Shown one piece after another: positions 1-64,000 of a stretch of DNA of 64,000 nucleotides; within the stretch, counting starts at the first letter, position 1, and every line of letters begins with the position of its first letter. This stretch comes from Xanthobacteraceae bacterium. Lineage in GTDB: Bacteria; Pseudomonadota; Alphaproteobacteria; Rhizobiales; Xanthobacteraceae. The stretch covers positions 186,001 through 250,000 of the forward strand of contig JAHBZB010000003.1 in assembly GCA_019635635.1 (NCBI GenBank), in the 5' to 3' direction. The position numbers were made by a program, and so were the translations under genes. The notes beneath the pieces were generated by a model that saw only the letters and a list, made by a program, of their open reading frames with translations, did not search any database and was not told the origin of the DNA.

Positions 1-2
1 TT

Positions 3-1139
3 GCGGTGCCGGTGCGAGCGCAGGAGCGGGCGGACGGCGCATTCCGCTCCTTTCTGACGGCGCTTTGGCCGGACGCGCAGCAGCGCGGTGTATCGCGGAC
101 GACGTTCGACGGTGCGCTTCGCGGGGTCGTGCCGGATGCCGAAGTGCTGCGGCTCACCAAGAACCAGCCGGAATACAACCGGCCGATCGGCGACTATCTG
201 AAAAATCGTCTGACAGGCGGGCTTATTGCCGGAGGAAAGCGAAATGCGCAGCGTTGGGCCCTCACGCTTGCGGCGGTGGAAGCAAAATATGGTGTCGACC
301 GGAACGTGGTCGTCGCGATCTGGGGACTGGAAACCGGCTACGGCTCGTTCACGGGCGGCAAGGACGTGATCCGATCGCTTGCGACGCTCGCATACGCGCG
401 CTATCGCGACGACTTCTTTCGCAACGAGTTGCTCGCGGCGCTGGAAATCCTCGAGCAAGAGCACATCACGCGCGAAAAAATGCGCGGCTCATGGGCGGGC
501 GCCATGGGGCAGGCGCAATTCATCCCTTCGAGCTTCCTCAAATTCGCGGTCGATTTTTCCGGCGACGGCAAGCGCGATATCTGGAGCGACGTTCCGGACG
601 TGCTCGGCTCGATCGCGAACTACCTGAAAGAGAACGGCTGGAAGCGCGGCATGCCGTGGGGTTACGAAGTCACGATCCCCGAAAGCTTTGACTACCGCAG
701 GAGCCGGGCCAGTTTCGCCGAATGGAGTGAACTCGGCGTACGCCGTGCCGACGGCGGCAAGTTTCCGGCAGGCGGCGATGGCATCCTGTTCTTTCCCAGC
801 GGCGCGAGCGGTCCCGGATTTGTCGTGACCGGCAACTACGAAGCGATCAAGCGCTACAACCTCTCGGACGCCTATACGTTGACGGTTGCCGGAACGGCCG
901 ACCGGCTGCGCGGAATGAACGGCTATCGCGGCAAGTGGCCGGGGGTGGTGCCGCTCGACCGCGAACAGCGCATCCGCATGCAGAAGCTGATGCGCGCCAA
1001 GGGCTATCCGGTCAGCAATATCGTCGGCCAGATCGACTTCGACCTGCGCGACCAGATCCGGATTTTACAGGTGAAGTTCGGGTTGCTGCCCGACGGCTAT
1101 CCCACCGCGACTTTCCTGCAAAGGCTTGAAAAGTCATGA
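3..1139 (+). CDS. Lytic murein transglycosylase, MltB type (5' partial)
   Basis: Periplasmic or outer-membrane enzyme that cleaves the MurNAc-GlcNAc bond of peptidoglycan to give 1,6-anhydro ends. The frame is open to the left edge, so the true start and the expected signal peptide lie outside the window; a GTG at 6 is only the first visible start. Counting from it, the MltB/SLT_2 catalytic domain covers about residues 10-300, with the catalytic Glu at about 109 in the GLETGYGSF motif and the family motif AGAMGQAQFIPSSF near 160-175. A C-terminal peptidoglycan-binding domain follows (about 315-377, LDREQRIRMQKLM...). Family assignment is firm; which MltB paralogue it is cannot be told. Confidence 0.9.
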   Translation, partial: AVPVRAQERADGAFRSFLTALWPDAQQRGVSRTTFDGALRGVVPDAEVLRLTKNQPEYNRPIGDYLKNRLTGGLIAGGKRNAQRWALTLAAVEAKYGVDRNVVVAIWGLETGYGSFTGGKDVIRSLATLAYARYRDDFFRNELLAALEILEQEHITREKMRGSWAGAMGQAQFIPSSFLKFAVDFSGDGKRDIWSDVPDVLGSIANYLKENGWKRGMPWGYEVTIPESFDYRRSRASFAEWSELGVRRADGGKFPAGGDGILFFPSGASGPGFVVTGNYEAIKRYNLSDAYTLTVAGTADRLRGMNGYRGKWPGVVPLDREQRIRMQKLMRAKGYPVSNIVGQIDFDLRDQIRILQVKFGLLPDGYPTATFLQRLEKS

Positions 1140-1222
1140 GTTCCGCACTCCGGAACCGCCCCTTGTAACGTTTTATAAAGCGGAAATGCGCAAAGTCGCG
1201 CCATCTCGGTTAGGGGCGCGAA

Positions 1223-2617
1223 GTGGCGATACCTCCCGCATTTCAGGTCCGGCTCGGGCTCTACGGCTTCGCCAACGAGAGCGAGACCGAACGCGCGTTG
1301 CGTGCCGAAATCTGGACGCTGATGAAGCCCTGGGTCGGCAAGACCATCGACCGCATGATCGATAGTGCGGAGAATATCACCCCCCTTTACGCCAAGACGC
1401 TCGACCGGCATCGCGAGGACATCAAGCGGTTCGCGGTCGATGCGATGGAGCGAAGCTGCACCCGGCCGTTCGACGAGGCCTGGGTCGCCGACGCCTACGA
1501 CCGCGCACGCTTCGAGATCGGCATCACGCTCGACATGCGTGCGCGCGGGACCATTCTTCGCGCATTGATGAGCAGCTTCTTTCTGGTGATCGGGAAGAAA
1601 TATTTCTACTCGGGCCGCAAGGCCGCGGCGCTCGGTGACGTGATGATGCGGCTCAGCCTGCTCGACAACGCGAACGCCGTGGTCTGCCATAACGAACTGG
1701 CGGTGAATGACAGCAAGGTGCGCAGCGATCGGTTAGGCGAGGCGATTTCGCGCTTCGGCGTCACCATGAACGAGGTTAGAAACGCGATCGCGGATACGGT
1801 CAGCGAGTTCGGCGCGACGTCGCAGCGGCTCTCCAGTCTGGCGCAGGATTCGAACCAGCAGGCGGGACTTGCCAGCAGCGTCGCCGAAAACAGCGCGATG
1901 AACGCGAACAATATGGCGAGTGCCGCGGAAGAGCTGTCGAGCGCGATCGGCGAGATTCGCGCGCAATCTGCGCGCAGTGCGAAGATGGCGATGGAGGCCG
2001 TCGGGCTCGCCAATCGCGCGAACGGCATCGTGGAATCGCTTTCGGAATCCGTCGAGAAGGTCGGCTCGGTCGTCGGGCTGATCTCGCAAATCGCGTCACA
2101 GACCAACCTGCTTGCGTTGAACGCGACGATCGAAGCCGCGCGTGCCGGCGAAGCGGGCAGGGGCTTTGCGGTGGTCGCAAACGAAGTGAAGCAGCTCTCG
2201 ACACAGACCTCGCGGGCGACCGAGGAGATCAGCCAGCAGATCGCGAAGATTCAGGGAGCGACCCGGCTCTCCGTGGAGCAGATCGCGGGATGCGGCGACA
2301 GCATCGGCAAGATCGCTGAGACGGTCGAAGCGCTTTCCAGTTCGGTCGATCAGCAGGCGGATGCAACGTCGAGCATTGCGCAGAATACCGGGCACTCGTC
2401 CGATCAGGCCAACACGGTCGCGGAAGCGATGCAAAGGGTCGCAAGCTCGGTCGCAAAGACCGAGAACGAGGCGCGCTCGGCGTTCGAACTGGCGGCGGGT
2501 CTCAACCAAAGGGCCGCTGAACTGAACTCCGCGGTGGAAGCGCTGCTCGAGGTGGCGAAAGCGGATTCCGATGGCGTGAAGCCCTTCGCCGATGTCGGTA
2601 GACGAGCTTCGGCCTGA
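1223..2617 (+). CDS. Soluble methyl-accepting chemotaxis protein with globin-like sensor
   Basis: 464-residue signalling protein with no transmembrane segment, so predicted cytoplasmic. Residues 1-160 are helical and resemble the protoglobin sensor of globin-coupled receptors (HemAT type), including the [12 protein letters not shown] stretch at 98-109 that matches the IGLxPxWYxG region. The proximal haem His expected three residues before IG appears to be Arg96, so haem binding is doubtful. Residues 185-440 are the MCP coiled-coil hairpin, with the conserved tip at about 288-335 ([20 protein letters not shown]) that binds CheA and CheW. Start is GTG at 1223, matching the beginning of the sensor fold. 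No chemotaxis genes adjoin it. MCP identity is certain; the globin assignment is an inference from pattern. Confidence 0.88.
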
Positions 2618-3089
2618 GCCGGTCCAAGAATCAGCGACCTGACTGAACCCGGATTCGCGTTGCGTTACGCCATTACCGACCGGTACGGGGCCGCCGTCCC
2701 ATTTGCGGCGGGTTTCTTCTAAGTCATTGAAATTATTATGTTTCCAAAATCCCAACCGTGGCGATTCTGCAACACAAGTAGGGAAAGCGAGTGCCTGCTG
2801 CCCCCAAAAGCGTCATTCCAATTGAATGGAAAGGGCCTTTCGCTAGGGTGATCCTCGCGACAGAGGGGGAGACCCGAGTGGGGGGAACCTTGCGTCGCAC
2901 CCGTCCGGTTTGGACGACCGATTGCCAGTTTCGAGTACGAACAGACGAATAGTTCGAGGGCGGTCGCTAGGTCGGTCCGGGTGGTTTCGCGGGGAATTTG
3001 GGCGCTTTTTCTAAGGGGCATCAGCCCTCCGGAGTAAAGACCCGCTCCTCTAGGCAAGTTTGAGAGAGAAAGACTCTTTGGAGGTCACG
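2618..3089 (+). other. Non-coding region upstream of the porin gene
   Basis: 472 bases with no convincing gene on either strand. Short frames here lack a ribosome-binding site and matching codon use. It must hold the porin promoter and probably a long leader; runs such as GAGGGGGAGACC and GTGGGGGGAACC near 2864-2889 stand out but match no motif that can be named with confidence. Confidence 0.5.
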
Positions 3090-4319
3090 ATGAAAATGGT
3101 GAAAAGCCTCATCCTCGGCACCGCGGTCGCTTTTGCGGCTTCGGCTGGGGCGCAGGCAGCAGACCTTCCCGTAAAGGCCAAGCCGGTCGGTTACGTGAAG
3201 ATCTGCCCGCAGTACGGCCCGGGTTTCTACTACATCCCCGGCACTGACATCTGCTTGAAGGTCGGCGGCTTGGTGTTCGCGGAAGCGGGCTACTATGCTT
3301 CCGGCGCGATCACGACGCTCGGCAACGGCCCGACCTGGGGCCGTGACGACGTTGATCTGCAGTGGCGTTCGCGCGGCTACATCTCGCTGGATGCCCGCCA
3401 GAACACCGCTTACGGCACGCTCCGCAGCTACATCCTCGGTGGCTTCGAACAGCGCGACACGTCGGCAAACAACGCCATCACCGCTGGTGCGTTCATTCAG
3501 TACGCGTTCATCCAGTTCGCCGGCTTCACCGCTGGTACTGCGAACTCGTTCTTCGACTTCGGCGTGAACTACCAGGGCATCTCGGTTGCTTCGAATCCGT
3601 GGAACTGGGCGAACGTGTTCGCCTATACCGCGAACCTCGGCAACGGTCTCTCGGCGACGATCTCGCTCGAAGAGCAGACCACGTCGGCTCTGACGGGTAC
3701 CAACGCAGGTGTTGTCGGGATTCAGCAGGAATCGCCGGCTATCGTCGGTAACATCCGCCTCGATCAGGCTTGGGGTTCCGCGCAGGTCATGGCCGCTACG
3801 TATCAGCAGCGTTTCCACGGTGCTGTGCGTGACGACTGGGGCTGGGCAGTTGGTGCCGGTATCGAAATCAAGCTCCCGATGCTGGGCGCTGGCGATACCA
3901 TCAAGTTCGTCGCTGTGACGGCTGAAGGCGCGACCGAATACACCGGCCTGTCGGGCTCGCCCTACGGCGGCATCAACGGCGTCGGCCTCGGCTACAATGG
4001 CGGCGCGACGTTCCTGACCGTCACCGACTACGCTGGCGCTGCTGGCACCCAGACGGACGCTTCGTCGGTCATGGTGCAGTTCCGCCACTTCTGGACCCCG
4101 ACCCTGCGGTCGTCGGTTCACGCTGGCTACAACGAAGCCTATAACCTCAATGCAGGTGGCTTCGGTGGCGTGCAGGTCGTTCAGTACGGCCACAGCCTCG
4201 CCTGGTCCCCGGTTAAGGACCTGACGCTGGCTCTCGACGTCCTCTACACGGAAATCGATGCGAACAACAACGAGAGCGACAAGCTCGCGACGTGGTTCCG
4301 TATCACCCGTACCTTCTAA
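3090..4319 (+). CDS. Omp2-type outer-membrane porin
   Basis: General-diffusion porin of the alphaproteobacterial Omp2a/2b family, forming a 16-strand trimeric barrel in the outer membrane. Start ATG at 3090 follows TTTGGAGG; upstream in-frame codons are not needed. Residues 1-23 form a signal peptide cleaved after the AQA in GAQAADLPVKA. The mature N-terminus has the usual VKICPQYGPGFYYIPGTDIC segment with its Cys pair, and the protein ends in the aromatic RITRTF typical of barrel insertion. Codon use favours GCT and GGT more than the neighbours, as expected of a very highly expressed gene. It is monocistronic, with a strong terminator directly after it. 409 residues is normal for the family. 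Confidence 0.93.
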   Translation: MKMVKSLILGTAVAFAASAGAQAADLPVKAKPVGYVKICPQYGPGFYYIPGTDICLKVGGLVFAEAGYYASGAITTLGNGPTWGRDDVDLQWRSRGYISLDARQNTAYGTLRSYILGGFEQRDTSANNAITAGAFIQYAFIQFAGFTAGTANSFFDFGVNYQGISVASNPWNWANVFAYTANLGNGLSATISLEEQTTSALTGTNAGVVGIQQESPAIVGNIRLDQAWGSAQVMAATYQQRFHGAVRDDWGWAVGAGIEIKLPMLGAGDTIKFVAVTAEGATEYTGLSGSPYGGINGVGLGYNGGATFLTVTDYAGAAGTQTDASSVMVQFRHFWTPTLRSSVHAGYNEAYNLNAGGFGGVQVVQYGHSLAWSPVKDLTLALDVLYTEIDANNNESDKLATWFRITRTF

Positions 4320-4343
4320 TCTGACGAAAGTCTGATTGGAGAA

Positions 4344-4379
4344 AGCCCCGGCGGGAAACCGCCGGGGCTTTTGCTTTTT
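4344..4379 (+). terminator. Rho-independent terminator of the porin gene
   Basis: Perfect 11-bp GC-rich stem (4344-4354 with 4359-4369), GAAA loop and a T-rich tail. It lies 24 bases past the porin stop and also faces the end of the opposing hydrolase gene. Confidence 0.92.
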
Positions 4380-4421
4380 ATACTCGCGCTCAGGAGAGCG
4401 GGTAGTTCTTCCCGCGCTTGT

Positions 4422-5303
4422 TCAGCCGCGGTCGCAGCGCAGGCAGAATTCGCGCACGGGCGCGATCGTGCTTTCGTCCCAGAACACAGGGGGATGACCG
4501 ACGCCCGCAACTTCGATCGCCGCCATGTCCGGATGCCGCGCCTGCATCGCCGCCACCGTCTCGCGCGAGAACAGGTCCGAATGCTCGCCGCGGAAAACGA
4601 GGAGCGGCGCTGTCTTCAATCCGTCGAAGAACTCCCACGCCGCCGGTATCGGCTTGCTCGTGTCGATCTCGCCGAGGTTGACCGCGATTTGTGGATCGGT
4701 GCGGCCGGTAATGCCTTCGGAGGTTTCCTGCCACGACAGGCGCGCGTAGCGCAGCCAGTCGGCTTCCGAGAAGGCGGGAAACTCTTTTTCCATGACCGAC
4801 TTCAAAATCCGCACGGCGTCGTTCCAGTCTTTCGGCTTCGGGAGTTTGCCGACGTACGACTGGATTCGGACTATACCCGGCACGTCAAGCACGGGGCCGA
4901 TGTCGTTCAACACCGCGCCGGCGATCGCCTGCGGTTTTGCTGCCGTCAGCGCCATCGTAAGAATGCCGCCGCGAGACGTGCCGAAGAAAATCGCGCGCTC
5001 AATTCCGGTTTCGGCTAGCACTGCGAGCAGGTCGTTCAGTTCAACCGGCACTGAATAGTGATCCGGATTCGGATCGCGGCCGGAACGGCCGCGGCCGCGC
5101 GACGACAGCGCAAGAACATACCGCGGATGTTGTGCGTCGAAGGCGAGCGCTTCGATCAATTCGCGGAAATCCTCGTTGGTGCGCGCAAGTCCCGGCAGGC
5201 AGACTACGGGCAGGCGCGTGGTATCGCGCGGGCCGGCCTCGAGCGCATGCAATTTCATGCCGTCGCCCGCAATCAGGCATAAATCATTGATTATATTGGT
5301 CAT
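4422..5303 (-). CDS. Alpha/beta-fold hydrolase
   Basis: 293-residue cytoplasmic hydrolase of the alpha/beta superfamily; substrate unknown. The triad is visible: nucleophile Ser110 in GTSRGG, acid Asp243 in GEHSDLF and His270 in GVGHPP. The oxyanion region is CLPGLART near 35-42. The cap region after residue 140 has no diagnostic motif, so esterase, lactonase or dehalogenase-like activities are all possible. The first ATG gives a start matching the strand order of the fold. It stands alone, convergent with the porin and divergent from the secreted protein at 5372. Confidence 0.88.
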   Translation of the reverse strand: MTNIINDLCLIAGDGMKLHALEAGPRDTTRLPVVCLPGLARTNEDFRELIEALAFDAQHPRYVLALSSRGRGRSGRDPNPDHYSVPVELNDLLAVLAETGIERAIFFGTSRGGILTMALTAAKPQAIAGAVLNDIGPVLDVPGIVRIQSYVGKLPKPKDWNDAVRILKSVMEKEFPAFSEADWLRYARLSWQETSEGITGRTDPQIAVNLGEIDTSKPIPAAWEFFDGLKTAPLLVFRGEHSDLFSRETVAAMQARHPDMAAIEVAGVGHPPVFWDESTIAPVREFCLRCDRG

Positions 5304-5371
5304 TTAATAACCCGAGGATTCTGTGCGAGCGTTTTCCGATGCGCATTTCGCGCACCGGAAGAGACGAAAAC

Positions 5372-5863
5372 ATGAAATCCATTGTGAAGCTATTGTTTGG
5401 CATTGCCGTCCTCTGCGCGCCGCTTGCGGCCTCCGCCAACGCTCAGGAGACTTTGAAGGTACAAGTGATTTCCTACGGCGTGTTCACGTCCAAGTTCTCC
5501 GCCAAGGACGACAAGAACCGGCGCGATGTCGTGAAAGACGAAAAGCTGGTCTCGCAGACCGAGACCATCGTCGCAAAAATCGGCACCGAGTTCGGATTTA
5601 CATTCCAGATCGATGGCGCACCGAAAGGCAAGGAGGTCGAGCTTCGCGTACTGACCAAATTTCCGCCCAAAGGCATCAAGGACGAACAGAACGACACTTT
5701 GTTCGAAACCGAGAGCAGGATCGTGGTGCGTGCAGGCGAAGCGTCCTACGAGGGTTTCCAGTTCGAAAGCCAAGGGGAGCTTGTGCCCGGCGAATGGAGC
5801 TTCGCGCTCTATGCCGGCGAGACCAAGCTCGCCGAGCGGAAGTTCAATGTCGTGCTGAAATAG
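5372..5863 (+). CDS. Small secreted protein, DUF3859-like
   Basis: 163-residue protein with a signal peptide (MKSIVKLLFGIAVLCAPLAA, cleavage after ANA-QE) and an all-beta looking mature part. ATG at 5372 is preferred to the in-frame upstream ATG at 5339 because it begins the signal peptide and follows GGAAGAGA. The pattern IxxYGVF...KxGxxFGFxFxIxG...GEWxFxxYxGxxxLxExxF recalls the DUF3859 family, whose function is unknown; this match is from memory and moderately sure. Located in the periplasm by inference. It converges with the Slt gene three bases after its stop. Confidence 0.8.
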   Translation: MKSIVKLLFGIAVLCAPLAASANAQETLKVQVISYGVFTSKFSAKDDKNRRDVVKDEKLVSQTETIVAKIGTEFGFTFQIDGAPKGKEVELRVLTKFPPKGIKDEQNDTLFETESRIVVRAGEASYEGFQFESQGELVPGEWSFALYAGETKLAERKFNVVLK

Positions 5864-5866
5864 CGC

Positions 5867-7858
5867 CTAGCCCGCGTTGCTGCCGCGTGCGAGGTCGGTT
5901 TCGATTTCGATGATATGCTTTTTAGTGAGCAGCGCGCGATAGACCTGCAGGTTCTCGAGCACGCGCAGGACATAAAGCCGTGTCTCGGTGAACGGAATGC
6001 GCTCGATCCAGTCGACGATCGCTTCGGTCTGACCGCCGCGGGGGTCGCCTCGCGCGTTCATCCATTGCCGGGAGCGGCCGGGGCCGGCATTGTAGCCGAT
6101 GAAGGTCAGCACATAGGAGCCGTTGAAGTTCTGTATGAGCTGGCCGAGTTCGGCTGAGCCGAGCGTGACATTGTAAACCGGATCGCCCTGCAAGCGATCG
6201 AAGCTGAAGGCGATGCCGATGCGCTTTGCAATCGCGGCGCCGGTGGGGCGGATCACCTGCATCAGGCCATAAGCCTTGGCGGGCGAAACAACGTAAGGCT
6301 GAAATTCGCTTTCCTGCCGTGAAATCGCATAGACCAGCGCCTTCTCGATCGGCGGTCCGAGATGGTTGTAGGTCGGGATGCCGGTAAGCGGGAAGGCGAT
6401 GGCGTCGACCGGCAGTCCGCGGTCGAGGCCCTGCTTGCCGATGATGACAAGCGCGCGGGTGTCCTTGTGGGCGCTCGCAACCTCGGCGAGGAGTGCCGCG
6501 GTCGCAGCCGTCGGCGTCCGATCGATCATGTCCATGTGGACCGGGATCACGAGATCGTCGGCGTCGGCTTCGTAGAGCAGCTTCAAGACGCGCGAGACCG
6601 GATTGGCGTTGAAGGCATGTCGCTCGGCGTCGGAAGCGCTCGGCATCGCCCGGAAGGGAAGCTGGTGCATATTCAGCTTGGCACGGGCGAGTTGCCCATA
6701 AAACGCGAGATGATGGCGCGCGGCGAGCGTATAGGCGGCGCGCGCGCCGATCGCATCGTGCAGTGCTTCGGCGGCGCGGCCCTGCCAGTAGAGCGCACGG
6801 GCGACATAAAAAGGCTGCGACGTACCGACGTCCTGCACGAAATGCTTTTTCGCGGTCGCGGCGTCTTTCAGGTAGCGAAGCGCCACCCATCCGGCGGTGA
6901 AGTGAATGTCGGCCTTGAGGATGTCGTTTTCGGGCAGTGCGGCCGCGGCGGCGACGCGATAGGCGAGTTGATACTGTTTGTCGTCGAGCAGCGCGCGGAC
7001 AACCAGGCGGCGCTCGCGCCACCAGTCGTCGGCATCGGGCGTGTTCGCCGCGATGCGGGGCGCTTGCAGGAGTAGTTGCGCGGCAGCCTTCGGATCGTCG
7101 CCGCGGCGCTTCAGATAGGCCCGGGCATAAAGGTAGCTCGGATCCTTCCGCTGGGAGGCGGGGACGGCATTGAGCAGCGCGTTTGCGTTGCCGTTGCGCT
7201 GCAAGGCCGCGTTTCGCGCCCTGCTGAGTGCCGCGAAATCCTTGCCGGCGCGCTCCGCGTTGCGCTGCGCGGCTTCGAATTTTTCGAGATAAAACAGCCG
7301 GTCGGCGCGGGCCTTATGGTCCGCCGCGTTCAAGAGGTTGCCGCTCTGGCCGATGATCTCCTGCTCGAGCGTCATCGACAATTCTTCCTCGCGCCAGGCG
7401 CGGCGCAGCCACGGAACGGCGTGGGCCTGATTGCCGGAAGCCAGCAGTGCGCGGGCGAGTGCGACCATGCCTTCGCCGGAGACGGGCTGCGAACTGCCGA
7501 AATAGCCAAGGATTTCCTTGGGATCGCGCTTTTCCGAGAGGAGCAGGTTCTCCGCCCGGCGCTTGATCAGGACCATGCTCGGCCAGTTGGGATGCCGGCG
7601 GATGAAGTCCTGGGTGCGGTCGAAACCGACGTCCTTGGGCGTGTAGCGGATCGCGAGCCAGGTCATGAGGTCGCGTGCGACCGGATCGCTCAGGTTGGTC
7701 GAAAGAGACGTCGCCTGCGCGAAATCGCCGTCTTTGAGCTGCGCGATGATTTTTTTGATGGTCGCGGCATCGCCCGCCGATTGCGCGTGCGAAGCGGGCA
7801 CGAACAGCGTGGCGGCTAGAATAATGGCTGCAATGACGCGGCCGAGTCGCGGTCGCAT
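5867..7858 (-). CDS. slt: Soluble lytic murein transglycosylase, Slt70 type
   Basis: Periplasmic exo-acting transglycosylase that releases 1,6-anhydromuropeptides. 663 residues with a signal peptide (hydrophobic stretch 7-22, SHAQ cleavage), a long alpha-superhelical U/L region (about 30-480) rich in paired helices, and a C-terminal SLT catalytic domain (about 490-640). The catalytic Glu is about 516 in SRQESEFQPY, followed by AYGLMQVIRPTG and the FIGYNAGPGR substrate-groove motif. GAGGGAGACC lies upstream of the ATG. It is divergent from dapA. In many alphaproteobacteria slt adjoins dapA and smpB, which supports the call. Confidence 0.92.
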   Translation of the reverse strand: MRPRLGRVIAAIILAATLFVPASHAQSAGDAATIKKIIAQLKDGDFAQATSLSTNLSDPVARDLMTWLAIRYTPKDVGFDRTQDFIRRHPNWPSMVLIKRRAENLLLSEKRDPKEILGYFGSSQPVSGEGMVALARALLASGNQAHAVPWLRRAWREEELSMTLEQEIIGQSGNLLNAADHKARADRLFYLEKFEAAQRNAERAGKDFAALSRARNAALQRNGNANALLNAVPASQRKDPSYLYARAYLKRRGDDPKAAAQLLLQAPRIAANTPDADDWWRERRLVVRALLDDKQYQLAYRVAAAAALPENDILKADIHFTAGWVALRYLKDAATAKKHFVQDVGTSQPFYVARALYWQGRAAEALHDAIGARAAYTLAARHHLAFYGQLARAKLNMHQLPFRAMPSASDAERHAFNANPVSRVLKLLYEADADDLVIPVHMDMIDRTPTAATAALLAEVASAHKDTRALVIIGKQGLDRGLPVDAIAFPLTGIPTYNHLGPPIEKALVYAISRQESEFQPYVVSPAKAYGLMQVIRPTGAAIAKRIGIAFSFDRLQGDPVYNVTLGSAELGQLIQNFNGSYVLTFIGYNAGPGRSRQWMNARGDPRGGQTEAIVDWIERIPFTETRLYVLRVLENLQVYRALLTKKHIIEIETDLARGSNAG

Positions 7859-8037
7859 CCGGTCTCCCTCTGGTCCCGTGGCCCCCGAAAAAATGCGCTG
7901 ACTGGTATGAATCGATGGTTACTGTAGCCATATGGCGGTGAAAGGGCAGCCGAAAAAGGCCCCGTTGCCTTCCACAGGACCGTTTTCCGCGCTATTTCAG
8001 GCGCCTTCGCCCGTCGGGCCCATCAGGAGTATCTGCC

Positions 8038-8916
8038 GTGAAGTTCCGGGGATCGTTCACCGCTCTCGTCACGCCGTTCAAGAATGGCGGACTCGACGAG
8101 AAAGCGTTCCGCGATCTCGTGGAGTGGCAGATCGCGGAAGGCACCCAGGGACTTGTACCGGTCGGCACGACCGGCGAGAGCCCGACGCTGTCGCACGACG
8201 AGCACCACAAGGTCGTCGAATGGTGCGTGGATCAGGCCAAGGGCCGCGTGCCGGTGATCGCGGGCGCGGGCTCGAACAATACGCTGGAAGCCGTTTCGCT
8301 CGCGCAACACGCCGAGAAGGCGGGCGCTGACGCCGTGCTCGTGGTGACGCCCTATTACAACAAGCCCACGCAGGAGGGCATGTACGTCCACTTCAAGGCG
8401 GTGAACGACGCGATCGGCATTCCGATCATCATTTATAATATTCCGCCGCGTTCAGTCGTGGACATGTCGGTCGATACGATGAAGCGGCTCTACGAGTTGA
8501 AGAACATCGCCGGCGTGAAGGATGCGACTGCCAATCTCGGCCGCGTCTCGCAGCAGCGTCACGCGCTTGGACCGGATTTCATTCAACTCTCCGGCGAGGA
8601 CATGACGGCGCTCGCCTATAACGCGGCGGGCGGTCACGGATGCATTTCGGTGACCTCGAACGTCGCGCCGAAGCTCTGCGCGGAATTGCAGAACGCCTCG
8701 CTCTCCGGCGATTACGCGAAGGCGCTGCAAGTGCAGGACCGCCTGATCCCGCTGCATGATGCGATCTTCTTCGAGCCGGGTGTTGCCGGCGCCAAGGCCG
8801 GGCTTTCGTTGCTCGGCCGCGGCAATGAGATCGTGCGCTCGCCGCTCGTGCCCGCTTCGGCGAAAACCAAGGAAGCGATCCGGAGCGCGATGGTTCACGC
8901 CGGATTGCTGAACTAG
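8038..8916 (+). CDS. dapA: 4-hydroxy-tetrahydrodipicolinate synthase
   Basis: Condenses pyruvate with L-aspartate semialdehyde, the first committed step of diaminopimelate and lysine synthesis. 292 residues in a TIM barrel. Seen: Schiff-base Lys161 in GVKDAT, Tyr133 in IIYNIPPRS, Thr44/Thr45 in GTTGE, Tyr107 in TPYYNKP and Arg138 for substrate binding. The start is GTG at 8038 behind CAGGAG. Length is standard. smpB follows eight bases after the stop, so the two are probably co-transcribed. Supplying DAP ties it to the cell-wall genes around it. Confidence 0.97.
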
Positions 8917-8924
8917 GTTTCAGC

Positions 8925-9398
8925 ATGGCCAAGAAGGCCGAGCCGAAAAACAAGGTCGCCGCCGACAACCGCAAAGCACGCTTCAACTACGCCATCGGCG
9001 AGACGTTCGAAGCGGGCATCGTGCTGACCGGAACGGAAGTGAAGTCGCTCAGGAACGGCAAGGCGACGATCGCGGAGTCTTACGCCGACGCCAAGAACGG
9101 CGAGATCTGGCTCGTGAATTCGAATATTCCCGAGTACCTGCAAGCCAACCGCAACAATCACGCGCCGAAGCGGCCGCGAAAATTGCTGCTCCACAAGCGG
9201 CAGATCAACAAGCTCGTCGGCGCCGTCGAGAAGGAAGGCATGACCATCGTCCCGCTGAAAATCTATTTCAACGAGCGAGGGCGCGCGAAGGTCGAGGTTG
9301 CGCTCGCCAAGGGCAAGAAGCTGCACGACAAGCGCGACACCGAGAAGAAGCGCGACTGGCAGCGCGAGCGTGGCCGTCTGATGCGCGACAAGGGCTAG
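8925..9398 (+). CDS. smpB: SsrA-binding protein SmpB
   Basis: tmRNA partner that delivers it to stalled ribosomes for trans-translation. 157 residues. The OB-fold core shows [29 protein letters not shown] and [23 protein letters not shown] in conserved order, and a basic, Lys/Arg-rich C-terminal tail (about 125-157) that inserts in the decoding centre. The tmRNA gene is not in the window. The last four bases overlap the end of the opposing gene. Confidence 0.96.
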
Positions 9399-9799
9399 TC
9401 GACATCTTCCTCGAGTGCGGCCGCGCGGATGCCGAGCGCTTCAAGCCCACCTTCCAGTTCGTCGGCGATGTCGGGCGTTTTCAGCAGATAATCGGCAGTC
9501 GGATTGGTGCGCTCCGACTTCGCAGTCCGTAACGCTTCATCCCAGTCTTCGGCATCGTAGGTGCCGCGCCCGATCCAACTCAGCGCGACGAGATTGGCGA
9601 GTTCGTCTTCGTTCAGCGCGGCAAGGAAGCCGCGCAGTTCACGTTCGGTGGCGTCGCGCGGCCGGTTTTCGAGAATGCCGCCGCCTTGCTCGTCCATGGC
9701 TTCGCGGTCGTTCATGAAGGGCGCGACCTTCGCTTCCATCTCGCGCGAGCGCAGGATGATCCAGGCGACTTTTTCTGCGGAAATGTCGAGTTCTGGCAT
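9395..9799 (-). CDS. DUF3775-like protein
   Basis: 134-residue acidic cytoplasmic protein without signal or membrane segment. The run [36 protein letters not shown] and the [10 protein letters not shown] segment fit the small DUF3775 family common in alphaproteobacteria, of unknown function; recognition is by memory. GGAGGAAGCCC precedes the ATG. It forms a minus-strand group with the glycosylase and NYN genes, although about 50 bases separate it from udgB. Confidence 0.75.
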
Positions 9800-9847
9800 G
9801 GGCTTCCTCCGTTGCGGAGAAAACCGCCAGCGAAGCGGGGAGTTCCG

Positions 9848-10504
9848 TCAGGCGATGGCGCCGAAGCTTGCGCGCACGTTTGCGAATACCTCGCGGAACA
9901 TTTCTGTCGTCAGCACGCCCGTGTTCGTGTTGTAGCGCGAGCAGTGATAGCTATCGAACAGCCGTACCTTCTCGAAATCGTGGATCATGCCGTGGCCGAA
10001 TTTGTGCCGGGCCATTTTCGAGCCGAGCGCGACCACGACGGAGTCGTGCGCGATCTTGCCGAGCGCCACGACGCGCTTGAGGTTTGGCATCTCATTCAGC
10101 GCGCTTGTTAGAAAGATGCGGCAGGTCTTTATTTCTTCGTTGGTCGGCTTGTTCTCGGGCGGCACGCAATGCACCGCGTTCGCGATCCGCGTATCGACCA
10201 GTTCGAAGCCGTCGTCGGCGCGCTCTTTATAATCGCCCTTGGCGAAGCCGAATTCCTTCAGCGTCGCATAAAGCAAATCACCGGCATAATCGCCGGTGAA
10301 AGGACGCCCGGTCTGGTTCGCGCCGTGCAGTCCCGGCGCAAGGCCGACGATCAGCAGGCGCGCGCCCGCCGGGCCGAAGGACGGCACGGGCGCGTTGAAA
10401 TAAGACGGGTATTGTTTGCGGTTCGCTTTCCGGAACGCGACCAGCCGCGGGCAGAGCGGACAATCGCGGCCCGGCTCGGCGAGTTCGGCGGTCGTTTCGC
10501 TCAA
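9848..10504 (-). CDS. Uracil-DNA glycosylase, family 5 (UdgB)
   Basis: Removes uracil, and in this family often hypoxanthine or other deaminated bases, from DNA. 218 residues. The active-site motif GLAPGLHGANQTGRPFTGD (about 54-72) carries Ala where family 1 enzymes have Asp, and the second motif YHCSRYNTNTGVLT is the family 5 form. Cys15, Cys18, Cys113 and Cys128 are placed to bind a [4Fe-4S] cluster. The start is TTG at 10504, overlapping the stop of the NYN gene as TTGA, so the two are translationally coupled. No ATG fits upstream within the gene pair. Confidence 0.9.
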   Translation of the reverse strand: MSETTAELAEPGRDCPLCPRLVAFRKANRKQYPSYFNAPVPSFGPAGARLLIVGLAPGLHGANQTGRPFTGDYAGDLLYATLKEFGFAKGDYKERADDGFELVDTRIANAVHCVPPENKPTNEEIKTCRIFLTSALNEMPNLKRVVALGKIAHDSVVVALGSKMARHKFGHGMIHDFEKVRLFDSYHCSRYNTNTGVLTTEMFREVFANVRASFGAIA

Positions 10505-11121
10505 GCGTCTTCGGTCTCGTCGTGCGGGTTACCGGAGCTTCCGGCCGGACGTTGCAGGAAGTTCGGCGCATTGTGCATACGGCCGGAGCGATCGCCAGGG
10601 TCGCGGCCGATTTTTCCCGCAAGTTCCTGGAGATCAATGAAAACGTCCGCCTGCCGGCGCAACTCGTCGGCGATCATTGGTGGCTGGGTGGTGATGGTCG
10701 AAATCACGGTCACGCGGACGCCCTTGCGCTGCACGGATTCGACCAGCGGGCGAAAATCGCCGTCGCCGGAGAACAGCACGACATGCTCGACGTGGTCGGC
10801 AAGTTCCATCACATCGACCGCCAGTTCGAGGTCCATATTGCCCTTGATCTTGCGGCGGCCCATCGCGTCGGTGAATTCCTTCGCGGGCTTGGTCACGACC
10901 GTATAGCCGTTGTAATCGAGCCAATCGAGCAGGGGGCGGATCGAGGAATATTCCTGATCCTCGATCAGCGCGGTGTAATAGAATGCGCGCAGGAGATTAC
11001 CGCGGCTCTGAAATTCCTTGAGCAGGCGCTTGTAGTCGATATCGAAGCCGAGGCTCTTTGTGGTGGCGTAGAGATTGGCGCCGTCGATAAATAGAGCTGT
11101 TTTTTCGGCTACTTGCTGCAT
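10501..11121 (-). CDS. NYN domain (LabA/DUF88-like) protein
   Basis: 206-residue PIN-like nuclease-fold protein. The metal-binding acidic residues are present: Asp in LFIDGANLY, Asp in KGNMDLELAVDVM and two in LFSGDGDF (about 14, 98, 121 and 123 counting from the GTG at 11124). A basic Arg/Pro/Asn-rich tail (after about 170) looks disordered. ATG at 11121 is chosen; GTG directly before it is the alternative. Families with this fold include RNases, but substrate and role of LabA-like proteins remain unsettled. It is the first gene of a unit with udgB. Confidence 0.88.
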   Translation of the reverse strand: MQQVAEKTALFIDGANLYATTKSLGFDIDYKRLLKEFQSRGNLLRAFYYTALIEDQEYSSIRPLLDWLDYNGYTVVTKPAKEFTDAMGRRKIKGNMDLELAVDVMELADHVEHVVLFSGDGDFRPLVESVQRKGVRVTVISTITTQPPMIADELRRQADVFIDLQELAGKIGRDPGDRSGRMHNAPNFLQRPAGSSGNPHDETEDA

Positions 11122-11349
11122 CACTTATTCCTAAAACGGGAAGCCCATTCGTCTGGGCGGGTCAGGTCTCCAGAATTGCCGGGCCGTCGCATGAAAACCG
11201 GTTATTTCGTCAGGTAACAGCTTATTGCGGCAAGAGGAAAGCATTACCTCCGGGCACATCGTCACGGTAGGGCCTGCTGCTTGCATCCGGCGCATAACTC
11301 GCGCTATAGGGTCCCCGATTCCGCACACTCAGAGCTTGGAGCCCCGCCG

Positions 11350-11730
11350 ATGGCGCGCGTCACGGTTGAAGATTGCATCGACAAGGTTGAGAACCGCTTC
11401 GATCTCGTGCTGCTCGCGAGCCATCGCGCGCGCATGATCTCGTCGGGTTCCTCGATCACGGTGGACCGGGACAACGACAAGAACCCGGTCGTGGCGCTCC
11501 GCGAGGTGGCCGAAGAGACGGTTTCTCCGGGCGATCTGAAGGAAGACCTGATCCACTCCCTCCAGAAGTACACCGAAGTCGACGAGCCGGAACCCGAGGC
11601 CGTGCCGATGATTCCGGGCGCGGGTGGCTCGGACGACAACGTCGTCATGGACCGCATGAGCGAGGAAGAACTGCTCGCCGGCCTCCAGGGCCTGGTTCCG
11701 CCGGAACAGACCGAAGAAGACGAAGGCTAA
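11350..11730 (+). CDS. rpoZ: RNA polymerase omega subunit
   Basis: Small RNA polymerase subunit that binds the beta' C-terminus and aids assembly. 126 residues, starting [20 protein letters not shown], with the family motif [12 protein letters not shown] and the VALREVAE helix. The acidic C-terminal extension is normal in Rhizobiales. ATG at 11350 begins the conserved N-terminus, so longer in-frame starts are rejected. rsh follows, the arrangement expected because omega takes part in the ppGpp response in some proteobacteria. Confidence 0.96.
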
Positions 11731-11837
11731 ACGCCTAAAAGCGTTAGCTATTTCGCCCGGTCTATTCGCCGGGCCGCTCCGACAATGCTATTTTGCTGTG
11801 CAGTCCCCAGATTCCGGGGGACCGGAGCCGTTTTGCC

Positions 11838-14048
11838 ATGATGCGCCAGTACGAACTCGTCGACCGGGTTCGTCACTATAACCCTGCGACCGACGAGGGG
11901 CTGCTCGACAGCGCCTATGTCTACGCCATGAAGGCGCATGGCTCGCAGACGCGCGCGTCTGGCGACCCGTATTTCTCGCACCCGCTGGAAGTCGCCGCGA
12001 TCCTCACCGACCTGAAGCTGGACGATGCCACCATCGTCGCCGCACTCCTGCACGACACCATCGAGGACACGAAGGCGACCAAGGCCGAGATCGGCAAGAA
12101 GTTCGGCAAGGATATCGCTACCCTCGTCGAGGGGCTGACCAAAATCAAAAAACTCGACCTCGTGTCGAAGCGCGCCGCACAGGCGGAGAACCTGCGCAAG
12201 CTTCTGCTTGCGATCGCGGACGACGTGCGGGTGCTGCTCGTGAAGCTCGCCGACCGGCTTCACAACATGCGGACGCTGAAGTTCGTTCCGGAAGAAAAGC
12301 GCAACCGCATCGCCGAAGAGACGCTCGACATCTATGCGCCGCTCGCCGGCCGCATGGGCATGCACGACATGCGGGAGGAACTGGAAGATCTTTCCTTCCG
12401 CCAGTTGCAGCCCGAAGTCTATCGCTCGATCGAGCAGCGGCTCGCGGCACTGCGCGAGCGCAATGCGGGTCTCATCAAAGGCATCGAAGCGGAACTGACC
12501 GACGAGCTTGCGCGCCGGGGCATCAAGGCGAAGGTGCGCGGGCGCGAGAAGAAGCCGTATTCGATCTGGAAGAAGATGGAGCGCAAGGCGGTCGGCTTCG
12601 AACAACTCTCCGATCTTTACGGGTTCCGGGTGATCGTCGGCAGCATCGCGGACTGTTACGCGGCGGTCGGCATCGTTCACACGAAGTGGCCCTTCGTTCC
12701 GGGCCGCTTCAAGGACTACATCTCGACACCGAAGCAGAACGACTACCGTTCGCTGCATACTACGGTGGTTGGGCCGGGCCGCCAGCGTGTCGAACTACAG
12801 GTTCGCACCTACGACATGGATCAGGTCGCCGAATACGGCATCGCCGCGCACGCCGTATATAAAGACAGCGAGAGGTCGAACGGCGAAATCCTGCCGCACG
12901 ATTCCAACGCCTACGCCTGGCTCCGGCGGACGATCGAAATGCTCGCGGAAGGCTCGAGCCCGGAAGAATTTCTCGAGCACACCAAGCTCGAGCTGTTCCA
13001 CGATCAGGTGTTCTGCTTCACGCCGAACGGGCGCCTCATCGCGCTGCCGCGCAAGGCGACGCCGATCGATTTCGCCTATGCGGTTCATACCGACGTCGGC
13101 AACAGCGCCATCGGTTGCAAGATCAACGGGCAGGTGGCGCCGCTTGTTTCCGAACTCCAGACCGGCGACGAAGTCGAGATCATCCGGGGCGATGCGAAGG
13201 CGCCGCCGGCGGCCTGGGATGCAATCGTCATTACCGGAAAGGCGCGGGCTGCGATCCGGCGTGCGACCCGCTCGGCGGTACGCGCGCAATATACCGGGCT
13301 TGGCCGCAGGATGGTGGAGCGCGCCTTTGCCAAGGCGTCGCTGCCGTTCTCGGACGAGAAATTGCAGGCAGCGCTGCCGCGGCTCGCGCGCCATACCGGA
13401 GAAGATCTTTTTTCGTCCGTGGGCCGCGGCGAGATCAAGCCCGAGGACGTTCTGCGTGCGATCGATCCCGAGTGGCGCGGCGAGCGCGTCACCGGGGTGA
13501 AGACTCCGAAAAGCGAAGGCGGCTGGTTCGGTCTGCGCCGCGCGAGCTCGCTGAAGTTCCGTATTCCCGAAGAGAAAGGCAAGGAAGAGAAGCCATCCGC
13601 GATCCCGATCCGCGGCATCAACGGTGAGTTGCCGGTGCGCTTCGCGCCGAACGGCGGTGCCGTGCCCGGCGACCGCATCGTCGGCATTCTAAATCCGGGC
13701 GAGGGCATTACGATCTATCCGATCCATTCGCCCGCGCTAAAGGAATTCGACGACCAGCCCGAGCGCTGGCTCGATGTGCGCTGGGATGTCGAGGACGCCG
13801 AGCCGCAGCGCTTTCCAGCGCAGATCGCGGTGACGGCGATGAACGAGCCCGGCTCGCTCGCGCAGATTGCAACCGTGATCGGCGAGCACGGCGGCAACAT
13901 CGACAATATCCGCATGGACGGAAAGACCGCCGACTTTCACCGCATGGTGATCGACGTCGAAGTGTTCGACCTGAAGCACCTGAACGCGATTATCGCGCAA
14001 TTGCGCGCGAAGAAAATCGTTTCCGGGGCGGAGCGCGTCAATGGCTGA
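11838..14048 (+). CDS. rsh: Bifunctional (p)ppGpp synthetase/hydrolase (Rsh)
   Basis: Makes and degrades the alarmone (p)ppGpp in the stringent response. 736 residues. HD hydrolase domain (about 25-180) keeps His48, His72-Asp73 and the Glu-Asp pair in HDTIED, so hydrolysis should be active. The synthetase domain (about 230-345) has [20 protein letters not shown] and [13 protein letters not shown] (about 385-450) and C-terminal ACT (about 660-735) follow. Two adjacent ATG codons (11838 and 11841) could start it. As usual in alphaproteobacteria, this is the main long-form Rsh. Its end overlaps pdxJ by eight bases. Confidence 0.96.
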
Positions 14049-14805
14049 GCGCACACCCATCCGTCTCGGCGTGAACGTCGATCATGTCGCCACCATTCGC
14101 AACGCGCGCGGCGGCTATCATCCCGATCCTGTCCGCGCCGCGCGGGCCGCGATCGCGGCAGGTGCGCACGGCATCACCGCGCATCTGCGCGAGGACCGCC
14201 GCCACATCGTCGATCTCGATGTCGAGCGATTGATGAAAGAGATCGACGCGCCGCTCAATCTGGAGATGGCGGCGACCGACGAGATGATCGGGGTTGCGCA
14301 CCGTCTGATGCCGCATGCGGTCTGTCTGGTGCCCGAGAAGCGCACCGAGCGGACGACCGAAGGCGGCCTCGACGTGATCGCAGGCGGCGAGAAGCTGCGC
14401 GACGCGGTGAAGGCGCTGTCAGCGCATAGCCGCGTATCGCTGTTCATCGCACCGGACACGGGGCAGATCGAGGCGTCGGCGAAAGCGCGCGCGGCGGTGA
14501 TCGAGCTTCATACCGGCACGTGGTGCGAAGCCGTCATGAATAGCGATGAGCGCGGCGCGGTCGAGGAATTCAAGCGGCTTGTCGAAGGTGCACAGCTTGC
14601 CGCGTCGCTCGGCCTCGAAGTTCATGCCGGTCATGGCCTCGACTTCGATACCGCCGAGCTGATCGCAACGCTTCCCGAGATCGCCGAACTCAACATCGGC
14701 CATTACATGATGGGCGAGGCGATCTTCGTGGGTCTCGATGCGGTGATCAAAAACATGCTTGCCGCGATGGCGCGCGGCCGCGCGCGTTCCGGAGCGACCG
14801 CATGA
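14041..14805 (+). CDS. pdxJ: Pyridoxine 5'-phosphate synthase
   Basis: Condenses 1-deoxyxylulose 5-phosphate with 3-amino-2-oxopropyl phosphate in DXP-dependent vitamin B6 synthesis. 254 residues in a TIM barrel. Diagnostic segments: [17 protein letters not shown] at the N-terminus, [16 protein letters not shown] with the catalytic His, [16 protein letters not shown], and [12 protein letters not shown] near the C-terminus. It overlaps rsh and, as ATGA, acpS, so the block is translated as a coupled unit. Confidence 0.97.
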
Positions 14806-15209
14806 TCATCGGCATGGGCTCCGACCTCTGCGACGTGCGGCGGATCGAGAAATCGATCGCGCGCTTCGGCGACCGCTTCCTCGACCGGATTTTTACGCCA
14901 AAAGAACGCGAGCGCTCCGAGCGCAGGAAGCGCCGCGCCGAATCCTATGCCAAGCGTTTCGCGGCCAAGGAGGCCTGCGCCAAGGCGCTCGGCACGGGGT
15001 TCAGGGCGGGCGTGTTCTTCCGCGATCTCGGGGTTGTGAACCTGCCTTCCGGCAAGCCCACGATGAAGCTCACCGGCGGCGCCTTGAAGCGGCTCAACGC
15101 CCTGATTCCGGCGGGTTTTGCGCCGCAGATCGATCTCACCATCACCGACGAAGGGCCGATGGCGCAGGCCATCGTCATCATCTCCGCAGTCCCCGAGGCG
15201 CCGCGTTAG
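14802..15209 (+). CDS. acpS: Holo-[acyl-carrier-protein] synthase
   Basis: Transfers 4'-phosphopantetheine from CoA to the acyl carrier protein. 135 residues. Mg-binding Asp lies in [16 protein letters not shown] and Glu in [15 protein letters not shown]; the HxxPF-type family end is here PEAPR. ATGA overlap with pdxJ. Gene order pdxJ-acpS-lepB is the standard one. Confidence 0.96.
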
Positions 15210-15281
15210 CCGCATTGCTTCGCTGTTGGCCCGCGTCTATACGGGCGGCGCCCCCGCGAATTCTCCGGAGAAATTGCATTC

Positions 15282-16031
15282 ATGAGCGCGACCACCGAGA
15301 AGAAAAATGAAGGCGGGATCGGCGAGATCATCAATATCGCCTTTCAGGCGCTGGTCATCGCGCTCGTCATCCGGACGCTCCTGTTTCAGCCGTTCAACAT
15401 TCCTTCGGGATCGATGAAGGCGACGCTCCTGGTCGGCGACTACATTTTCGTTTCCAAATACTCTTACGGCTACACGAAGTTCTCGGTGCCGTTCGCGCTG
15501 ATCCCGTTCGAAGGCCGCATCTGGGCCGGGATGCCGAAGCGCGGCGACGTTGCCGTGTTCCGCAATCCGAAAGACGAGGGCACGGACTACATCAAGCGCG
15601 TGATCGGCTTGCCGGGCGACCGCATCCAGATGAACAACGGCCAGTTGTTCATCAACGGCCAGCCGGTGAAGCGGGAACTGGTCGCTGACTGGATTTCCGA
15701 CGATCCCGGTATGGAAGGCAAGGCGGTCAAGCGTTATCGCGAAACGCTGCCGAACGGTGTCACCTACGAAACGCTCGATCTCAGCGACAGCTATTACGAC
15801 AACACGCCGGAATATCTCGTGCCGGCCGGCCATTACTTCATGATGGGCGACAATCGCGACAACTCTACCGACAGCCGCGTGCAGTCGGCGGTGGGCTATG
15901 TGCCGTTCGAGAATTTCATCGGCCGCGCCGAGATCATCTTCTTCTCGCTCAAGGAAGGCACCGCGATCTACGAGCTGTGGCGCTGGCCGTTCGATGTGCG
16001 CTGGGGCCGCATCTTCTCACTGGTGCGATGA
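15282..16031 (+). CDS. lepB: Signal peptidase I
   Basis: Inner-membrane endopeptidase removing signal peptides from Sec and Tat substrates. 249 residues, one N-terminal membrane helix (about 16-33). The Ser/Lys dyad is Ser44 in PSGSMKATL and Lys105 in TDYIKRVIGLPGD; box E reads YFMMGDNRDNSTDSR. ATG at 15282 gives the usual short cytoplasmic N-terminus. 72 bases separate it from acpS, so it could have its own promoter. Its stop overlaps the rnc start. Confidence 0.96.
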   Translation: MSATTEKKNEGGIGEIINIAFQALVIALVIRTLLFQPFNIPSGSMKATLLVGDYIFVSKYSYGYTKFSVPFALIPFEGRIWAGMPKRGDVAVFRNPKDEGTDYIKRVIGLPGDRIQMNNGQLFINGQPVKRELVADWISDDPGMEGKAVKRYRETLPNGVTYETLDLSDSYYDNTPEYLVPAGHYFMMGDNRDNSTDSRVQSAVGYVPFENFIGRAEIIFFSLKEGTAIYELWRWPFDVRWGRIFSLVR

Positions 16032-16732
16032 AACGAAAGCCGCACGAACTTTCCGCGCTGGAAGAGCGGCTCGGTTACCGCTTCAAGGATGCGGCATTGC
16101 TCGCGCAAGCGCTGACACACAAGAGCGCGGTCACCGGGCGCAAGCACGCCAGCAATCAGCGGATGGAATTTCTTGGCGACCGCGTGCTCGGGCTCGCGGT
16201 CGCGGAAATGCTTTATGGTTCTTTCCCCGGCAATCTTGAAGGCGAGCTTTCGCAACGGCATACCGCGCTGGTGCGCAACGAAACTTGTGTCGAGGTCGCG
16301 CTGCTGCTCGGTCTCGGCGCGCATCTCAATCTCGGGCAGGGCGAGCGCAACACAGGCGGCGAGCGCAATCACTCCATCCTTGGCGACGCCTGCGAAGCCG
16401 TGATCGGCGCGATCTTTCTCGATGGCGGCTACGAGCCGTCGAAGGCGTTGATCGAGCGCTACTGGCGGCCGCTGATGCAGGCGTCCGCGCAGGCGCCGCG
16501 CGACGCGAAAGCGCTATTGCAGGAATGGGCGCTCGGCCGCGGTTTGCCGGTGCCGCATTATCGCGAAGTCGATCGCAGCGGACCCGATCACAAGCCGGTC
16601 TTTCGGGTCGCGCTGGAATTGCCGGGCATTCTTCCGGTGGAAGGCGTCGGCCCCTCCAAGCGCGACGCCGAGAAGGCCGCCGCTTCCATGATGCTTGCCC
16701 GCGAGGGCGTATTGGCCGATCCCCATGAATGA
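16028..16732 (+). CDS. rnc: Ribonuclease III
   Basis: Double-stranded-RNA endonuclease for rRNA and mRNA processing. 234 residues. The signature NQRMEFLGDRVLGLAVAE holds Glu47 and Asp51; Asp120 and Glu123 in HSILGDACEAVIGA complete the metal site. A C-terminal dsRBD (about 160-230) ends in GPSKRDAEKAAASMML. ATG at 16028 overlaps the lepB stop (ATGA) and is preferred to an upstream frame that would intrude into lepB. Confidence 0.96.
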   Translation: MKRKPHELSALEERLGYRFKDAALLAQALTHKSAVTGRKHASNQRMEFLGDRVLGLAVAEMLYGSFPGNLEGELSQRHTALVRNETCVEVALLLGLGAHLNLGQGERNTGGERNHSILGDACEAVIGAIFLDGGYEPSKALIERYWRPLMQASAQAPRDAKALLQEWALGRGLPVPHYREVDRSGPDHKPVFRVALELPGILPVEGVGPSKRDAEKAAASMMLAREGVLADPHE

Positions 16733-17627
16733 AGAAACACGCGCAGGCTTCGTCGCGCTGATCGGCGCGCCGAACGCGGGAAAATCAACGCTGCTCAATT
16801 CGCTGGTCGGCGCCAAGGTGTCGATCGTCACGCATAAAGTGCAGACGACGCGCGTGCCGGTGCGCGGGATCGCGATCGCCGGCAACGCGCAGATCGTGTT
16901 CGTCGATACGCCCGGCATCTTCGCGCCGAAGCGCCGGCTCGACCGCGCCATGGTTGGCTCGGCGTGGCAGGGGGCCGCGGACGCAGATCTCGTCGCGTTG
17001 CTCATCGACGCGCAGCGCGGGCTCGATGCTGAGAACCGTGAGATCTTGAGCAAGCTCAAGGAAGTGCCGCAGCCCAAGGTTCTGATCCTGAACAAGATCG
17101 ACCTGATCGAGCGTGAGAAGTTGCTCGCGCTTACGGCGGAGGCAAACGAGCTTATCCGCTTCGAGCGGACCTTTATGATTTCGGCGACCAAGGGCGACGG
17201 TGTCACGGACGTGCGCGATTATTTCGCGAACGCGATGCCGAAAGGCCCGTGGCTCTATCCGGAAGACGAGATTTCGGACGTGCCGATGCGGCTGATGGCG
17301 GCCGAGATCACGCGCGAAAAGCTCTATCTTCGGCTGCACGAGGAGCTACCCTACCAATCCACGGTCGAAACCGATTCGTGGGAGGAGCGTAAAGACGGCT
17401 CCGTCCGGATCGAGCAGACCATTTTTGTCGAGCGGGACGGCCAGAAGAAGATTGTGCTCGGGCAGGGCGGGAAGATGGTGAAATCCATCTCGATGGATGC
17501 ACGCAAGGAAATCTCGAAAGAGATCGAGAAGAAGGTGCATCTGTTTCTGCACGTGAAGGTGCGTGAAGGCTGGGGCGACGACCCCGAGCGCTATCGTGGG
17601 ATCGGGCTGGAGTTTCCGAAGGAATGA
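16725..17627 (+). CDS. era: GTPase Era
   Basis: Ras-like GTPase that binds the 3' end of 16S rRNA and assists 30S maturation. 300 residues. G1 GAPNAGKS (14-21), G3 DTPG (61-64), G4 NKID (123-126), then a KH domain (about 200-280) with IVLGQGGKMVKSISMDARKE. ATG at 16725 gives the conserved N-terminus and an eight-base overlap with rnc. lepB-rnc-era is a textbook order. Confidence 0.97.
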   Translation: MNEETRAGFVALIGAPNAGKSTLLNSLVGAKVSIVTHKVQTTRVPVRGIAIAGNAQIVFVDTPGIFAPKRRLDRAMVGSAWQGAADADLVALLIDAQRGLDAENREILSKLKEVPQPKVLILNKIDLIEREKLLALTAEANELIRFERTFMISATKGDGVTDVRDYFANAMPKGPWLYPEDEISDVPMRLMAAEITREKLYLRLHEELPYQSTVETDSWEERKDGSVRIEQTIFVERDGQKKIVLGQGGKMVKSISMDARKEISKEIEKKVHLFLHVKVREGWGDDPERYRGIGLEFPKE

Positions 17628-18076
17628 CGGCGGCGCACGCGCAAGGCACCTGCATTTTCTGCCGCATCGTGGGCGGGGAAATCCCCGCCGTGCGCGTTTA
17701 CGAAGACGACGCGGTGCTCGCCTTCCTCGACATCCGGCCGATCCGCGAAGGCCATGCGCTGGTCATGCCGAAACAGCATTACGAATATTACGAGCAGATG
17801 CCGGCAGAACTCGCGGCGTCGGTGATGCACACCGGGCAGCGTCTCGGTAAAGCCGTGAAGAAACTTTACGGCGTGCCGCGGGTCGGCTTCATGTTTACCG
17901 GCACCGATGTCGCGCACACGCATGCGCATGTCGTGCCGATGGTGGAAGCAACCGACCTGACGTCGCGCCGTTACATCGTCGAGGAAAGCCTGACGTTCCG
18001 GCCTCTCGATGCCGCGGCGCCCGGCGACCTGCAAAAGACCGCGGCCAGATTGAAAGCGGCGCTCACGGACTACTGA
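17624..18076 (+). CDS. HIT family nucleotide-binding protein
   Basis: 150-residue histidine-triad hydrolase or transferase acting on nucleotide phosphoramidates or dinucleotides. The triad HTHAHVV holds His98, His100 and His102. The N-terminus has CIFCRIVGGEIPA with the Cys pair typical of HINT/Fhit relatives that bind zinc. The physiological substrate is unknown. It starts inside the era stop codon (ATGA), so is coupled to it. Confidence 0.93.
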   Translation: MTAAHAQGTCIFCRIVGGEIPAVRVYEDDAVLAFLDIRPIREGHALVMPKQHYEYYEQMPAELAASVMHTGQRLGKAVKKLYGVPRVGFMFTGTDVAHTHAHVVPMVEATDLTSRRYIVEESLTFRPLDAAAPGDLQKTAARLKAALTDY

Positions 18077-18077
18077 C

Positions 18078-18803
18078 ATGGAATGGACCGACGACGGCAT
18101 CATTCTCGGGCTTCGCCGCCACGGCGAAGGCCACGCCGTTGCGGAACTAATGACCGCCGAACATGGCCGTCATCTCGGGCTCGTCTATGGCGGTGGCTCG
18201 CGGAAGAAGGCGCCGGCCCTGCAGCCGGGCAACAGCGTGCGCGCGGTATGGCGTGCGCGGCTCGATGAGCAACTCGGCAACTACTCGCTCGAGATCACGC
18301 AATCGCGCGCCGACCGTATGATGATGGCGGCGCGCGCGAGCTTCGGCCTGCAGACGATCGCGGCACTTCTTCGGCTTCTGCCGGAGCGCGATCCGCATGA
18401 CGATCTCTACGTCATGAGCGAATATATCCTCGACCGGATCGACGAGCCGGAAGCGGCCTCGCTGATCGCGCGGTTCGAGTTGCAGTTGCTGGCCGAATTG
18501 GGCTTCGGGCTGGACCTGTCGTGTTGCGCGGCGAGCGGGGTCACGACCGACCTCGTCTATGTCTCGCCCAAGACCGGCCGGGCGGTGAGCCGGACGGCGG
18601 GCGAGGAATGGCGCGAACGGCTTCTGCCGCTGCCGTCTTTTCTCCGCGAAGCCGAGGTAAGCGTCAGTCCTGCCGAGATCGCGGCGGCTTTCACGCTTAC
18701 CGGGCACTTTCTGGCGGTCCATGTGCTGGAGCCGCGGGGCATGGAGCTGCCGGAGGCGAGGGCCTCCCTGGTCGCGGCGGCAAGGCGCATGCGGGCCGCC
18801 TGA
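18078..18803 (+). CDS. recO: DNA repair protein RecO
   Basis: Acts with RecR and RecF to load RecA on SSB-coated gaps. 241 residues: N-terminal OB fold (MEWTDDGIILGLRRHGEGHAVAELMT), then a helical region with LQLLAELGFGLDLSCCAASG, where a zinc site would sit in other RecO; only adjacent Cys remain here. It begins one base after the HIT stop. In this class recO commonly follows era. Confidence 0.94.
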   Translation: MEWTDDGIILGLRRHGEGHAVAELMTAEHGRHLGLVYGGGSRKKAPALQPGNSVRAVWRARLDEQLGNYSLEITQSRADRMMMAARASFGLQTIAALLRLLPERDPHDDLYVMSEYILDRIDEPEAASLIARFELQLLAELGFGLDLSCCAASGVTTDLVYVSPKTGRAVSRTAGEEWRERLLPLPSFLREAEVSVSPAEIAAAFTLTGHFLAVHVLEPRGMELPEARASLVAAARRMRAA

Positions 18804-18841
18804 CAGTTGAAGAGCCCGCGCGGACTGAGTACCGCTAGAAC

Positions 18842-21109
18842 ATGACCAAGCGAATCGCTCCTCCTGCGCCCGGTGGCGGCGGAGGCAATATCGAGCCCGT
18901 CGAACTGAAAGAGGCGCTGGAAGAGCGCTACCTTTCCTATGCGCTATCGACGATCATGGGACGCGCGCTGCCGGATGCGCGCGACGGCTTGAAACCTGTT
19001 CACCGCCGCATCCTGCACGCCATGCGGCAGTTGCGCCTCGATCCGGGCACCTCGTTCAAGAAATCGGCGCGCGTCGTCGGTGACGTGATCGGCAAATTTC
19101 ATCCGCACGGCGACCAGTCGGTCTATGACGCGCTGGTGCGTCTCGCGCAGGATTTCGCGCAGCGTTATCCGCTGGTCGACGGGCAGGGCAACTTCGGCAA
19201 CGTGGACGGCGATAACGCGGCCGCCATGCGTTACACGGAAGCGCGCATGACCGATGTCGCGCGTCTCTTGCTCGAAGGCATCGACGAAGACGCGGTCGAC
19301 ATGCGCCTCACCTATGACGGCGAGGAGCAGGAGCCGATCGTGCTTCCGGGCGCGTTCCCGAACCTGCTCGCCAACGGCTCGACCGGGATCGCGGTCGGCA
19401 TGGCGACTTCGATTCCGCCGCACAACGCCGCCGAAATCTGCGAGGCCGCGCTTTTTCTGATCGAAAAGCCGAAGTGCCAGCCGCGCGAACTCCTGAAGTT
19501 TGTGAAGGGTCCGGACTTTCCGACCGGCGGCATCATCGTCGACGACAAGGCGACGATCCGCGAAGCCTATAACACCGGCCGCGGCTCCTTCCGCGTGCGT
19601 GCGCGGTGGGAGCAGGAAGATACCGGGCGCGGCACCTGGGTCGTGGTCGTTACCGAGATTCCCTATTCGGTGCCGAAGTCGCGGCTGATCGAGAAGATCG
19701 CCGAACTCCTTACCGACAAGAAGCTGCCGTTGCTCGCCGACATTCGCGACGAGTCCACCGAAGACGTCCGCATCGTGCTCGAGCCGCGTTCGCGCTCGGT
19801 CGATCCGGTGCTGATGATGGAGCAACTGTTCAAGCTCACCGAGCTCGAAAGCCGCTTCCCACTCAACATGAACGTGCTGATGGGCGGGCTCACGCCGCGC
19901 GTCGTCAACCTGCAGGAAGTCATCCGCGAGTGGCTCGATCATCGCCGCGAGGTGCTGATCCGCCGTTCCAAGAACCGGCTCGGCATCATCGATCACCGGC
20001 TCGAAGTGCTCGGCGGCTACCTGATTGCCTATCTGAATCTCGACGAGGTCATCAAGATCATCCGCACGCAGGACGAGCCGAAGCCTGTGCTGATGAAGCG
20101 CTTCAAGCTATCGGACGTGCAGGCCGACGCAATCCTGAACATGCGGCTGCGCAATTTGCGTAAGCTCGAGGAAATGGAAATCCGCGGCGAGCATGCGGAC
20201 CTGAAGAAAGAAAAAGCCGAACTCGAAAAGCTTTTGAAGTCGCCCGCCGGCCAGTGGAAAAAGATTTCCGATCAGATTAAGGAAGTCCGCGACCTGTTCG
20301 GTCCAAAGACCGAACTCGGCAAGCGGCGCACCGATTTCGGGGCGGCGGCGGAAGTGGACGAGGCGGCGGTCGCGGAGTCGATGCTGACGCGCGAGCCGAT
20401 TACGGTTGTCGTGTCCGAGAAGGGCTGGATCCGTGCGCTGCGCGGCCACACGGATAAGGTCGCCGATCTCGAATTCAAGGGCGACGACAAGCTCAAGTTC
20501 TCTTTCCCGGCAGAGACGACTTCGAAGCTGATGGTGTTTGCGACCAACGGGCGCTTCTATACGCTCGACGCCGGCAAGCTGCCGGGCGGACGCGGGCACG
20601 GCGAACCGATCCGTCTCATGGTCGAGATCGAAGCGGGACATGAAATCCTGGTCGTGTTCCCCTACATCGAGGGCCAGAAATTCCTGGTCGCCTCGCATGC
20701 CGGCAAGGGCTTTGTCGTGAAGATAGAGGACGCGCTCGGCACCACGCGCAAAGGCAAGCAGGTTTTGAACGTGAAGGCGCCGGACAAGGCAACCGCGATC
20801 GCGCCCGCGGGCGGCGATCATGTCGCGTCGATCGGCGAGAACCGCAAGATGCTCGTGTTCCCAGCGAAAGACTTGCCGGAGATGGGCCGCGGTGCCGGCG
20901 TGAAGCTACAGCGCTACAAGGACGGCGGGTTGTCGGACGTCAAAACCTTCAATCTCGACGAGGGTCTGGTCTGGACCGACACGCAAGGCAAACCGCATAC
21001 GATCACGAGAGGCGAGCTTCGCGACTGGCGGGGGAGCCGCGCGGACGCGGGCCGCATCGTTTCGGTGCGGGGCTTTCCCAAGACCAACCGCTTCCGCGGC
21101 GAAGTCTAG
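18842..21109 (+). CDS. parC: DNA topoisomerase IV subunit A
   Basis: Breakage-reunion subunit of topoisomerase IV, which decatenates daughter chromosomes. 755 residues. The catalytic Tyr is 131 in [10 protein letters not shown]. The region matching the quinolone pocket reads [12 protein letters not shown], with Gln92 and Asp96 where E. coli ParC has Ser80 and Glu84; I recall Gln as usual in this lineage. The C-terminal beta-propeller (about 500-750) carries [10 protein letters not shown] and related blades. ParE is not in the window. It converges with the AlgJ-like gene, overlapping four bases. Confidence 0.95.
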
Positions 21110-22305
21110 TTTTTCCCGAGCAGGAGCTTGTAGAGCGCGACGGCGTGGCCATTCGGCTGCGGGAAGACGGATTCGTTTTCCTCAAGGATCACAATGTCCG
21201 CGTTTCCGATCGGCAGGATGTCGGCGGCGGTCATGCGGCCTTTCAAAACCTTGTAATCCGGACCGCCACGCAGCCCGAGGTAAAGGTAATTGTAGCTCTT
21301 CAGGCCGTGCAGGCATGCGGCGCTCGCAAGCGTCTTCGACAGCGTGTGAACGAAACTTCCGCCGACGACGGCGACATCGAGCTTGGCTTCCGGTCCGCAC
21401 TGGCGCGGCGCATAGCTGACAACCGGGATGGTATAGTCGGGCTGGGGCAGAAGAATATTCAGAAGATCTAACAGGTCGCGATCTTCCCCGGTGGCATCGC
21501 TGGAAACCTTGTAGGTCCACTCGAGCGGCGCGATCACGCGCGCGTTGCGCTGCCGGTCGATCTCCGCGATCAATGCATTCGCGGCGTAGGCGACGGCAAG
21601 CTGATTCCAGTGCACGCCGCCCTGCGGGAACAGGCCGAAGGAATATTTCGTCTTCATGGAATGCGTCAGCGTCGCCGTATCGACGACATGCACTCCGGCC
21701 TGTTGGAGCATGGCGACGAATGCCGGGACTTTCTGTTCGCGGTCGTGTTTCGAGGAGGCGCAAGGATAGCGATCGACGAAAGCTTCCGGAAAGTGTGCGA
21801 CCTTCGAAGGCGTGATCAGATAGATGAAAACGTGTCCACGTGACTCCAGGAGGTCCTGCAACTCCCTGAGCTGCGAGGCCCATTTGCGAAGCGGCGCATC
21901 GATCGAGGCAAGATCGCGCGCGCAATATTCGTCGAGATAAGCCTTTTCGATGAGTTGTCCGCCGTTGCCGCGCAGAATGCCCGGCGCTCCGAATTGCCCG
22001 AACAGCTTGTAGCGAATCTGATTGTTGATCCGGATCAGCCCGTTGCGAATGGGAACGGCTTGCGTCGCGACATAGGCGATCGCGCGCTGGTTGTCGCCGT
22101 TCGCAAACGCTTGCCAAGACCACTGAAATGTTTTCGGCGGTTCGACCACGCCGCGAAGGCCACGGCCGACGCGAAGCTCCAGCTTGGGTGCAAAGCTGCG
22201 CGCAAACAGGTTCCATGCCGTTCCGGCAGGCAACGCGAGCAACACCGCGATCGCAAGCGCGAAAAGCTGCTTTCGAGTCAGCGATGGGAGGCGGAGCATC
22301 GTCAT
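21106..22305 (-). CDS. AlgJ/AlgX-like SGNH acetyltransferase partner
   Basis: 399-residue protein anchored by one N-terminal helix (about 12-32), catalytic part in the periplasm. SGNH-like motifs resembling alginate O-acetylation proteins: [17 protein letters not shown] with His, and [10 protein letters not shown] with the presumed nucleophilic Ser. Such proteins accept acetyl groups passed across the membrane by an MBOAT partner and transfer them to a glycan. The MBOAT gene lies two bases upstream in the same orientation, making an operon. The acceptor polymer is not shown here; an exopolysaccharide or peptidoglycan are candidates. Confidence 0.82.
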
Positions 22306-22307
22306 CG

Positions 22308-23726
22308 TCAGAACCGGAAATAGATGAACGGCGTGAAGGGGACCGCGAAGGCACGTGCGATAGCAATGACGTAAAGCGCGACCAGCGCGGCATTGCCGAG
22401 ACGTTGCAGGGTTATCCGGTTCGCGTAAGCGCGGACGAGCGGTGCGTAGAGCGGTGTCGTGGGCAGCAGCGAAAGCATGGTGCCGACGAGCACAGCGAGC
22501 GGAAGCTCGGGCGGAATCTCAAAATAAGGCGCGGCGCGCGAGAAATCGAACATCGCGGTCAGGTAGCCCGCGATGTGTTCGGCGGAAGTCGCGCGGAAAA
22601 TGACCCAGCCGATCATCACGATGAACAACGTGACGATGGTCGAAACGAAGGCGCCGGCGCGGTCGAGCCAGCGGATCAGAAAGATGCGGTCCAGCGTCAG
22701 GAACAGTCCGTTATAGGCGCCCCACAACACGAAATTCCAGTTCGCGCCATGCCAGACGCCTGAGAGTAGGAAACAGATCCAGAGATTGAGATACGTCTGG
22801 GCGGCCGAGCCGCGATTGCCGCCGAGCGGCTTGTAGAGATAGTCGCGGATCCAGGTGGTCAGCGAGATATGCCAGCGCCGCCAGAAGTCGGTAAGCGAGT
22901 GCGCGGCGTAGGGCATGTTGAAGTTTTCGCGCAGCCGGAAGCCGAGCATGCGCGCAAGGCCGATCGCCATGTCGGAATAGGCGGAGAAGTCGAAATAGAT
23001 CTGGAGCGTGAAGCAGACTACGCCGAGCCATGCCTGTCCGGTGCCGAGGGTAGCAGCGTTCGCACCGAAAGCCTGATCGGCGAAGGCGCCGCAGGTGTCC
23101 GCAATCAGGAGTTTCTTCGCGATGCCGCGCGAAAAACGCAGAAAGCCTTCCCACGCGTCGTTCCAGGTAACGGCCGCGGGCTTCGCGATCTGATCCTGCA
23201 TCTCATGATATTTGAGGATCGGCCCGGCGAGCAGCTTCGGAAACATGAAGACGAAGAGGCAGTAATCCGAAAAACTTCGCGCCGGTTTTGACGTTCCGCG
23301 ATACGTATCGACGAGATAGCTGATCTTCTCGAAGACGACGAAGGAAACACCGATCGGCAGCGCGATCTTCAGAAGCGGCAGTTGCGATCCGGCGAAAGGC
23401 GCAAGCAGCGTGTTGAAGTTCGCGATCAGGAAGTCGGTGTATTTGTAGAAGACAAGGATGCCGAGGTTGGCGGCAATACCCAGCACGAGCCACGCCTTGC
23501 GGGCGCCGTCGCGGGTCTCGGGCTGAAGCCGTCTCGAGAGCACGTAGTCGAGCAGGGCCGAGACGAGCACCACCGGTACGAACAGCGGCTCGCCCCAAGT
23601 GTAGAAGGCGATGCTGCCGAGAATGAGCACCCACTTCTTCGCGCTCGCGCGGTCGTTGAACCAGAGATAAATCGCGTAGAACGCCGGGAATGCCAGCAGC
23701 GCAAAAAACGGTTCGTAGAAGAGCAT
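22308..23726 (-). CDS. MBOAT family O-acyltransferase (AlgI/PatA-like)
   Basis: 472-residue polytopic membrane protein moving acetyl groups from cytoplasmic donors to the periplasm. The invariant MBOAT His lies in SGVWHGANWNFVLWG; the upstream WRRWHISLTTWIRDYLYKPLGGNR segment is diagnostic of the AlgI subgroup. About ten or more hydrophobic helices. ATG at 23726 starts directly before the first helix (MLFYEPFFALLAFPAF); an in-frame start 35 codons earlier would add a hydrophilic leader and is less likely. Paired with the AlgJ-like gene. Expression could be independent of mntH, which is divergent. Confidence 0.9.
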   Translation of the reverse strand: MLFYEPFFALLAFPAFYAIYLWFNDRASAKKWVLILGSIAFYTWGEPLFVPVVLVSALLDYVLSRRLQPETRDGARKAWLVLGIAANLGILVFYKYTDFLIANFNTLLAPFAGSQLPLLKIALPIGVSFVVFEKISYLVDTYRGTSKPARSFSDYCLFVFMFPKLLAGPILKYHEMQDQIAKPAAVTWNDAWEGFLRFSRGIAKKLLIADTCGAFADQAFGANAATLGTGQAWLGVVCFTLQIYFDFSAYSDMAIGLARMLGFRLRENFNMPYAAHSLTDFWRRWHISLTTWIRDYLYKPLGGNRGSAAQTYLNLWICFLLSGVWHGANWNFVLWGAYNGLFLTLDRIFLIRWLDRAGAFVSTIVTLFIVMIGWVIFRATSAEHIAGYLTAMFDFSRAAPYFEIPPELPLAVLVGTMLSLLPTTPLYAPLVRAYANRITLQRLGNAALVALYVIAIARAFAVPFTPFIYFRF

Positions 23727-23825
23727 TGGCCGCTTGCGCTTTCCTGCGGTCGGTGAAGGCGAGGTCTGCTTAGCGAACCCCCCGGGTCGCGTCCACGATG
23801 GGAACCCACCGGCGTCATTTTTCAA

Positions 23826-23875
23826 TTGCAAATCATTCGCAACTGGATATGATGCTAGTTAGGAATCGTTCGCAA
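23826..23875 (+). promoter_or_regulatory. Probable mntH promoter with Fur/Mur-like operator
   Basis: A 17-bp imperfect palindrome TTGCAAATCATTCGCAA (23826-23842) covers a possible -35 TTGCAA, 16 bp before a -10 TATGAT (23848-23853). A direct partial copy, GAATCGTTCGCAA, sits at 23863-23875. Such TGCAAAT/TTGCA dyads are bound by Fur-superfamily regulators, and Mur controls manganese import in Rhizobiales. The assignment is inferred from position and symmetry. Confidence 0.6.
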
Positions 23876-23889
23876 ATCTGGAGAGCGCT

Positions 23890-25242
23890 TTGACCTCAGA
23901 TGTTTCGCAGACCGCCAAGGCGGAGACGGGCGGTTGGCGGCATGAGCGGCGTACACCGTCGCTTGCGGAGGTATTCGGGACGATCAAGACACGCCGCTCC
24001 GGTTCGTTCTGGCGGCGGCTGGCGGCCTTCCTCGGGCCGGGCTACCTCGTCGCCGTCGGCTACATGGACCCCGGTAACTGGGCGACCTCGCTCGCCGGCG
24101 GCTCCAAGTTCGGTTACGCGCTGCTGACGATCGCTCTGCTTTCCAACATCATGGCGATCATTTTACAGGCGCTGTGCGCGCGCTTGGGCGTCGCAAGTAC
24201 GCGCGATCTCGCGCAGGCGTGCCGCGATGCGTTTCCGCGCTACGTCTCCTGGCCGCTGTGGGCGCTGGCGGAGCTTGCGATCTGCGCGACCGATCTTGCG
24301 GAAGTGATCGGCACCGCGATCGGACTCAACCTCCTGTTCGGAATTCCGCTCGAGCTCGGGGTCATTATTACCGCGCTCGACGTTTTCATCATTCTCTGGC
24401 TGCAGAATATCGGTTTCCGCTGGATCGAAGCGCTGGTGATTGCGCTGCTCGGTGTGATCGCGCTCTGCTTCGGTTTGCAGATTCTGCTCGCCGATCCGGA
24501 CTGGGCGGAAGTGATCAAGGGTTTTGCGCCCACCACCGAGATCGTCACGAATCCCGACATGCTCTATCTCGCGCTCGGCATTCTCGGCGCGACGGTGATG
24601 CCGCACAACCTCTATCTGCATTCGGCGATCGTGCAGACGCGGCAGGTGGGCGAGAGCATTCCCGAGAAGCGCGAGGCGATCACGCTTGCGACGATCGACT
24701 CCACGATCGCACTGATGTTCGCGCTGCTGATTAACGCTTCCATCCTCATTCTCGCGGCGGCGACCTTCAACAAGACCGGGCAGACCAACGTGCAGGAACT
24801 CGGCGAGGTTCACTCGCTGATCGCGCCGCTCCTCGGCTCCGCCTGGGCGCCGACACTGTTCGGCATCGCGCTCCTGTGCTGCGGATTGAATTCGACCGTG
24901 ACCGCGACACTCGCTGGTCAGGTCGTGATGGAAGGCTTTCTCGACATCAAGCTGCCGCCTTGGGCGCGGCGGCTGATTACGCGCGCTATCGCGATCATCC
25001 CAGCAGCGGTGGTCACGATCTGGTACGGCGAAAAGGGGACGGCGCAGCTTCTCATTTTAAGTCAGGTCGTGCTGAGCTTGCAGCTTCCCTTTGCCATCGT
25101 GCCTTTGGTGCTGTTCACGGCGGACAAGCGGAAGATGGGCGAACTGGTCGCGCCGAAATGGGTGGTCGCGCTCGCGGTGCTGATCGCGATCACCGTCATC
25201 GCGCTCAATATCAAGCTGCTCTACGACTTCATCGCGGGCTAG
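23890..25242 (+). CDS. mntH: Nramp-family divalent metal transporter (Mn2+/H+)
   Basis: 450-residue inner-membrane importer of manganese and related divalent cations driven by protons. Eleven or so helices; TM1 motif [16 protein letters not shown] with Asp60 and Asn63, and TM6 [16 protein letters not shown] with the conserved Met-Pro-His, are the metal-site signatures. A soluble N-terminal 40 residues precede TM1. The start is TTG at 23890 behind GGAGAG. Monocistronic: an operator-like dyad upstream and a terminator downstream. Confidence 0.93.
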
Positions 25243-25272
25243 CGCGACCTTCCAGTTGGCCCGACGCGAAAA

Positions 25273-25301
25273 CCCGGCGCATCGCTGCGCCGGGCTTTTT
25301 T
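25273..25301 (+). terminator. Rho-independent terminator of mntH
   Basis: Perfect 9-bp stem CCCGGCGCA/TGCGCCGGG (25273-25281 with 25286-25294), TCGC loop, then C and six T. It lies 30 bases after the mntH stop. Confidence 0.92.
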
Positions 25302-25329
25302 GTTGGTCGCAACCGACTCAAGCGTGAGT

Positions 25330-25454
25330 GGGCAATTGCCCCTCGCGCAGCGGCGTTCCGCTGTTCACGCTCAGTGGGCTGGTCAATGCGTTGGGCATTG
25401 TCGCCGTAATCAGTTGATTATTAAGACAGTTTAATGGTGGGCAATCTGCCCACC
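25330..25454 (+). promoter_or_regulatory. Cluster of three dyads before the methyltransferase/MTHFR-like pair
   Basis: The 336-base gap 25243-25578 holds, after the mntH terminator, three inverted repeats: GGGCAATTGCCC (25330-25341, perfect 12-bp palindrome), CAATGC-5-GCATTG (25384-25400) and GGTGGGCA-3-TGCCCACC (25436-25454). GGGCAAT or GGGCATT recurs in all three. An AT-rich stretch (25405-25435) between the last two could carry a promoter. The arrangement suggests operators for a dimeric regulator; no factor can be named. Confidence 0.45.
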
Positions 25455-25578
25455 TATCTCGCCCAACTTTCCAGCGGGACGTTTTGAGGTTGACGAGGTT
25501 GCCTGATCGGGCGTCTCATTTGGCCTGCGCGAGGAGGCGGAAAACAGCTCCGGCGCGGGGAACGAACAAGGCAACGCC

Positions 25579-26985
25579 ATGCAAGCCGAAGAAATACTTC
25601 AGGAAATCTCCGACTATTGCCGCCGTGCAGGGGTCGCGGAATCGACTTTCGGCCGCCGCGCGGTCAACGACGGCAAGCTCGTGAGCCGCCTTCGCGATGG
25701 CGGGCGCATCACCACCGTGACGCTCGATCGCATCCGCTCCTTCATGCACGAAGCGCCGCCCGAGCGGGGCGCCGTGATCGAGCGGCCCATGCCGCCGCGC
25801 CCCATCCGTTCGATGCCGCCCGCGCCGCCTTCGGGCGACGACGGCGACGATCCGCAACGCAATTTCCGCTTCTTCGACAACCGGCAGAAATACCTGTTGT
25901 TCGTGAATACCTGCGGCGAGAAGTCGGTGATCGCGAACCGCGTTGGCATGGAGCTTGGCAACATCCATCCGCGGCCGCCTGCGTTGCGCGTGTTCGATGC
26001 CGGCGTCGGCGACGCGACCGTGCTGTCGCGCGTGATGCGCGCGATGCACGAGCGCTTTTCGACGCTGCCGTTTTACATCGTCGGCAAGGAAATCAGCCTC
26101 GAGGATGTGCGGCTCGCGCTCGACAAGATGGCGGACCGCTTCTTCGAGCACCCTTCGACGGTGCTGGTGCTCACGAACATGTATTATTCGGAAGCGCCGT
26201 GGCTCACGACACATTCGCGCGAAGCGGCCTCGAGCATGGTCTGGCACGAGCTCGCACTCACCGGAAATTCGGCGTTTTCGTTCGAGTCGCAGATTTCCGC
26301 GTTGCAGCCGTTTCTTGCCGACAACTGGAAGGCGCGCGTCAGCCCGAAGAGCGGCAACCCGGTCTATGAGCGGCCGGTGGTGCTCGTGATCTACCGGCAG
26401 GATCACAAGTTCCTGCTCGACAGCATCATCCCGAAGCGCGGCGCGACGCATGCCGAATACGATCTCGTTATGGCCTCGCAGCCTTACCGGCTGCGTTCGT
26501 CGGTCGAGTTCAAGGCGAAAAAAGTGATCGCGCCGCTCGCACGCGCGCTCGGGCCCGGCGGGCGGATGATCGGCATTCATTCGCGGGGCGACGATCCGGG
26601 GCAGGAGATCATCCAGAAAGTCTGGCCGGGCGACGATCCCTATACGCAGGATCGCCACGCGATCCTGAAATCCGTGAAGCACGAACTTGGTGCGGCAGGG
26701 CGCGATCTAAATTTCAACGCGTATGCCGATAACCGCTCGATCTTCCGCTACGACATGCACACGCTGCCGACGGAAATCTCCGCCGAGACCGGCTCGTCGA
26801 TCGGCACCTCGACGCTGTTCGCCGCCTGGAACGCCGCGATCTATGTCGCGCAGATCGAGGACGACCGGCTTTCCAAGGTGGTGATGGACGACCGTTACCT
26901 GCAGGCGACCCGCGAGGTGCTGCAGAAGCACGGCGGCCTCTGGTTCAACGACGAATCCTACGTCATCTCGAGAAAGCGGGATTAA
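25579..26985 (+). CDS. Class I SAM methyltransferase-like protein with HTH-like N-terminus
   Basis: 468-residue cytoplasmic protein. Residues 1-57 (DYCRRAGVAESTFGRRAVND, then GKLVSRLRDGGRITTVTLDRI) resemble a short helix-turn-helix module found at the start of various alphaproteobacterial proteins. A Pro-rich linker (58-90) follows. Residues about 105-330 look like a Rossmann methyltransferase: motif I is LRVFDAGVGDATVL, then YIVGKEIS, VLVLTNMYYSE and a later GPGGRMIGIHSRG strand-turn. The substrate is unknown. It is followed three bases after its stop by an MTHFR-like gene, suggesting a methyl-transfer pathway. I do not recognise a named family; an earlier HTH-regulated role is possible. Confidence 0.7.
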   Translation: MQAEEILQEISDYCRRAGVAESTFGRRAVNDGKLVSRLRDGGRITTVTLDRIRSFMHEAPPERGAVIERPMPPRPIRSMPPAPPSGDDGDDPQRNFRFFDNRQKYLLFVNTCGEKSVIANRVGMELGNIHPRPPALRVFDAGVGDATVLSRVMRAMHERFSTLPFYIVGKEISLEDVRLALDKMADRFFEHPSTVLVLTNMYYSEAPWLTTHSREAASSMVWHELALTGNSAFSFESQISALQPFLADNWKARVSPKSGNPVYERPVVLVIYRQDHKFLLDSIIPKRGATHAEYDLVMASQPYRLRSSVEFKAKKVIAPLARALGPGGRMIGIHSRGDDPGQEIIQKVWPGDDPYTQDRHAILKSVKHELGAAGRDLNFNAYADNRSIFRYDMHTLPTEISAETGSSIGTSTLFAAWNAAIYVAQIEDDRLSKVVMDDRYLQATREVLQKHGGLWFNDESYVISRKRD

Positions 26986-26988
26986 GCC

Positions 26989-27873
26989 ATGCTCAATCCG
27001 CACAGACTTGAAGGGGTTTCCGACGCGCCGGATTTCCATGCGGTGCTGGGCGACATCTCGCTCGAAGCCGTAATGCCGGCGGAAGGCGAGTTACATCAGG
27101 CCGCCTCGCTGTTGCAGACCGGCACTTCGATCTATCTCACCGACCTGCCGAACCGCTCCGGCGACCGCCTCGCACAGATCGCCACCGGCGTCTTCATGCG
27201 TGGCTTGCGGCCGGTGCCGCATGTCGCGGCGCGCAACGTGGCGTCGGAGAAGGCGCTCGGCGATCTGCTTTCAAGGCTTTCGTCGTCCGCAGGCGTGAAG
27301 AAAATCATGCTTATCGGCGGCGACCGCGAGCGTGCCGCCGGCCCGTTCGAGCAGGCAATCGACGTGATCGAAAGCGGTGTCTTGGAAGCAAGCGGCATTT
27401 CGGAAATCGGGATTGCCGCTTATCCGGAAGGGCATCCCGATATTGCCGAAGACATCTTACGCGTGTCGCTCCGCGACAAGCTGAAAGCGGCTTCGCGCGC
27501 GGGATTGGACGCGCATATCGTCACGCAATTTTCGTTCGACGCATGGCCGGTCGTGACGTGGCTGCGCGCGTTGCGCGCGAGCGGGATCCATAACCGCGTG
27601 CGGATCGGCATGGCGGGACCGGCGAGCATTCCGGCGCTCCTGAAATTCGCGCAGCGTTGCGGCGTGCGCGCGTCCGCGAAAGGTTTCGCGCGCCACGCGG
27701 GGTCGATCGGAAAACTGCTCGCCCGTGCGACGCCCGCCGAAATGGTCAACGAACTTGCGGAAGCGGCGGCGTCCGAAAATCTCGGCGAGATCGCCGCGCA
27801 TTTCTATTCGTTCGGAGGATTGGTGCAGGCCGCGAAGTGGGTGCGCGACGCGAAGAGCGGAACGATCGCGTAG
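26989..27873 (+). CDS. Short methylenetetrahydrofolate reductase-like protein
   Basis: 294-residue TIM-barrel protein of the MetF superfamily. Matching segments: SLEAVMP (24-30) with Glu26 at the place of the catalytic Glu of MetF (SFEFFPP), IGGDRERA, IGIAAYPEGHPD, and HIVTQFSFDAWPVVTWLRALRASGI. The family reduces CH2-H4folate to CH3-H4folate with FAD, but this divergent form may run the other way, as proposed for MTHFR-like enzymes in demethylation operons. It is co-transcribed with the preceding methyltransferase-like gene (3-base gap). True metF is not in the window. bpt converges, with stop codons adjacent. Confidence 0.8.
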   Translation: MLNPHRLEGVSDAPDFHAVLGDISLEAVMPAEGELHQAASLLQTGTSIYLTDLPNRSGDRLAQIATGVFMRGLRPVPHVAARNVASEKALGDLLSRLSSSAGVKKIMLIGGDRERAAGPFEQAIDVIESGVLEASGISEIGIAAYPEGHPDIAEDILRVSLRDKLKAASRAGLDAHIVTQFSFDAWPVVTWLRALRASGIHNRVRIGMAGPASIPALLKFAQRCGVRASAKGFARHAGSIGKLLARATPAEMVNELAEAAASENLGEIAAHFYSFGGLVQAAKWVRDAKSGTIA

Positions 27874-28626
27874 TTACTTCTCGAAGCGCTTCCAGCCGTC
27901 CTGCATCAGGCGTTCCTGCGGGAGGAAGCGCTTCTTGTAGTCCATCTTTTTCGCGCCATCGACCCAGTAGCCGAGATAGACGTAGGGCAGGCCCATCCGC
28001 CGCGCGCGATCGATGTGGTCGAGGATCAGGAACGTGCCGAGCGAGCGCTCACGCGCGATTTCCGGATCGTAGAAGGAATAGACCATCGACAGGCCGTCGG
28101 AGAGAACGTCGGTCAGCGCGACCGCGATCAGCGGTCCTTCGCCGCGTCCGGTGAGAAACGTATCCGGCCCGCGCGGGCGATATTCGATCAGCCGCGAGCG
28201 GACGTGGCTGTCTTCGACCATCATCGAATAGTCGAGCACGGTCATATCGACCATGCCGCCGTCGGCGTGGCGCGAGTCAAGATAATGACGGAATAGCGAA
28301 TACTGCTCGGCGGTCGGGATCGGCTGGCGCGCGTTGCCGACGATGTCGGCGTTGGTCTTCAGCACACGCTTGAAGGTGCGGTGGGGCGCGAAGTCGTTGA
28401 CCACCACGCGCACCGAGATGCAGGCGCGGCAGGCTTCGCAGGCGGGCCGATAGGCGATCGACTGCGAGCGGCGGAAGCCGCCGAGCGTCAGGATGTCGTT
28501 GATTTCGGGGGCGCGCTCGCCGACCAGGTGGGTAAAGACCTTGCGCTCTTTCTTGCCCGGCAAATAGGGGCAGGCGGACGGGCTCGTCAGGAAGAACTGG
28601 GGGGTATCGCGCGAATGCTTTGTCAC
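27874..28626 (-). CDS. bpt: Aspartate/glutamate leucyltransferase (Bpt)
   Basis: Bacterial member of the arginyl-transferase (ATE) fold that adds Leu from Leu-tRNA to N-terminal Asp or Glu, feeding substrates to ClpS/ClpAP. 250 residues. N-terminal Cys motif: Cys19 in [10 protein letters not shown] and Cys63, Cys66, Cys69 in [10 protein letters not shown]. The C-terminal half has [22 protein letters not shown], conserved in the family. The start is GTG at 28626. The family in proteobacteria is leucyl- not arginyl-specific by published work on Bpt; here that is inferred by length and motif. Confidence 0.92.
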
Positions 28627-28717
28627 CGGCCCGGAATCGCCCTCTGGCGCTAGTACGACTGAATCATCGCGCTTTCATCTTGCCCCGTCAAAGGGCGTTT
28701 TCATGACATGCTTTTTG

Positions 28718-29242
28718 CTACGGATGTCGCCGCAACGAGGCAGCGCGTGCCTCGTCATTAATCATGACGGAGCCTGTCAGATAGTCGTGAAGCGTCCGCC
28801 GCCGCGAATTGAACAGTGCGACAATCAGTATGAGCGGCGTCAGCGCGCTCGAAAGCACCCAGAAGAAAAGCGCGTGCACGGCGCCCAGCAGGAAATACAT
28901 CGGCGCGCCGTACCAGGTCCGCATCTGAAGACCCATCATCCGCATGCCGTAAGTCGCCGAATGCGGCGAGCCGAGCGTGAGGCCCACATAGAGGACTGCC
29001 CAGATCATCGTGATGGGGCCGAGGAGGCCGAACACAACCGCGCCGAAGCCGAGCGTGACCACGGCGAAAATGAGCATGAAGAAGCTCAGGATGACGACCG
29101 GAACCAGCACGATGGTCGCGTCGATCAGGAACGCCACAATGCGCCGCGAGAGCACGCCCTCGAAAAGTTCGGGCTGTGTTACCGGGTCGTAAGCGTGCGG
29201 CCGGGGCTCGTTCGAGCTGCCGATCTGGGCCTGTGCGGACAT
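28718..29242 (-). CDS. RDD family membrane protein
   Basis: 174-residue inner-membrane protein with the RDD-family layout: RRIVAFLIDATIVLVPVVIL gives the Arg and Asp of the first helix, and a conserved YGMRMMGLQMRTWYG follows the third. Three to four helices. Function unknown; some RDD proteins act in Na+/H+ or compatible-solute stress. GGAGG lies before the ATG. No clear operon partner: 90 bases from bpt and 56 from the Cys-rich gene. Confidence 0.88.
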   Translation of the reverse strand: MSAQAQIGSSNEPRPHAYDPVTQPELFEGVLSRRIVAFLIDATIVLVPVVILSFFMLIFAVVTLGFGAVVFGLLGPITMIWAVLYVGLTLGSPHSATYGMRMMGLQMRTWYGAPMYFLLGAVHALFFWVLSSALTPLILIVALFNSRRRTLHDYLTGSVMINDEARAASLRRHP

Positions 29243-29298
29243 GTAGTCCTCCGTTTAACCCGAACGTGGGTAGGGGCACCCGGATGCACAAGTCCGGC

Positions 29299-29823
29299 TT
29301 ATTCCTTTTTTGTCTGCGGGATGCGTTCCGGGGCGACGTAAACGCAGCCGCGCGGTTCCTGACAGGCGGCGGCTTTCGTGCAGAGCGTCTTGCCGTTGCC
29401 GCAGTCCTGAATGAGATCCGGGTTGATGCAGGTATTTTTGCTCGAACAGACCCGGCCTGCGATGCAGCGCGTGTTGCCGCACGCGGGCCCGTTCGCCTCC
29501 AGCCCCTCGCACTGGCCATTCTCGGTGCAGGTACTGCCGGGCGGGCAGGCGAAACCGTTTTTGCACTGCTGATAACGCGTCGGCGCACAGGCGCCGGGAC
29601 GATATCGATGCTCGACGTAACCCGGCTCGCAGAAGCCGCCGGTGGACGTTTTCGTGGAGCCACGCGGAACGTCGATCAGTTGTCCGCAGGTGCCACCGAC
29701 GAGGCACGCATAACCGGCCGGGCAATAATTACCATTTCCGCAATCGACGGTTTCGGCCGCTGCCGGCGGCGCGAGCGATGCGAGCAGAACGAGCGCGGCC
29801 ATGCCGGATGCAAGGCGAGACAT
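29299..29823 (-). CDS. Secreted cysteine-rich repeat protein
   Basis: 174 residues, signal peptide 1-23 (cleavage AAA-ET). The mature part has 18 Cys in about 150 residues, arranged as four units of C-x(3-5)-C-x(3-5)-C-x(5)-C, for example DCGNGNYCPAGYACLVGGTC and QCKNGFACPPGSTCTENGQC, separated by a 25-residue spacer after unit 1. All Cys are even in number, so full disulphide pairing is possible in the periplasm or outside. I do not recognise a named family; the units look like EGF- or granulin-like microdomains. Function unknown. Confidence 0.82.
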   Translation of the reverse strand: MSRLASGMAALVLLASLAPPAAAETVDCGNGNYCPAGYACLVGGTCGQLIDVPRGSTKTSTGGFCEPGYVEHRYRPGACAPTRYQQCKNGFACPPGSTCTENGQCEGLEANGPACGNTRCIAGRVCSSKNTCINPDLIQDCGNGKTLCTKAAACQEPRGCVYVAPERIPQTKKE

Positions 29824-29878
29824 TCAGCTTCTCCGATTCCGGTCGGCGCAATGCTAGGCGGCGACGCGCGAAATGCAA

Positions 29879-30838
29879 TCACAGCCGCAGGACAATCCGA
29901 CAGGTCAAACCCTCGTCGCGTAGTTCGCGCTCGACGGAGCCTTTAAGTCCTTTGACGGTGGCGTCGATCAACTGCGTGCCGAAGCCTGCGCGGTTCGCTG
30001 CCGGTTTTGGTCCACCGATTTCCTTCCAGTCGATCTGGATCGCATCGCGGTCTCCGCGCCATGCGATCTCGACTTTGCCGCCGGCTGCGGAGAGCGCGCC
30101 GTATTTGACGGCATTGGTCGTCAGTTCATGAATGACGAGCGACACCGCGCGCGCGATGTCGGAGCGCAGGCGCAGATCGGCGCCGCTAAAGGAGCAGCGG
30201 TTCAGATCGTAGGGCATCAACTCCTGCCGGACGATACTGCCGATGTCCGGCTGCATCTCCGGTGCGCGGGTGATCAAGTCGTTGGTCGCCTGCAACGTGC
30301 GCATCCGGCTGTTGATGAGATCGGCCGCCTCGCGATTGTCCTTGAGGGCGAACTGCACGATCGCAGCGCCGAGCGCGCCCATGTTGCGTGCGCGGTGCTC
30401 GACTTCCTTCAGAACCAGTTCACGTTGTGCCTGCTCGGCTTGCAACTGGCGCACGGCGGTTCTGAATAGATGGCCGAGCCAGACCGTGAAGAAGCCCGCG
30501 ATCAGGTAGATCGCCAGGTTCGCGAGGAACGACGACGGCAGTCCGGCCAGAACGGCGGCAGGAATGAAGAAGTAGATGCCGATGGCGACGCTCAAGGCGA
30601 GCGCGAGCATCCCGGGCCAAAAACCGGCAAAAAGCGAGGCAATGATGACCGCCGGAAAGAACGCGACGAAATAGAGGGTCGCGCCGAACCACATGCCGAG
30701 CAGCCAGCGGATTGCAGCCGCGAACAAAATACAGCCTACCGCGAAGAAAAATCCGGCGGCGGTGTTCGGCGCAAAGCCGCGGCGCGCAAGCGCCGAAGGT
30801 TTTTCGATCAAGCAAAGGCCCCCGAAACAGTTCGTCAA
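29879..30838 (-). CDS. Membrane HWE-type sensor histidine kinase
   Basis: 319 residues. N-terminal DUF4118-like region with four helices (about 25-122) and short loops, then a HisKA-like helix with His148 in EVEHRARNMGAL, the N-box HELTTNAVKYG (237-247), WKE at 271-273 (the W-x-E hallmark of the family) and GFGTQLID. HWE kinases in this class often feed the general stress response through PhyR or act in light/stress sensing; no response regulator lies nearby. The first start is TTG at 30838; a second TTG nine codons on is possible. The stretch before the ATG-less start leaves the N-terminus uncertain. Confidence 0.86.
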   Translation of the reverse strand: MTNCFGGLCLIEKPSALARRGFAPNTAAGFFFAVGCILFAAAIRWLLGMWFGATLYFVAFFPAVIIASLFAGFWPGMLALALSVAIGIYFFIPAAVLAGLPSSFLANLAIYLIAGFFTVWLGHLFRTAVRQLQAEQAQRELVLKEVEHRARNMGALGAAIVQFALKDNREAADLINSRMRTLQATNDLITRAPEMQPDIGSIVRQELMPYDLNRCSFSGADLRLRSDIARAVSLVIHELTTNAVKYGALSAAGGKVEIAWRGDRDAIQIDWKEIGGPKPAANRAGFGTQLIDATVKGLKGSVERELRDEGLTCRIVLRL

Positions 30839-30931
30839 TTATAGATGGTATTGGCTTGCTATTGAGTCCGTTCCGCGACTTTCCGGGGTACGGCAAAAGT
30901 TGAAATAAACTTTCAGAAGCCGAAAGGCGGA

Positions 30932-31171
30932 ATGGAACAAAACCATTGTTTCGCGCCTTTTCGCGGCATGCCGGATAAATTGAAGCAACCGCTTACCACC
31001 GATACCGAGCGCGACTGGGCCGACGAAGGTCAGGCGATCGGCAGTCCGAACGACCCCGCCATCGGGGAGGCGCCGAATCAGACGACCGGGCCGGGCGGTT
31101 CCGGCCTGCGCGCTCCACGCGCTGACCGTGGCAAGGCGCTCGATCACGATAAATACATGCCGGAAGCTTGA
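30932..31171 (+). CDS. Small hypothetical hydrophilic protein
   Basis: 79 residues (or 67 from ATG at 30968), no signal or membrane segment; rich in Gly, Pro, Asp and Asn, likely disordered. Codon third positions are GC-rich as in real genes here. AAAGGCGG precedes ATG at 30932; the second ATG lacks a good site. It is divergent from the HWE kinase. No recognised family; it ends LDHDKYMPEA. Could be a stress-induced small protein, but that is only suggested by its neighbours. Confidence 0.42.
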   Translation: MEQNHCFAPFRGMPDKLKQPLTTDTERDWADEGQAIGSPNDPAIGEAPNQTTGPGGSGLRAPRADRGKALDHDKYMPEA

Positions 31172-31271
31172 GCGCCGACGCTAACCGAATTGCCGCATCC
31201 CGACATCTACGGATAGCAGTGGCGATAGCCACGCTTACGTCTGCATCCTTGAACTGTAACTGGCAAGGATC

Positions 31272-31493
31272 ATGACCAAAGGGAAACGCGACATCGAGAA
31301 AAACTACCCGCTCGATCAATTCGTCGAAAAGCTGCGGCGGCTTGCCGACGCGATCGAAAGCGGTGGGCGGTTCGAAATCCAGATCGCGGGCGAGCGCGTT
31401 TATGTACCGGCACGCGCGGCCTTCACTATCGAGCACGAGCGCGGCGAGGATGAAGAGGAGATCGAATTCCAGATCAAATGGAAGCCGCAATAG
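31272..31493 (+). CDS. Amphi-Trp domain protein
   Basis: 73 residues. The layout, an N-terminal amphipathic helix (DIEKNYPLDQFVEKLRRLADAIESG), a short beta hairpin (RFEIQIAGERVYVPA) and a Glu-rich segment ending in FQIKWKP with a C-terminal Trp, matches the small amphi-Trp family; function unknown. AGGATC precedes the ATG. A small dyad GTGGC-4-GCCAC lies 40 bases upstream (31219-31232). Confidence 0.75.
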   Translation: MTKGKRDIEKNYPLDQFVEKLRRLADAIESGGRFEIQIAGERVYVPARAAFTIEHERGEDEEEIEFQIKWKPQ

Positions 31494-31518
31494 GCTCCTC
31501 GCAGTAAATCCATCCTAC

Positions 31519-31544
31519 GGAACAAATCGTCGTTTCATGAGTTT
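31519..31544 (+). promoter_or_regulatory. Possible EcfG (general stress) promoter
   Basis: GGAAC (31519-31523), 17 bases, GTTT (31541-31544), close to the alphaproteobacterial EcfG consensus GGAAC-N16/17-cGTT, 40 bases before the small secreted protein. The match is by eye and the base before GTT is A, not the usual C or G. Confidence 0.5.
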
Positions 31545-31583
31545 TCGACCGTCGAGGCAACTGAGAGAGAAGGAGAGACAATC

Positions 31584-31820
31584 ATGAAAAAGACCATCAT
31601 GGCTGCCGCGATTTCCCTCGCGGCCATTGCGACGACCGTTCCGGCGAATGCCGAACCGAGTGGCGCCTTCACCGGCGCTGTGACGGGCGGCGTCGTGGGC
31701 GGTGTTATCGGCGGACCGATCGGCCTTGCCGTCGGTGCTGTTTCGGGCGCGGTCGTGGGCGACCACGTGACGGGTCCGAATTGCTACGTCGACAATGTCG
31801 GCCGTACGCTCTGCCGCTAA
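31584..31820 (+). CDS. Small secreted glycine-zipper protein
   Basis: 78 residues: signal peptide MKKTIMAAAISLAAIATTVP (cleavage ANA-EP), then a Gly/Ala/Val-rich stretch with GxxxG spacing (FTGAVTGGVVGGVIGGPIG), able to insert in or associate with membranes, and a C-terminal Cys pair (PNCYVDNVGRTLCR). Strong site GAAGGAGAG before the ATG, a possible EcfG promoter upstream and a terminator downstream. Glycine-zipper proteins are frequent in the outer envelope; exact role unknown. Confidence 0.82.
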   Translation: MKKTIMAAAISLAAIATTVPANAEPSGAFTGAVTGGVVGGVIGGPIGLAVGAVSGAVVGDHVTGPNCYVDNVGRTLCR

Positions 31821-31826
31821 GGAAAG

Positions 31827-31852
31827 AGCCCCGCTTCGGCGGGGCTTTTTTC
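31827..31852 (+). terminator. Rho-independent terminator of the glycine-zipper gene
   Basis: 8-bp stem AGCCCCGC/GCGGGGCT (31827-31834, 31839-31846) with TTCG tetraloop and a run of seven T. Confidence 0.92.
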
Positions 31853-31910
31853 TAGCATCGCGTGCAGCTTATGGTAGCCTTCGCTGAAATCTCTGCGGCG
31901 GGGCGGCACC

Positions 31911-32879
31911 ATGCGGCGGATTGCGATTGCAGCTTTCATTAGCGGTATTTGGATAACGAACGCCATCGCGCAAGGCGACGGGCCGGATTATTTCCGGATC
32001 ACCGGTTTGCAGAAAGCGGACAACGTGAACGTCCGTAGCAAGCCGGACGAGGACGCAAAGATCGTCGGAAAAATTCCGAAGAACGCCGACGGTATCAAGA
32101 ACCTCGGCTGCAATCGCGGCGGCCTCACGCAGAAGCAATGGGATAAAGCGAGCGCAGCGAAGAAGAAAGCGGCGCTGCGCAAGGCGTGGTGTGAGGTCGA
32201 ATACGAAAGCGTGAAGGGGTGGGTGCTTTCGCGCTTCCTTGCTGAAGGTACGTCGCCGGCGGCTCCCCAGCAGCCGGAGACGCCTGCTGCGCAGGCCGCG
32301 CCCACGCCGCAAGCCGCTGTGCCGCCGATGCAGGGCGTGGTGCCGAGTTTCGACTGCGCGAAGGCGGAGAAGAATGCGGAGAAGCTGGTGTGCGCCGATG
32401 CCGGACTTGCCGCGGTCGATCGCGAGGTGGCGCGGCTCTATGCGCTCGCGGCGGATGCGCTGAACGCGACGCCGGGCTTCGAGCAACTGCTCGACACACA
32501 GCGCAAGTGGCTCGGGCAACGCAATACCTGTTTCGATCGCGACTGCGTGGCCGAGCTGTATGTCAGCCGCGTGCATCAGTTGCGCATGGGTTACGCGGAT
32601 GCGCGCAAACCGAACGACAAGAGCATCAGCTTCGGGCCGCTGCTCGCGCGTTGCGAAGGCGTGCCGGTGCCGATCGCACTCAGCTTCGTCAACGCCGAGC
32701 CGGGCTATGCCTATGTCGGATGGACTGATCGTTTTCTCGTGCTGCCGCAGGTACCGTCCGGTTCCGGCACACGCTATGAGGGCAGCTTCGCGACGCTTGC
32801 CACCAAGGGGGAGGACGCGCGGATCAAGCTTCCCGAGATGGCGGCGGAGGCGGCCTGCAAGCTAATGCCCGGCGGCTAG
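31911..32879 (+). CDS. Secreted SH3 / LprI-like / MliC-like protein
   Basis: 322 residues with a signal peptide (about 1-21, AIAQ). Three parts: an SH3b domain (about 28-112, NVNVRSKPDEDAKIVGKIP ... WCEVEYESVKGWVLSRFL); a Pro/Ala linker; an LprI/DUF1311 segment (about 145-225, SFDCAKAEKNAEKLVCAD, then LAAVDREVARLYALA); and a C-terminal stretch like MliC lysozyme inhibitors (LLARCEGVPVPIALSFV ... SGSGTRYEG ... TKGEDARIKL). LprI and MliC both inhibit host lysozyme in known examples, so a protective envelope role is plausible. Cys residues in pairs suggest disulphides. Stands alone. Confidence 0.8.
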   Translation: MRRIAIAAFISGIWITNAIAQGDGPDYFRITGLQKADNVNVRSKPDEDAKIVGKIPKNADGIKNLGCNRGGLTQKQWDKASAAKKKAALRKAWCEVEYESVKGWVLSRFLAEGTSPAAPQQPETPAAQAAPTPQAAVPPMQGVVPSFDCAKAEKNAEKLVCADAGLAAVDREVARLYALAADALNATPGFEQLLDTQRKWLGQRNTCFDRDCVAELYVSRVHQLRMGYADARKPNDKSISFGPLLARCEGVPVPIALSFVNAEPGYAYVGWTDRFLVLPQVPSGSGTRYEGSFATLATKGEDARIKLPEMAAEAACKLMPGG

Positions 32880-32987
32880 CGCGGCGAGCGGAAAAAGCAA
32901 GCATCACTTATCCACGGCGGTGCTTTGTGCGGGCGCGCGAATCTCATAGCACTTAACCCTCAAGGCAATTCGCGTAAGGGCTAAGTA

Positions 32988-33185
32988 ATGTCGAGGCAGA
33001 AGCGCGTCGAAGAAGTGGGCCGCTATTGGCTACAGATCGACCGGCAAACCAAATCCTCCTTTGACGATCTCGAAGCGGCGCAGGCTGCGGGCGAACAGAT
33101 GAAGAAGAAGTTCCCGCAGATTCACGTTGCGCTCTACGACAAGCAATCCGGGCTGCATTCGGTGCTGCGCGTGGTGCCGGCCTAA
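32988..33185 (+). CDS. Small hypothetical protein
   Basis: 65 residues, basic, soluble: MSRQKRVEEVGRYWLQIDRQ, then an acidic helix and a beta strand IHVALYDKQSG. TAAGGG precedes the ATG. It is followed without gap by the AhpD-like gene (stop TAA then ATG), so is probably co-transcribed. Not a family I can name. Confidence 0.68.
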   Translation: MSRQKRVEEVGRYWLQIDRQTKSSFDDLEAAQAAGEQMKKKFPQIHVALYDKQSGLHSVLRVVPA

Positions 33186-33710
33186 ATGGCACGCCTGGCC
33201 TATGCCGACATAGGCCGCGAGGAAGTCCGCGCGCTTGCCGCGCGGATCGCCGCCGAGCGCGGCGAGGTGCTGCATATCTATCGTATGCTTTTGCACAGCC
33301 CGGTGGTCGCGGAAGGCTGGCTCGCATTGATGACCGCGATCCGTCAGCGCGCGGCGCTCGCAGGCGATTTGCGCGAACTCGTCATCATGCGGATCGCGCA
33401 ACTCAACGGCGCCAACTACGAAGCGGAGCAGCACCGCGCCTTTGCGCTGCGCGAAGGCATTTCCGAGGCGCAACTCGACGCGCTCGCCGCATGGGAGCGC
33501 TCGGACCTCTTTTCTCCGATACAGCGCGCGGTGCTTGCCTATACCGATGCGATGACGCTCGACGTAAAAGTGCCCGAAGATATCTTCGCGCAAACGCGCG
33601 AACATTTCGACGAGCGCGGCATGATCGAACTCACCGCGACGGTCGCGTCCTATAATATGGTGTCGCGCTTTCTGGTGGCGCTGGAGGTCGAAGGCAGCGA
33701 CAAGGTCTAA
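33186..33710 (+). CDS. Carboxymuconolactone decarboxylase/AhpD-fold protein
   Basis: 174 residues, helical AhpD fold. The core ELVIMRIAQLNGANYEAEQHRAFAL lines up with the CMD family motif, but the redox CxxC of AhpD is absent (the motif reads NYEAEQH), so a peroxidase partner role is unlikely. The remaining His in EQH and the Glu in ELVI are conserved. Such proteins act as decarboxylases, hydrolases or unknowns. It is coupled to the 65-residue gene before it and converges with the membrane protein (4-base overlap). Confidence 0.85.
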   Translation: MARLAYADIGREEVRALAARIAAERGEVLHIYRMLLHSPVVAEGWLALMTAIRQRAALAGDLRELVIMRIAQLNGANYEAEQHRAFALREGISEAQLDALAAWERSDLFSPIQRAVLAYTDAMTLDVKVPEDIFAQTREHFDERGMIELTATVASYNMVSRFLVALEVEGSDKV

Positions 33711-34153
33711 CGCAGGCGGTCGTATACGATGCCGGTTGTCATGCCGTAGATCAGAAGCATCGCGAGCATCATGAGCGCGGGCCAGACGCCGAGCGATGCG
33801 CCGGCGGCAAACGCGCCGAGCCCGATCGCCGGCAGAAACACGAGGCTCGCGATCAGCCAGCCGATCAGGCCGAAACAAAGACCCTTCACCACGCCGCTTT
33901 CGCCGGGAAGGCGCGGGTAGGCGACGCGAAACAGCGGCCCCAGCACGATCGAGCCATTCACGAAGGAAAGCAGCCAGGGCACGATGGGGTGCACATCGGC
34001 GCCGGTGAGCGCCGCGAGCGCTTTCTGCAATTGGGCATAGGGCACGAAGCCCGGCAGGATGCCGAGTTTTGCCTTCAGGAAAAACAGCACGTTCGGCGCG
34101 ACCGTGCCGGCGAGGCCCGCGAGTACCGATTTCCAGAACCAGCCGATCTTCAT
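33707..34153 (-). CDS. Unrecognised integral membrane protein
   Basis: 148 residues with four predicted helices (about 5-25, 55-78, 88-110, 118-140). The segment GPLFRVAYPRLPGESGVVKGLCFGLIGWL looks like a loop followed by a Gly-rich helix. No charged residues in the helices that suggest a transport mechanism. No close named family comes to mind. Its promoter must lie at the edge of the structured non-coding region at 34.2 kb. Confidence 0.75.
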   Translation of the reverse strand: MKIGWFWKSVLAGLAGTVAPNVLFFLKAKLGILPGFVPYAQLQKALAALTGADVHPIVPWLLSFVNGSIVLGPLFRVAYPRLPGESGVVKGLCFGLIGWLIASLVFLPAIGLGAFAAGASLGVWPALMMLAMLLIYGMTTGIVYDRLR

Positions 34154-34169
34154 GCGCGCAGTGCTAGCA

Positions 34170-34786
34170 CCGCGGCGCGATTCCGGCCAAGGGCTTCGCT
34201 GGACGGCTCGTTACGGCGCGATCGCGAAGATCAGGCAAACATTTTAGCGATTTCAAACAGCACGCGCGCGCGTGCGTGCCCTTGAACAATTCGAGGGTTC
34301 GCGAAGCGCCACGGGACGCCACGTCTTCGTCTGTCCGTGTCCCGTAAGCGCGGGGACACGTATCGTCTCGCAGCGCTTCGCGCGCGCTTTGCGCTTGCGC
34401 TTTCATCTTGCGCGAATGATGGAAACATCAAGCGCGCTCGCGCAAACCCAAAACACTTCGGCGAGCTAACGATACGGGCCGCGCTTTTCGTGAGCGTTCC
34501 CGAAGGAACGCCGCTCCGTCAGCCGTGCTCCCGGCAGGCGAGCGTAGTCTCGCCGGGCGGTGCCCCGTATCGTCCCGGCGCGCGGCTGCGAACCGCGCAC
34601 GGAGACGCCGGCCGTTCTCCACGCCTGTGACGCCTCATGAGCGCGCCCTCGACGAAAACGGCGCGCACAATTTACGCGCGCCCGGGCGAGCGGGGATAAG
34701 TTTTTCGGCGAAATCGCCGAAAGGCTTGCGGGCAAAGAAGAAAGCGCGGGGAGGCGAAAGCGCTTATCCCCGCACGGCGGCCCGCA
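34170..34786 (+). repeat. Structured non-coding region with nested inverted repeats
   Basis: About 600 bases with no credible gene: the many short frames on both strands overlap each other and lack start sites. It contains several perfect stems: CGTGTCCC/GGGACACG (34336-34343, 34353-34360), ACGATACGGG/CCCGTATCGT (34469-34478, 34564-34573), CGTTCC/GGAACG (34495-34510), GGCGAG/CTCGCC (34537-34554), GCGGGGATAAG/CTTATCCCCGC (34690-34700, 34763-34773) and, inside that, TTTCGGCG-AAAT-CGCCGAAA (34703-34722). CGTATCGT occurs at 34359 and 34566. This looks like a dispersed repeat or an RNA element. Confidence 0.6.
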
Positions 34787-35086
34787 TCAGCCGTTCATCT
34801 CGAAGACGGCCGCGCCCGAAACCGGATCGGTGACGCCGAGGCCGCCGCCGAGATCCTCGAGCGTGTCGCGGAAGCTGTCGAGCAGCCCGATCATCTGCGG
34901 ACGCGCGGCGGCGATGCTCGCCATGTCGTCCCATTCGCCGATGAAACAGAACGTGCGCTCGCCGGTCTGGACGAGCGAGGCCTTGCGGAAGCCCTTGGGC
35001 TTGAAGGCGGCTTTCCGGTCCGCCTCGACGAAGTCGCTTTCCCTGCCAGCCTTCGCGCGGAAACGAACGACATTATATGCGGTCAT
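34787..35086 (-). CDS. ABM-like small protein
   Basis: 99 residues, starting MTAYNVVRFRAKAGRE, with the ferredoxin-like alpha/beta look of antibiotic-biosynthesis-monooxygenase domains and the strand TFCFIGEWDDMASIAAARP. ATG at 35086 sits after GGGGGTGTTT and begins the domain; an upstream in-frame start would add 18 residues without homology. These small dimeric proteins may be monooxygenases or binders; no active-site residue identifies which. Its end adjoins the structured region. Confidence 0.75.
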   Translation of the reverse strand: MTAYNVVRFRAKAGRESDFVEADRKAAFKPKGFRKASLVQTGERTFCFIGEWDDMASIAAARPQMIGLLDSFRDTLEDLGGGLGVTDPVSGAAVFEMNG

Positions 35087-35218
35087 AAACACCCCCCCGA
35101 AATACAGCCCGCTCCGGCCAATGCGCCGGGCGGGGAGCAAGTGGAGAGCGGCTTTACTACGGGGTCAAGCTGCCGCTCTGCTGCCCGTGGCCGCACGGAA
35201 AGCCGGGCGCGCGCAAGG

Positions 35219-35243
35219 AAAAGGCCCCGCATTAAGCGGGGCC
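35219..35243 (-). terminator. Rho-independent terminator of the 53-residue membrane protein gene
   Basis: On the minus strand GGCCCCGC-5-GCGGGGCC followed by TTTT. The 8-bp stem spans 35223-35230 and 35236-35243, 22 bases after the stop of the small gene. Confidence 0.82.
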
Positions 35244-35265
35244 ATTTCGGCGCTCATCCCAATCT

Positions 35266-35427
35266 TTATTTCGACGGCGCCACTTTCGGAAGCTGGATCG
35301 ACACGGTCGAGGTGTTCTGCTTGCCGATGACGCCGGTCATCATCAGCAAGCCGCCACCGATGACCAGCACGAGAAGCGCGCCGATCAGAACGCCTGCGAG
35401 ACCCGTTCCGCCACTATTGTCTGCCAT
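35266..35427 (-). CDS. 53-residue single-span membrane miniprotein
   Basis: Reads MADNSGGTGLAGVLIGALLV, then LVIGGGLLMMTGVIGKQNTS, then TVSIQLPKVAPSK. One hydrophobic helix (about 10-35) with a short Gly-rich N-terminus and a C-terminal beta-like QNTSTVSIQLPKV tail. AGAAACG lies before the ATG; a weak site, but third-position GC, TAA stop and a terminator immediately after support it. Such proteins recur in Rhizobiales as unnamed small membrane proteins; function unknown. It may sit in the inner membrane with the tail outside. Confidence 0.72.
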   Translation of the reverse strand: MADNSGGTGLAGVLIGALLVLVIGGGLLMMTGVIGKQNTSTVSIQLPKVAPSK

Positions 35428-35590
35428 TCGTTTCTCCCATTCCCTGCCGCCCGAAAAGCAACCGCGAAACCCTGCTTTTGGTTCCGGGGAAAATCAGCAA
35501 GGCTTCGACCGCGGGCCAAGGCCGCGCCCCCGCGGGCGGGATTCGCGGGACGCGCGAAATCGGTCATGATGCCGGGCGGGGAGGCGACTC

Positions 35591-36052
35591 ATGATTACAT
35601 TTCAGAACCCGGTCTTTTCGGCTTACGCGATCGCGGCCTCGTTGATGGTGCTCAAGGTCGTTGCGATGTCGTGGCTCACTGTCTGGCAGATGATGAAGGT
35701 GAAGGGCGGCTACCGCTCGCCCGAGGACCTGCGCAAGACGCCGCTGAACCCGAAGCCGAAGAAGAGCCAGTTGTTGCCGGACGAACGCGTGGACCGCGTG
35801 CGCCGCATCCAGCAGAACGATCTGGAGAATGTGCCGTTCTTTTTCGTTGCCGGATTTCTTTATGTGCTGACCGCGCCGCCGCTATGGCTCGCGCAGGTTT
35901 TGTTTTACGGCTACGCGATCTCGCGCTTCGTACATTTTGCGGCGTACTACACCGCGCAGACGCACGACATGCGCGCAACGCTCTGGACCATCGGCTCGCT
36001 CATCATCGTGTTTATGAGCGTGATGGTGGTGTGGGTGGGGATGGGAGTTTAA
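35591..36052 (+). CDS. MAPEG family membrane protein
   Basis: 153 residues, four helices, MAPEG superfamily (membrane-associated proteins in eicosanoid and glutathione metabolism), subtype like microsomal glutathione S-transferase or mPGES-1. The diagnostic ERVDRVRRIQQNDLENVPFFFVAGFLY is present with the conserved Arg and Glu/Asn of the glutathione site. In bacteria these are detoxification enzymes, likely peroxidase or transferase. GGGGAGG precedes the ATG. It borders the AT-rich segment, which begins within about ten bases of its stop. Confidence 0.92.
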   Translation: MITFQNPVFSAYAIAASLMVLKVVAMSWLTVWQMMKVKGGYRSPEDLRKTPLNPKPKKSQLLPDERVDRVRRIQQNDLENVPFFFVAGFLYVLTAPPLWLAQVLFYGYAISRFVHFAAYYTAQTHDMRATLWTIGSLIIVFMSVMVVWVGMGV

Positions 36053-36064
36053 GTTCGCGCTTGG

Positions 36065-36748
36065 CTACATCTTGATATTCTTTGCTCTAGATAGAATATC
36101 GTCGCTTTCAATCTCTTCCATGAATCGCTCTTGTCCAGCCTCGATGTGAGCTTCTATCTCAAGCAGTTCTTTCATCCAGTTCCCTGGCTGAAAGGCATAC
36201 ACGTCGGACCAAGTCCACCTGCTAATGTCGTATTTTGTTGCTTCGGAAACATCTAGTCCTAGAACAATAGTGTCGTCTGCAATTAGATCGATTGTACCGT
36301 GATGCGAATAGTCGTCACCGAAGTTGTGGGATCCTTTGTCGTTTAGTATCACGCCATACTGATTGCCGTTGTATCGGAAGTAGATTCTTGTAATTGATCG
36401 AAAACCATCGCCTGTTTCATGTTCTCCGTAAACATCAGTAGCCGGAAAGTGTCTAAGTTCGGCGAAGTCTTCTCTTTCCGACCATGTATGCCAATGCTGG
36501 ACTTCAAAGATTAGAATCGGTGCTAGTGCCCGACCTATCCCAGTCTCCGCAATTACTTTTCTTGCTTTACGTACTACCGCTTGGGCTGCTTCAATTTCAG
36601 AGCTTTGCGGACGAATAATGGTTGATGCAAAATCAGCCTGATACTTTTGAAGTGCTAAAATTATTTCGTCTTCGGGCTTCGGGTTTGCTTCGCCGAGGGT
36701 ATCGACTAGCCCCTGCAGGGGATCAGGCTTTGTTTTTCGAAAAATCAT
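36065..36748 (-). CDS. Unrecognised protein in an AT-rich insertion
   Basis: 227 residues, soluble, acidic C-terminus. Not a family I recognise. Seen: an N-terminal helical region (to about 70), a beta-rich middle with IYFRYNGNQYGVILNDKGSHNFGDDYSHHG and a Trp-rich DISRWTWSDVYAFQPGNWMKE. The gene is AT-rich unlike its neighbours: hand-counted 60-base lines inside it are 40-47% GC (36361 and 36121) against about 57% in the line at 37021. This points to recent acquisition. No partner gene, integrase or att site is visible. Confidence 0.72.
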   Translation of the reverse strand: MIFRKTKPDPLQGLVDTLGEANPKPEDEIILALQKYQADFASTIIRPQSSEIEAAQAVVRKARKVIAETGIGRALAPILIFEVQHWHTWSEREDFAELRHFPATDVYGEHETGDGFRSITRIYFRYNGNQYGVILNDKGSHNFGDDYSHHGTIDLIADDTIVLGLDVSEATKYDISRWTWSDVYAFQPGNWMKELLEIEAHIEAGQERFMEEIESDDILSRAKNIKM

Positions 36749-36940
36749 CGCCGGATTAGACCTAAACGTGCTGCGCTACAGATAATTGTTTCGCCGCCTA
36801 CAGCGAGAAGTAGGCATTGTCACTCGCCGTCCGCATGAATGTTAGATATTACGTTATAGCGTTGAGGCTGATGAGCCAACTGCTTGTCGTTGTGAAGCGG
36901 ATAATTACTGTCTGCGACAATCGAGAAGCATGTGGTTATG

Positions 36941-36962
36941 CGTCCCCGCCTTCGCGGGGACG
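36941..36962. repeat. REP-like palindrome CGTCCCCGC-4-GCGGGGACG
   Basis: A 22-base hairpin (9-bp arms, CTTC loop). This sequence type is common as an extragenic repeat in Bradyrhizobium-like genomes, from memory. It lies at the distal edge of the AT-rich segment, 60 bases before the acyl-CoA dehydrogenase gene. A related shape, CGTGTCCC/GGGACACG, is at 34336-34360. Confidence 0.6.
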
Positions 36963-37021
36963 GTAATGGGCCCTGTCACCCGCTGCGTTGACCTTCCGGC
37001 CTAGGCCCGCATATTCCCCTG

Positions 37022-38161
37022 ATGGATTTCGAGTTGTCCTCCGAACAGCAGGCTTTTCGCGATGCGGCAAAGGCGTTTGCGCGCGAGGAGATGATGCCGC
37101 GCGCCCGGGAATGGGACGATAAGTCGATTTTCCCGGTCGAGCAGCTGCGGGCGGCGGCTGCGCTCGGCTTCGGCGGCATTTATGTAAAAGAAGACGTGGG
37201 CGGCTCGGCGCTCACGCGGCTGGACGCCGCAATCATCTTCGAGGAACTGGCGCAGGGCTGCACCTCGACCGCTGCTTATATCTCGATCCACAACATGGCG
37301 GCCTGGATGATCGACAGCTTCGGCAACGACGAGGTGCGAAAGCGCTTCCTGCCGAAGCTTTGCACCATGGAGCATTTCGCGAGCTATTGCCTGACCGAGC
37401 CGGGCGCGGGCTCGGACGCGGCTTCGCTGCGCACGACTGCGCGGCGCGACGGCGACCATTACGTGCTGAACGGCGAGAAGGCCTTCATTTCGGGCGGCGG
37501 CTCCTCCGATATATATGTGTGCATGGTGCGGACCGGCGAGCCGGGCCCGCGCGGCATTTCCTGCATCGTGGTCGAGAAGGGGACGCCGGGTTTGAGCTTC
37601 GGCGCGCAGGAGCAGAAGCTCGGCTGGAAGTCGCAGCCGACTTCCGCCGTGATCTTCAACGACTGCCGCGTGCCGGCTGCGAACCTGATCGGCGCCGAGG
37701 GGCAGGGCTTCAAGATCGCGATGGCGGGGCTTGATGGCGGGCGGCTCAACATCGGCGCGTGCTCGCTCGGCGGCGCGCAGTTCTGCTTGGAGCGCACCAT
37801 CGAATACATGCGCGAGCGCAAGCAATTCGGTTCGCGGCTTGCGGACTTTCAGGCGCTGCAATTTCGCGTGGCGGATTTTGCGACCGAGCTCGAAAGCGCG
37901 CGGCTTCTGTTATGGGCGGCGGCGCAGAAGGTCAGCGACAAGGCGCCGGGTGCGACGCGCATGGCCGCGATGGCGAAGCGCCGCGCCACCGATGTCGGCT
38001 TCGAGATCGTGAACGGCTGTCTTCAGTTGCACGGCGGCTATGGCTACCTGCGCGATCATCCGATCGAGCGCGTGCTGCGCGACGTGCGCGTGCATCAGAT
38101 CCTCGAAGGCACCAACGAAATCATGCGCGTCATCATCGCGCGCGAAATGCTGGCGAATTGA
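37022..38161 (+). CDS. Acyl-CoA dehydrogenase (isobutyryl-CoA type)
   Basis: 379 residues, FAD-dependent dehydrogenase, probably oxidising isobutyryl-CoA to methacrylyl-CoA in valine breakdown. Family signature [14 protein letters not shown] near 124-140, [14 protein letters not shown], and the C-terminal [19 protein letters not shown] with the catalytic Glu in LEGTNE. Operon partners for the next steps of valine catabolism follow, which fixes the likely substrate; without them, other short branched acyl-CoAs would be possible. ATG at 37022. Confidence 0.9.
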
Positions 38162-38162
38162 T

Positions 38163-39206
38163 ATGAGCAGCGAGCCGGAGATTTTATTCGAGCGGCGCGG
38201 CTGCGCGGGCTTCGTAACCTTGAACCGCCCGCATGCGCTGAACGCCGCGACCGACAACATGGTGCGGCAGTTGGCGAAGCAGCTCGACCTCTGGGAGAAC
38301 GACAGCGCCATCGACCGCGTGGTGGTGCGCGCGGCGGGCGAGCGCGCGTTCTGCGCGGGCGGCGACATTCGCGCGCTCTACGAGCAATACCGGGCGGGCG
38401 AGGTGCAAAAGTCCATCGACTTCTGGCGCGTCGAATACACGCTCAATCACCGCATCAAGCATTATCCGAAGCCTTATGTGGCGCTGATCGACGGCATCGT
38501 GATGGGCGGCGGCGTAGGGCTTTCGGTGCACGGCACGCATCGCGTCGCGGGCGACCGCTATTCCTTCGCCTATCCGGAAGTCGGCATCGGCTTCTTTCCG
38601 GATGTGGGTGCGACCCATGTGCTGCCGCGGCTCCCCGGCAAAATCGGCATGTGGATCGCGCTTACCGGCTGGCGCGTGAACGCGGAAGACGGGGCCTATT
38701 GCGGACTTGCGACCCACCGCGTGACATCCTCGCAGTTTCCCGAACTCGAGCGCGCGCTCGAAACCGACGAAAGCGTCGGCGAAATCCTGAAGACCTTCGC
38801 GATCTCGCATCACAAGGGCAAGCTCGAGGACGAGCATCCCCTGATCGACCGCATCTTCGCGCTGCCTTCGGTCGAGGAGATTCTCGCTGCGCTCGACGGC
38901 GAGATGAACGAATTCGCGTCCCAGCTTGCGCGCGCAATCCGGCAGAAATCGCCGACCAGCCTCAAGATTGCCTTCGAGCAGGTGCAGCGTGGCGGATCGC
39001 TCGACTTCGCCGAGGCGATGCAGACCGAATTCCGTATCGTCAACCGCGTGGCGAGAGAACCCGAATTTTACGAAGGCATCCGCGCCGTGGTGATCGACAA
39101 GGACAACGCGCCGAAGTGGAACCCGCCGGCGCTCGAAGCGGTGGGCGAGGCGAAGGTCGCGGGCTATTTCGCGCCGCTCGCGGCGTCCGAGGAACTGAAG
39201 CTGTGA
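38163..39206 (+). CDS. 3-hydroxyisobutyryl-CoA hydrolase
   Basis: 347 residues, crotonase fold. Hydrolyses 3-hydroxyisobutyryl-CoA to free 3-hydroxyisobutyrate, protecting against reactive methacrylyl-CoA. Signatures: RAFCAGGDIRALYE (oxyanion hole), and YPEVGIGFFPDVGATHVLPRLPG, the HIBCH form of the second motif. ATG at 38163 is chosen because it begins the domain; the frame is open further upstream only as a shadow inside the dehydrogenase gene. One base separates the two. Overlaps the next gene as GTGA. Confidence 0.9.
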   Translation: MSSEPEILFERRGCAGFVTLNRPHALNAATDNMVRQLAKQLDLWENDSAIDRVVVRAAGERAFCAGGDIRALYEQYRAGEVQKSIDFWRVEYTLNHRIKHYPKPYVALIDGIVMGGGVGLSVHGTHRVAGDRYSFAYPEVGIGFFPDVGATHVLPRLPGKIGMWIALTGWRVNAEDGAYCGLATHRVTSSQFPELERALETDESVGEILKTFAISHHKGKLEDEHPLIDRIFALPSVEEILAALDGEMNEFASQLARAIRQKSPTSLKIAFEQVQRGGSLDFAEAMQTEFRIVNRVAREPEFYEGIRAVVIDKDNAPKWNPPALEAVGEAKVAGYFAPLAASEELKL

Positions 39207-39625
39207 GCCTCTACGAAGATCCGCTCGACGAAGCGATCGGCCGCGACTCGGTGAAGATCAAGCCGTGGCGGCAGAAGCTCATCTATTTCCACCGCATCGC
39301 CGGCGGCTTCATGATGGTGAAGGGCCTGATCGGCTTTGCGATCATCTGCGGCTTTGTCGGCGCACCGTTTCTGTCGCTGCCGATGGAAGGAAGAATCTCG
39401 ACCGTATTCTTCGCGGTGATCGACATCGTTTCCGGTGTCGCGCTGTGGCTCGGCTCCGCCTGGGGCGCGACCCTTTGGCTGCTCGTCGTGGCCGCCCAGA
39501 TTTCCGCCGACATCGTGTTCGCGGAGATCGCGGGCGTGATGGTGCTTTTGACGCTGATCGAACTGATGCTGGTCGCGGCCTATGTGCTGGTGCGGTTCAA
39601 GGTTTACGAAGAAGACAATCAATAA
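39203..39625 (+). CDS. Small membrane protein in valine operon (DUF6163-like)
   Basis: 140 residues with four hydrophobic helices after a polar N-terminus (SLYEDPLDEAIGRDSVKIKP, then WRQKLIYFHRIAGGFMMVKG). GTG at 39203 overlaps the hydrolase stop, so it is translationally coupled. I recall a Rhizobiales family of this look (DUF6163), function unknown. Its place between HIBCH and mmsB suggests a link to branched-chain amino-acid use, possibly transport or anchoring, but nothing in the sequence proves it. Confidence 0.78.
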   Translation: MSLYEDPLDEAIGRDSVKIKPWRQKLIYFHRIAGGFMMVKGLIGFAIICGFVGAPFLSLPMEGRISTVFFAVIDIVSGVALWLGSAWGATLWLLVVAAQISADIVFAEIAGVMVLLTLIELMLVAAYVLVRFKVYEEDNQ

Positions 39626-39645
39626 AATAATTTCGGGAGGCGGGA

Positions 39646-40533
39646 ATGGCGAAAATCGGATTCATCGGGCTCGGCAACATGGGTTTGCCGATGGCGCAGA
39701 ACCTCATCAAGGCGGGGCATGAAGTCACCGGCTTCGACGTGACGCCGGCGGGTCTCGCGAAAATCGCCGAGGCCGGCGGCAAGGCCGCGAAGGAAATCGG
39801 TGACGCGGCGGCCGAGATGGATTTCGTCATCACCATGCTGCCCGCGGGCCAGCATGTGCGCGACGTCTATCTCGGCAACGGGGGCGTGTTCGCCCGCGCC
39901 AAGAAGAGCGCGACTTTCATCGACTGCTCGACCATCGATGTCGAAACGGCGCGCGCGGTGATCGCGGAAGCCGAGAAGAAAGGCTTCCTGATGCTGGACG
40001 CACCGGTTTCGGGTGGCGTCGGCGGCGCGCAGGGCGCGACGCTCACCTTCATGGTCGGCGGCTCCGACGCAGCGTTTGCGAAAGCGAAGCCCGTGCTCGA
40101 CCAGATGGGCAAGACCATCGTGCATGCTGGCGCGGCAGGTGCGGGCCAAGCGGCGAAGATCTGCAACAACATGATCCTCGGGATTTCGATGATCGCCGTC
40201 TCCGAGGCCTTCGTGCTTGCGGAGAAGCTCGGTCTCGACAAGCAGAAGCTGTTCGACATTTCCTCAAAGTCCTCGGGCCAGTGCTGGTCGATGACGACTT
40301 ATTGTCCGGTGCCGGGTCCGGTGCCGACATCGCCCGCGAACCGCGATTATGCGCCGGGCTTCACCGCGGCGATGATGCTGAAAGATCTGAAGCTCTCGCA
40401 GGAAGCGGCAAAGAGCGCGGGCGCATCGACGCCGTTAGGGGCGAATGCCGCGTCGCTCTACCAGAAATATGCCGACAGCGGCGAGGCGGGGCGGGACTTC
40501 TCCGGCATCATCAACTACCTGCGGAAGTCGTAA
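39646..40533 (+). CDS. mmsB: 3-hydroxyisobutyrate dehydrogenase
   Basis: 295 residues. Oxidises 3-hydroxyisobutyrate to methylmalonate semialdehyde with NAD+. N-terminal Rossmann motif IGFIGLGNMGLPMA, substrate motif DAPVSGGVGGAQGATLTFMVGG and catalytic Lys in AAKICNNMILG are all intact. GGGAGG precedes the ATG. Completes the three-step sequence with the genes before it; mmsA is not in the window. Confidence 0.95.
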   Translation: MAKIGFIGLGNMGLPMAQNLIKAGHEVTGFDVTPAGLAKIAEAGGKAAKEIGDAAAEMDFVITMLPAGQHVRDVYLGNGGVFARAKKSATFIDCSTIDVETARAVIAEAEKKGFLMLDAPVSGGVGGAQGATLTFMVGGSDAAFAKAKPVLDQMGKTIVHAGAAGAGQAAKICNNMILGISMIAVSEAFVLAEKLGLDKQKLFDISSKSSGQCWSMTTYCPVPGPVPTSPANRDYAPGFTAAMMLKDLKLSQEAAKSAGASTPLGANAASLYQKYADSGEAGRDFSGIINYLRKS

Positions 40534-40539
40534 GGCGCG

Positions 40540-41439
40540 ATGCACGGCGGGCACGATCATTCGCATGCGGGACATTCGCACGGTCCCGCGCGCTATGACC
40601 GCGCCTTCGCGATTGGCGTGGCGCTCAATCTCGGCTTCGTCGCGGCGGAGTTCGTCTTCGGCTGGCTCTCCCAATCGCTCGCGCTGATCGCGGACGCCGG
40701 CCACAATCTTTCCGACGTCGCGGGACTCTTGATCGCGTGGTTTGCGGCGTGGCTATCACGTAAACCTGCAACCGAGCAGCGCACTTACGGCTACCGCCGC
40801 GTCTCTATTCTGGCGGCGCTTGCGAACGCCGCACTTTTGATCGCTGCCGTAGTCTGGATCGTCGTCGAAGCGGTGCAACGCTTTTTCGTGCCACAACCGG
40901 TCGCGACCACGACCGTGATCGCTGTTGCTGCTGTCGGTGTGGTTATCAACACGGCGACTGCGTTGCTCTTCATGCGCGGCCGCGAGCATGACATCAATAT
41001 CAAGGGTGCGTTCCTGCACATGGCAGCGGACGCCGCAGTTTCGCTGGGCGTCGTGGTCGCCGGCATCCTAATTCTCTACACGAACTGGCTCTGGCTCGAC
41101 CCTACGATCAGCATCGTCATCGCTATTGTGATGCTGTGGAGTACCTGGTCGCTCGCGCGCGACAGCCTGAACCTGTCGCTCGATATGATTCCGCCGCATA
41201 TCGATCGGGTAGAGGTCGAGAAGTATCTCGCAGCGCTGCCGGGCGTCAGTAACGTGCATCACCTGCACATCTGGGCGACGAGCACGACGGAAGTCGCGCT
41301 CACCGTGCATCTGGTTCGCCCGGCGGCATCGCTCGACGACGCATTCCTGAAAGACGCATGCGAGGGCTTGAAACATCGTTTCGGAATTGTGCACGCGACG
41401 TTTCAGATTGAGGCAGGTCGCGGCGCGCGGCCGTGCTGA
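40540..41439 (+). CDS. Cation diffusion facilitator (Zn2+/Co2+ exporter)
   Basis: 299 residues, six helices plus a C-terminal metallochaperone-like domain. N-terminus His-rich (MHGGHDHSHAGHSHG) for metal binding. TM2 has HNLSDVAG with ADAGH before it, TM5 HMAADAAVSL; these are the tetrahedral transport-site His/Asp residues. Exports zinc, perhaps cobalt or cadmium, by proton exchange. ATG six bases after mmsB stop, which could mean co-transcription or a short leader; TAAGG is the site. Confidence 0.92.
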   Translation: MHGGHDHSHAGHSHGPARYDRAFAIGVALNLGFVAAEFVFGWLSQSLALIADAGHNLSDVAGLLIAWFAAWLSRKPATEQRTYGYRRVSILAALANAALLIAAVVWIVVEAVQRFFVPQPVATTTVIAVAAVGVVINTATALLFMRGREHDINIKGAFLHMAADAAVSLGVVVAGILILYTNWLWLDPTISIVIAIVMLWSTWSLARDSLNLSLDMIPPHIDRVEVEKYLAALPGVSNVHHLHIWATSTTEVALTVHLVRPAASLDDAFLKDACEGLKHRFGIVHATFQIEAGRGARPC

Positions 41440-41621
41440 AACGCGACAAGACCGCAATTTAAAAGGCTTTTCGGCGCCTCATAAAGGAATTGGCAAGGCT
41501 GATTCCTGACGATCCATTTATCATTCAATTTAAGGCTTCCTTTTCGTGTCTTGTGTACAAAGATGCATCAACGAGCGGAATAAAATCCGCCAAGCAAGAA
41601 CGAACACACGGGGCGTAGAAC

Positions 41622-42134
41622 ATGAAGAACGTAGCGCGCGCGGCGCAAGCCGCAGAGACGCTTGAATCATACGAGGAGCTGAAGACGCCGTATCTCGAGG
41701 CGTTGACGCTGGTGGAACGGCTGCACCGCCGCCTGCTCGACGTGATCAAGGACGAATTCGATCGTCGCGGCACCTCGGACATCAACAGCGTGCAGGCGCT
41801 CTTGCTGTTCAACATCGGCGGCAGCGAATTGACGGCCGGAGAGCTGCGCACGCGCGGCTATTATCTCGGCTCGAACGTTTCCTACAACCTCAAGAAGCTC
41901 GTCGAGATGGGCTATCTGCATCACCAGCGTTCGCGGGTCGACCGCCGCTCGGTGCGCATCAGCCTCACCGAGAAGGGCAAAGAGGTGCACGACATCGTCG
42001 AGAACCTCTACCAGAAGCACGTTCGCACGCTGGAGAAGGTCGGCGGCATCGGCTCGCAGGATCTTCAGACGCTCAACAAGGCGCTGCAGCGTCTCGAGCG
42101 CTTCTGGACCGACCAGATTCTCTATCGCCTGTAA
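41622..42134 (+). CDS. ldtR: MarR-family regulator, LdtR type
   Basis: 170 residues, winged helix: RTRGYYLGSNVSYNLKKLVEMGYLHHQRSRVDRRSVRISLTEKG has the recognition helix and wing, and the long terminal helices form the dimer. Matches LdtR, which in Rhizobiales controls L,D-transpeptidase and stress genes. No transpeptidase gene is adjacent. The 160-base upstream gap holds a TTGTGTACAA-like dyad near 41555. A terminator follows the gene. Confidence 0.9.
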   Translation: MKNVARAAQAAETLESYEELKTPYLEALTLVERLHRRLLDVIKDEFDRRGTSDINSVQALLLFNIGGSELTAGELRTRGYYLGSNVSYNLKKLVEMGYLHHQRSRVDRRSVRISLTEKGKEVHDIVENLYQKHVRTLEKVGGIGSQDLQTLNKALQRLERFWTDQILYRL

Positions 42135-42160
42135 GAATTCGGCGACGCATTACACGAAAC

Positions 42161-42189
42161 AGCCCCGGCGAAACGCCGGGGCTTTTTTT
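42161..42189. terminator. Bidirectional terminator between ldtR and the receptor fusion
   Basis: Stem AGCCCCGGCG/CGCCGGGGCT (42161-42170, 42174-42183) with AAA loop and T6 downstream on the + strand. The opposing gene ends at 42188, so it may serve both directions. Confidence 0.88.
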
Positions 42190-44536
42190 ATGCGGCCGCG
42201 TCCTTTGCGCTTGCGCCGCGCAGCCACGGACTCCACGGCTCCGGCGGCAATACGTCGCTGGAAATCCAGACCGGCTGGATCATCCCGTGCCTGTCGATGC
42301 GGCCGATCGCGGCGGGTTTGTGCAGATGGTGGTTCTCGCGATCCATCAAAACGCGGAAGCCGCTCGGTGCATCCAGCGTGAGGCCATTGAGTGCTTCGCG
42401 CACCTTGTTCGGATCGACGGTGCCGGCCTGCTCGACGGCCGCCGCCCAGAGGTTGAACCCGATCCAGGTCGCTTCCATCGGATCGTTCGCGACCGCTTTC
42501 GGATCGCGAGAGAAATCGCGCCACGCGGAAATGAAATCGCGATTGGTGCGTGAGTCCATCTCGTGGAGATAATTCCACGCGACATAGTGGCCGGTCATGT
42601 TGGCGCGGGGCAGCGCCGGCAATTCGGCTTCGCCAATCGAGAGGGAGAGCACGGGCAAGACTTCCGCTGTGAGGCCTGCGCGCGCGAACTCGCGGTAGAA
42701 ATGCACGTTGGAGTCGCCCGAAAGCGTGGAGATCACCGCGGACTCGCCGCCGGCGGCGAAACGGCGAAGATCGGCGACCGTATTCTTCCAGTCGGTCTGG
42801 CCGAATGGCGCGAAGACTTCCTGCACGTCTTCGCCGGAGATTCCGGCCTGCGCGAGATAGCCGCGAATGATCGCGTTGGTCGTGCGCGGGTAGATGTAGT
42901 CGGTGCCGAGCAGGAAGAACTTCCGCCGGTGCATGCGCCGCAGATAGTCGATCGCGGGCAGGGCTTGCTGGCGCGGCGTGCCGCCGGTGTAGAAAATATT
43001 CGGCGACTGTTCTTCGCCTTCATACTGGCTCGGATAAAACAGAATGCCGTTCGCCCATTCGACGATGGGCAGCACCTGCTTGCGCGAGGCGGAGGTCCAG
43101 CAGCCGAAGATCGCCGCGACCTTGTGATCGGTAAGCATCGCGCGCGCCTGCTCGGCGTAGAGTTTCCAGTCGGAGCGCGGGTTCATGATGACCGCTTCGA
43201 CCGGGCGCCCCAAGAGGCCGCCGCGCTCGTTCAACTGTTCGATCAGCATGACGAGCAGCGATTGCAGCGGGCGTTCGCTCGCGGTCATGGTGCCGGACAG
43301 CGAATGCAGAATGCCGACCTTGATCGCGCCGCTATCGAGGTTCGCGAAATAGCGCTCGACCGCGTCCAGCATCCATTGCGAGCGGTCGATCAAGTCGTTC
43401 GCGGTCGTGAGCACGGACTCGCCGGCATCCTCGACCTGAGACACGGCGGAAGAAATTTCCGGCAATGCGCCGCCGACGCCGCCTGCCACGAGCGCGGCAC
43501 GGTCGGAGATATGGCGCAGCTCCTCGGCCTGATGATCGAGGCTTGCCGTCATCACGCGGCTGGTCTGGCTCATGGCGCCGACGCTTCCGGAGACCGCGTT
43601 GATCGCGCTCACGGTGTCTTCGACGGCTTTTTGAATATCGTTGATCTGGGCGTCGATATTACCGGTCGCTTTTGCAGTCTGCGCGGCCAGCGCTTTCACT
43701 TCGCTCGCGACGACGGAGAAGCCTTTGCCGGCGTCGCCCGCGCGGGACGCCTCGATATGCGCGTTCAGCGCAAGCAGCGAAGTCTTGTCGGCGATCGCCT
43801 GAATGGATTTGACGACCTCGTCGATTTCGAGCGCTGCCGCCGAGAGGCTGCGCACGATGCGGTCGGTGCGTTCGAGATTGGAGATCGTCTCGTCGGTCGC
43901 ATTTTGCGCGGCGGAAATCTGGACGGAAGAGTCGTCGAGCAGCTTCAGGAGCTTGTTCGCGGAAGCGGCGACCGCTTCGGAGTCGCGCGCGGCGGAAGTG
44001 GCGGTCGCGGACGCGTCCGACACCTGCGCGCGCATGCGGACGTTACGCGCGGCAAGTTCGTTCGCGGTGACGCGGATTTCCTCTCCTGCGGCCGCGAAGG
44101 TCGTCAGCACTTCGTCGATCGCGGAGCGGAATTTCCTGGTGAAGAACACGCGGCCGGCATGGCGGAGGCGGGCTTCGTCCTGCTGCGAGCGCTGGTCGGC
44201 GGCGAGCGCGTCGGAATCGAGCAGGGTCTTTCGCATCGCTTCGGCGGCGGCGGCGAGCTTCTCGAACGTCGGGCTGTCGGAAGACGCAGGCAACTCCGCA
44301 AAGCGGTCGCCCTCGGAGATGCGCGCGATCGCGTCGGTGAGCGAGCCGTATTTGCGGTCTACGAGCCAGGCGCCGAGGAAGGCGAGCAAGCCCGCAGCGG
44401 CAAGGCCCGGCACGATGCCGAAATAAAGCGTCGCGTATCCGGTCAGCGCGGAAGCGAGGAACACCGGCAGCGCGATGCGCAGCGTGGGCAGCTTCAGGAC
44501 AGGCAATCTCGTGCCGGTAGGGTCCGGCATCAGCAT
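42188..44536 (-). CDS. Fusion: membrane MCP signalling domain + UrtA/AmiC-type ligand-binding domain
   Basis: 782 residues. Two close helices (about 20-38 and 41-59) anchor it with almost no periplasmic loop. A HAMP-like stretch (60-110), then an MCP coiled coil with the conserved tip at about 245-290 ([20 protein letters not shown]). After residue 400 comes a full periplasmic-binding-protein domain (about 405-765) close to UrtA/Fmd[62 protein letters not shown]. By topology both signalling and binding domains are cytoplasmic, as in the amide sensor AmiC. Ligand predicted to be urea or a short amide. ATG codons at 44536 and 44530 are both possible starts. Confidence 0.88.
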
Positions 44537-44709
44537 TCTCCGGCGAATCTGGTGGAATCAATTCTGTCCGATAAGACGTGCGAGTGCGGATTCGGTGAAG
44601 CCCATATTTTGAGCGTAACGCCAATGGTTTAGGCCCTGTGCCGGGTATCGCTTGCGGATGGTCGGCGCGCGCCGCATGGTGCTCGTGCAGCGACTCGGGG
44701 CTCACCAGC

Positions 44710-44904
44710 ATGCCCAGCAAGGGCGAAGGCGAAGTCATCGTGGAAATGCGCCCGGTCGGGAGCGTCGTGCGGGTAGCCGCCGTTGACGTTGCGACCGGCA
44801 CCGAGGTCGTGGTCATGGGCCCAGCCAGCGCCAGCCCGCAGAGCCTAGAACAGGTCGCGATCGCCAAGCTCCGGCGCAAGCTCGCAATGGATAGGGGCAG
44901 CTAA
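44710..44904 (+). CDS. Small protein, DUF6898-like
   Basis: 64 residues, starting [26 protein letters not shown]; a beta-rich fold ending in a helix [15 protein letters not shown]. The [15 protein letters not shown] motif recalls an alphaproteobacterial family of unknown function (DUF6898, from memory). ATG at 44710 starts the conserved part; weak site before it. It lies 80 bases before glyA and is divergent from the receptor gene. Confidence 0.6.
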
Positions 44905-44984
44905 GCGCCGCTCATGCTTCATTTTGGGGGTCGGCTATGTTAGGCCGAAACCCGTTTTCAACCTTGTCTGGCCAGGAGGCCGAA

Positions 44985-46292
44985 ATGCCCGCGACCGATC
45001 CGATGGCGGATCGCAACGATGCGAACCGCTTTTTCACCGCCACGCTCGAACAGAGCGATCCCGAAATCTTTGGCGCGGTGAAGGGCGAACTCGGTCGCCA
45101 GCGGCACGAGATCGAGCTGATCGCCTCGGAGAACATCGTCTCCAAGGCCGTGCTGGAAGCGCAGGGCTCGGTGCTGACGAACAAGTATGCCGAAGGCTAT
45201 CCCGGCAAGCGCTATTACGGCGGCTGCGAGTGGGTGGATATCGTCGAGACGCTCGCGATCGAGCGCGCGAAAAAGCTGTTCGGCGCGGCGTTCGCGAACG
45301 TGCAGCCGAACTCGGGCAGTCAGGCGAACCAGGCTGCCTTCATGGCGGTGATGAAGCCAGGCGACACTTTCCTCGGTCTAAACCTGGCCGCAGGCGGACA
45401 CCTCACGCACGGTTCACCGGTCAATATGTCGGGCAAGTGGTTCAAGGCGGTGCCTTACGGCGTGCGGCCTGACGATCACCGTATCGACTATGACGCGGTC
45501 GAGCAGTTAGCTCGGGAAAACCAGCCGAAGATGATCGTCGCTGGTGGCTCTGCCTATCCGCGGCAGATCGATTTCGCGCGCTTCCGCAAGATCGCCGACA
45601 GCGTCGGCGCGGTGTTCATGGTGGACATGGCGCATTTCGCGGGGCTGGTCGCGGGCGGCGCGCATCCGTCGCCGTTCCCGCACGCGCATATCGTGACGGC
45701 AACCACGCACAAGACGCTGCGCGGTCCGCGCGGCGGTCTCGTGCTCACCAACGACGAGGCGCTCGCGAAGAAGATCAATTCGGCGGTGTTCCCCGGATTG
45801 CAGGGCGGTCCGCTGATGCACGTGATCGCGGGCAAGGCGGTCGCGTTCCTCGAGGCGTTGCAGCCCGCCTACAAGCTCTATGCGAAGAACGTGGTCGAGA
45901 ACGCGAAAGCGCTCGCTGAAAATCTCCGCGCGCACGGTTTCGACATCGTTTCCGGCGGCACCGATACCCATGTGATGCTGGTCGATCTGCGTCCGAAGCG
46001 GCTCACCGGAAAGATCTCCGAGAACGCGCTCGGCCGCGCCCATATCACCTGCAACAAGAACGGGATTCCGTTCGACCCCGAGAAGCCCGCGGTGACCTCC
46101 GGTATCCGGCTCGGCAGCCCGGCCTGCACCACGCGCGGCTTCGGCGTGAAGGAATTCCAGCAGGTCGGCGATTACATCGCGGAAGTGCTGAACGTGCTGT
46201 CGCAGAAGGGCGTCGAAGAAGATTCGATGATCGAAGGCGCGGTGCGCGAGAAGGTGACGAAACTGCTCGACCGTTTTCCGATCTATCCGTGA
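44985..46292 (+). CDS. glyA: Serine hydroxymethyltransferase
   Basis: 435 residues. Converts serine and H4folate to glycine and CH2-H4folate, the main source of C1 units. PLP Lys243 in [24 protein letters not shown] with the Asp binding the pyridine N, and [17 protein letters not shown] five bases before ATG 44985 decides the start over upstream in-frame codons. First gene of the block with nrdR and rib genes. Confidence 0.97.
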
Positions 46293-46318
46293 GCATGACG
46301 AAGGCGAAGGCATAGATC

Positions 46319-46792
46319 ATGCGATGCCCATTCTGCGGTAACGCAGACACGCAGGTGAAGGACTCGCGGCCGACCGAAGATTCGGCCGCGATCCGCCGCC
46401 GCCGTGTCTGTCCGCAATGCGGCCAACGCTTCACGACCTTCGAGCGCGTGCAGTTGCGCGAACTCACGGTATTGAAGCGCAACGGCCGCCGCACGCCGTT
46501 CGATCGGGATAAATTGCTGCGCTCGGTGCAGATCGCGTTGCGCAAGCGGCCGGTCGATCCCGCGCGCATCGATCAGATGGTGTCGGGCATCGTGCGGCGT
46601 CTGGAGAGTTCGGGCGACGAGGAAATCACCTCGGAGATGATCGGCGAACTGGTGATGGACGGGCTGAAGCAGCTCGACGATGTCGCTTACGTCCGCTTCG
46701 CGTCGGTCTATCGTAATTTCCGCGATCCGAAGGATTTCGAAGACGTGCTCGGCGAGCTCGCCGACGGCGAGCGGCCCAAAGGCGCGGAATAG
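46319..46792 (+). CDS. nrdR: Transcriptional repressor NrdR
   Basis: 157 residues. Zinc ribbon with Cys3, Cys6, Cys31 and Cys34, then an ATP-cone domain (about 49-139) that senses ATP/dATP and controls ribonucleotide reductase genes. Length and spacing are standard. It sits between glyA and ribD, as in most alphaproteobacteria; nrd genes and NrdR boxes are outside the window. Confidence 0.96.
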
Positions 46793-46798
46793 GCGCGC

Positions 46799-47953
46799 AT
46801 GCGTGCGCTCTCGATTTCGAACCGCGCGGTGCAGGCCGGCACCGATGACGCGCGTTTCATGGATGCCGCGCTCAATTTCGGACGCCGCAACATGGGCATG
46901 GCCGCGCCCAATCCCTCGGTCGGTGCGATTGTCGTGAAGACCGGCAGCGCGGAGCCGGTGATCGTTTCGCGCGGCGTCACCGCGCGCGGCGGCAGGCCGC
47001 ATGCCGAGACCGAGGCGCTGAAAGCCGCGGGCGATGCGGCGAAGGGCGCAACCGTTTACGTCACGCTCGAGCCTTGCGCGCACCAGTCGAAGACGCCGCC
47101 TTGCGCGAATGCGCTCGTCTCCGCGCAGGTCGGCCGTGTAGTGATCGCAATTGAGGACCCGAACCCGCTCGTTTCCGGCAATGGCATACGAATCTTACGA
47201 GACGCGGGCATCGAAACCATCGTCGGCGTCGGTGCCGCGCAGGCGAAGATCGATCACGCCGGACATTTCCGCCGCGTACGTGACGGCCGACCGCATATTA
47301 TTCTGAAAATTGCCGCTTCCGCCGACGGCAAAAGCGGGCTCGCCGGGCGCAAGCCGGCGCGGATTTCCGGCCCCGTTTCGATGGCGGAAGCGCATATTCT
47401 GCGCGCGACGTCCGACGCGATCATGGTCGGCAGCGGCACGGTGCTCGCCGACAATCCCAAACTCGACTGCCGCCTGCCGGGCATGGAAGACCGCTCGCCG
47501 ATCCGCGTCGTGCTCGACGGCGCGCTGCGCATTCCGCTCGACTGCGTGCTGGTGCAGAGCGCGAAGGCGCGCAAGCTGATCGTGATCGCAGGCGAGACGG
47601 CGGACGCGGCCAAGCAGAAGACGCTGGAACAGGCGGGCGCGGAAGTCATCCGCGTTCAAATCACGAAAGACAAGTACCGTAAGCCCGTGATCGCGGACGC
47701 GATGCGCGAACTCGGGAGTCGCGGCATCACGCGGTTGCTGGTTGAAGGCGGGCCGATGCTGTCGGCTTCGCTGTTGCAGCAGGATCTCGTGGACGAAGCG
47801 GTGGTTGTAGAGGCGCCGGTTTTGCTCGGTGCCGACGCGATCGATGCGATCGAGAATATGCGGCTTGACGCGTTGCTGGCCTCGCCCAAACTGAAGATGA
47901 TCGAGGAGCGGATGCTCGGGCCGGACCGCATGGTCCGCCTGTTCCGGAAGTAG
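46799..47953 (+). CDS. ribD: Bifunctional riboflavin deaminase/reductase RibD
   Basis: 384 residues. N-terminal deaminase with His68-Ala-Glu70, and PCAHQSKTPPC holding Cys93 and Cys102 for zinc; C-terminal NADPH-dependent reductase (about 165-380) with GGPMLSASLLQQDLVDE. Carries out the second and third steps of riboflavin synthesis. Six bases after nrdR. Confidence 0.96.
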   Translation: MRALSISNRAVQAGTDDARFMDAALNFGRRNMGMAAPNPSVGAIVVKTGSAEPVIVSRGVTARGGRPHAETEALKAAGDAAKGATVYVTLEPCAHQSKTPPCANALVSAQVGRVVIAIEDPNPLVSGNGIRILRDAGIETIVGVGAAQAKIDHAGHFRRVRDGRPHIILKIAASADGKSGLAGRKPARISGPVSMAEAHILRATSDAIMVGSGTVLADNPKLDCRLPGMEDRSPIRVVLDGALRIPLDCVLVQSAKARKLIVIAGETADAAKQKTLEQAGAEVIRVQITKDKYRKPVIADAMRELGSRGITRLLVEGGPMLSASLLQQDLVDEAVVVEAPVLLGADAIDAIENMRLDALLASPKLKMIEERMLGPDRMVRLFRK

Positions 47954-47956
47954 AAA

Positions 47957-48565
47957 ATGTTTACTGGAATCGTCACCGACGTCGGCGTGATCCGGTCCGA
48001 AACCGGCCGCTACGATCCCGCATCGAAAGCCAACCTGAAGCGGCTTCGGATCGGCACGCGCTACGACGCGAAGACCATCGACCTCGGTGCGTCGATCATG
48101 GTCAACGGCATCTGCCTCACCGTGGTCGCGTGCGACGAGGACTGGTTCGAGGCGGAAGTCGGGCCGGAGACGCTTCGCGTCACGACGGCGGCCGAGTGGA
48201 AGCCGAATAAGAAGGTCAATCTCGAGCGCTCGCTGAAGGTCGGCGACGAACTCGGCGGGCATCTGGTCAGCGGTCATGTCGATGGCATTGCCGAAGTCGT
48301 GTCGCGCGAGGATTTCGACCAGTCGTCGAAGATCACGCTGCGCGCGCCTGACGCGCTCGCGCGCTACATTGCGGTAAAGGGTTCGGTGGCGCTCGACGGC
48401 ATTTCGCTGACCGTGAACGAGGTGAATGGGAACGAGTTTTCCGTCCACCTGATCCCGCATACGCTCCATGTCACGAACTGGAACGGGCTCAAGGCCGGCG
48501 ACAAGGTGAACCTCGAAGTCGATCAGCTCGCGCGCTACGTCGCGCGGCTTGCCGAATATAAATAA
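47957..48565 (+). CDS. ribE: Riboflavin synthase alpha subunit
   Basis: 202 residues, two lumazine-binding barrel repeats. Each has the family pattern: MFTGIVTDVGVI at the start and GHLVSGHVDGIAEV later; the second repeat includes GISLTVNEVNGNEFSVHLIPHT. Dismutates two lumazines to riboflavin. Start ATG at 47957, three bases after ribD. Confidence 0.95.
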   Translation: MFTGIVTDVGVIRSETGRYDPASKANLKRLRIGTRYDAKTIDLGASIMVNGICLTVVACDEDWFEAEVGPETLRVTTAAEWKPNKKVNLERSLKVGDELGGHLVSGHVDGIAEVVSREDFDQSSKITLRAPDALARYIAVKGSVALDGISLTVNEVNGNEFSVHLIPHTLHVTNWNGLKAGDKVNLEVDQLARYVARLAEYK

Positions 48566-48584
48566 GCCCTGTATCGGCTCCGCC

Positions 48585-49058
48585 ATGGCATTCAAACCCG
48601 CTCCTTTAGTCGCCGAAACTCCGATCCAGGGCGCGAAGCTTCTGGTGATCGACGCGCGCTTCCATGAAGCGATCGCGGACGAACTGGTGGCCGGCGCGCT
48701 CGCGCGGATCGAGGAAGCCAAAGCCAAAGCCGACCGCATCAGCGTTCCCGGCGCGCTCGAGATTCCGGTCGCGGCTTCCATCGCAATCGGCTCCGGCCGC
48801 TATGACGGTATCGTTGCGCTCGGCTGCGTCATTCGCGGAGAAACCGAGCATTTCGGCATCGTCTCTTATGAATCCGCGCATGCCCTGATGCGGCTCGGCG
48901 TTGATAAGCGGATTGCGGTCGCAAACGGCATTCTGACCGTCGAGAACGAGGAGCAGGCCTGGGTTCGCGCGCGGCGCACGGAAGGCAATATCGGCGGGCA
49001 GGCGGCGTCCGCCGCGCTCGCGCTGATCCGCATCGCCCGCGCCCAGATCGGCCGCTGA
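48585..49058 (+). CDS. ribH: 6,7-dimethyl-8-ribityllumazine synthase
   Basis: 157 residues. Joins dihydroxybutanone phosphate and the pyrimidine to form lumazine. Seen: VPGALEIPVAA, ALGCVIRGETEHFGIVSYES with the catalytic His, and TVENEEQAW. ATG at 48585 begins the conserved part. The missing step, RibB/A, is not in the window. Confidence 0.95.
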   Translation: MAFKPAPLVAETPIQGAKLLVIDARFHEAIADELVAGALARIEEAKAKADRISVPGALEIPVAASIAIGSGRYDGIVALGCVIRGETEHFGIVSYESAHALMRLGVDKRIAVANGILTVENEEQAWVRARRTEGNIGGQAASAALALIRIARAQIGR

Positions 49059-49059
49059 G

Positions 49060-49524
49060 ATGGCGAAGACCTCGCTGAAGGAAAGAAGCGCGGCCCGCCT
49101 CGCCGCGGTGCAGGCGCTCTACCAGATGGATATCGCCGCGTCGCCGCTGCCGAACGTGCTCTCGGAATTCGAGCGGCACTGGATCGGCCGCGAGATTGAA
49201 GGGGAACGCTACGAAGAAGCGGAAGAGAAACACTTCCGCGACGTGGTCGAAGGCGTGGTGCGGGAGCAACTCACGCTCGATCCGCTGATCGACAAGACCT
49301 TGAACGACGGCTGGCCCCTGAAGCGTGTCGAAAGCGTGCTGCGCGCGACGCTTCGCGCGGGCGGTTACGAACTTTATCACCGCCACGACATTCCGGTGCG
49401 GGCCATCGTCAGCGAGTACGTCGATGTCGCGGCGGCGTTTCTCGACAAGGACGACGTCGGGATGGTGAACGCGGTGCTCGACAAGCTCGCGCGAACCGCG
49501 CGTCCAAAGGATTTCGCAAATTAG
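49060..49524 (+). CDS. nusB: Transcription antitermination factor NusB
   Basis: 154 residues, all-helical RNA-binding fold. RSAARLAAVQALYQMDIA is the family N-terminus, ending VNAVLDKLARTARP. Binds boxA RNA with NusE in rRNA antitermination. One base separates it from ribH; the order ribH-nusB-thiL is standard. Confidence 0.96.
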   Translation: MAKTSLKERSAARLAAVQALYQMDIAASPLPNVLSEFERHWIGREIEGERYEEAEEKHFRDVVEGVVREQLTLDPLIDKTLNDGWPLKRVESVLRATLRAGGYELYHRHDIPVRAIVSEYVDVAAAFLDKDDVGMVNAVLDKLARTARPKDFAN

Positions 49525-50517
49525 ATGACCAAGCGGCAGCCGAGCGGCGAGGACAAGCTGATCGAGCGCTTCTTCAAACCGCTCGCTTCGCATCCCGGCG
49601 CGCTTTCGCTTTCGGATGACGCGGCCTGTTTCACGCCGCCCGCGGGGCACGATCTCGTGCTGACGGCGGATATGATCGTTGCGGGCGTGCATTTCTTCGC
49701 GGACGATCCGGCGGATAGCATCGCAAAGAAGGCGCTCCGCGTAAATCTGTCCGATCTTGCGGCCAAGGGTGGCGAACCCATCGGCGCGCTGCTTGCGATT
49801 TCTTTTCCGGGCGCTATCGAAGAAAAATGGATCGCGGAATTCTCGCGCGGACTCGGCGAGGACTGCATCTCGTTCGGTTGTCCGCTGCTCGGGGGCGACA
49901 CTACGAAAACGCCCGGGCCGCTTTCGATCTCGATTACCGCAATCGGCAAGGTGCCGAGCGGTAAGATGGTGAAGCGGGCAGGCGCAAAGTCGGGCGATCT
50001 CGTCGTCGTTTCAGGTACCATCGGTGACGGTGCGCTCGGACTGCGCACTGTAAAGGGCGATCCGGTACTCGCGCAGCTTTCCTGGGATCAACTGGATTTT
50101 CTGAAGGCGCGCTATCGCGTGCCGGAACCGCGCGTCGCGTTGGCACCGCTGCTTCGCGAGTATGCCCATGCAGCGATGGACATTTCCGACGGGCTGGCCG
50201 GCGATCTCGGCAAGCTTGCGAACGTTTCGGGCGTGAACGCGCGAATCGAAACCTCCAAGCTGCCGCTCTCGAACGCGGCTTACGATGCGCTCGAAATCGC
50301 ACCGGGCTATCTGAAAGACATCCTCACCGGAGGCGACGACTACGAGGTGCTGGCGGCGATTCCCGAGGACCGCTACCCGGCCTTTGCCGAGGCCGCGGGA
50401 AAGGGCGGCGTTCCGGTCAGCGCCATCGGCTCGTTCCGGTCAGGCGAGGGTGTGACCGTTCAGGGGCCCGATAATGAGGAACTCGCCTTCGGACAGGGCT
50501 CCTACAGCCATTTCTAG
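49525..50517 (+). CDS. thiL: Thiamine-monophosphate kinase
   Basis: 330 residues, PurM-like ATP-binding fold. Makes thiamine diphosphate from the monophosphate. LSLSDDAACF and TADMIVAGVHF with metal Asp residues, GGDTTKTPGP, and MDISDGLAGDL. The start directly follows the nusB stop TAG (49522-49524). Confidence 0.95.
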   Translation: MTKRQPSGEDKLIERFFKPLASHPGALSLSDDAACFTPPAGHDLVLTADMIVAGVHFFADDPADSIAKKALRVNLSDLAAKGGEPIGALLAISFPGAIEEKWIAEFSRGLGEDCISFGCPLLGGDTTKTPGPLSISITAIGKVPSGKMVKRAGAKSGDLVVVSGTIGDGALGLRTVKGDPVLAQLSWDQLDFLKARYRVPEPRVALAPLLREYAHAAMDISDGLAGDLGKLANVSGVNARIETSKLPLSNAAYDALEIAPGYLKDILTGGDDYEVLAAIPEDRYPAFAEAAGKGGVPVSAIGSFRSGEGVTVQGPDNEELAFGQGSYSHF

Positions 50518-50695
50518 GCCGAAAGGACGCGGTTTCCGCCGCGAAAACCTGCCGATTTAACCTTCCCGCGAGTTGCGCCGTGGGGGCATTTTTGGCAAAG
50601 GTTGCGCGCTTTGGGGGGTGCCCTGAAGGCTATCGCGCCGGGTGAGATACCTGCGACGCGCAAGCAATTTCCGACAGAAGACTAGGGGCAAATCG

Positions 50696-52822
50696 ATGCT
50701 AGCTTTATGGCTCATTCTCGCCTGCGGCGTCCTCTCGGTTGCATACGGCGTATGGGCGACGAATTCCGTCCTGTCCGCCGACGCAGGCAACCAGCGCATG
50801 CAGGAAATCGCGGGTGCAATCCGCGAAGGCGCGCAGGCTTACCTGCGCCGCCAGTACCTGACGATCGGTATCGTCGGTGTCGTCATCTTCGCGCTGGTCT
50901 GGTGGCTGCTCGGCCCGCTCGTTGCGGTCGGCTTCGCCATCGGCGCAATCCTTTCGGGCGCGACCGGCTTCATCGGCATGAACATCTCGGTGCGCGCCAA
51001 CGTCCGCACCGCGCAGGCAGCGACCAAGTCGCTCGGCGACGGTCTCGAGATCGCGTTCAAGTCGGGCGCGATCACGGGCATGCTCGTTGCCGGTCTCGCG
51101 CTGCTCGGCGTCGCCGGCTATTACACCTTCCTTACCTTCGGCATGGGCCTCAAGGCCGAAAGCCGCACGGTCGTGGACGCTCTGGTGGCGCTCGGTTTCG
51201 GCGCTTCGCTGATCTCGATCTTCGCCCGTCTCGGCGGCGGCATCTTCACCAAGGGTGCGGACGTCGGCGGCGACCTCGTCGGTAAAGTCGAAGCGGGCAT
51301 CCCCGAGGATGATCCGCGTAACCCGGCGACAATCGCGGACAACGTCGGCGACAACGTCGGCGACTGCGCCGGCATGGCGGCCGACCTGTTCGAAACCTAT
51401 GCGGTGACAGTGGTTGCGACCATGGTGCTGGCGGCGATCTTCTTCGCCGGCTCGCCGTTGTTCAGCAGCCTGTTGATCTATCCGCTCGCGATCTGCGGCA
51501 TCTGCATCATCACTTCGATCATCGGCACCTTCTTCGTGAAGCTGCCGGCGAACCAGTCGATCATGGGTGCGCTTTATCGCGGTTTCATCGCCTCGGCGGT
51601 GCTCTCGATCCCGGCGCTCGCGATCGCCACGCACTTCCTGCTCGGCTGGAATACGCCGATCACGGCACAGGGACTGACCTTCACCGGCACTTCGCTGTTC
51701 TGGTGCGGTGTTGCGGGTCTGGTAGTCACCGGTCTGATCGTCTGGGTGACCGAATACTACACCGGCACCGACTATCGTCCGGTGAAGTCGATCGCGCAGT
51801 CGTCGGTGACGGGCCACGGCACCAACATCATCCAGGGCCTCGCGGTCTCGATGGAAGCGACCGCGCTGCCTGCGATCATCATCATCGCCGGCATTCTCGT
51901 GACCTACTCGCTCGCCGGCCTGTTCGGCATCGCGATCGCGGTGACGACGATGCTTGCGCTCGCGGGCATGGTCGTAGCGCTCGACGCTTTCGGTCCGGTC
52001 ACCGACAACGCCGGCGGCATCGCCGAAATGTCGGGGCTGCCGAAGGACGTGCGCAAGGCGACCGACGCGCTCGACGCGGTGGGCAACACCACCAAGGCGA
52101 TCACCAAGGGCTATGCGATCGGTTCGGCGGGCTTAGGCGCGCTGGTGCTGTTCGCGGCCTATACGTCGGACCTCAACTACTTCATCTCGTCCGGCAAGTA
52201 CGCCTACTTCAGCGGCGTGAAGGTCGACTTCTCGCTGTCGAATCCGTACGTCGTGGTCGGCCTCCTGTTCGGCGGCCTGCTGCCGTATCTGTTCGGCTCG
52301 ATGGGCATGATGGCGGTCGGGCGCGCAGGTGCCGCGATCGTCGAGGAAGTGCGCCGTCAGTTCCGCGAGAAGCCGGGCATCATGCAGGGCACCGACAAGC
52401 CGGACTACGGCAAGGCGGTCGATCTGCTGACCCGCGCGGCGATCAAGGAAATGATCATCCCGTCGCTGCTTCCCGTGCTGTCTCCGATCGTCGTCTACTT
52501 CGCGATCTACTACATCGCGGGACAGGGCGCCGTCGGTAAGTCCGCGGGCTTCGCCGCACTCGGCGCGATGCTCTTGGGCGTGATCGTGACGGGTCTGTTC
52601 GTCGCGATCTCCATGACCGCCGGTGGCGGTGCCTGGGACAACGCGAAGAAGTACATCGAGGACGGTCACTTCGGCGGCAAGGGTTCCGAGCCGCACAAAG
52701 CAGCCGTCACTGGCGATACGGTCGGCGATCCCTACAAGGATACGGCCGGTCCGGCGGTGAACCCGATGATCAAGATCACGAACATCGTGGCGCTATTGCT
52801 GCTCGCGATCCTCGCGCACTAA
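50696..52822 (+). CDS. hppA: Membrane H+-translocating pyrophosphatase, K+-independent
   Basis: 708 residues, about 16 helices; couples PPi hydrolysis to proton export. Substrate motif [37 protein letters not shown] is split in the usual order with acidic metal residues; a second site includes [16 protein letters not shown]. Lys467 in GNTTKAITK takes the place where K+-dependent enzymes have Ala, so it should not need potassium. ATG at 50696 follows AGGGG and begins the first helix. 180-base leader to thiL. Bidirectional terminator follows. Confidence 0.96.
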
Positions 52823-52844
52823 ACGGCGAGACAAGAAACAAAAA

Positions 52845-52877
52845 GCCCGCGGGGAGCGATCCTCGCGGGCTTTTGCT
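52845..52877. terminator. Terminator between hppA and bamE
   Basis: GCCCGCG...CGCGGGC stem (52845-52851, 52864-52870) with a large partly paired loop, flanked by A5 and T4, so it can act for both converging genes. Confidence 0.8.
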
Positions 52878-52896
52878 TTTCATCTCACCGGCGCTT

Positions 52897-53388
52897 TTAG
52901 CCGCCGAACGGATTGAGGTTGGTGACGTTCTTCAGGATGTTGCCGACGAGTGAAATGTCGGCGCCACCCGCGACGGTGCTGCGGCTGATGAAATCGAAAA
53001 TCTTGCCGTCCTGGATGCCGTAATTGGCGATCCGGGTCACGCGGCGCTCGGGGCTGAAATAGACCGCGAGCACGCGCTGATCGACCACTTCGGGTTTCAG
53101 GAACGCGGTCTGCCGGGTCTTCTGCGAAATGTAATAGAACGCCTCGCCGGAAACGGTGGCGACGGTCGAAGGGGTGCCGAGCACGAGCAGCACCTGTTCC
53201 TGGCTTGAGCCGACCGGGACCTGCTGGAGCGCGTTTTCGTCGAGCACATAGCCGCGGTTGTAGGTCTGCGTGAGGCCGTTGATCGGTGTGTTCGTGCCGC
53301 TGCATCCCGCCAGTACCGCGCAGCCGAACGCAGCCGCAAGCGCGATGGCGCGGCCCGAATACGCTGGCTGGCGGATACTGAAGGTCAT
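52897..53388 (-). CDS. bamE: Outer-membrane assembly lipoprotein BamE
   Basis: 163 residues. Lipobox LAGC with Cys29 after the signal peptide; then SmpA/OmlA fold (about 45-115): NRGYVLDENALQQVPVGSSQEQVLLVLGTPS. Part of the Bam complex inserting beta barrels such as the porin. ATG at 53388 begins the signal peptide; an earlier in-frame start is unlikely. Divergent from the chaperone gene. Confidence 0.92.
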   Translation of the reverse strand: MTFSIRQPAYSGRAIALAAAFGCAVLAGCSGTNTPINGLTQTYNRGYVLDENALQQVPVGSSQEQVLLVLGTPSTVATVSGEAFYYISQKTRQTAFLKPEVVDQRVLAVYFSPERRVTRIANYGIQDGKIFDFISRSTVAGGADISLVGNILKNVTNLNPFGG

Positions 53389-53468
53389 ATGGTTAATCGC
53401 CGGATTGACTTGTCGCGACCCCGCGACTACCCCGCGCGGCAACGAAACGCAAACTGGCCCCGGACGGC

Positions 53469-54014
53469 ATGTTCCTATTCAAACGACGCGACTCTGCGCG
53501 CAGAAAAACCATCGAACGGCTCTATGGCGCCATCGTGGCGCAAGCCCGAAGGCCTGCGTTCTACGTGGATTTCGGGGTGCCGGACACGGCCGAGGGGCGC
53601 TTCGATCTGCTGGTGCTGCACCTTCATCTGGCGAACGACCGGCTCGCCGCCGCGGGCGAGGACGGGATCGCGTTCGGGCAGGAACTCATCGACTACTTCT
53701 TCGGCGACATGGATGCGAGTTTGCGCGAGATCGGCATCGGCGATCTCAAGGTGCCGAAGAAAATGCGCACGCTGGCTGAAGCCTTTCTCGGCCGTTCCGC
53801 GCTCTATGGCGAAGCCATCAAGGCCGGCGACAAGGCGGCGCTCGCCAAGGCGCTGGCGCGCAACGTGGTCGGCTCGGATGACGCGGCAGCGGGGCAGGCG
53901 CTTGCCGCCTATGCGATGCAGGCTGAAAAGGGCCTGCGGCTACAGGCGCCCGAGGCGCTGTTTGCCGCCGAAATCCACTTTCCCGAACCCGTGAAGGCCG
54001 CAGCCCATGCCTGA
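53469..54014 (+). CDS. Ubiquinol-cytochrome c chaperone (CBP3/UQCC1-like)
   Basis: 181 residues. Helical; fits the bacterial family related to mitochondrial Cbp3, which assists cytochrome b assembly: LYGAIVAQARRPAFYVDFGVPDT near the start, FFGDMDASLREIGIGDLKVPKKMRT in the middle. Acts in the cytoplasm near the membrane. Overlaps yceD by eight bases. bamE-CBP3-yceD-plsX is a usual order. Confidence 0.9.
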   Translation: MFLFKRRDSARRKTIERLYGAIVAQARRPAFYVDFGVPDTAEGRFDLLVLHLHLANDRLAAAGEDGIAFGQELIDYFFGDMDASLREIGIGDLKVPKKMRTLAEAFLGRSALYGEAIKAGDKAALAKALARNVVGSDDAAAGQALAAYAMQAEKGLRLQAPEALFAAEIHFPEPVKAAAHA

Positions 54015-54537
54015 AGATATTCCGTTCAGCCATGTGATCGAAGTTGCGGCGATTGCGCCCGAAGGCGAGCGCGTCGAACTCATTCCCGACGAAGCAACGC
54101 GCGCCCGGCTCGCGGCCGTTGCCGATGTCGTTGCCATTCCGGCGCTGAAAGTGCAGTTCGAAGTGCGGCCGGCCGACGCCGGGGGTGCGGTCGTGATCGG
54201 CAAGCTCGAAGGCGTGGTTCGCCAAGTCTGCGTCGTCAGTCTCGACGAGTTCGACAATCCGGTTTCGGAGGAATTCGCCGTCGATTTCGCGGCCGAGCCG
54301 GAACGCACGGAGACGGATGACGACGAGGAGGGCGAAGACCTCCCGGACCCGATCATCGACGGGAAGATCGATCTCGGCGCGCTCGCGACCGAATTCCTGA
54401 TCCTCGCTGTGGACCCGTACCCCCGTAAACCTGGGGTCGAATTCGCCGGCCTGTCCTCCGAAGAGGCCGCGGCCGAGCCGAAGCGCAGCCCGTTCGACCA
54501 GCTTTCGGGGCTCAAAGATCGAATCAAAAAACAGTAG
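54007..54537 (+). CDS. yceD: YceD/DUF177 family protein
   Basis: 176 residues. Conserved DUF177 core: VVRQCVVSLDEFDNPVSEEF region, then an acidic stretch PERTETDDDEEGEDLPDP and a segment DLGALATEFLILAVDPYPRKPG. Associated with ribosome and rRNA biogenesis in other bacteria, and usually upstream of rpmF and plsX; rpmF is absent here. The gap to plsX is 135 bases. Confidence 0.9.
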   Translation: MPEDIPFSHVIEVAAIAPEGERVELIPDEATRARLAAVADVVAIPALKVQFEVRPADAGGAVVIGKLEGVVRQVCVVSLDEFDNPVSEEFAVDFAAEPERTETDDDEEGEDLPDPIIDGKIDLGALATEFLILAVDPYPRKPGVEFAGLSSEEAAAEPKRSPFDQLSGLKDRIKKQ

Positions 54538-54672
54538 TAACCTACTGATATCGCTGCTGTAATTTCCAATAGTTGAACCCGCCCGCCGAACGGCTATTGT
54601 CGGACAAGCGCCGGAGCGGGGCCGGGCATTTCCAAACATCCGGCTGAGCCCGACAGCCTTTCCTCGATCTCA

Positions 54673-55725
54673 ATGTCCAGAACCGTCCGCATCGCAATCG
54701 ACGTCATGGGAGGCGATAACGGCGCGCCGGTCACGATTCCGGGCGCGGAAATCGCGGCCCTGCGGCGGCCGGACACCGAATACATCCTGTTCGGCGACGA
54801 GAAGCTGATCGCCCCGGTCGCGGCGAAGCAGGCGCGGCTCAAGAATGCGCAGATCGTCCATACCGACGTCGCCGTCCGCATGGACGACAAGCCGAGCCAG
54901 GCATTGCGCAAGGGGCGCAAGGTTTCCTCGATGTGGCTCGCGATCGAGGCGGTGAAGAAAGGCGAGGCGGATATCGCGATCTCGGCCGGCAACACCGGCG
55001 CACTGATGGCGATGAGCCTGTTCTGCCTCAAGCCGCTCGCGGGCATCGACCGTCCGGCGATCGCGGCGATCTGGCCCTCGATCCGCGGCGAAAGCATCGT
55101 ACTCGACGTCGGCGCCTCGATCGGTGCCGACGCGAAACAACTCGTCGACAACGCGGTGATGGGTGCCGCGATGGCGCGGGTCGTGTTCGACCTGACGCGG
55201 CCGACGGTTGGGCTGCTCAATGTCGGCGTCGAGGAAATGAAGGGCGTCGAAGCGGTGCGCGAGGCAGGCCAGATTCTTCGCGAAATGAACCCGGCCAATT
55301 TCGAATACCGCGGCTTCGTCGAGGGCGACGATATCTCCAAGGGCACGGTGGACGTGATCGTCACCGAGGGCTTCGCGGGGAACATTGCGCTGAAAACCGC
55401 CGAGGGAACCGCGCGGCAGATCGGCGAATATCTGCGCTCGGCGATGGGCCGGACCTTGAGCGCCAAGATCGGCTATCTGTTCGCCCGCGGCGCGTTCCGG
55501 GTGCTGCGCGAGAAAATGGACCCGCGCCGGGCCAATGGCGGGCTGTTCCTTGGGCTGAACGGCCTGGTCGTGAAAAGTCATGGCGGAACTGACGCGGAAG
55601 GCTTCGCTTCGGCCATCGAAATCGGCTACGACGTCGTCCGCCATAATCTCTTGAAGGGAATTGCCGAAGGGCTGCGCCGCGAAACCGGAACTGCGCCCGT
55701 ACCGGCCGAGGAATTACAACAGTGA
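54673..55725 (+). CDS. plsX: Phosphate acyltransferase PlsX
   Basis: 350 residues. Makes acyl-phosphate from acyl-ACP for phospholipid synthesis. [20 protein letters not shown] is the family N-terminus; later [14 protein letters not shown] and a C-terminal [14 protein letters not shown]. Peripheral membrane protein. Overlaps fabH by four bases, linking phospholipid and fatty acid synthesis. Confidence 0.96.
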
Positions 55726-56699
55726 CCGTGTATCGTTCGGTCGTCCGGGGGGTGGGCTCCTATCTCCCGGCACGCACGCTGACCAACGCCGAACTGGCGA
55801 CGATGGTCGATACCTCCGACGAATGGATTGTGCAGCGCACGGGAATCCGCGAGCGCCACGTCTCCGCGAAGGACGAGAAGACTTCGGATCTCGCGGTCCA
55901 TGCCGCGAAGGCGGCACTTGCAAACGCTGGCATGACCGCCGACGACATCGATCTGATCGTGCTTGCGACCTCGACGCCGGACCTGACGTTTCCGGCGAGC
56001 GCCACGACCGTGCAGGCGGCACTCGGCATCACGCGCGGCGCGGCCTTCGATCTGCAGGCGGTCTGCTCCGGCTTCGTCTTCGCGATGGCGACGGCCGACC
56101 AGTATCTGCGCTCGGGCGATTTCAAGTGCGCGCTGGTGATCGGCGCGGAGACCTTTTCGCGCCTGCTCGACTGGGAAGACCGGACGACCTGCGTGTTGTT
56201 CGGAGATGGTGCAGGTGCGGTGGTATTGGAACGCACCGAACAACCCGGGACGAGGGAAGATCGCGGCATTCTGGTCTCGAAGCTGCGCTCCGATGGCCGC
56301 CACAAAGAGAAACTCTACGTCGATGGCGGTCCCGGCTCGACGGGAACGGTCGGTCACCTGCGGATGGAAGGTAAAGAAGTATTCCGTCACGCGGTCGGCA
56401 TGATCACGGACGTGATCGAGGATGCCTACGCCGCCACCGGATACACCTCTGAGGACATAGACTGGTTCGTACCGCACCAGGCGAACCTCCGGATCATCGA
56501 CGGCAGCGCGAAGAAACTTAAAATTGCTCCGAATAAGGTCGTTGTAACGGTGGACAAGCACGGCAATACGTCGGCCGCGTCGATTCCGCTCGCGCTTTCG
56601 ACCGCAGCGCACGACGGACGGATCAAAAAAGGCGATCTTGTTCTACTGGAAGCCATGGGCGGGGGCTTCACCTGGGGTTCTACGCTGTTGCGCTGGTGA
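55722..56699 (+). CDS. fabH: 3-oxoacyl-ACP synthase III (FabH)
   Basis: 325 residues. Starts fatty acid chains by condensing acetyl-CoA with malonyl-ACP. Triad Cys115 (QAVCSG), His252 (VPHQANLR), Asn282 (HGNTSAAS). Start is GTG at 55722, overlapping plsX. Followed by ihfA. Confidence 0.96.
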
Positions 56700-56807
56700 T
56701 ACGTCCCGCTGACCACGCGACAGTTTTGTTGCAAGCCGGTTGACCCGGCGGGCCAGCGCAAATAACGTCAATTTATCAGTACGATAGTTCACACCGCGGG
56801 GGCGGCC

Positions 56808-57122
56808 ATGAGCGGGAAGACGATCACGCGCGCTGACCTGAGTGAAGTTGTCTATCAAAAGGTCGGCTTGTCGCGGACGGAATCGGCGGCACTCGTCGAA
56901 TTGGTTTTGACCGAACTCGCCGATTCGCTGGCGCGCGGCGAAAACGTGAAACTATCCTCCTTCGGCTCTTTCATCGTCCGCCAGAAGGGCGAGCGCGTAG
57001 GCCGCAATCCCAAGACGGGAGAAGAAGTTCCCATTGAGCCGCGCAGGGTGATGGTTTTCAAACCATCGAATATTCTTAAGCAGCGAATCAACGGGCGGAA
57101 CGGCGACGGGAAAGATCGCTGA
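56808..57122 (+). CDS. ihfA: Integration host factor alpha subunit
   Basis: 104 residues. HU/IHF fold; the beta-arm region has [23 protein letters not shown], with the Pro that intercalates DNA. Bends DNA with IhfB. The stop is followed by a partly paired hairpin (57121-57146) without T-run. Order fabH-ihfA-MerR is conserved in the class. Confidence 0.95.
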
Positions 57123-57230
57123 CGGCCTCAGGCGAGGCCCCGTCAGAGTGATCCAGTTCCGACATTCGTCTCCCGTTGCGGCAGGCACTTAACGGATGTC
57201 AGAACTAAAGGATCGCTCGAATCGATATTT

Positions 57231-57307
57231 GCTAGCGTGCTTTCGTATCCGACGTTCATACGGAAGGCGCGGCTTGGGAAAACGAACGTCGGATACGGCA
57301 CGCTAGC
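57231..57307. repeat. Long inverted repeat abutting the MerR-type gene start
   Basis: Left arm GCTAGCGTGC (57231-57240) tttc GTATCCGACGTTC (57245-57257); right arm GAACGTCGGATAC (57284-57296) g GCACGCTAGC (57298-57307). That is 23 paired bases broken only by unequal bulges (4 and 1), with a 26-base loop. It ends one base before the GTG start, so would hide the ribosome site if formed in mRNA. Confidence 0.85.
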
Positions 57308-58168
57308 GTGGAAAAAGGTCCGGACGCATTCCGAACGATCAGCGAGGTCGCAGACGACCTCGATCTGCCGCAGCATGTGCTCCGCTTCTGGGAAACACGC
57401 TTCGTACAGATCAAGCCGATGAAGCGCGGCGGCGGCCGCCGCTACTACCGGCCTGACGACGTCGATCTCCTGCGCGGCATTCGGCATCTGCTCTACGGTG
57501 AGGGTTACACGATCCGCGGCGTGCAGCAGATCCTGAAAGATCAAGGTCTGCGTTATGTGCAGACCGTCGGCCGTTCGGCGGAGACCGATCCGGCGCGGCT
57601 GCGCGACATTAATTTCGACGATGAAACGCACGAAGAGGACGCCGAGAACCTGAGCGTTTCCTCCGGCGCGCGCGGTGGCGTCGTGAACTTCGTTTCGCCG
57701 CAGCGGCCGCGGATCGAGCCTGAAATTTCGCGCAACGAAATGCCCCGCAGCGAGCCGGTGCGTAACGGCATGCCGCGCACGCTGGAGCCGCGCATCGTCG
57801 AAGTGCCGCGCGCGCAGCCCCAGCCGCCTGCGCCGCAAGTGCAGCAGCACGAACACGAATATGAGGACGAAGGTCCGGCAATTCCGTTCCGGAAATTCGC
57901 GCCCGCGCCCGACCGCGAGGAGCCACGCGCGCCGATGCGTAGCGTGCACGACGATCGCGCTTATGAGCCGCGTGTTGCACCGGAGGAGCGCTACGAGCCG
58001 CGCGCGGCCGAACCGCAGATGCGCGCGCCCCAACCGCGCGCGCCGATCCCGGAGCCGCCCGGCACGATGCGGCTTTCTTCCGAGGCGGTGCGTTTGCTGA
58101 AAGCCACGCTTTATGAACTGGGCGAATGCCGCCGCATGCTCGAAGCGAGCCGGAAGAGCAGCGCGTAA
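57308..58168 (+). CDS. MerR-type transcriptional regulator
   Basis: 286 residues. N-terminal MerR winged [28 protein letters not shown], then [31 protein letters not shown]. The rest (about 95-265) is Pro/Arg/Glu-rich and disordered, and the end is a short helix ([21 protein letters not shown]). GTG at 57308 begins the conserved N-terminus; no Shine-Dalgarno is visible because the inverted repeat occupies that place. Always downstream of ihfA in this class; targets unknown. Confidence 0.9.
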
Positions 58169-58176
58169 ACTTCCGC

Positions 58177-58743
58177 TCAGCGCGGCAGCAGTTCCGCCTT
58201 GCCCGCGACGTTCTTCGAAATCAGCTTTCCGGTTCTGCGGTCGAAGATCCAGCGGCCCGCGAGCGGCGTCACTTCGAGCTCGGAGTCGTCGAGCAGGAAC
58301 ACGAATTTGTAGCAGGCGATGATCGTCACGCGCGGATTGCGCTTTTCGTCGGCGGGCGGCGCAACTTTATAGACGCCTTCGTTATCCTCCGCCGGAAGCA
58401 GTTTCGTCTTTGCCGTGGCGGCCTTCGCGGACGGGACTTCGATGTCCTTCAGGTCGTAGCGCCGGACAGTCGCGCCGATCACGTTGCCGAAGAACAGGTC
58501 GCAGCTCTTGCTGGTCTCGGACTGCTCGATGAACAGAATTTCCATCGAGAGAATCTTCGCGTCGCGCGAAGTCGTGTTGTTGAAATGCAGCCGGTGTTCG
58601 CCCGCGACCGAAACATTCGGCAGCGCGGCTTTCATCTCCGGTGGCGGCGAGATCGTGACCGTCACTTCGCCGCCGCGCTGCGCGAGTGCATTACTTGTCG
58701 AGATTGCGAGGAGGCAGACGGCGAGAGCGATGATGCGGGGCAT
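58177..58743 (-). CDS. Secreted hypothetical protein
   Basis: 188 residues; signal peptide MPRIIALAVCLLAISTSNALAQ, cleaved after ALA. Mature part beta-rich: VTVTISPPPEM, RLHFNNTTS, two Cys (SKSCDLFFG and IIACYKF) likely disulphide-bonded. ATG at 58743 is chosen as the signal peptide start; a start 18 codons earlier gives an unlikely leader. Not a family I recognise. Lies between the MerR gene and tRNA-Pro, convergent with the former. Confidence 0.78.
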   Translation of the reverse strand: MPRIIALAVCLLAISTSNALAQRGGEVTVTISPPPEMKAALPNVSVAGEHRLHFNNTTSRDAKILSMEILFIEQSETSKSCDLFFGNVIGATVRRYDLKDIEVPSAKAATAKTKLLPAEDNEGVYKVAPPADEKRNPRVTIIACYKFVFLLDDSELEVTPLAGRWIFDRRTGKLISKNVAGKAELLPR

Positions 58744-58812
58744 GGAAAATTGCGGGCGAGGGAAGATTTTGAGTTTTGCGGCGGAGGCTTGATGCAATCC
58801 GCAAGAAAGAAA

Positions 58813-58890
58813 TGGTCGGAGCGGCGGGATTTGAACCCACGACCCCTAGTCCCCCAGACTAGTGCGCTAACCGGGCTGCGCCACGCTCCG
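58813..58890 (-). tRNA. tRNA-Pro (anticodon GGG)
   Basis: 78 nt including encoded CCA. Acceptor CGGAGCG/CGCTCCG, D-stem GCGC/GCGC, anticodon stem CTAGT/ACTAG with loop CTGGGGG, T-loop TTCAAAT. Reads CCC (and perhaps CCU) codons. Its 5' third overlaps the end of the polymerase/ligase gene on the same strand. Confidence 0.97.
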
Positions 58891-60202
58891 ACAGGGGGCG
58901 GACTATAGTGATCCGGTCTGTGCGCTGCAACGACGCCAGCCCCGGTTCCGGGTTTTTTGCCGGGGAAATTCGCGGGATTTCAACGCGATAGCGGCTTGCG
59001 GCGACCGCGCCGCCCCACAGCACGCCCGCCAGAAGCCAGAAATGCCGCCAGTGGTCGGTGTCGATGATCGCGCCTTCGCCGACGACGCCGATAAAGGTGG
59101 CCCAAGTGGCAAGCAGCACCGGTCGCCACGGGGTCGCGCGCAGCGCGCCCTTCAAGCCGGCCCAGAGCGTCATCAGCACCAGCAGCGGATAGGCGAGGCC
59201 GCCCATCCAGCCGCCGGTCATGAAGGAATTCAGATAGACGTTGTGCGGGTCTTCCGGAAAACGCTTCGCGAACTGGAATGGTCCGAGACCCCAAGGCGTG
59301 TCGAGCGCAAGCTCGAAGCCGAGGATGTGGCGGCCGAAGCGGCCCAACTGGCCCATGTCGTAGCTTTGCTCGAGCGTCGCGCGCTCGGTGAAGAGCGAGC
59401 CGACGCCTTTCATCGACAACAGCGCAACGAGGATCAGCGCGAGCAGGCCGACGCCCGCGATGGTCGCGCCGACGATGCGGGTGCGCTCGCGCGCGTCGGT
59501 GCTGACGACGAACAAGAGCCCGATGAAAATCGCCGCCGACGCCGCGAAGTGACCCCAGGCGCCGCGCGAGAACGACAACAGCAACGCGATCACGATGATC
59601 GAAACCTGCGTGCCGCCGATGACGAGATCCTTCAAGCGGAAAGAAAGCGCGCGATGGATCGCGAGGAGACCGGGCAACACCAGAAACGGGCCGATCACGT
59701 TCGGATCATTGAAGGTGCCCTTGGCGCGGCCGTAGAGCAGGAACGAATCCGCGCCAGGGATTGCGTGAAAATAGGCGAGGACCGCAACCAGCGAGGCGAC
59801 GATTGCCGCCGCCATATAGCCGCTCATCAGGATATTGAGCCGCCGCTCGGTGTCTTCGGCGATCACGCAGGCATAGAACAGCGCGGTTGCGGCCATGAAC
59901 CAGGAGATCGTGACCCACATCGCGGTCTTCGGTTCCGAGACCACCGGGATCACCGCGATGGTCGCGCCGAAGCAATAGACGATCAGGATCGCCAGCAGCG
60001 GCAGATGCCCGCGCCGGATCGAAAGGCCGGTTGCGAAAAAGAAGAAGATCGCGGCGGCCGCGAAGATTTCGTACGGCGAAGGTTCGGTGAAAACGAACGC
60101 GCCGGAAAATCCGGTCATCCACAAAAGCAGGCTGCGCAACTTCTCGACCGTTCGCGCGGGCGAAATCGTGTAGGCGTGCGAAGCGGTAGCGGCCTGCGCC
60201 AT
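58859..60202 (-). CDS. O-antigen ligase/Wzy-type polysaccharide polymerase
   Basis: 447 residues, about ten to twelve helices; Wzy_C-like large periplasmic loop (about 265-330) with LGRFGRHILGFELALDTPWGLGPFQFAKRFPEDPHNVYLN in pieces, including the ExxP/PHNxYL motif of ligases and polymerases. Polymerises or attaches exopolysaccharide units. Its stop (TAG) lies in the anticodon stem of tRNA-Pro: the last ten residues SERGAARLAH are encoded by the tRNA gene. Overlaps the priming transferase by one base. Confidence 0.9.
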   Translation of the reverse strand: MAQAATASHAYTISPARTVEKLRSLLLWMTGFSGAFVFTEPSPYEIFAAAAIFFFFATGLSIRRGHLPLLAILIVYCFGATIAVIPVVSEPKTAMWVTISWFMAATALFYACVIAEDTERRLNILMSGYMAAAIVASLVAVLAYFHAIPGADSFLLYGRAKGTFNDPNVIGPFLVLPGLLAIHRALSFRLKDLVIGGTQVSIIVIALLLSFSRGAWGHFAASAAIFIGLLFVVSTDARERTRIVGATIAGVGLLALILVALLSMKGVGSLFTERATLEQSYDMGQLGRFGRHILGFELALDTPWGLGPFQFAKRFPEDPHNVYLNSFMTGGWMGGLAYPLLVLMTLWAGLKGALRATPWRPVLLATWATFIGVVGEGAIIDTDHWRHFWLLAGVLWGGAVAASRYRVEIPRISPAKNPEPGLASLQRTDRITIVRPLSERGAARLAH

Positions 60203-61749
60203 CAGTAGGCGTTTTCCGTCTTCAGCAGCGAAACCGGCGTCTTCAGAAGTATGTAGAGGTCGAGGAACACCGACCAGTTTTCGATGTAATAGAGATCGTG
60301 CTCGACGCGGCGCTGGATTTTCTCCGGCGTATCGGTTTCGCCGCGCCAGCCGTTGACCTGCGCCCAGCCAGTGATGCCGGGCTTAACGCGGTGACGTGCG
60401 AAATAGCCGTCCACGACTTCGTCATAGAGCCGGTTCTGCGCTTTCGCGTGAACTGCGTGAGGGCGCGGGCCGACCAGCGAAAGGTTGCCTTTGAAGACGA
60501 CGTTGATGAGTTGCGGCAATTCATCGAGCGAAGTCTTGCGGATGAAGCGGCCGACACGGGTCACGCGCGGATCGCCCTTGGTGACGAGCTTCGAAGCGTT
60601 CGCGTCGGTCATGTCGGTGTACATCGAGCGGAACTTGAAGACTTCGATCAGCTCGTTGTTGAAGCCGTAGCGCTTCTGTTTGAAAAACGCCGGGCCTTTG
60701 CTGTCGAGTTTCACAGCGAGCGCGGTGAGCAGCATCACCGGCGAAAGCGCGATCAGCATCAGCGAGCCGACGATCTTGTCGAACAGCCGTTTGAGGACAA
60801 TGTTCCAGTCGGTGATCGGCCGGTCGTAAATGTCGAGCACCGGCACGTTGCCGATGTAGGAATAGGCGCGCGGGCGGAAGCGCAGCTTGCTCATATGCGC
60901 GGCGAGGCGGATGTCTACCGGCAGCACCCAGAGCTTGCGCAGCATCTGCAACACGCGCTGTTCGGCGGTAATGGGTAGCGACACGAGCAGGAGATCGATG
61001 CGGGTGCGGCGCGCGAATTCGACGAGATCGTCGACTGTGCCGAGCTTGGGCTTGCCCGCAATCATGGGCGCGGAGCGCTCGTCGCCGCGGTCGTCGAACA
61101 CGCCGCGAATGTCGAGGTCGGAATCGGTCTGCGCCTGCAAGGCCTCGATCAGCGCTTCGCCGGGCGCGGCACCGCCGACGATCACCGTGCGGCGGATCAG
61201 GCGCCCCTCGCGCGTCCACTGGCGCACTTTCGCAACGATGAAAATGCGGAACGCAAAAAGCGCAATCAGGCCCGTGAAGTACCAGCTCGCGGTCCAGACG
61301 CGGGAATACTGTCCTTCGAGGCGGAAAAAGAACTGGAACGCAAAGGCTACGAGGAAGATCGCGGTCCAGGCGAGCGTAAGCCGCGCGAAGGTCGAGATCG
61401 CGCGGCGAAGTGCTGCAACGTCGTAGGTTTCGGCAAGCTGGAAGGCGAGGATCGCGGTGGCCGAAGTGCCCAGCGTCGCGATCACGTAGCGCCACAGAAA
61501 GCCTTCGTCGGGATAGACATAGGTCGCGTAGATCGCGAAGCCGACCAGCGACAAAAGCAGGAATTCGACCATGCGGATCGAGCCGCCGAGCACGACGGCG
61601 GACATCGCGGGGCGCACCGGCTCGCTCGCGATCATCTTGGCAAGCGGGCTCAACTCACGCGGCGACTGGTTCGTCTGCGCATTCGCAATCGCGCCGGCGG
61701 CAACCTCGGCGGAGCGTGCGTTTCTGTTTTTCTGTTCGGCCCCGATCAT
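60202..61749 (-). CDS. Undecaprenyl-phosphate glycosyl-1-phosphate transferase (WcaJ/ExoY type)
   Basis: 515 residues. Starts the repeat unit by moving a hexose-1-phosphate to undecaprenyl phosphate. N-terminal four to five helices, CoA-like Rossmann-like domain (about 150-290), then the PGT domain (about 315-510): [22 protein letters not shown] form [51 protein letters not shown] at 61749 follows GGGACGGAA; a start seven codons earlier is possible. Confidence 0.93.
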
Positions 61750-61853
61750 TTTCCGTCCCCGGCAAGGCATTACGGGCGGCCCGCGGGGCCGCCTAAAGAC
61801 AGAGGAAAACTAGAGAAAATCCGTCTCGGAAGGCTTAATACTAATGCCGGGAA

Positions 61854-62966
61854 CTAGCGGGACCGGAGACTAAGTGCGCGCTCGTAAGCCTCGAGAATAC
61901 CGGTGGTCATGGCGCTCACGGTAAACAATTCGGAAACGCGGGCGCGAAGACGCCCGGTTTGCCCGCCGCCGCCGTCCCTACGGAATGCCTGAATGGCGGC
62001 GGCCAGCGCTTCCGCATTGCCCGGCGGGATCAGGGATTTTGCGTCCGGGCCGAAGATTTCCGGAATGCCGCCGACGGCGGTTGCGACCAGCGGGAGTCCC
62101 GCGGCCGCTGCTTCCAGCACGATGTAAGGCAAAGATTCCGCGCGCGATGGAACGGCGAGCAGCGTTCCTTTGGCGAAGGCGCTTCGCGCCGGCAGTGCGC
62201 CGGGAAATTCGATCTGGGTATCGAGACCGCGCGCTTTCGCGGGTACCGCGAAGGCTTGGCGATCAGGGCCGTCGCCGACGATGATCGCGCGCAATGTCTC
62301 GCCGCGAGTCTTCAGAAGCGCCAGCGCCTCGATCAGCACATCGACGCCCTTCAGCTTGCGCAACTCGCCGACGAAAAGAATGTCGGCGGGGCTCGGCGCC
62401 GGCGATACCGGCTCGAATTCCTCCGGCCGCACGCCGTTATGAACTACAGCGGAGATGCCCCTGGGGCGGCCGATCTTCTGCTCGAACACGGCGCGCGCAT
62501 ATTCGCTTTCAAAGAGCGCGAGATCGGTCTTGCCGAGCAGCATCCGCTCGACGCCGAGATAGGCGAAACCGATCGGGTTCGTGCGCGAGAAATGCAGACT
62601 GCCGCCGTGCGGCGTGTAAACGCGAAGTGCATGGCCCGCGGCGAGCCGCGCAAACGCGCCGCCTTTCGCGCCATGACCGTGCACGACCGAGGCTTTCAAC
62701 TGTCGCGCGTGGGTTTCGACATAGCGGACAGCGGCGATGTCGCTAAGCCCCGCGTGACGGCTCATGGGAATGCGCGAGACACCGAGCGATATTTTCGAGG
62801 AGAGGGCGGAAAGCGCGCCTTCGGCCTTGTCGCCGCCGGTGGTCCGGTCCGCGATCACGCCGACGGCGTGGCCGCGAGCGCTCTGTTCCAGCGCCAGGTC
62901 GCAGACATGGCGAAACAGCCCTCCGACCGGGGCGCGAAGCACGTGGAGGATGCGAAGCGGCGGCAA
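61854..62966 (-). CDS. Family 4 glycosyltransferase
   Basis: 370 residues, GT-B fold. N-terminal LRILHVLRAPVGGLFRHVCDLA with the Gly-rich acceptor loop, C-terminal ILFVGELRKLKGVDVLIEAL, then PSRAESLPYIVLEAAAAGLPLVAT with the Glu-x7-Glu-like retaining motif. Adds a sugar to the lipid-linked unit. Start is TTG at 62966, ten bases after the export gene's stop. Confidence 0.9.
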   Translation of the reverse strand: MPPLRILHVLRAPVGGLFRHVCDLALEQSARGHAVGVIADRTTGGDKAEGALSALSSKISLGVSRIPMSRHAGLSDIAAVRYVETHARQLKASVVHGHGAKGGAFARLAAGHALRVYTPHGGSLHFSRTNPIGFAYLGVERMLLGKTDLALFESEYARAVFEQKIGRPRGISAVVHNGVRPEEFEPVSPAPSPADILFVGELRKLKGVDVLIEALALLKTRGETLRAIIVGDGPDRQAFAVPAKARGLDTQIEFPGALPARSAFAKGTLLAVPSRAESLPYIVLEAAAAGLPLVATAVGGIPEIFGPDAKSLIPPGNAEALAAAIQAFRRDGGGGQTGRLRARVSELFTVSAMTTGILEAYERALSLRSR

Positions 62967-62976
62967 AGGCGGCTCG

Positions 62977-63528
62977 TCAGAACCAGCGTTCGTGAACGGT
63001 GATGGTGTCGCCCGGCCGCACGTTGAAATAGGGCGGCACGCTCGCGCTCGAAGCCACGCCGTTGATGTTGCGGACGATGGTGAAGTTCGCGCGGTTGGCG
63101 CGCGGCGTGAAGCCGCCTGCGATCGCGACCGCGGTTTCGACAGTCAGGTTGTTGACGTAAGCGTACTGACCGGCGGCGGTCACTTCGCCGAGGATGAAGA
63201 ACGGCCGGTAGGTTTCGACTTCCACCGCGACATGCGGCTCGCGCACGTAACCGGAGCGGAGCTTGCTCGTGATCTGGGCCGCGACCTGCGCGGTGGTCAG
63301 CCCGCGCGCATCGACGCGGCCGATCAGCGGCATCGAAATCTTGCCGGCGCCATCGACCGCGTAGGAATTGGTGAGGCCTTCCTGACCGAACACGGTCACG
63401 CGGAGCTTGTCGCCGCCGTCGAGCGTGTAGGGCGCCTCGAAAGAGGCGTCCGGCGCAGGGCGCGGATTACCCGCGCAGGCGGAAAGCGCGAGCGCCAGAG
63501 CGAGGAGGATGGCCGGGCGGAAAGACAT
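62977..63528 (-). CDS. Polysaccharide export lipoprotein (Wza-like, short)
   Basis: 183 residues. Lipobox LSAC with lipidated Cys at 18; Poly_export domain (about 35-105, YTLDGGDKLRVTVFGQEGLT) followed by one SLBB-like domain (FILGEVTAAGQYAYVNNLTV). Shorter than Wza, as in ExoF-type proteins of this class. Forms part of the outer-membrane channel. First gene of the minus-strand EPS unit, divergent from the Wzz/ExoP gene. Confidence 0.92.
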   Translation of the reverse strand: MSFRPAILLALALALSACAGNPRPAPDASFEAPYTLDGGDKLRVTVFGQEGLTNSYAVDGAGKISMPLIGRVDARGLTTAQVAAQITSKLRSGYVREPHVAVEVETYRPFFILGEVTAAGQYAYVNNLTVETAVAIAGGFTPRANRANFTIVRNINGVASSASVPPYFNVRPGDTITVHERWF

Positions 63529-63679
63529 GCGCGGACAGGACTTTCTTGGTTGCCAATTTCTTACCGCGACATGGTTAACGGAATCTGACTCGTGCGGCCG
63601 GGACGGGCGCCCTTAACCCAATGGCAACCCTAATGATTTCTTATACGGACAGTAGTTGCGTGGGAGTCGTTTGAAGCCA

Positions 63680-64000
63680 ATGCGCCGTCCGTCCTCCAAA
63701 GCCCGCGCGGAAGCGATTCCCGCCCCAGCCGCCGAATCGGAGCTAGATCTCGCCGCCCTCGGGCGGGCGCTCTGGGCCCGGAAATTCCGCATTCTGGCGG
63801 TCACGCTTGCAGCGGGCGTGCTGAGCTTCCTCGCCGTCAACATGATCACGCCGCGCTACAAATCGGAAGCGCGGGTGCTGATCGAGAACCGCGAGACGCC
63901 GTACAATCAGGCGCAGGGCGAGCGCAACATGGAGCGCGACCGCACGCTGCTCGATGCCGAAGCCGTGCAGAGTCAGGTGCAGCTTGCGCTGTCGCGCGAT
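63680..64000 (+). CDS. Wzz/ExoP-type chain-length or tyrosine-kinase protein (3' partial)
   Basis: First 107 residues visible before the window ends. Soluble N-terminus, then a helix FRILAVTLAAGVLSFLAVNMI (about 36-56) and the typical TPRYKSEARVLIENRE of Wzz proteins. Likely a polysaccharide co-polymerase with or without a C-terminal BY-kinase. ATG at 63680; TTG at 63671 in frame after GGGAG is an alternative start. Confidence 0.85.
   Translation, partial: MRRPSSKARAEAIPAPAAESELDLAALGRALWARKFRILAVTLAAGVLSFLAVNMITPRYKSEARVLIENRETPYNQAQGERNMERDRTLLDAEAVQSQVQLALSRD

Follow-up and report, generated by a model that had tools for sequence, protein, structure and literature searches.

This locus raises the question of what a chemoreceptor could sense when its ligand-binding domain comes last, after the signalling hairpin, and on which side of the membrane such a domain lies. 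The gene is found in a 64,000-nucleotide stretch of DNA, referred to below as the window, and its features are listed in Table 1. The reading that we prefer, with a probability of about 0.64, is that the protein is anchored in the membrane, faces inward, senses urea or a relative (a small amide or a urea derivative), and signals to CheA. Within this reading, we infer that the receptor joins arrays, what its ligand is, how binding is mechanically coupled to signalling, and whether the response is positive or negative.

Table 1. Features of the receptor gene and its direct neighbours in the window
Feature	Coordinates	Strand	Basis or remark
Whole gene: TM hairpin, linker, MCP signalling hairpin, Peripla_BP_5	42188..44536	-	782 aa; ORF and Pfam
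Residues 13-60, membrane hairpin: two hydrophobic helices, almost loopless, both ends inside	44357..44500	-	Hydropathy
Residues 61-132, linker, HAMP-like at best	44141..44356	-	Pfam on three fusions
Residues 133-400, MCP signalling hairpin, tip at ~251-267	43337..44140	-	Pfam, motif search
Residues 405-770, Peripla_BP_5/UrtA-like ligand domain, straight after the receptor helix	42227..43324	-	Pfam, TIGR03407
Ser606 codon, equivalent to Asn246 of Prochlorococcus UrtA	42719..42721	-	Alignment
MarR-family regulator, convergent neighbour	41622..42134	+	Pfam; also neighbours orthologous loci
glyA (serine hydroxymethyltransferase), divergent neighbour	44937..46292	+	Pfam SHMT, E 2.5e-173; synteny

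The reading frame has exactly the boundaries given in an earlier note on this DNA, which stated no strand; it lies on the minus strand, begins with ATG, and contains no internal stop. Domain searches confirm the order proposed there, with membrane helices, an MCP hairpin, and a complete ligand domain at the end. The Pfam MCPsignal model matches residues 210 to 372 (E value of 4e-24; 85.8 bits versus a cut-off of 34.6), and Peripla_BP_5 matches residues 405 to 770 over positions 1 to 359 of the 363-position profile (E value of 2.6e-134). The proposed relationship to UrtA and AmiC is likewise supported. The NCBIfam UrtA model TIGR03407 is matched in full (positions 1 to 361 of 361) with a score of 457.6 bits, below its cut-off of 492.75. 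Among solved structures, the ligand domain matches 8tg1 (E value of 3.2e-103) and AmiC (E value of 1.5e-49; 174 bits), and its further relatives include the UrtA structures 7s6e, 8hic, and 7s6f.

A frameshift or a chimeric assembly could also fuse two genes in this way. The window shows no sign of either; a frame change does interrupt one distant copy (L056, in the draft genome G306). Against such an artefact, the fusion is intact and in frame in 6 genomes of the genus and in three of another family; these intact orthologues refute the frameshift alternative that the earlier note had raised, and we regard its probability as negligible. The eight genomes of the genus, including that of the window organism, comprise the 6 with the intact fusion, one in which it is split over contig ends, and one 86%-complete genome without a match. 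The five relatives with an intact fusion show 76 to 96% identity, and the five named genus records are metagenome-assembled genomes of Xanthobacteraceae, Rhizobiales, or Hyphomicrobiales. The dN/dS ratios are 0.025 to 0.236 over 15 segment comparisons (5 genomes, 3 segments each) and 0.046 to 0.236 for the ligand domain; judged by these values, both halves of the fusion are under purifying selection.

The search for the same architecture in relatives, which the earlier note had proposed, recovers it in the genus, with conserved neighbours, and also in a second family (f32). The order MarR, receptor, glyA, nrdR, ribD is kept in L039, L040, L041, and L043, the four named loci that are long enough to include all of these neighbours. 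We take the MarR-family neighbour to be LdtR-like and the genes after glyA to be nrdR- and rib-like, names that are read from sequence. Two of these loci contain 0.8 to 1.2 kb of extra DNA between the receptor and the MarR gene (L040, 9889 to 11106; L043, 10326 to 11094). The receptor and glyA, which are divergently transcribed, are separated by 400 bases (44537 to 44936), in which no known RNA element was found at the Rfam gathering threshold.

The earlier note placed the ligand domain in the cytoplasm, and the topology predicted from hydropathy supports this placement. In a 19-residue hydropathy scan, the window protein has two hydrophobic segments, at residues 13 to 31 (peak of 1.62, weak) and 35 to 60 (peak of 2.11), which are separated by a very short gap and flanked by basic residues at positions 10, 15, and 20 and at positions 61 and 62. 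Past residue 65, it has no segment of transmembrane strength (the best 19-residue stretch scores 1.34), and there is no hydrophobic segment near residues 380 to 410, i.e., no export signal precedes the ligand domain. In 10 homologues, no 19-residue stretch beyond residue 65 reaches 1.6, and in 13 fusions (these 10 and those of genomes G362, G485, and G365) no segment of transmembrane strength follows the N-terminal hairpin region. The G362 fusion has a single long hydrophobic stretch at residues 71 to 121, and those of G485 and G365 have no segment of transmembrane strength by hydropathy; in the latter two, the membrane anchor may be weak or missing. Since no transmembrane segment follows the hairpin, the signalling hairpin and the ligand domain are predicted to lie on the same side of the membrane, and if the MCP hairpin is to reach CheA, that side must be the cytoplasm. 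The ligand domain, too, should be cytoplasmic.

The regions that connect the domains are less distinctive. Pfam HAMP matches only one of three fusions (L010; E value of 0.00067 and 20.4 bits, below the 25-bit cut-off) and does not match the window protein. The AlphaFold2 model, built from the window protein and four close relatives, is a poor one (pLDDT of 43.7, pTM of 0.28). With this low confidence, it has helices at residues 17 to 32 and 41 to 63, a receptor helix that runs to about residue 398, and a ligand domain whose first strand starts at about residue 405, suggesting that there is almost no linker between the receptor and the ligand domain.

The ligand domains of the fusions also differ from stand-alone ones in composition. 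The K/(K+R) ratio is 0.18 to 0.43 in the fusions (mean of 0.33, n = 15) versus 0.31 to 0.86 in stand-alone domains (mean of 0.74, n = 61), and in the Azospirillum pair described below it is 0.40 in the fusion versus 0.76 in its neighbour. AmiC has 2 lysines and 35 arginines. This arginine-rich shift is suggestive and would support the inward-facing reading. As a marker of location, the ratio was rejected: in a control within the organism's own genome, it did not separate predicted cytoplasmic (56) from exported (12) genes (P = 0.17), under a sorting rule that misfiled the organism's own UrtA as cytoplasmic.

Full-length fusions are found in at least 3 of 297 genomes of the order (G000, G233, and G213), at least 4 of 385 of the class (G000, G362, G485, and G365), and at least 2 of 398 of the phylum (G000 and G365); the three samples overlap, and the counts are lower bounds, with two to three candidates scored per genome. 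In f32, 4 of 30 genomes carry the fusion, three in an intact form and one with a frame change. Outside Alphaproteobacteria, there is no full-length fusion among the matches listed. On plasmids, the query is covered to 80% or more in at least three Azospirillum records and to 76% in a fourth. In quick trees of the ligand domain, including one of 76 rows, the non-Azospirillum fusions form one clade beside UrtA (SH-aLRT of 100 and 99), and the ligand domain of the Azospirillum fusion groups with the binding protein encoded next to it in the operon (100). A single clade for all fusions is rejected for this domain (AU test, P = 5.4e-27, 10 fusions, with long branches involved), so that the architecture seems to have originated on at least two occasions. 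In the tree of the MCP half, one clade (100) unites the fusions of the window genus, f32, and G362, and those of G485 and G365, which have long branches, could not be placed. For this half, one clade of the 12 non-Azospirillum fusions is not rejected (P = 0.27), nor is one that includes Azospirillum (P = 0.28), and thus the MCP half alone fails to show two origins. Two further candidates with long upstream frames (L084 and L089) were rejected as fusions; by eye, they are ordinary UrtA proteins with an N-terminal signal-like stretch.

The Azospirillum fusion (NZ_CP032346 and relatives) combines the same TM hairpin, MCP, and C-terminal Peripla_BP_5 domains and differs from the window protein in its independent origin, retained methylation motifs, and formamidase neighbour. 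On the A. brasilense plasmid (L059), the gene order is FmdD/UrtA-like binding protein, B, C, D, E, fusion, formamidase, and a GntR-type gene, and A. argentinense and Azospirillum sp. TSH58 share it. Pfam identified the first binding protein and the formamidase (FmdA_AmdA, E value of 1.4e-186); the remaining genes are named from their sequences. The location of the fusion between a Urt-like set and a formamidase ties the architecture to small-amide metabolism, and formamide or some other small amide is the natural candidate for its ligand. The region from 388 to 10839 of L059 is probably an island for formamide uptake, sensing, and use. The ligand domain of this fusion shares 74.7% identity (271 of 363 residues) with the neighbouring binding protein, and its whole linker matches the N terminus of that neighbour better than 1,000 of 1,000 shuffled sequences. 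A Tat-signal remnant in the linker was considered and rejected: the signal-peptide part alone is matched by 329 of 1,000 shuffles, so the shared piece that is shown is the mature N-terminal segment only.

The ligand pocket can be compared with that of Prochlorococcus UrtA, for which the available text of the structural report describes nine residues around urea, hydrogen bonds to urea from Ser122, Gln144, Tyr190, and Asn246, no binding by a Trp120 mutant, and reduced or abolished binding upon mutation of Asn246 (PMC10392092). By alignment, the pocket of the window protein consists of W480, S482, Y501, Q504, E506, Y547, Y549, S606, and S633. Eight of these nine positions are the same as in alphaproteobacterial UrtA, among them the Phe192 position, which is Tyr in the window protein and in all alphaproteobacterial UrtA sequences compared; the exception is Ser606, which replaces Asn246. 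N610 was rejected as the equivalent of the urea-binding Asn, as the chain numbering of 8HIC leads to S606. The residue opposite Ser606 is Asn in 60 of 60 stand-alone UrtA-type domains (57 and three from the genus), all nine pocket residues are kept in the 57 other stand-alone UrtA domains, and Ser is found in all seven genus fusions. AmiC has Tyr, Pro, Val, and Thr at four of the positions. The window protein contains both UrtA motifs named in the earlier note, [11 protein letters not shown] and [11 protein letters not shown]. It does not keep the full urea pocket. With Ser606 at the Asn246 position, urea is a likely ligand, though not a secured one.

The urt genes of the window organism lie on a different contig, with none beside the receptor. 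That cluster encodes UrtA, two permeases, two ATPases, UreD, and UreAB (Pfam), with urease alpha adjoining. Its urtD gene, the first of the two ATPase genes (L060, 2801 to 3580), is interrupted in frame by a stop at position 167 of about 249 codons, and the gene is open for 248 to 249 codons in G300, G299, and G301. Either the UrtABCDE transporter of this strain may be impaired or the base may be a sequencing error; the stop makes imported urea a weaker source of signal here and leaves the sensor reading itself unaffected. Matches to urease alpha are strong in five of ten genomes (G000, G300, G301, G362, and G485) and weak, at the level of amidohydrolases, in the other five (G299, G233, G213, G316, and G365). 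In G299 (L178), UrtA to UrtE are matched, UreD and UreAB are not matched within 13.5 kb, and urease alpha is weak.

The signalling hairpin is unusual in two respects. Its tip, [17 protein letters not shown], is identical in all six genus fusions compared and differs at four positions from the tips of the six other MCPs of the same genome, which read QT[NH]LLALNA[TS]IEAARAG. The methylation consensus has no match in the window protein or in the 5 other genus fusions tested. It is found at least once in five of the six other MCPs of the organism, and its absence from one ordinary MCP means that this absence is no bar to MCP membership. Among the other fusions, those of G233, G365, and Azospirillum contain the consensus, and those of G316, G213, G485, and G362 do not. 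Judged from these sequence features, array membership or adaptation may be changed in the window protein. The genome encodes 7 MCP matches, FliG, flagellin, and a single CheA with the Hpt-dimer-ATPase-CheW-CheW-REC architecture (Pfam); its three CheW-domain matches fall in two genes, cheA and cheW. The che cluster (L108, 6611 to 12917) encodes CheA, CheW, a receiver-only CheY-like protein, CheB, and CheR (Pfam) and is preceded by a gene for a ChpT-like histidine phosphotransferase.

It is possible, at somewhat worse than even odds, that the receptor faces inward and has lost urea sensing, with a pocket that has drifted to another small amide, a urea derivative, or some other metabolite. The Asn-to-Ser replacement in the genus points in this direction, as does the replacement of Tyr190 by Thr or Ser in four f32 fusions and in that of G365. 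UrtA was detected in none of the five genomes with a Thr/Ser fusion (for G365, two candidates were scored) versus 7 of the 9 with a Tyr-keeping fusion, where none was found in the incomplete G297 and G302; the tally excludes Azospirillum, whose pocket pattern differs. As the pocket changes are few and related, the link between the loss of Tyr190 and the absence of UrtA is a lead. The eight retained positions in the window protein argue against such drift, as do the full nine-residue stand-alone pattern in the G362 and G485 fusions, the urease of the window organism, and the ability of Ser to donate or accept a hydrogen bond. It is improbable, in turn, that the ligand domain has become a relic or docking platform without a ligand and that the receptor instead senses the membrane state or scaffolds the array: the absent methylation motif, the altered tip, and the pocket substitutions would fit this view, but the dN/dS ratios of the ligand domain, the retention of most pocket residues, and the independent recurrence of the same domain order in Azospirillum do not. 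Apart from these comparisons, a UrtA-type match and no match to the fusion are found in two f32 genomes (G305 and G322).

The output, as distinct from the input, might not be motility, in which case the receptor would feed a Che pathway of some other function. In f32, CheW-domain genes are found in all three genomes examined (G233, G213, and G316), FliG in none of the three, and flagellin in none of five genomes tested; G233 and G316 have 2 MCP matches each and G213 has 3, two of which are adjacent pieces, which makes the fusion one of roughly two MCPs per genome. CheA in f32 was examined by Pfam in G233, whose che cluster (L109, 6979 to 14324) lies between a chpT-like gene and a gene for a ctrA-like response regulator, names that we presume to apply. 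For the window organism, this alternative is unlikely: FliG is found in 4 of 4 and flagellin in 2 of 2 genomes tested among the organism and its genus, and the flagellar genes, together with 7 MCPs that share one CheA, make chemotaxis the simplest output. The earlier note had suggested a connection to CheA or to a non-chemotactic kinase. The CheA route fits the single CheA and CheW of this genome, and the non-chemotactic one finds no support here and is plausible in the f32 genomes tested. A cheAWYBR cluster after a chpT-like gene is seen in both G233 and the window organism.

Under the preferred reading of an inward-facing sensor of urea or a relative, the two N-terminal helices would anchor the receptor in the inner membrane, with no sensor in the periplasm, and the signalling hairpin would extend into the cytoplasm. 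At the base of the dimer, close to the membrane, the return helix of this hairpin would lead directly into the UrtA-derived Venus-flytrap domain. The flytrap might close on urea, a small amide, or a urea derivative, either imported or made inside the cell. Closure would strain the return helix and shift the base of the four-helix bundle, altering the activity of the single CheA and thereby coupling movement to the internal urea-nitrogen state of the cell. Adaptation may be weak in a receptor that lacks the methylation motif; such behaviour would fit the reporting of a level and not of a gradient.

Several known systems resemble parts of this design. AmiC of Pseudomonas aeruginosa, a sensor of the same fold, works in the cytoplasm as the stand-alone partner of an antiterminator. 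No AmiR-type antiterminator adjoins the receptor gene, whose direct neighbours are the MarR-type gene and glyA. The likeness to UrtA of UrtABCDE systems extends to the full-length TIGR03407 match and the eight of nine pocket positions; in contrast to UrtA, the window protein lacks a signal peptide, is fused to an MCP, has Ser for Asn246, scores below the model cut-off, and has no transporter operon. The urea sensor of Helicobacter pylori is a different domain and faces the periplasm. Urea chemotaxis in that organism is known, as far as the available text of two reports goes (PMC5245789, PMC9535007). Chemoreceptors with C-terminal ligand-binding domains are described, in the part of a review that was available, as a recognised and poorly characterised subfamily with at least 17 types of such domains (PMC7390727). 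Members of this subfamily such as the CZB receptors place the sensor after the signalling hairpin, as does the window protein, whose sensor is a large transporter-derived periplasmic-binding-protein fold combined with a TM hairpin. A survey table, as available, contains one chemoreceptor cluster with Peripla_BP_5, of one sequence (PMC8547431), and the available text of another study states that Pfam models of solute-binding proteins also match sensor domains and cytosolic proteins (PMC9602780). The architecture is thus not wholly new in kind, with C-terminal-sensor chemoreceptors and a Peripla_BP_5 cluster already on record. Among the matches listed from the openly licensed PMC literature, no title or abstract describes this receptor.

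Solute-binding proteins are normally defined by their work outside the cytoplasm. Here, such a protein has apparently been brought into the cell interior on at least two independent occasions and attached where a receptor helix ends, which would reverse the direction of sensing; an inward-facing chemoreceptor of this kind seems to be a rare design. If ligand binding is confirmed, it would provide a clean case of an internal nutrient pool that controls Che output. The transporter protein from which the sensor came would serve as a ready comparison, alongside a set of sequences where pocket changes accompany the absence of the urea transporter. A broader and speculative view, which we consider rather unlikely as a whole, is that inward-looking nitrogen receptors have been made repeatedly by the capture of transporter binding proteins, with the export signal dropped and the pocket retuned to an internal level or a new ligand; the window lineage would have dispensed with methylation adaptation, and the lineage in which flagella were undetected would have been rewired to a Che pathway on the chpT/ctrA side with a non-swimming output.

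Elsewhere in the window, an Rfam scan of the whole stretch detected tRNA alone. A second MCP gene (1223 to 2617, plus strand) has an ORF of 464 aa, with methylation motifs and an ordinary tip.
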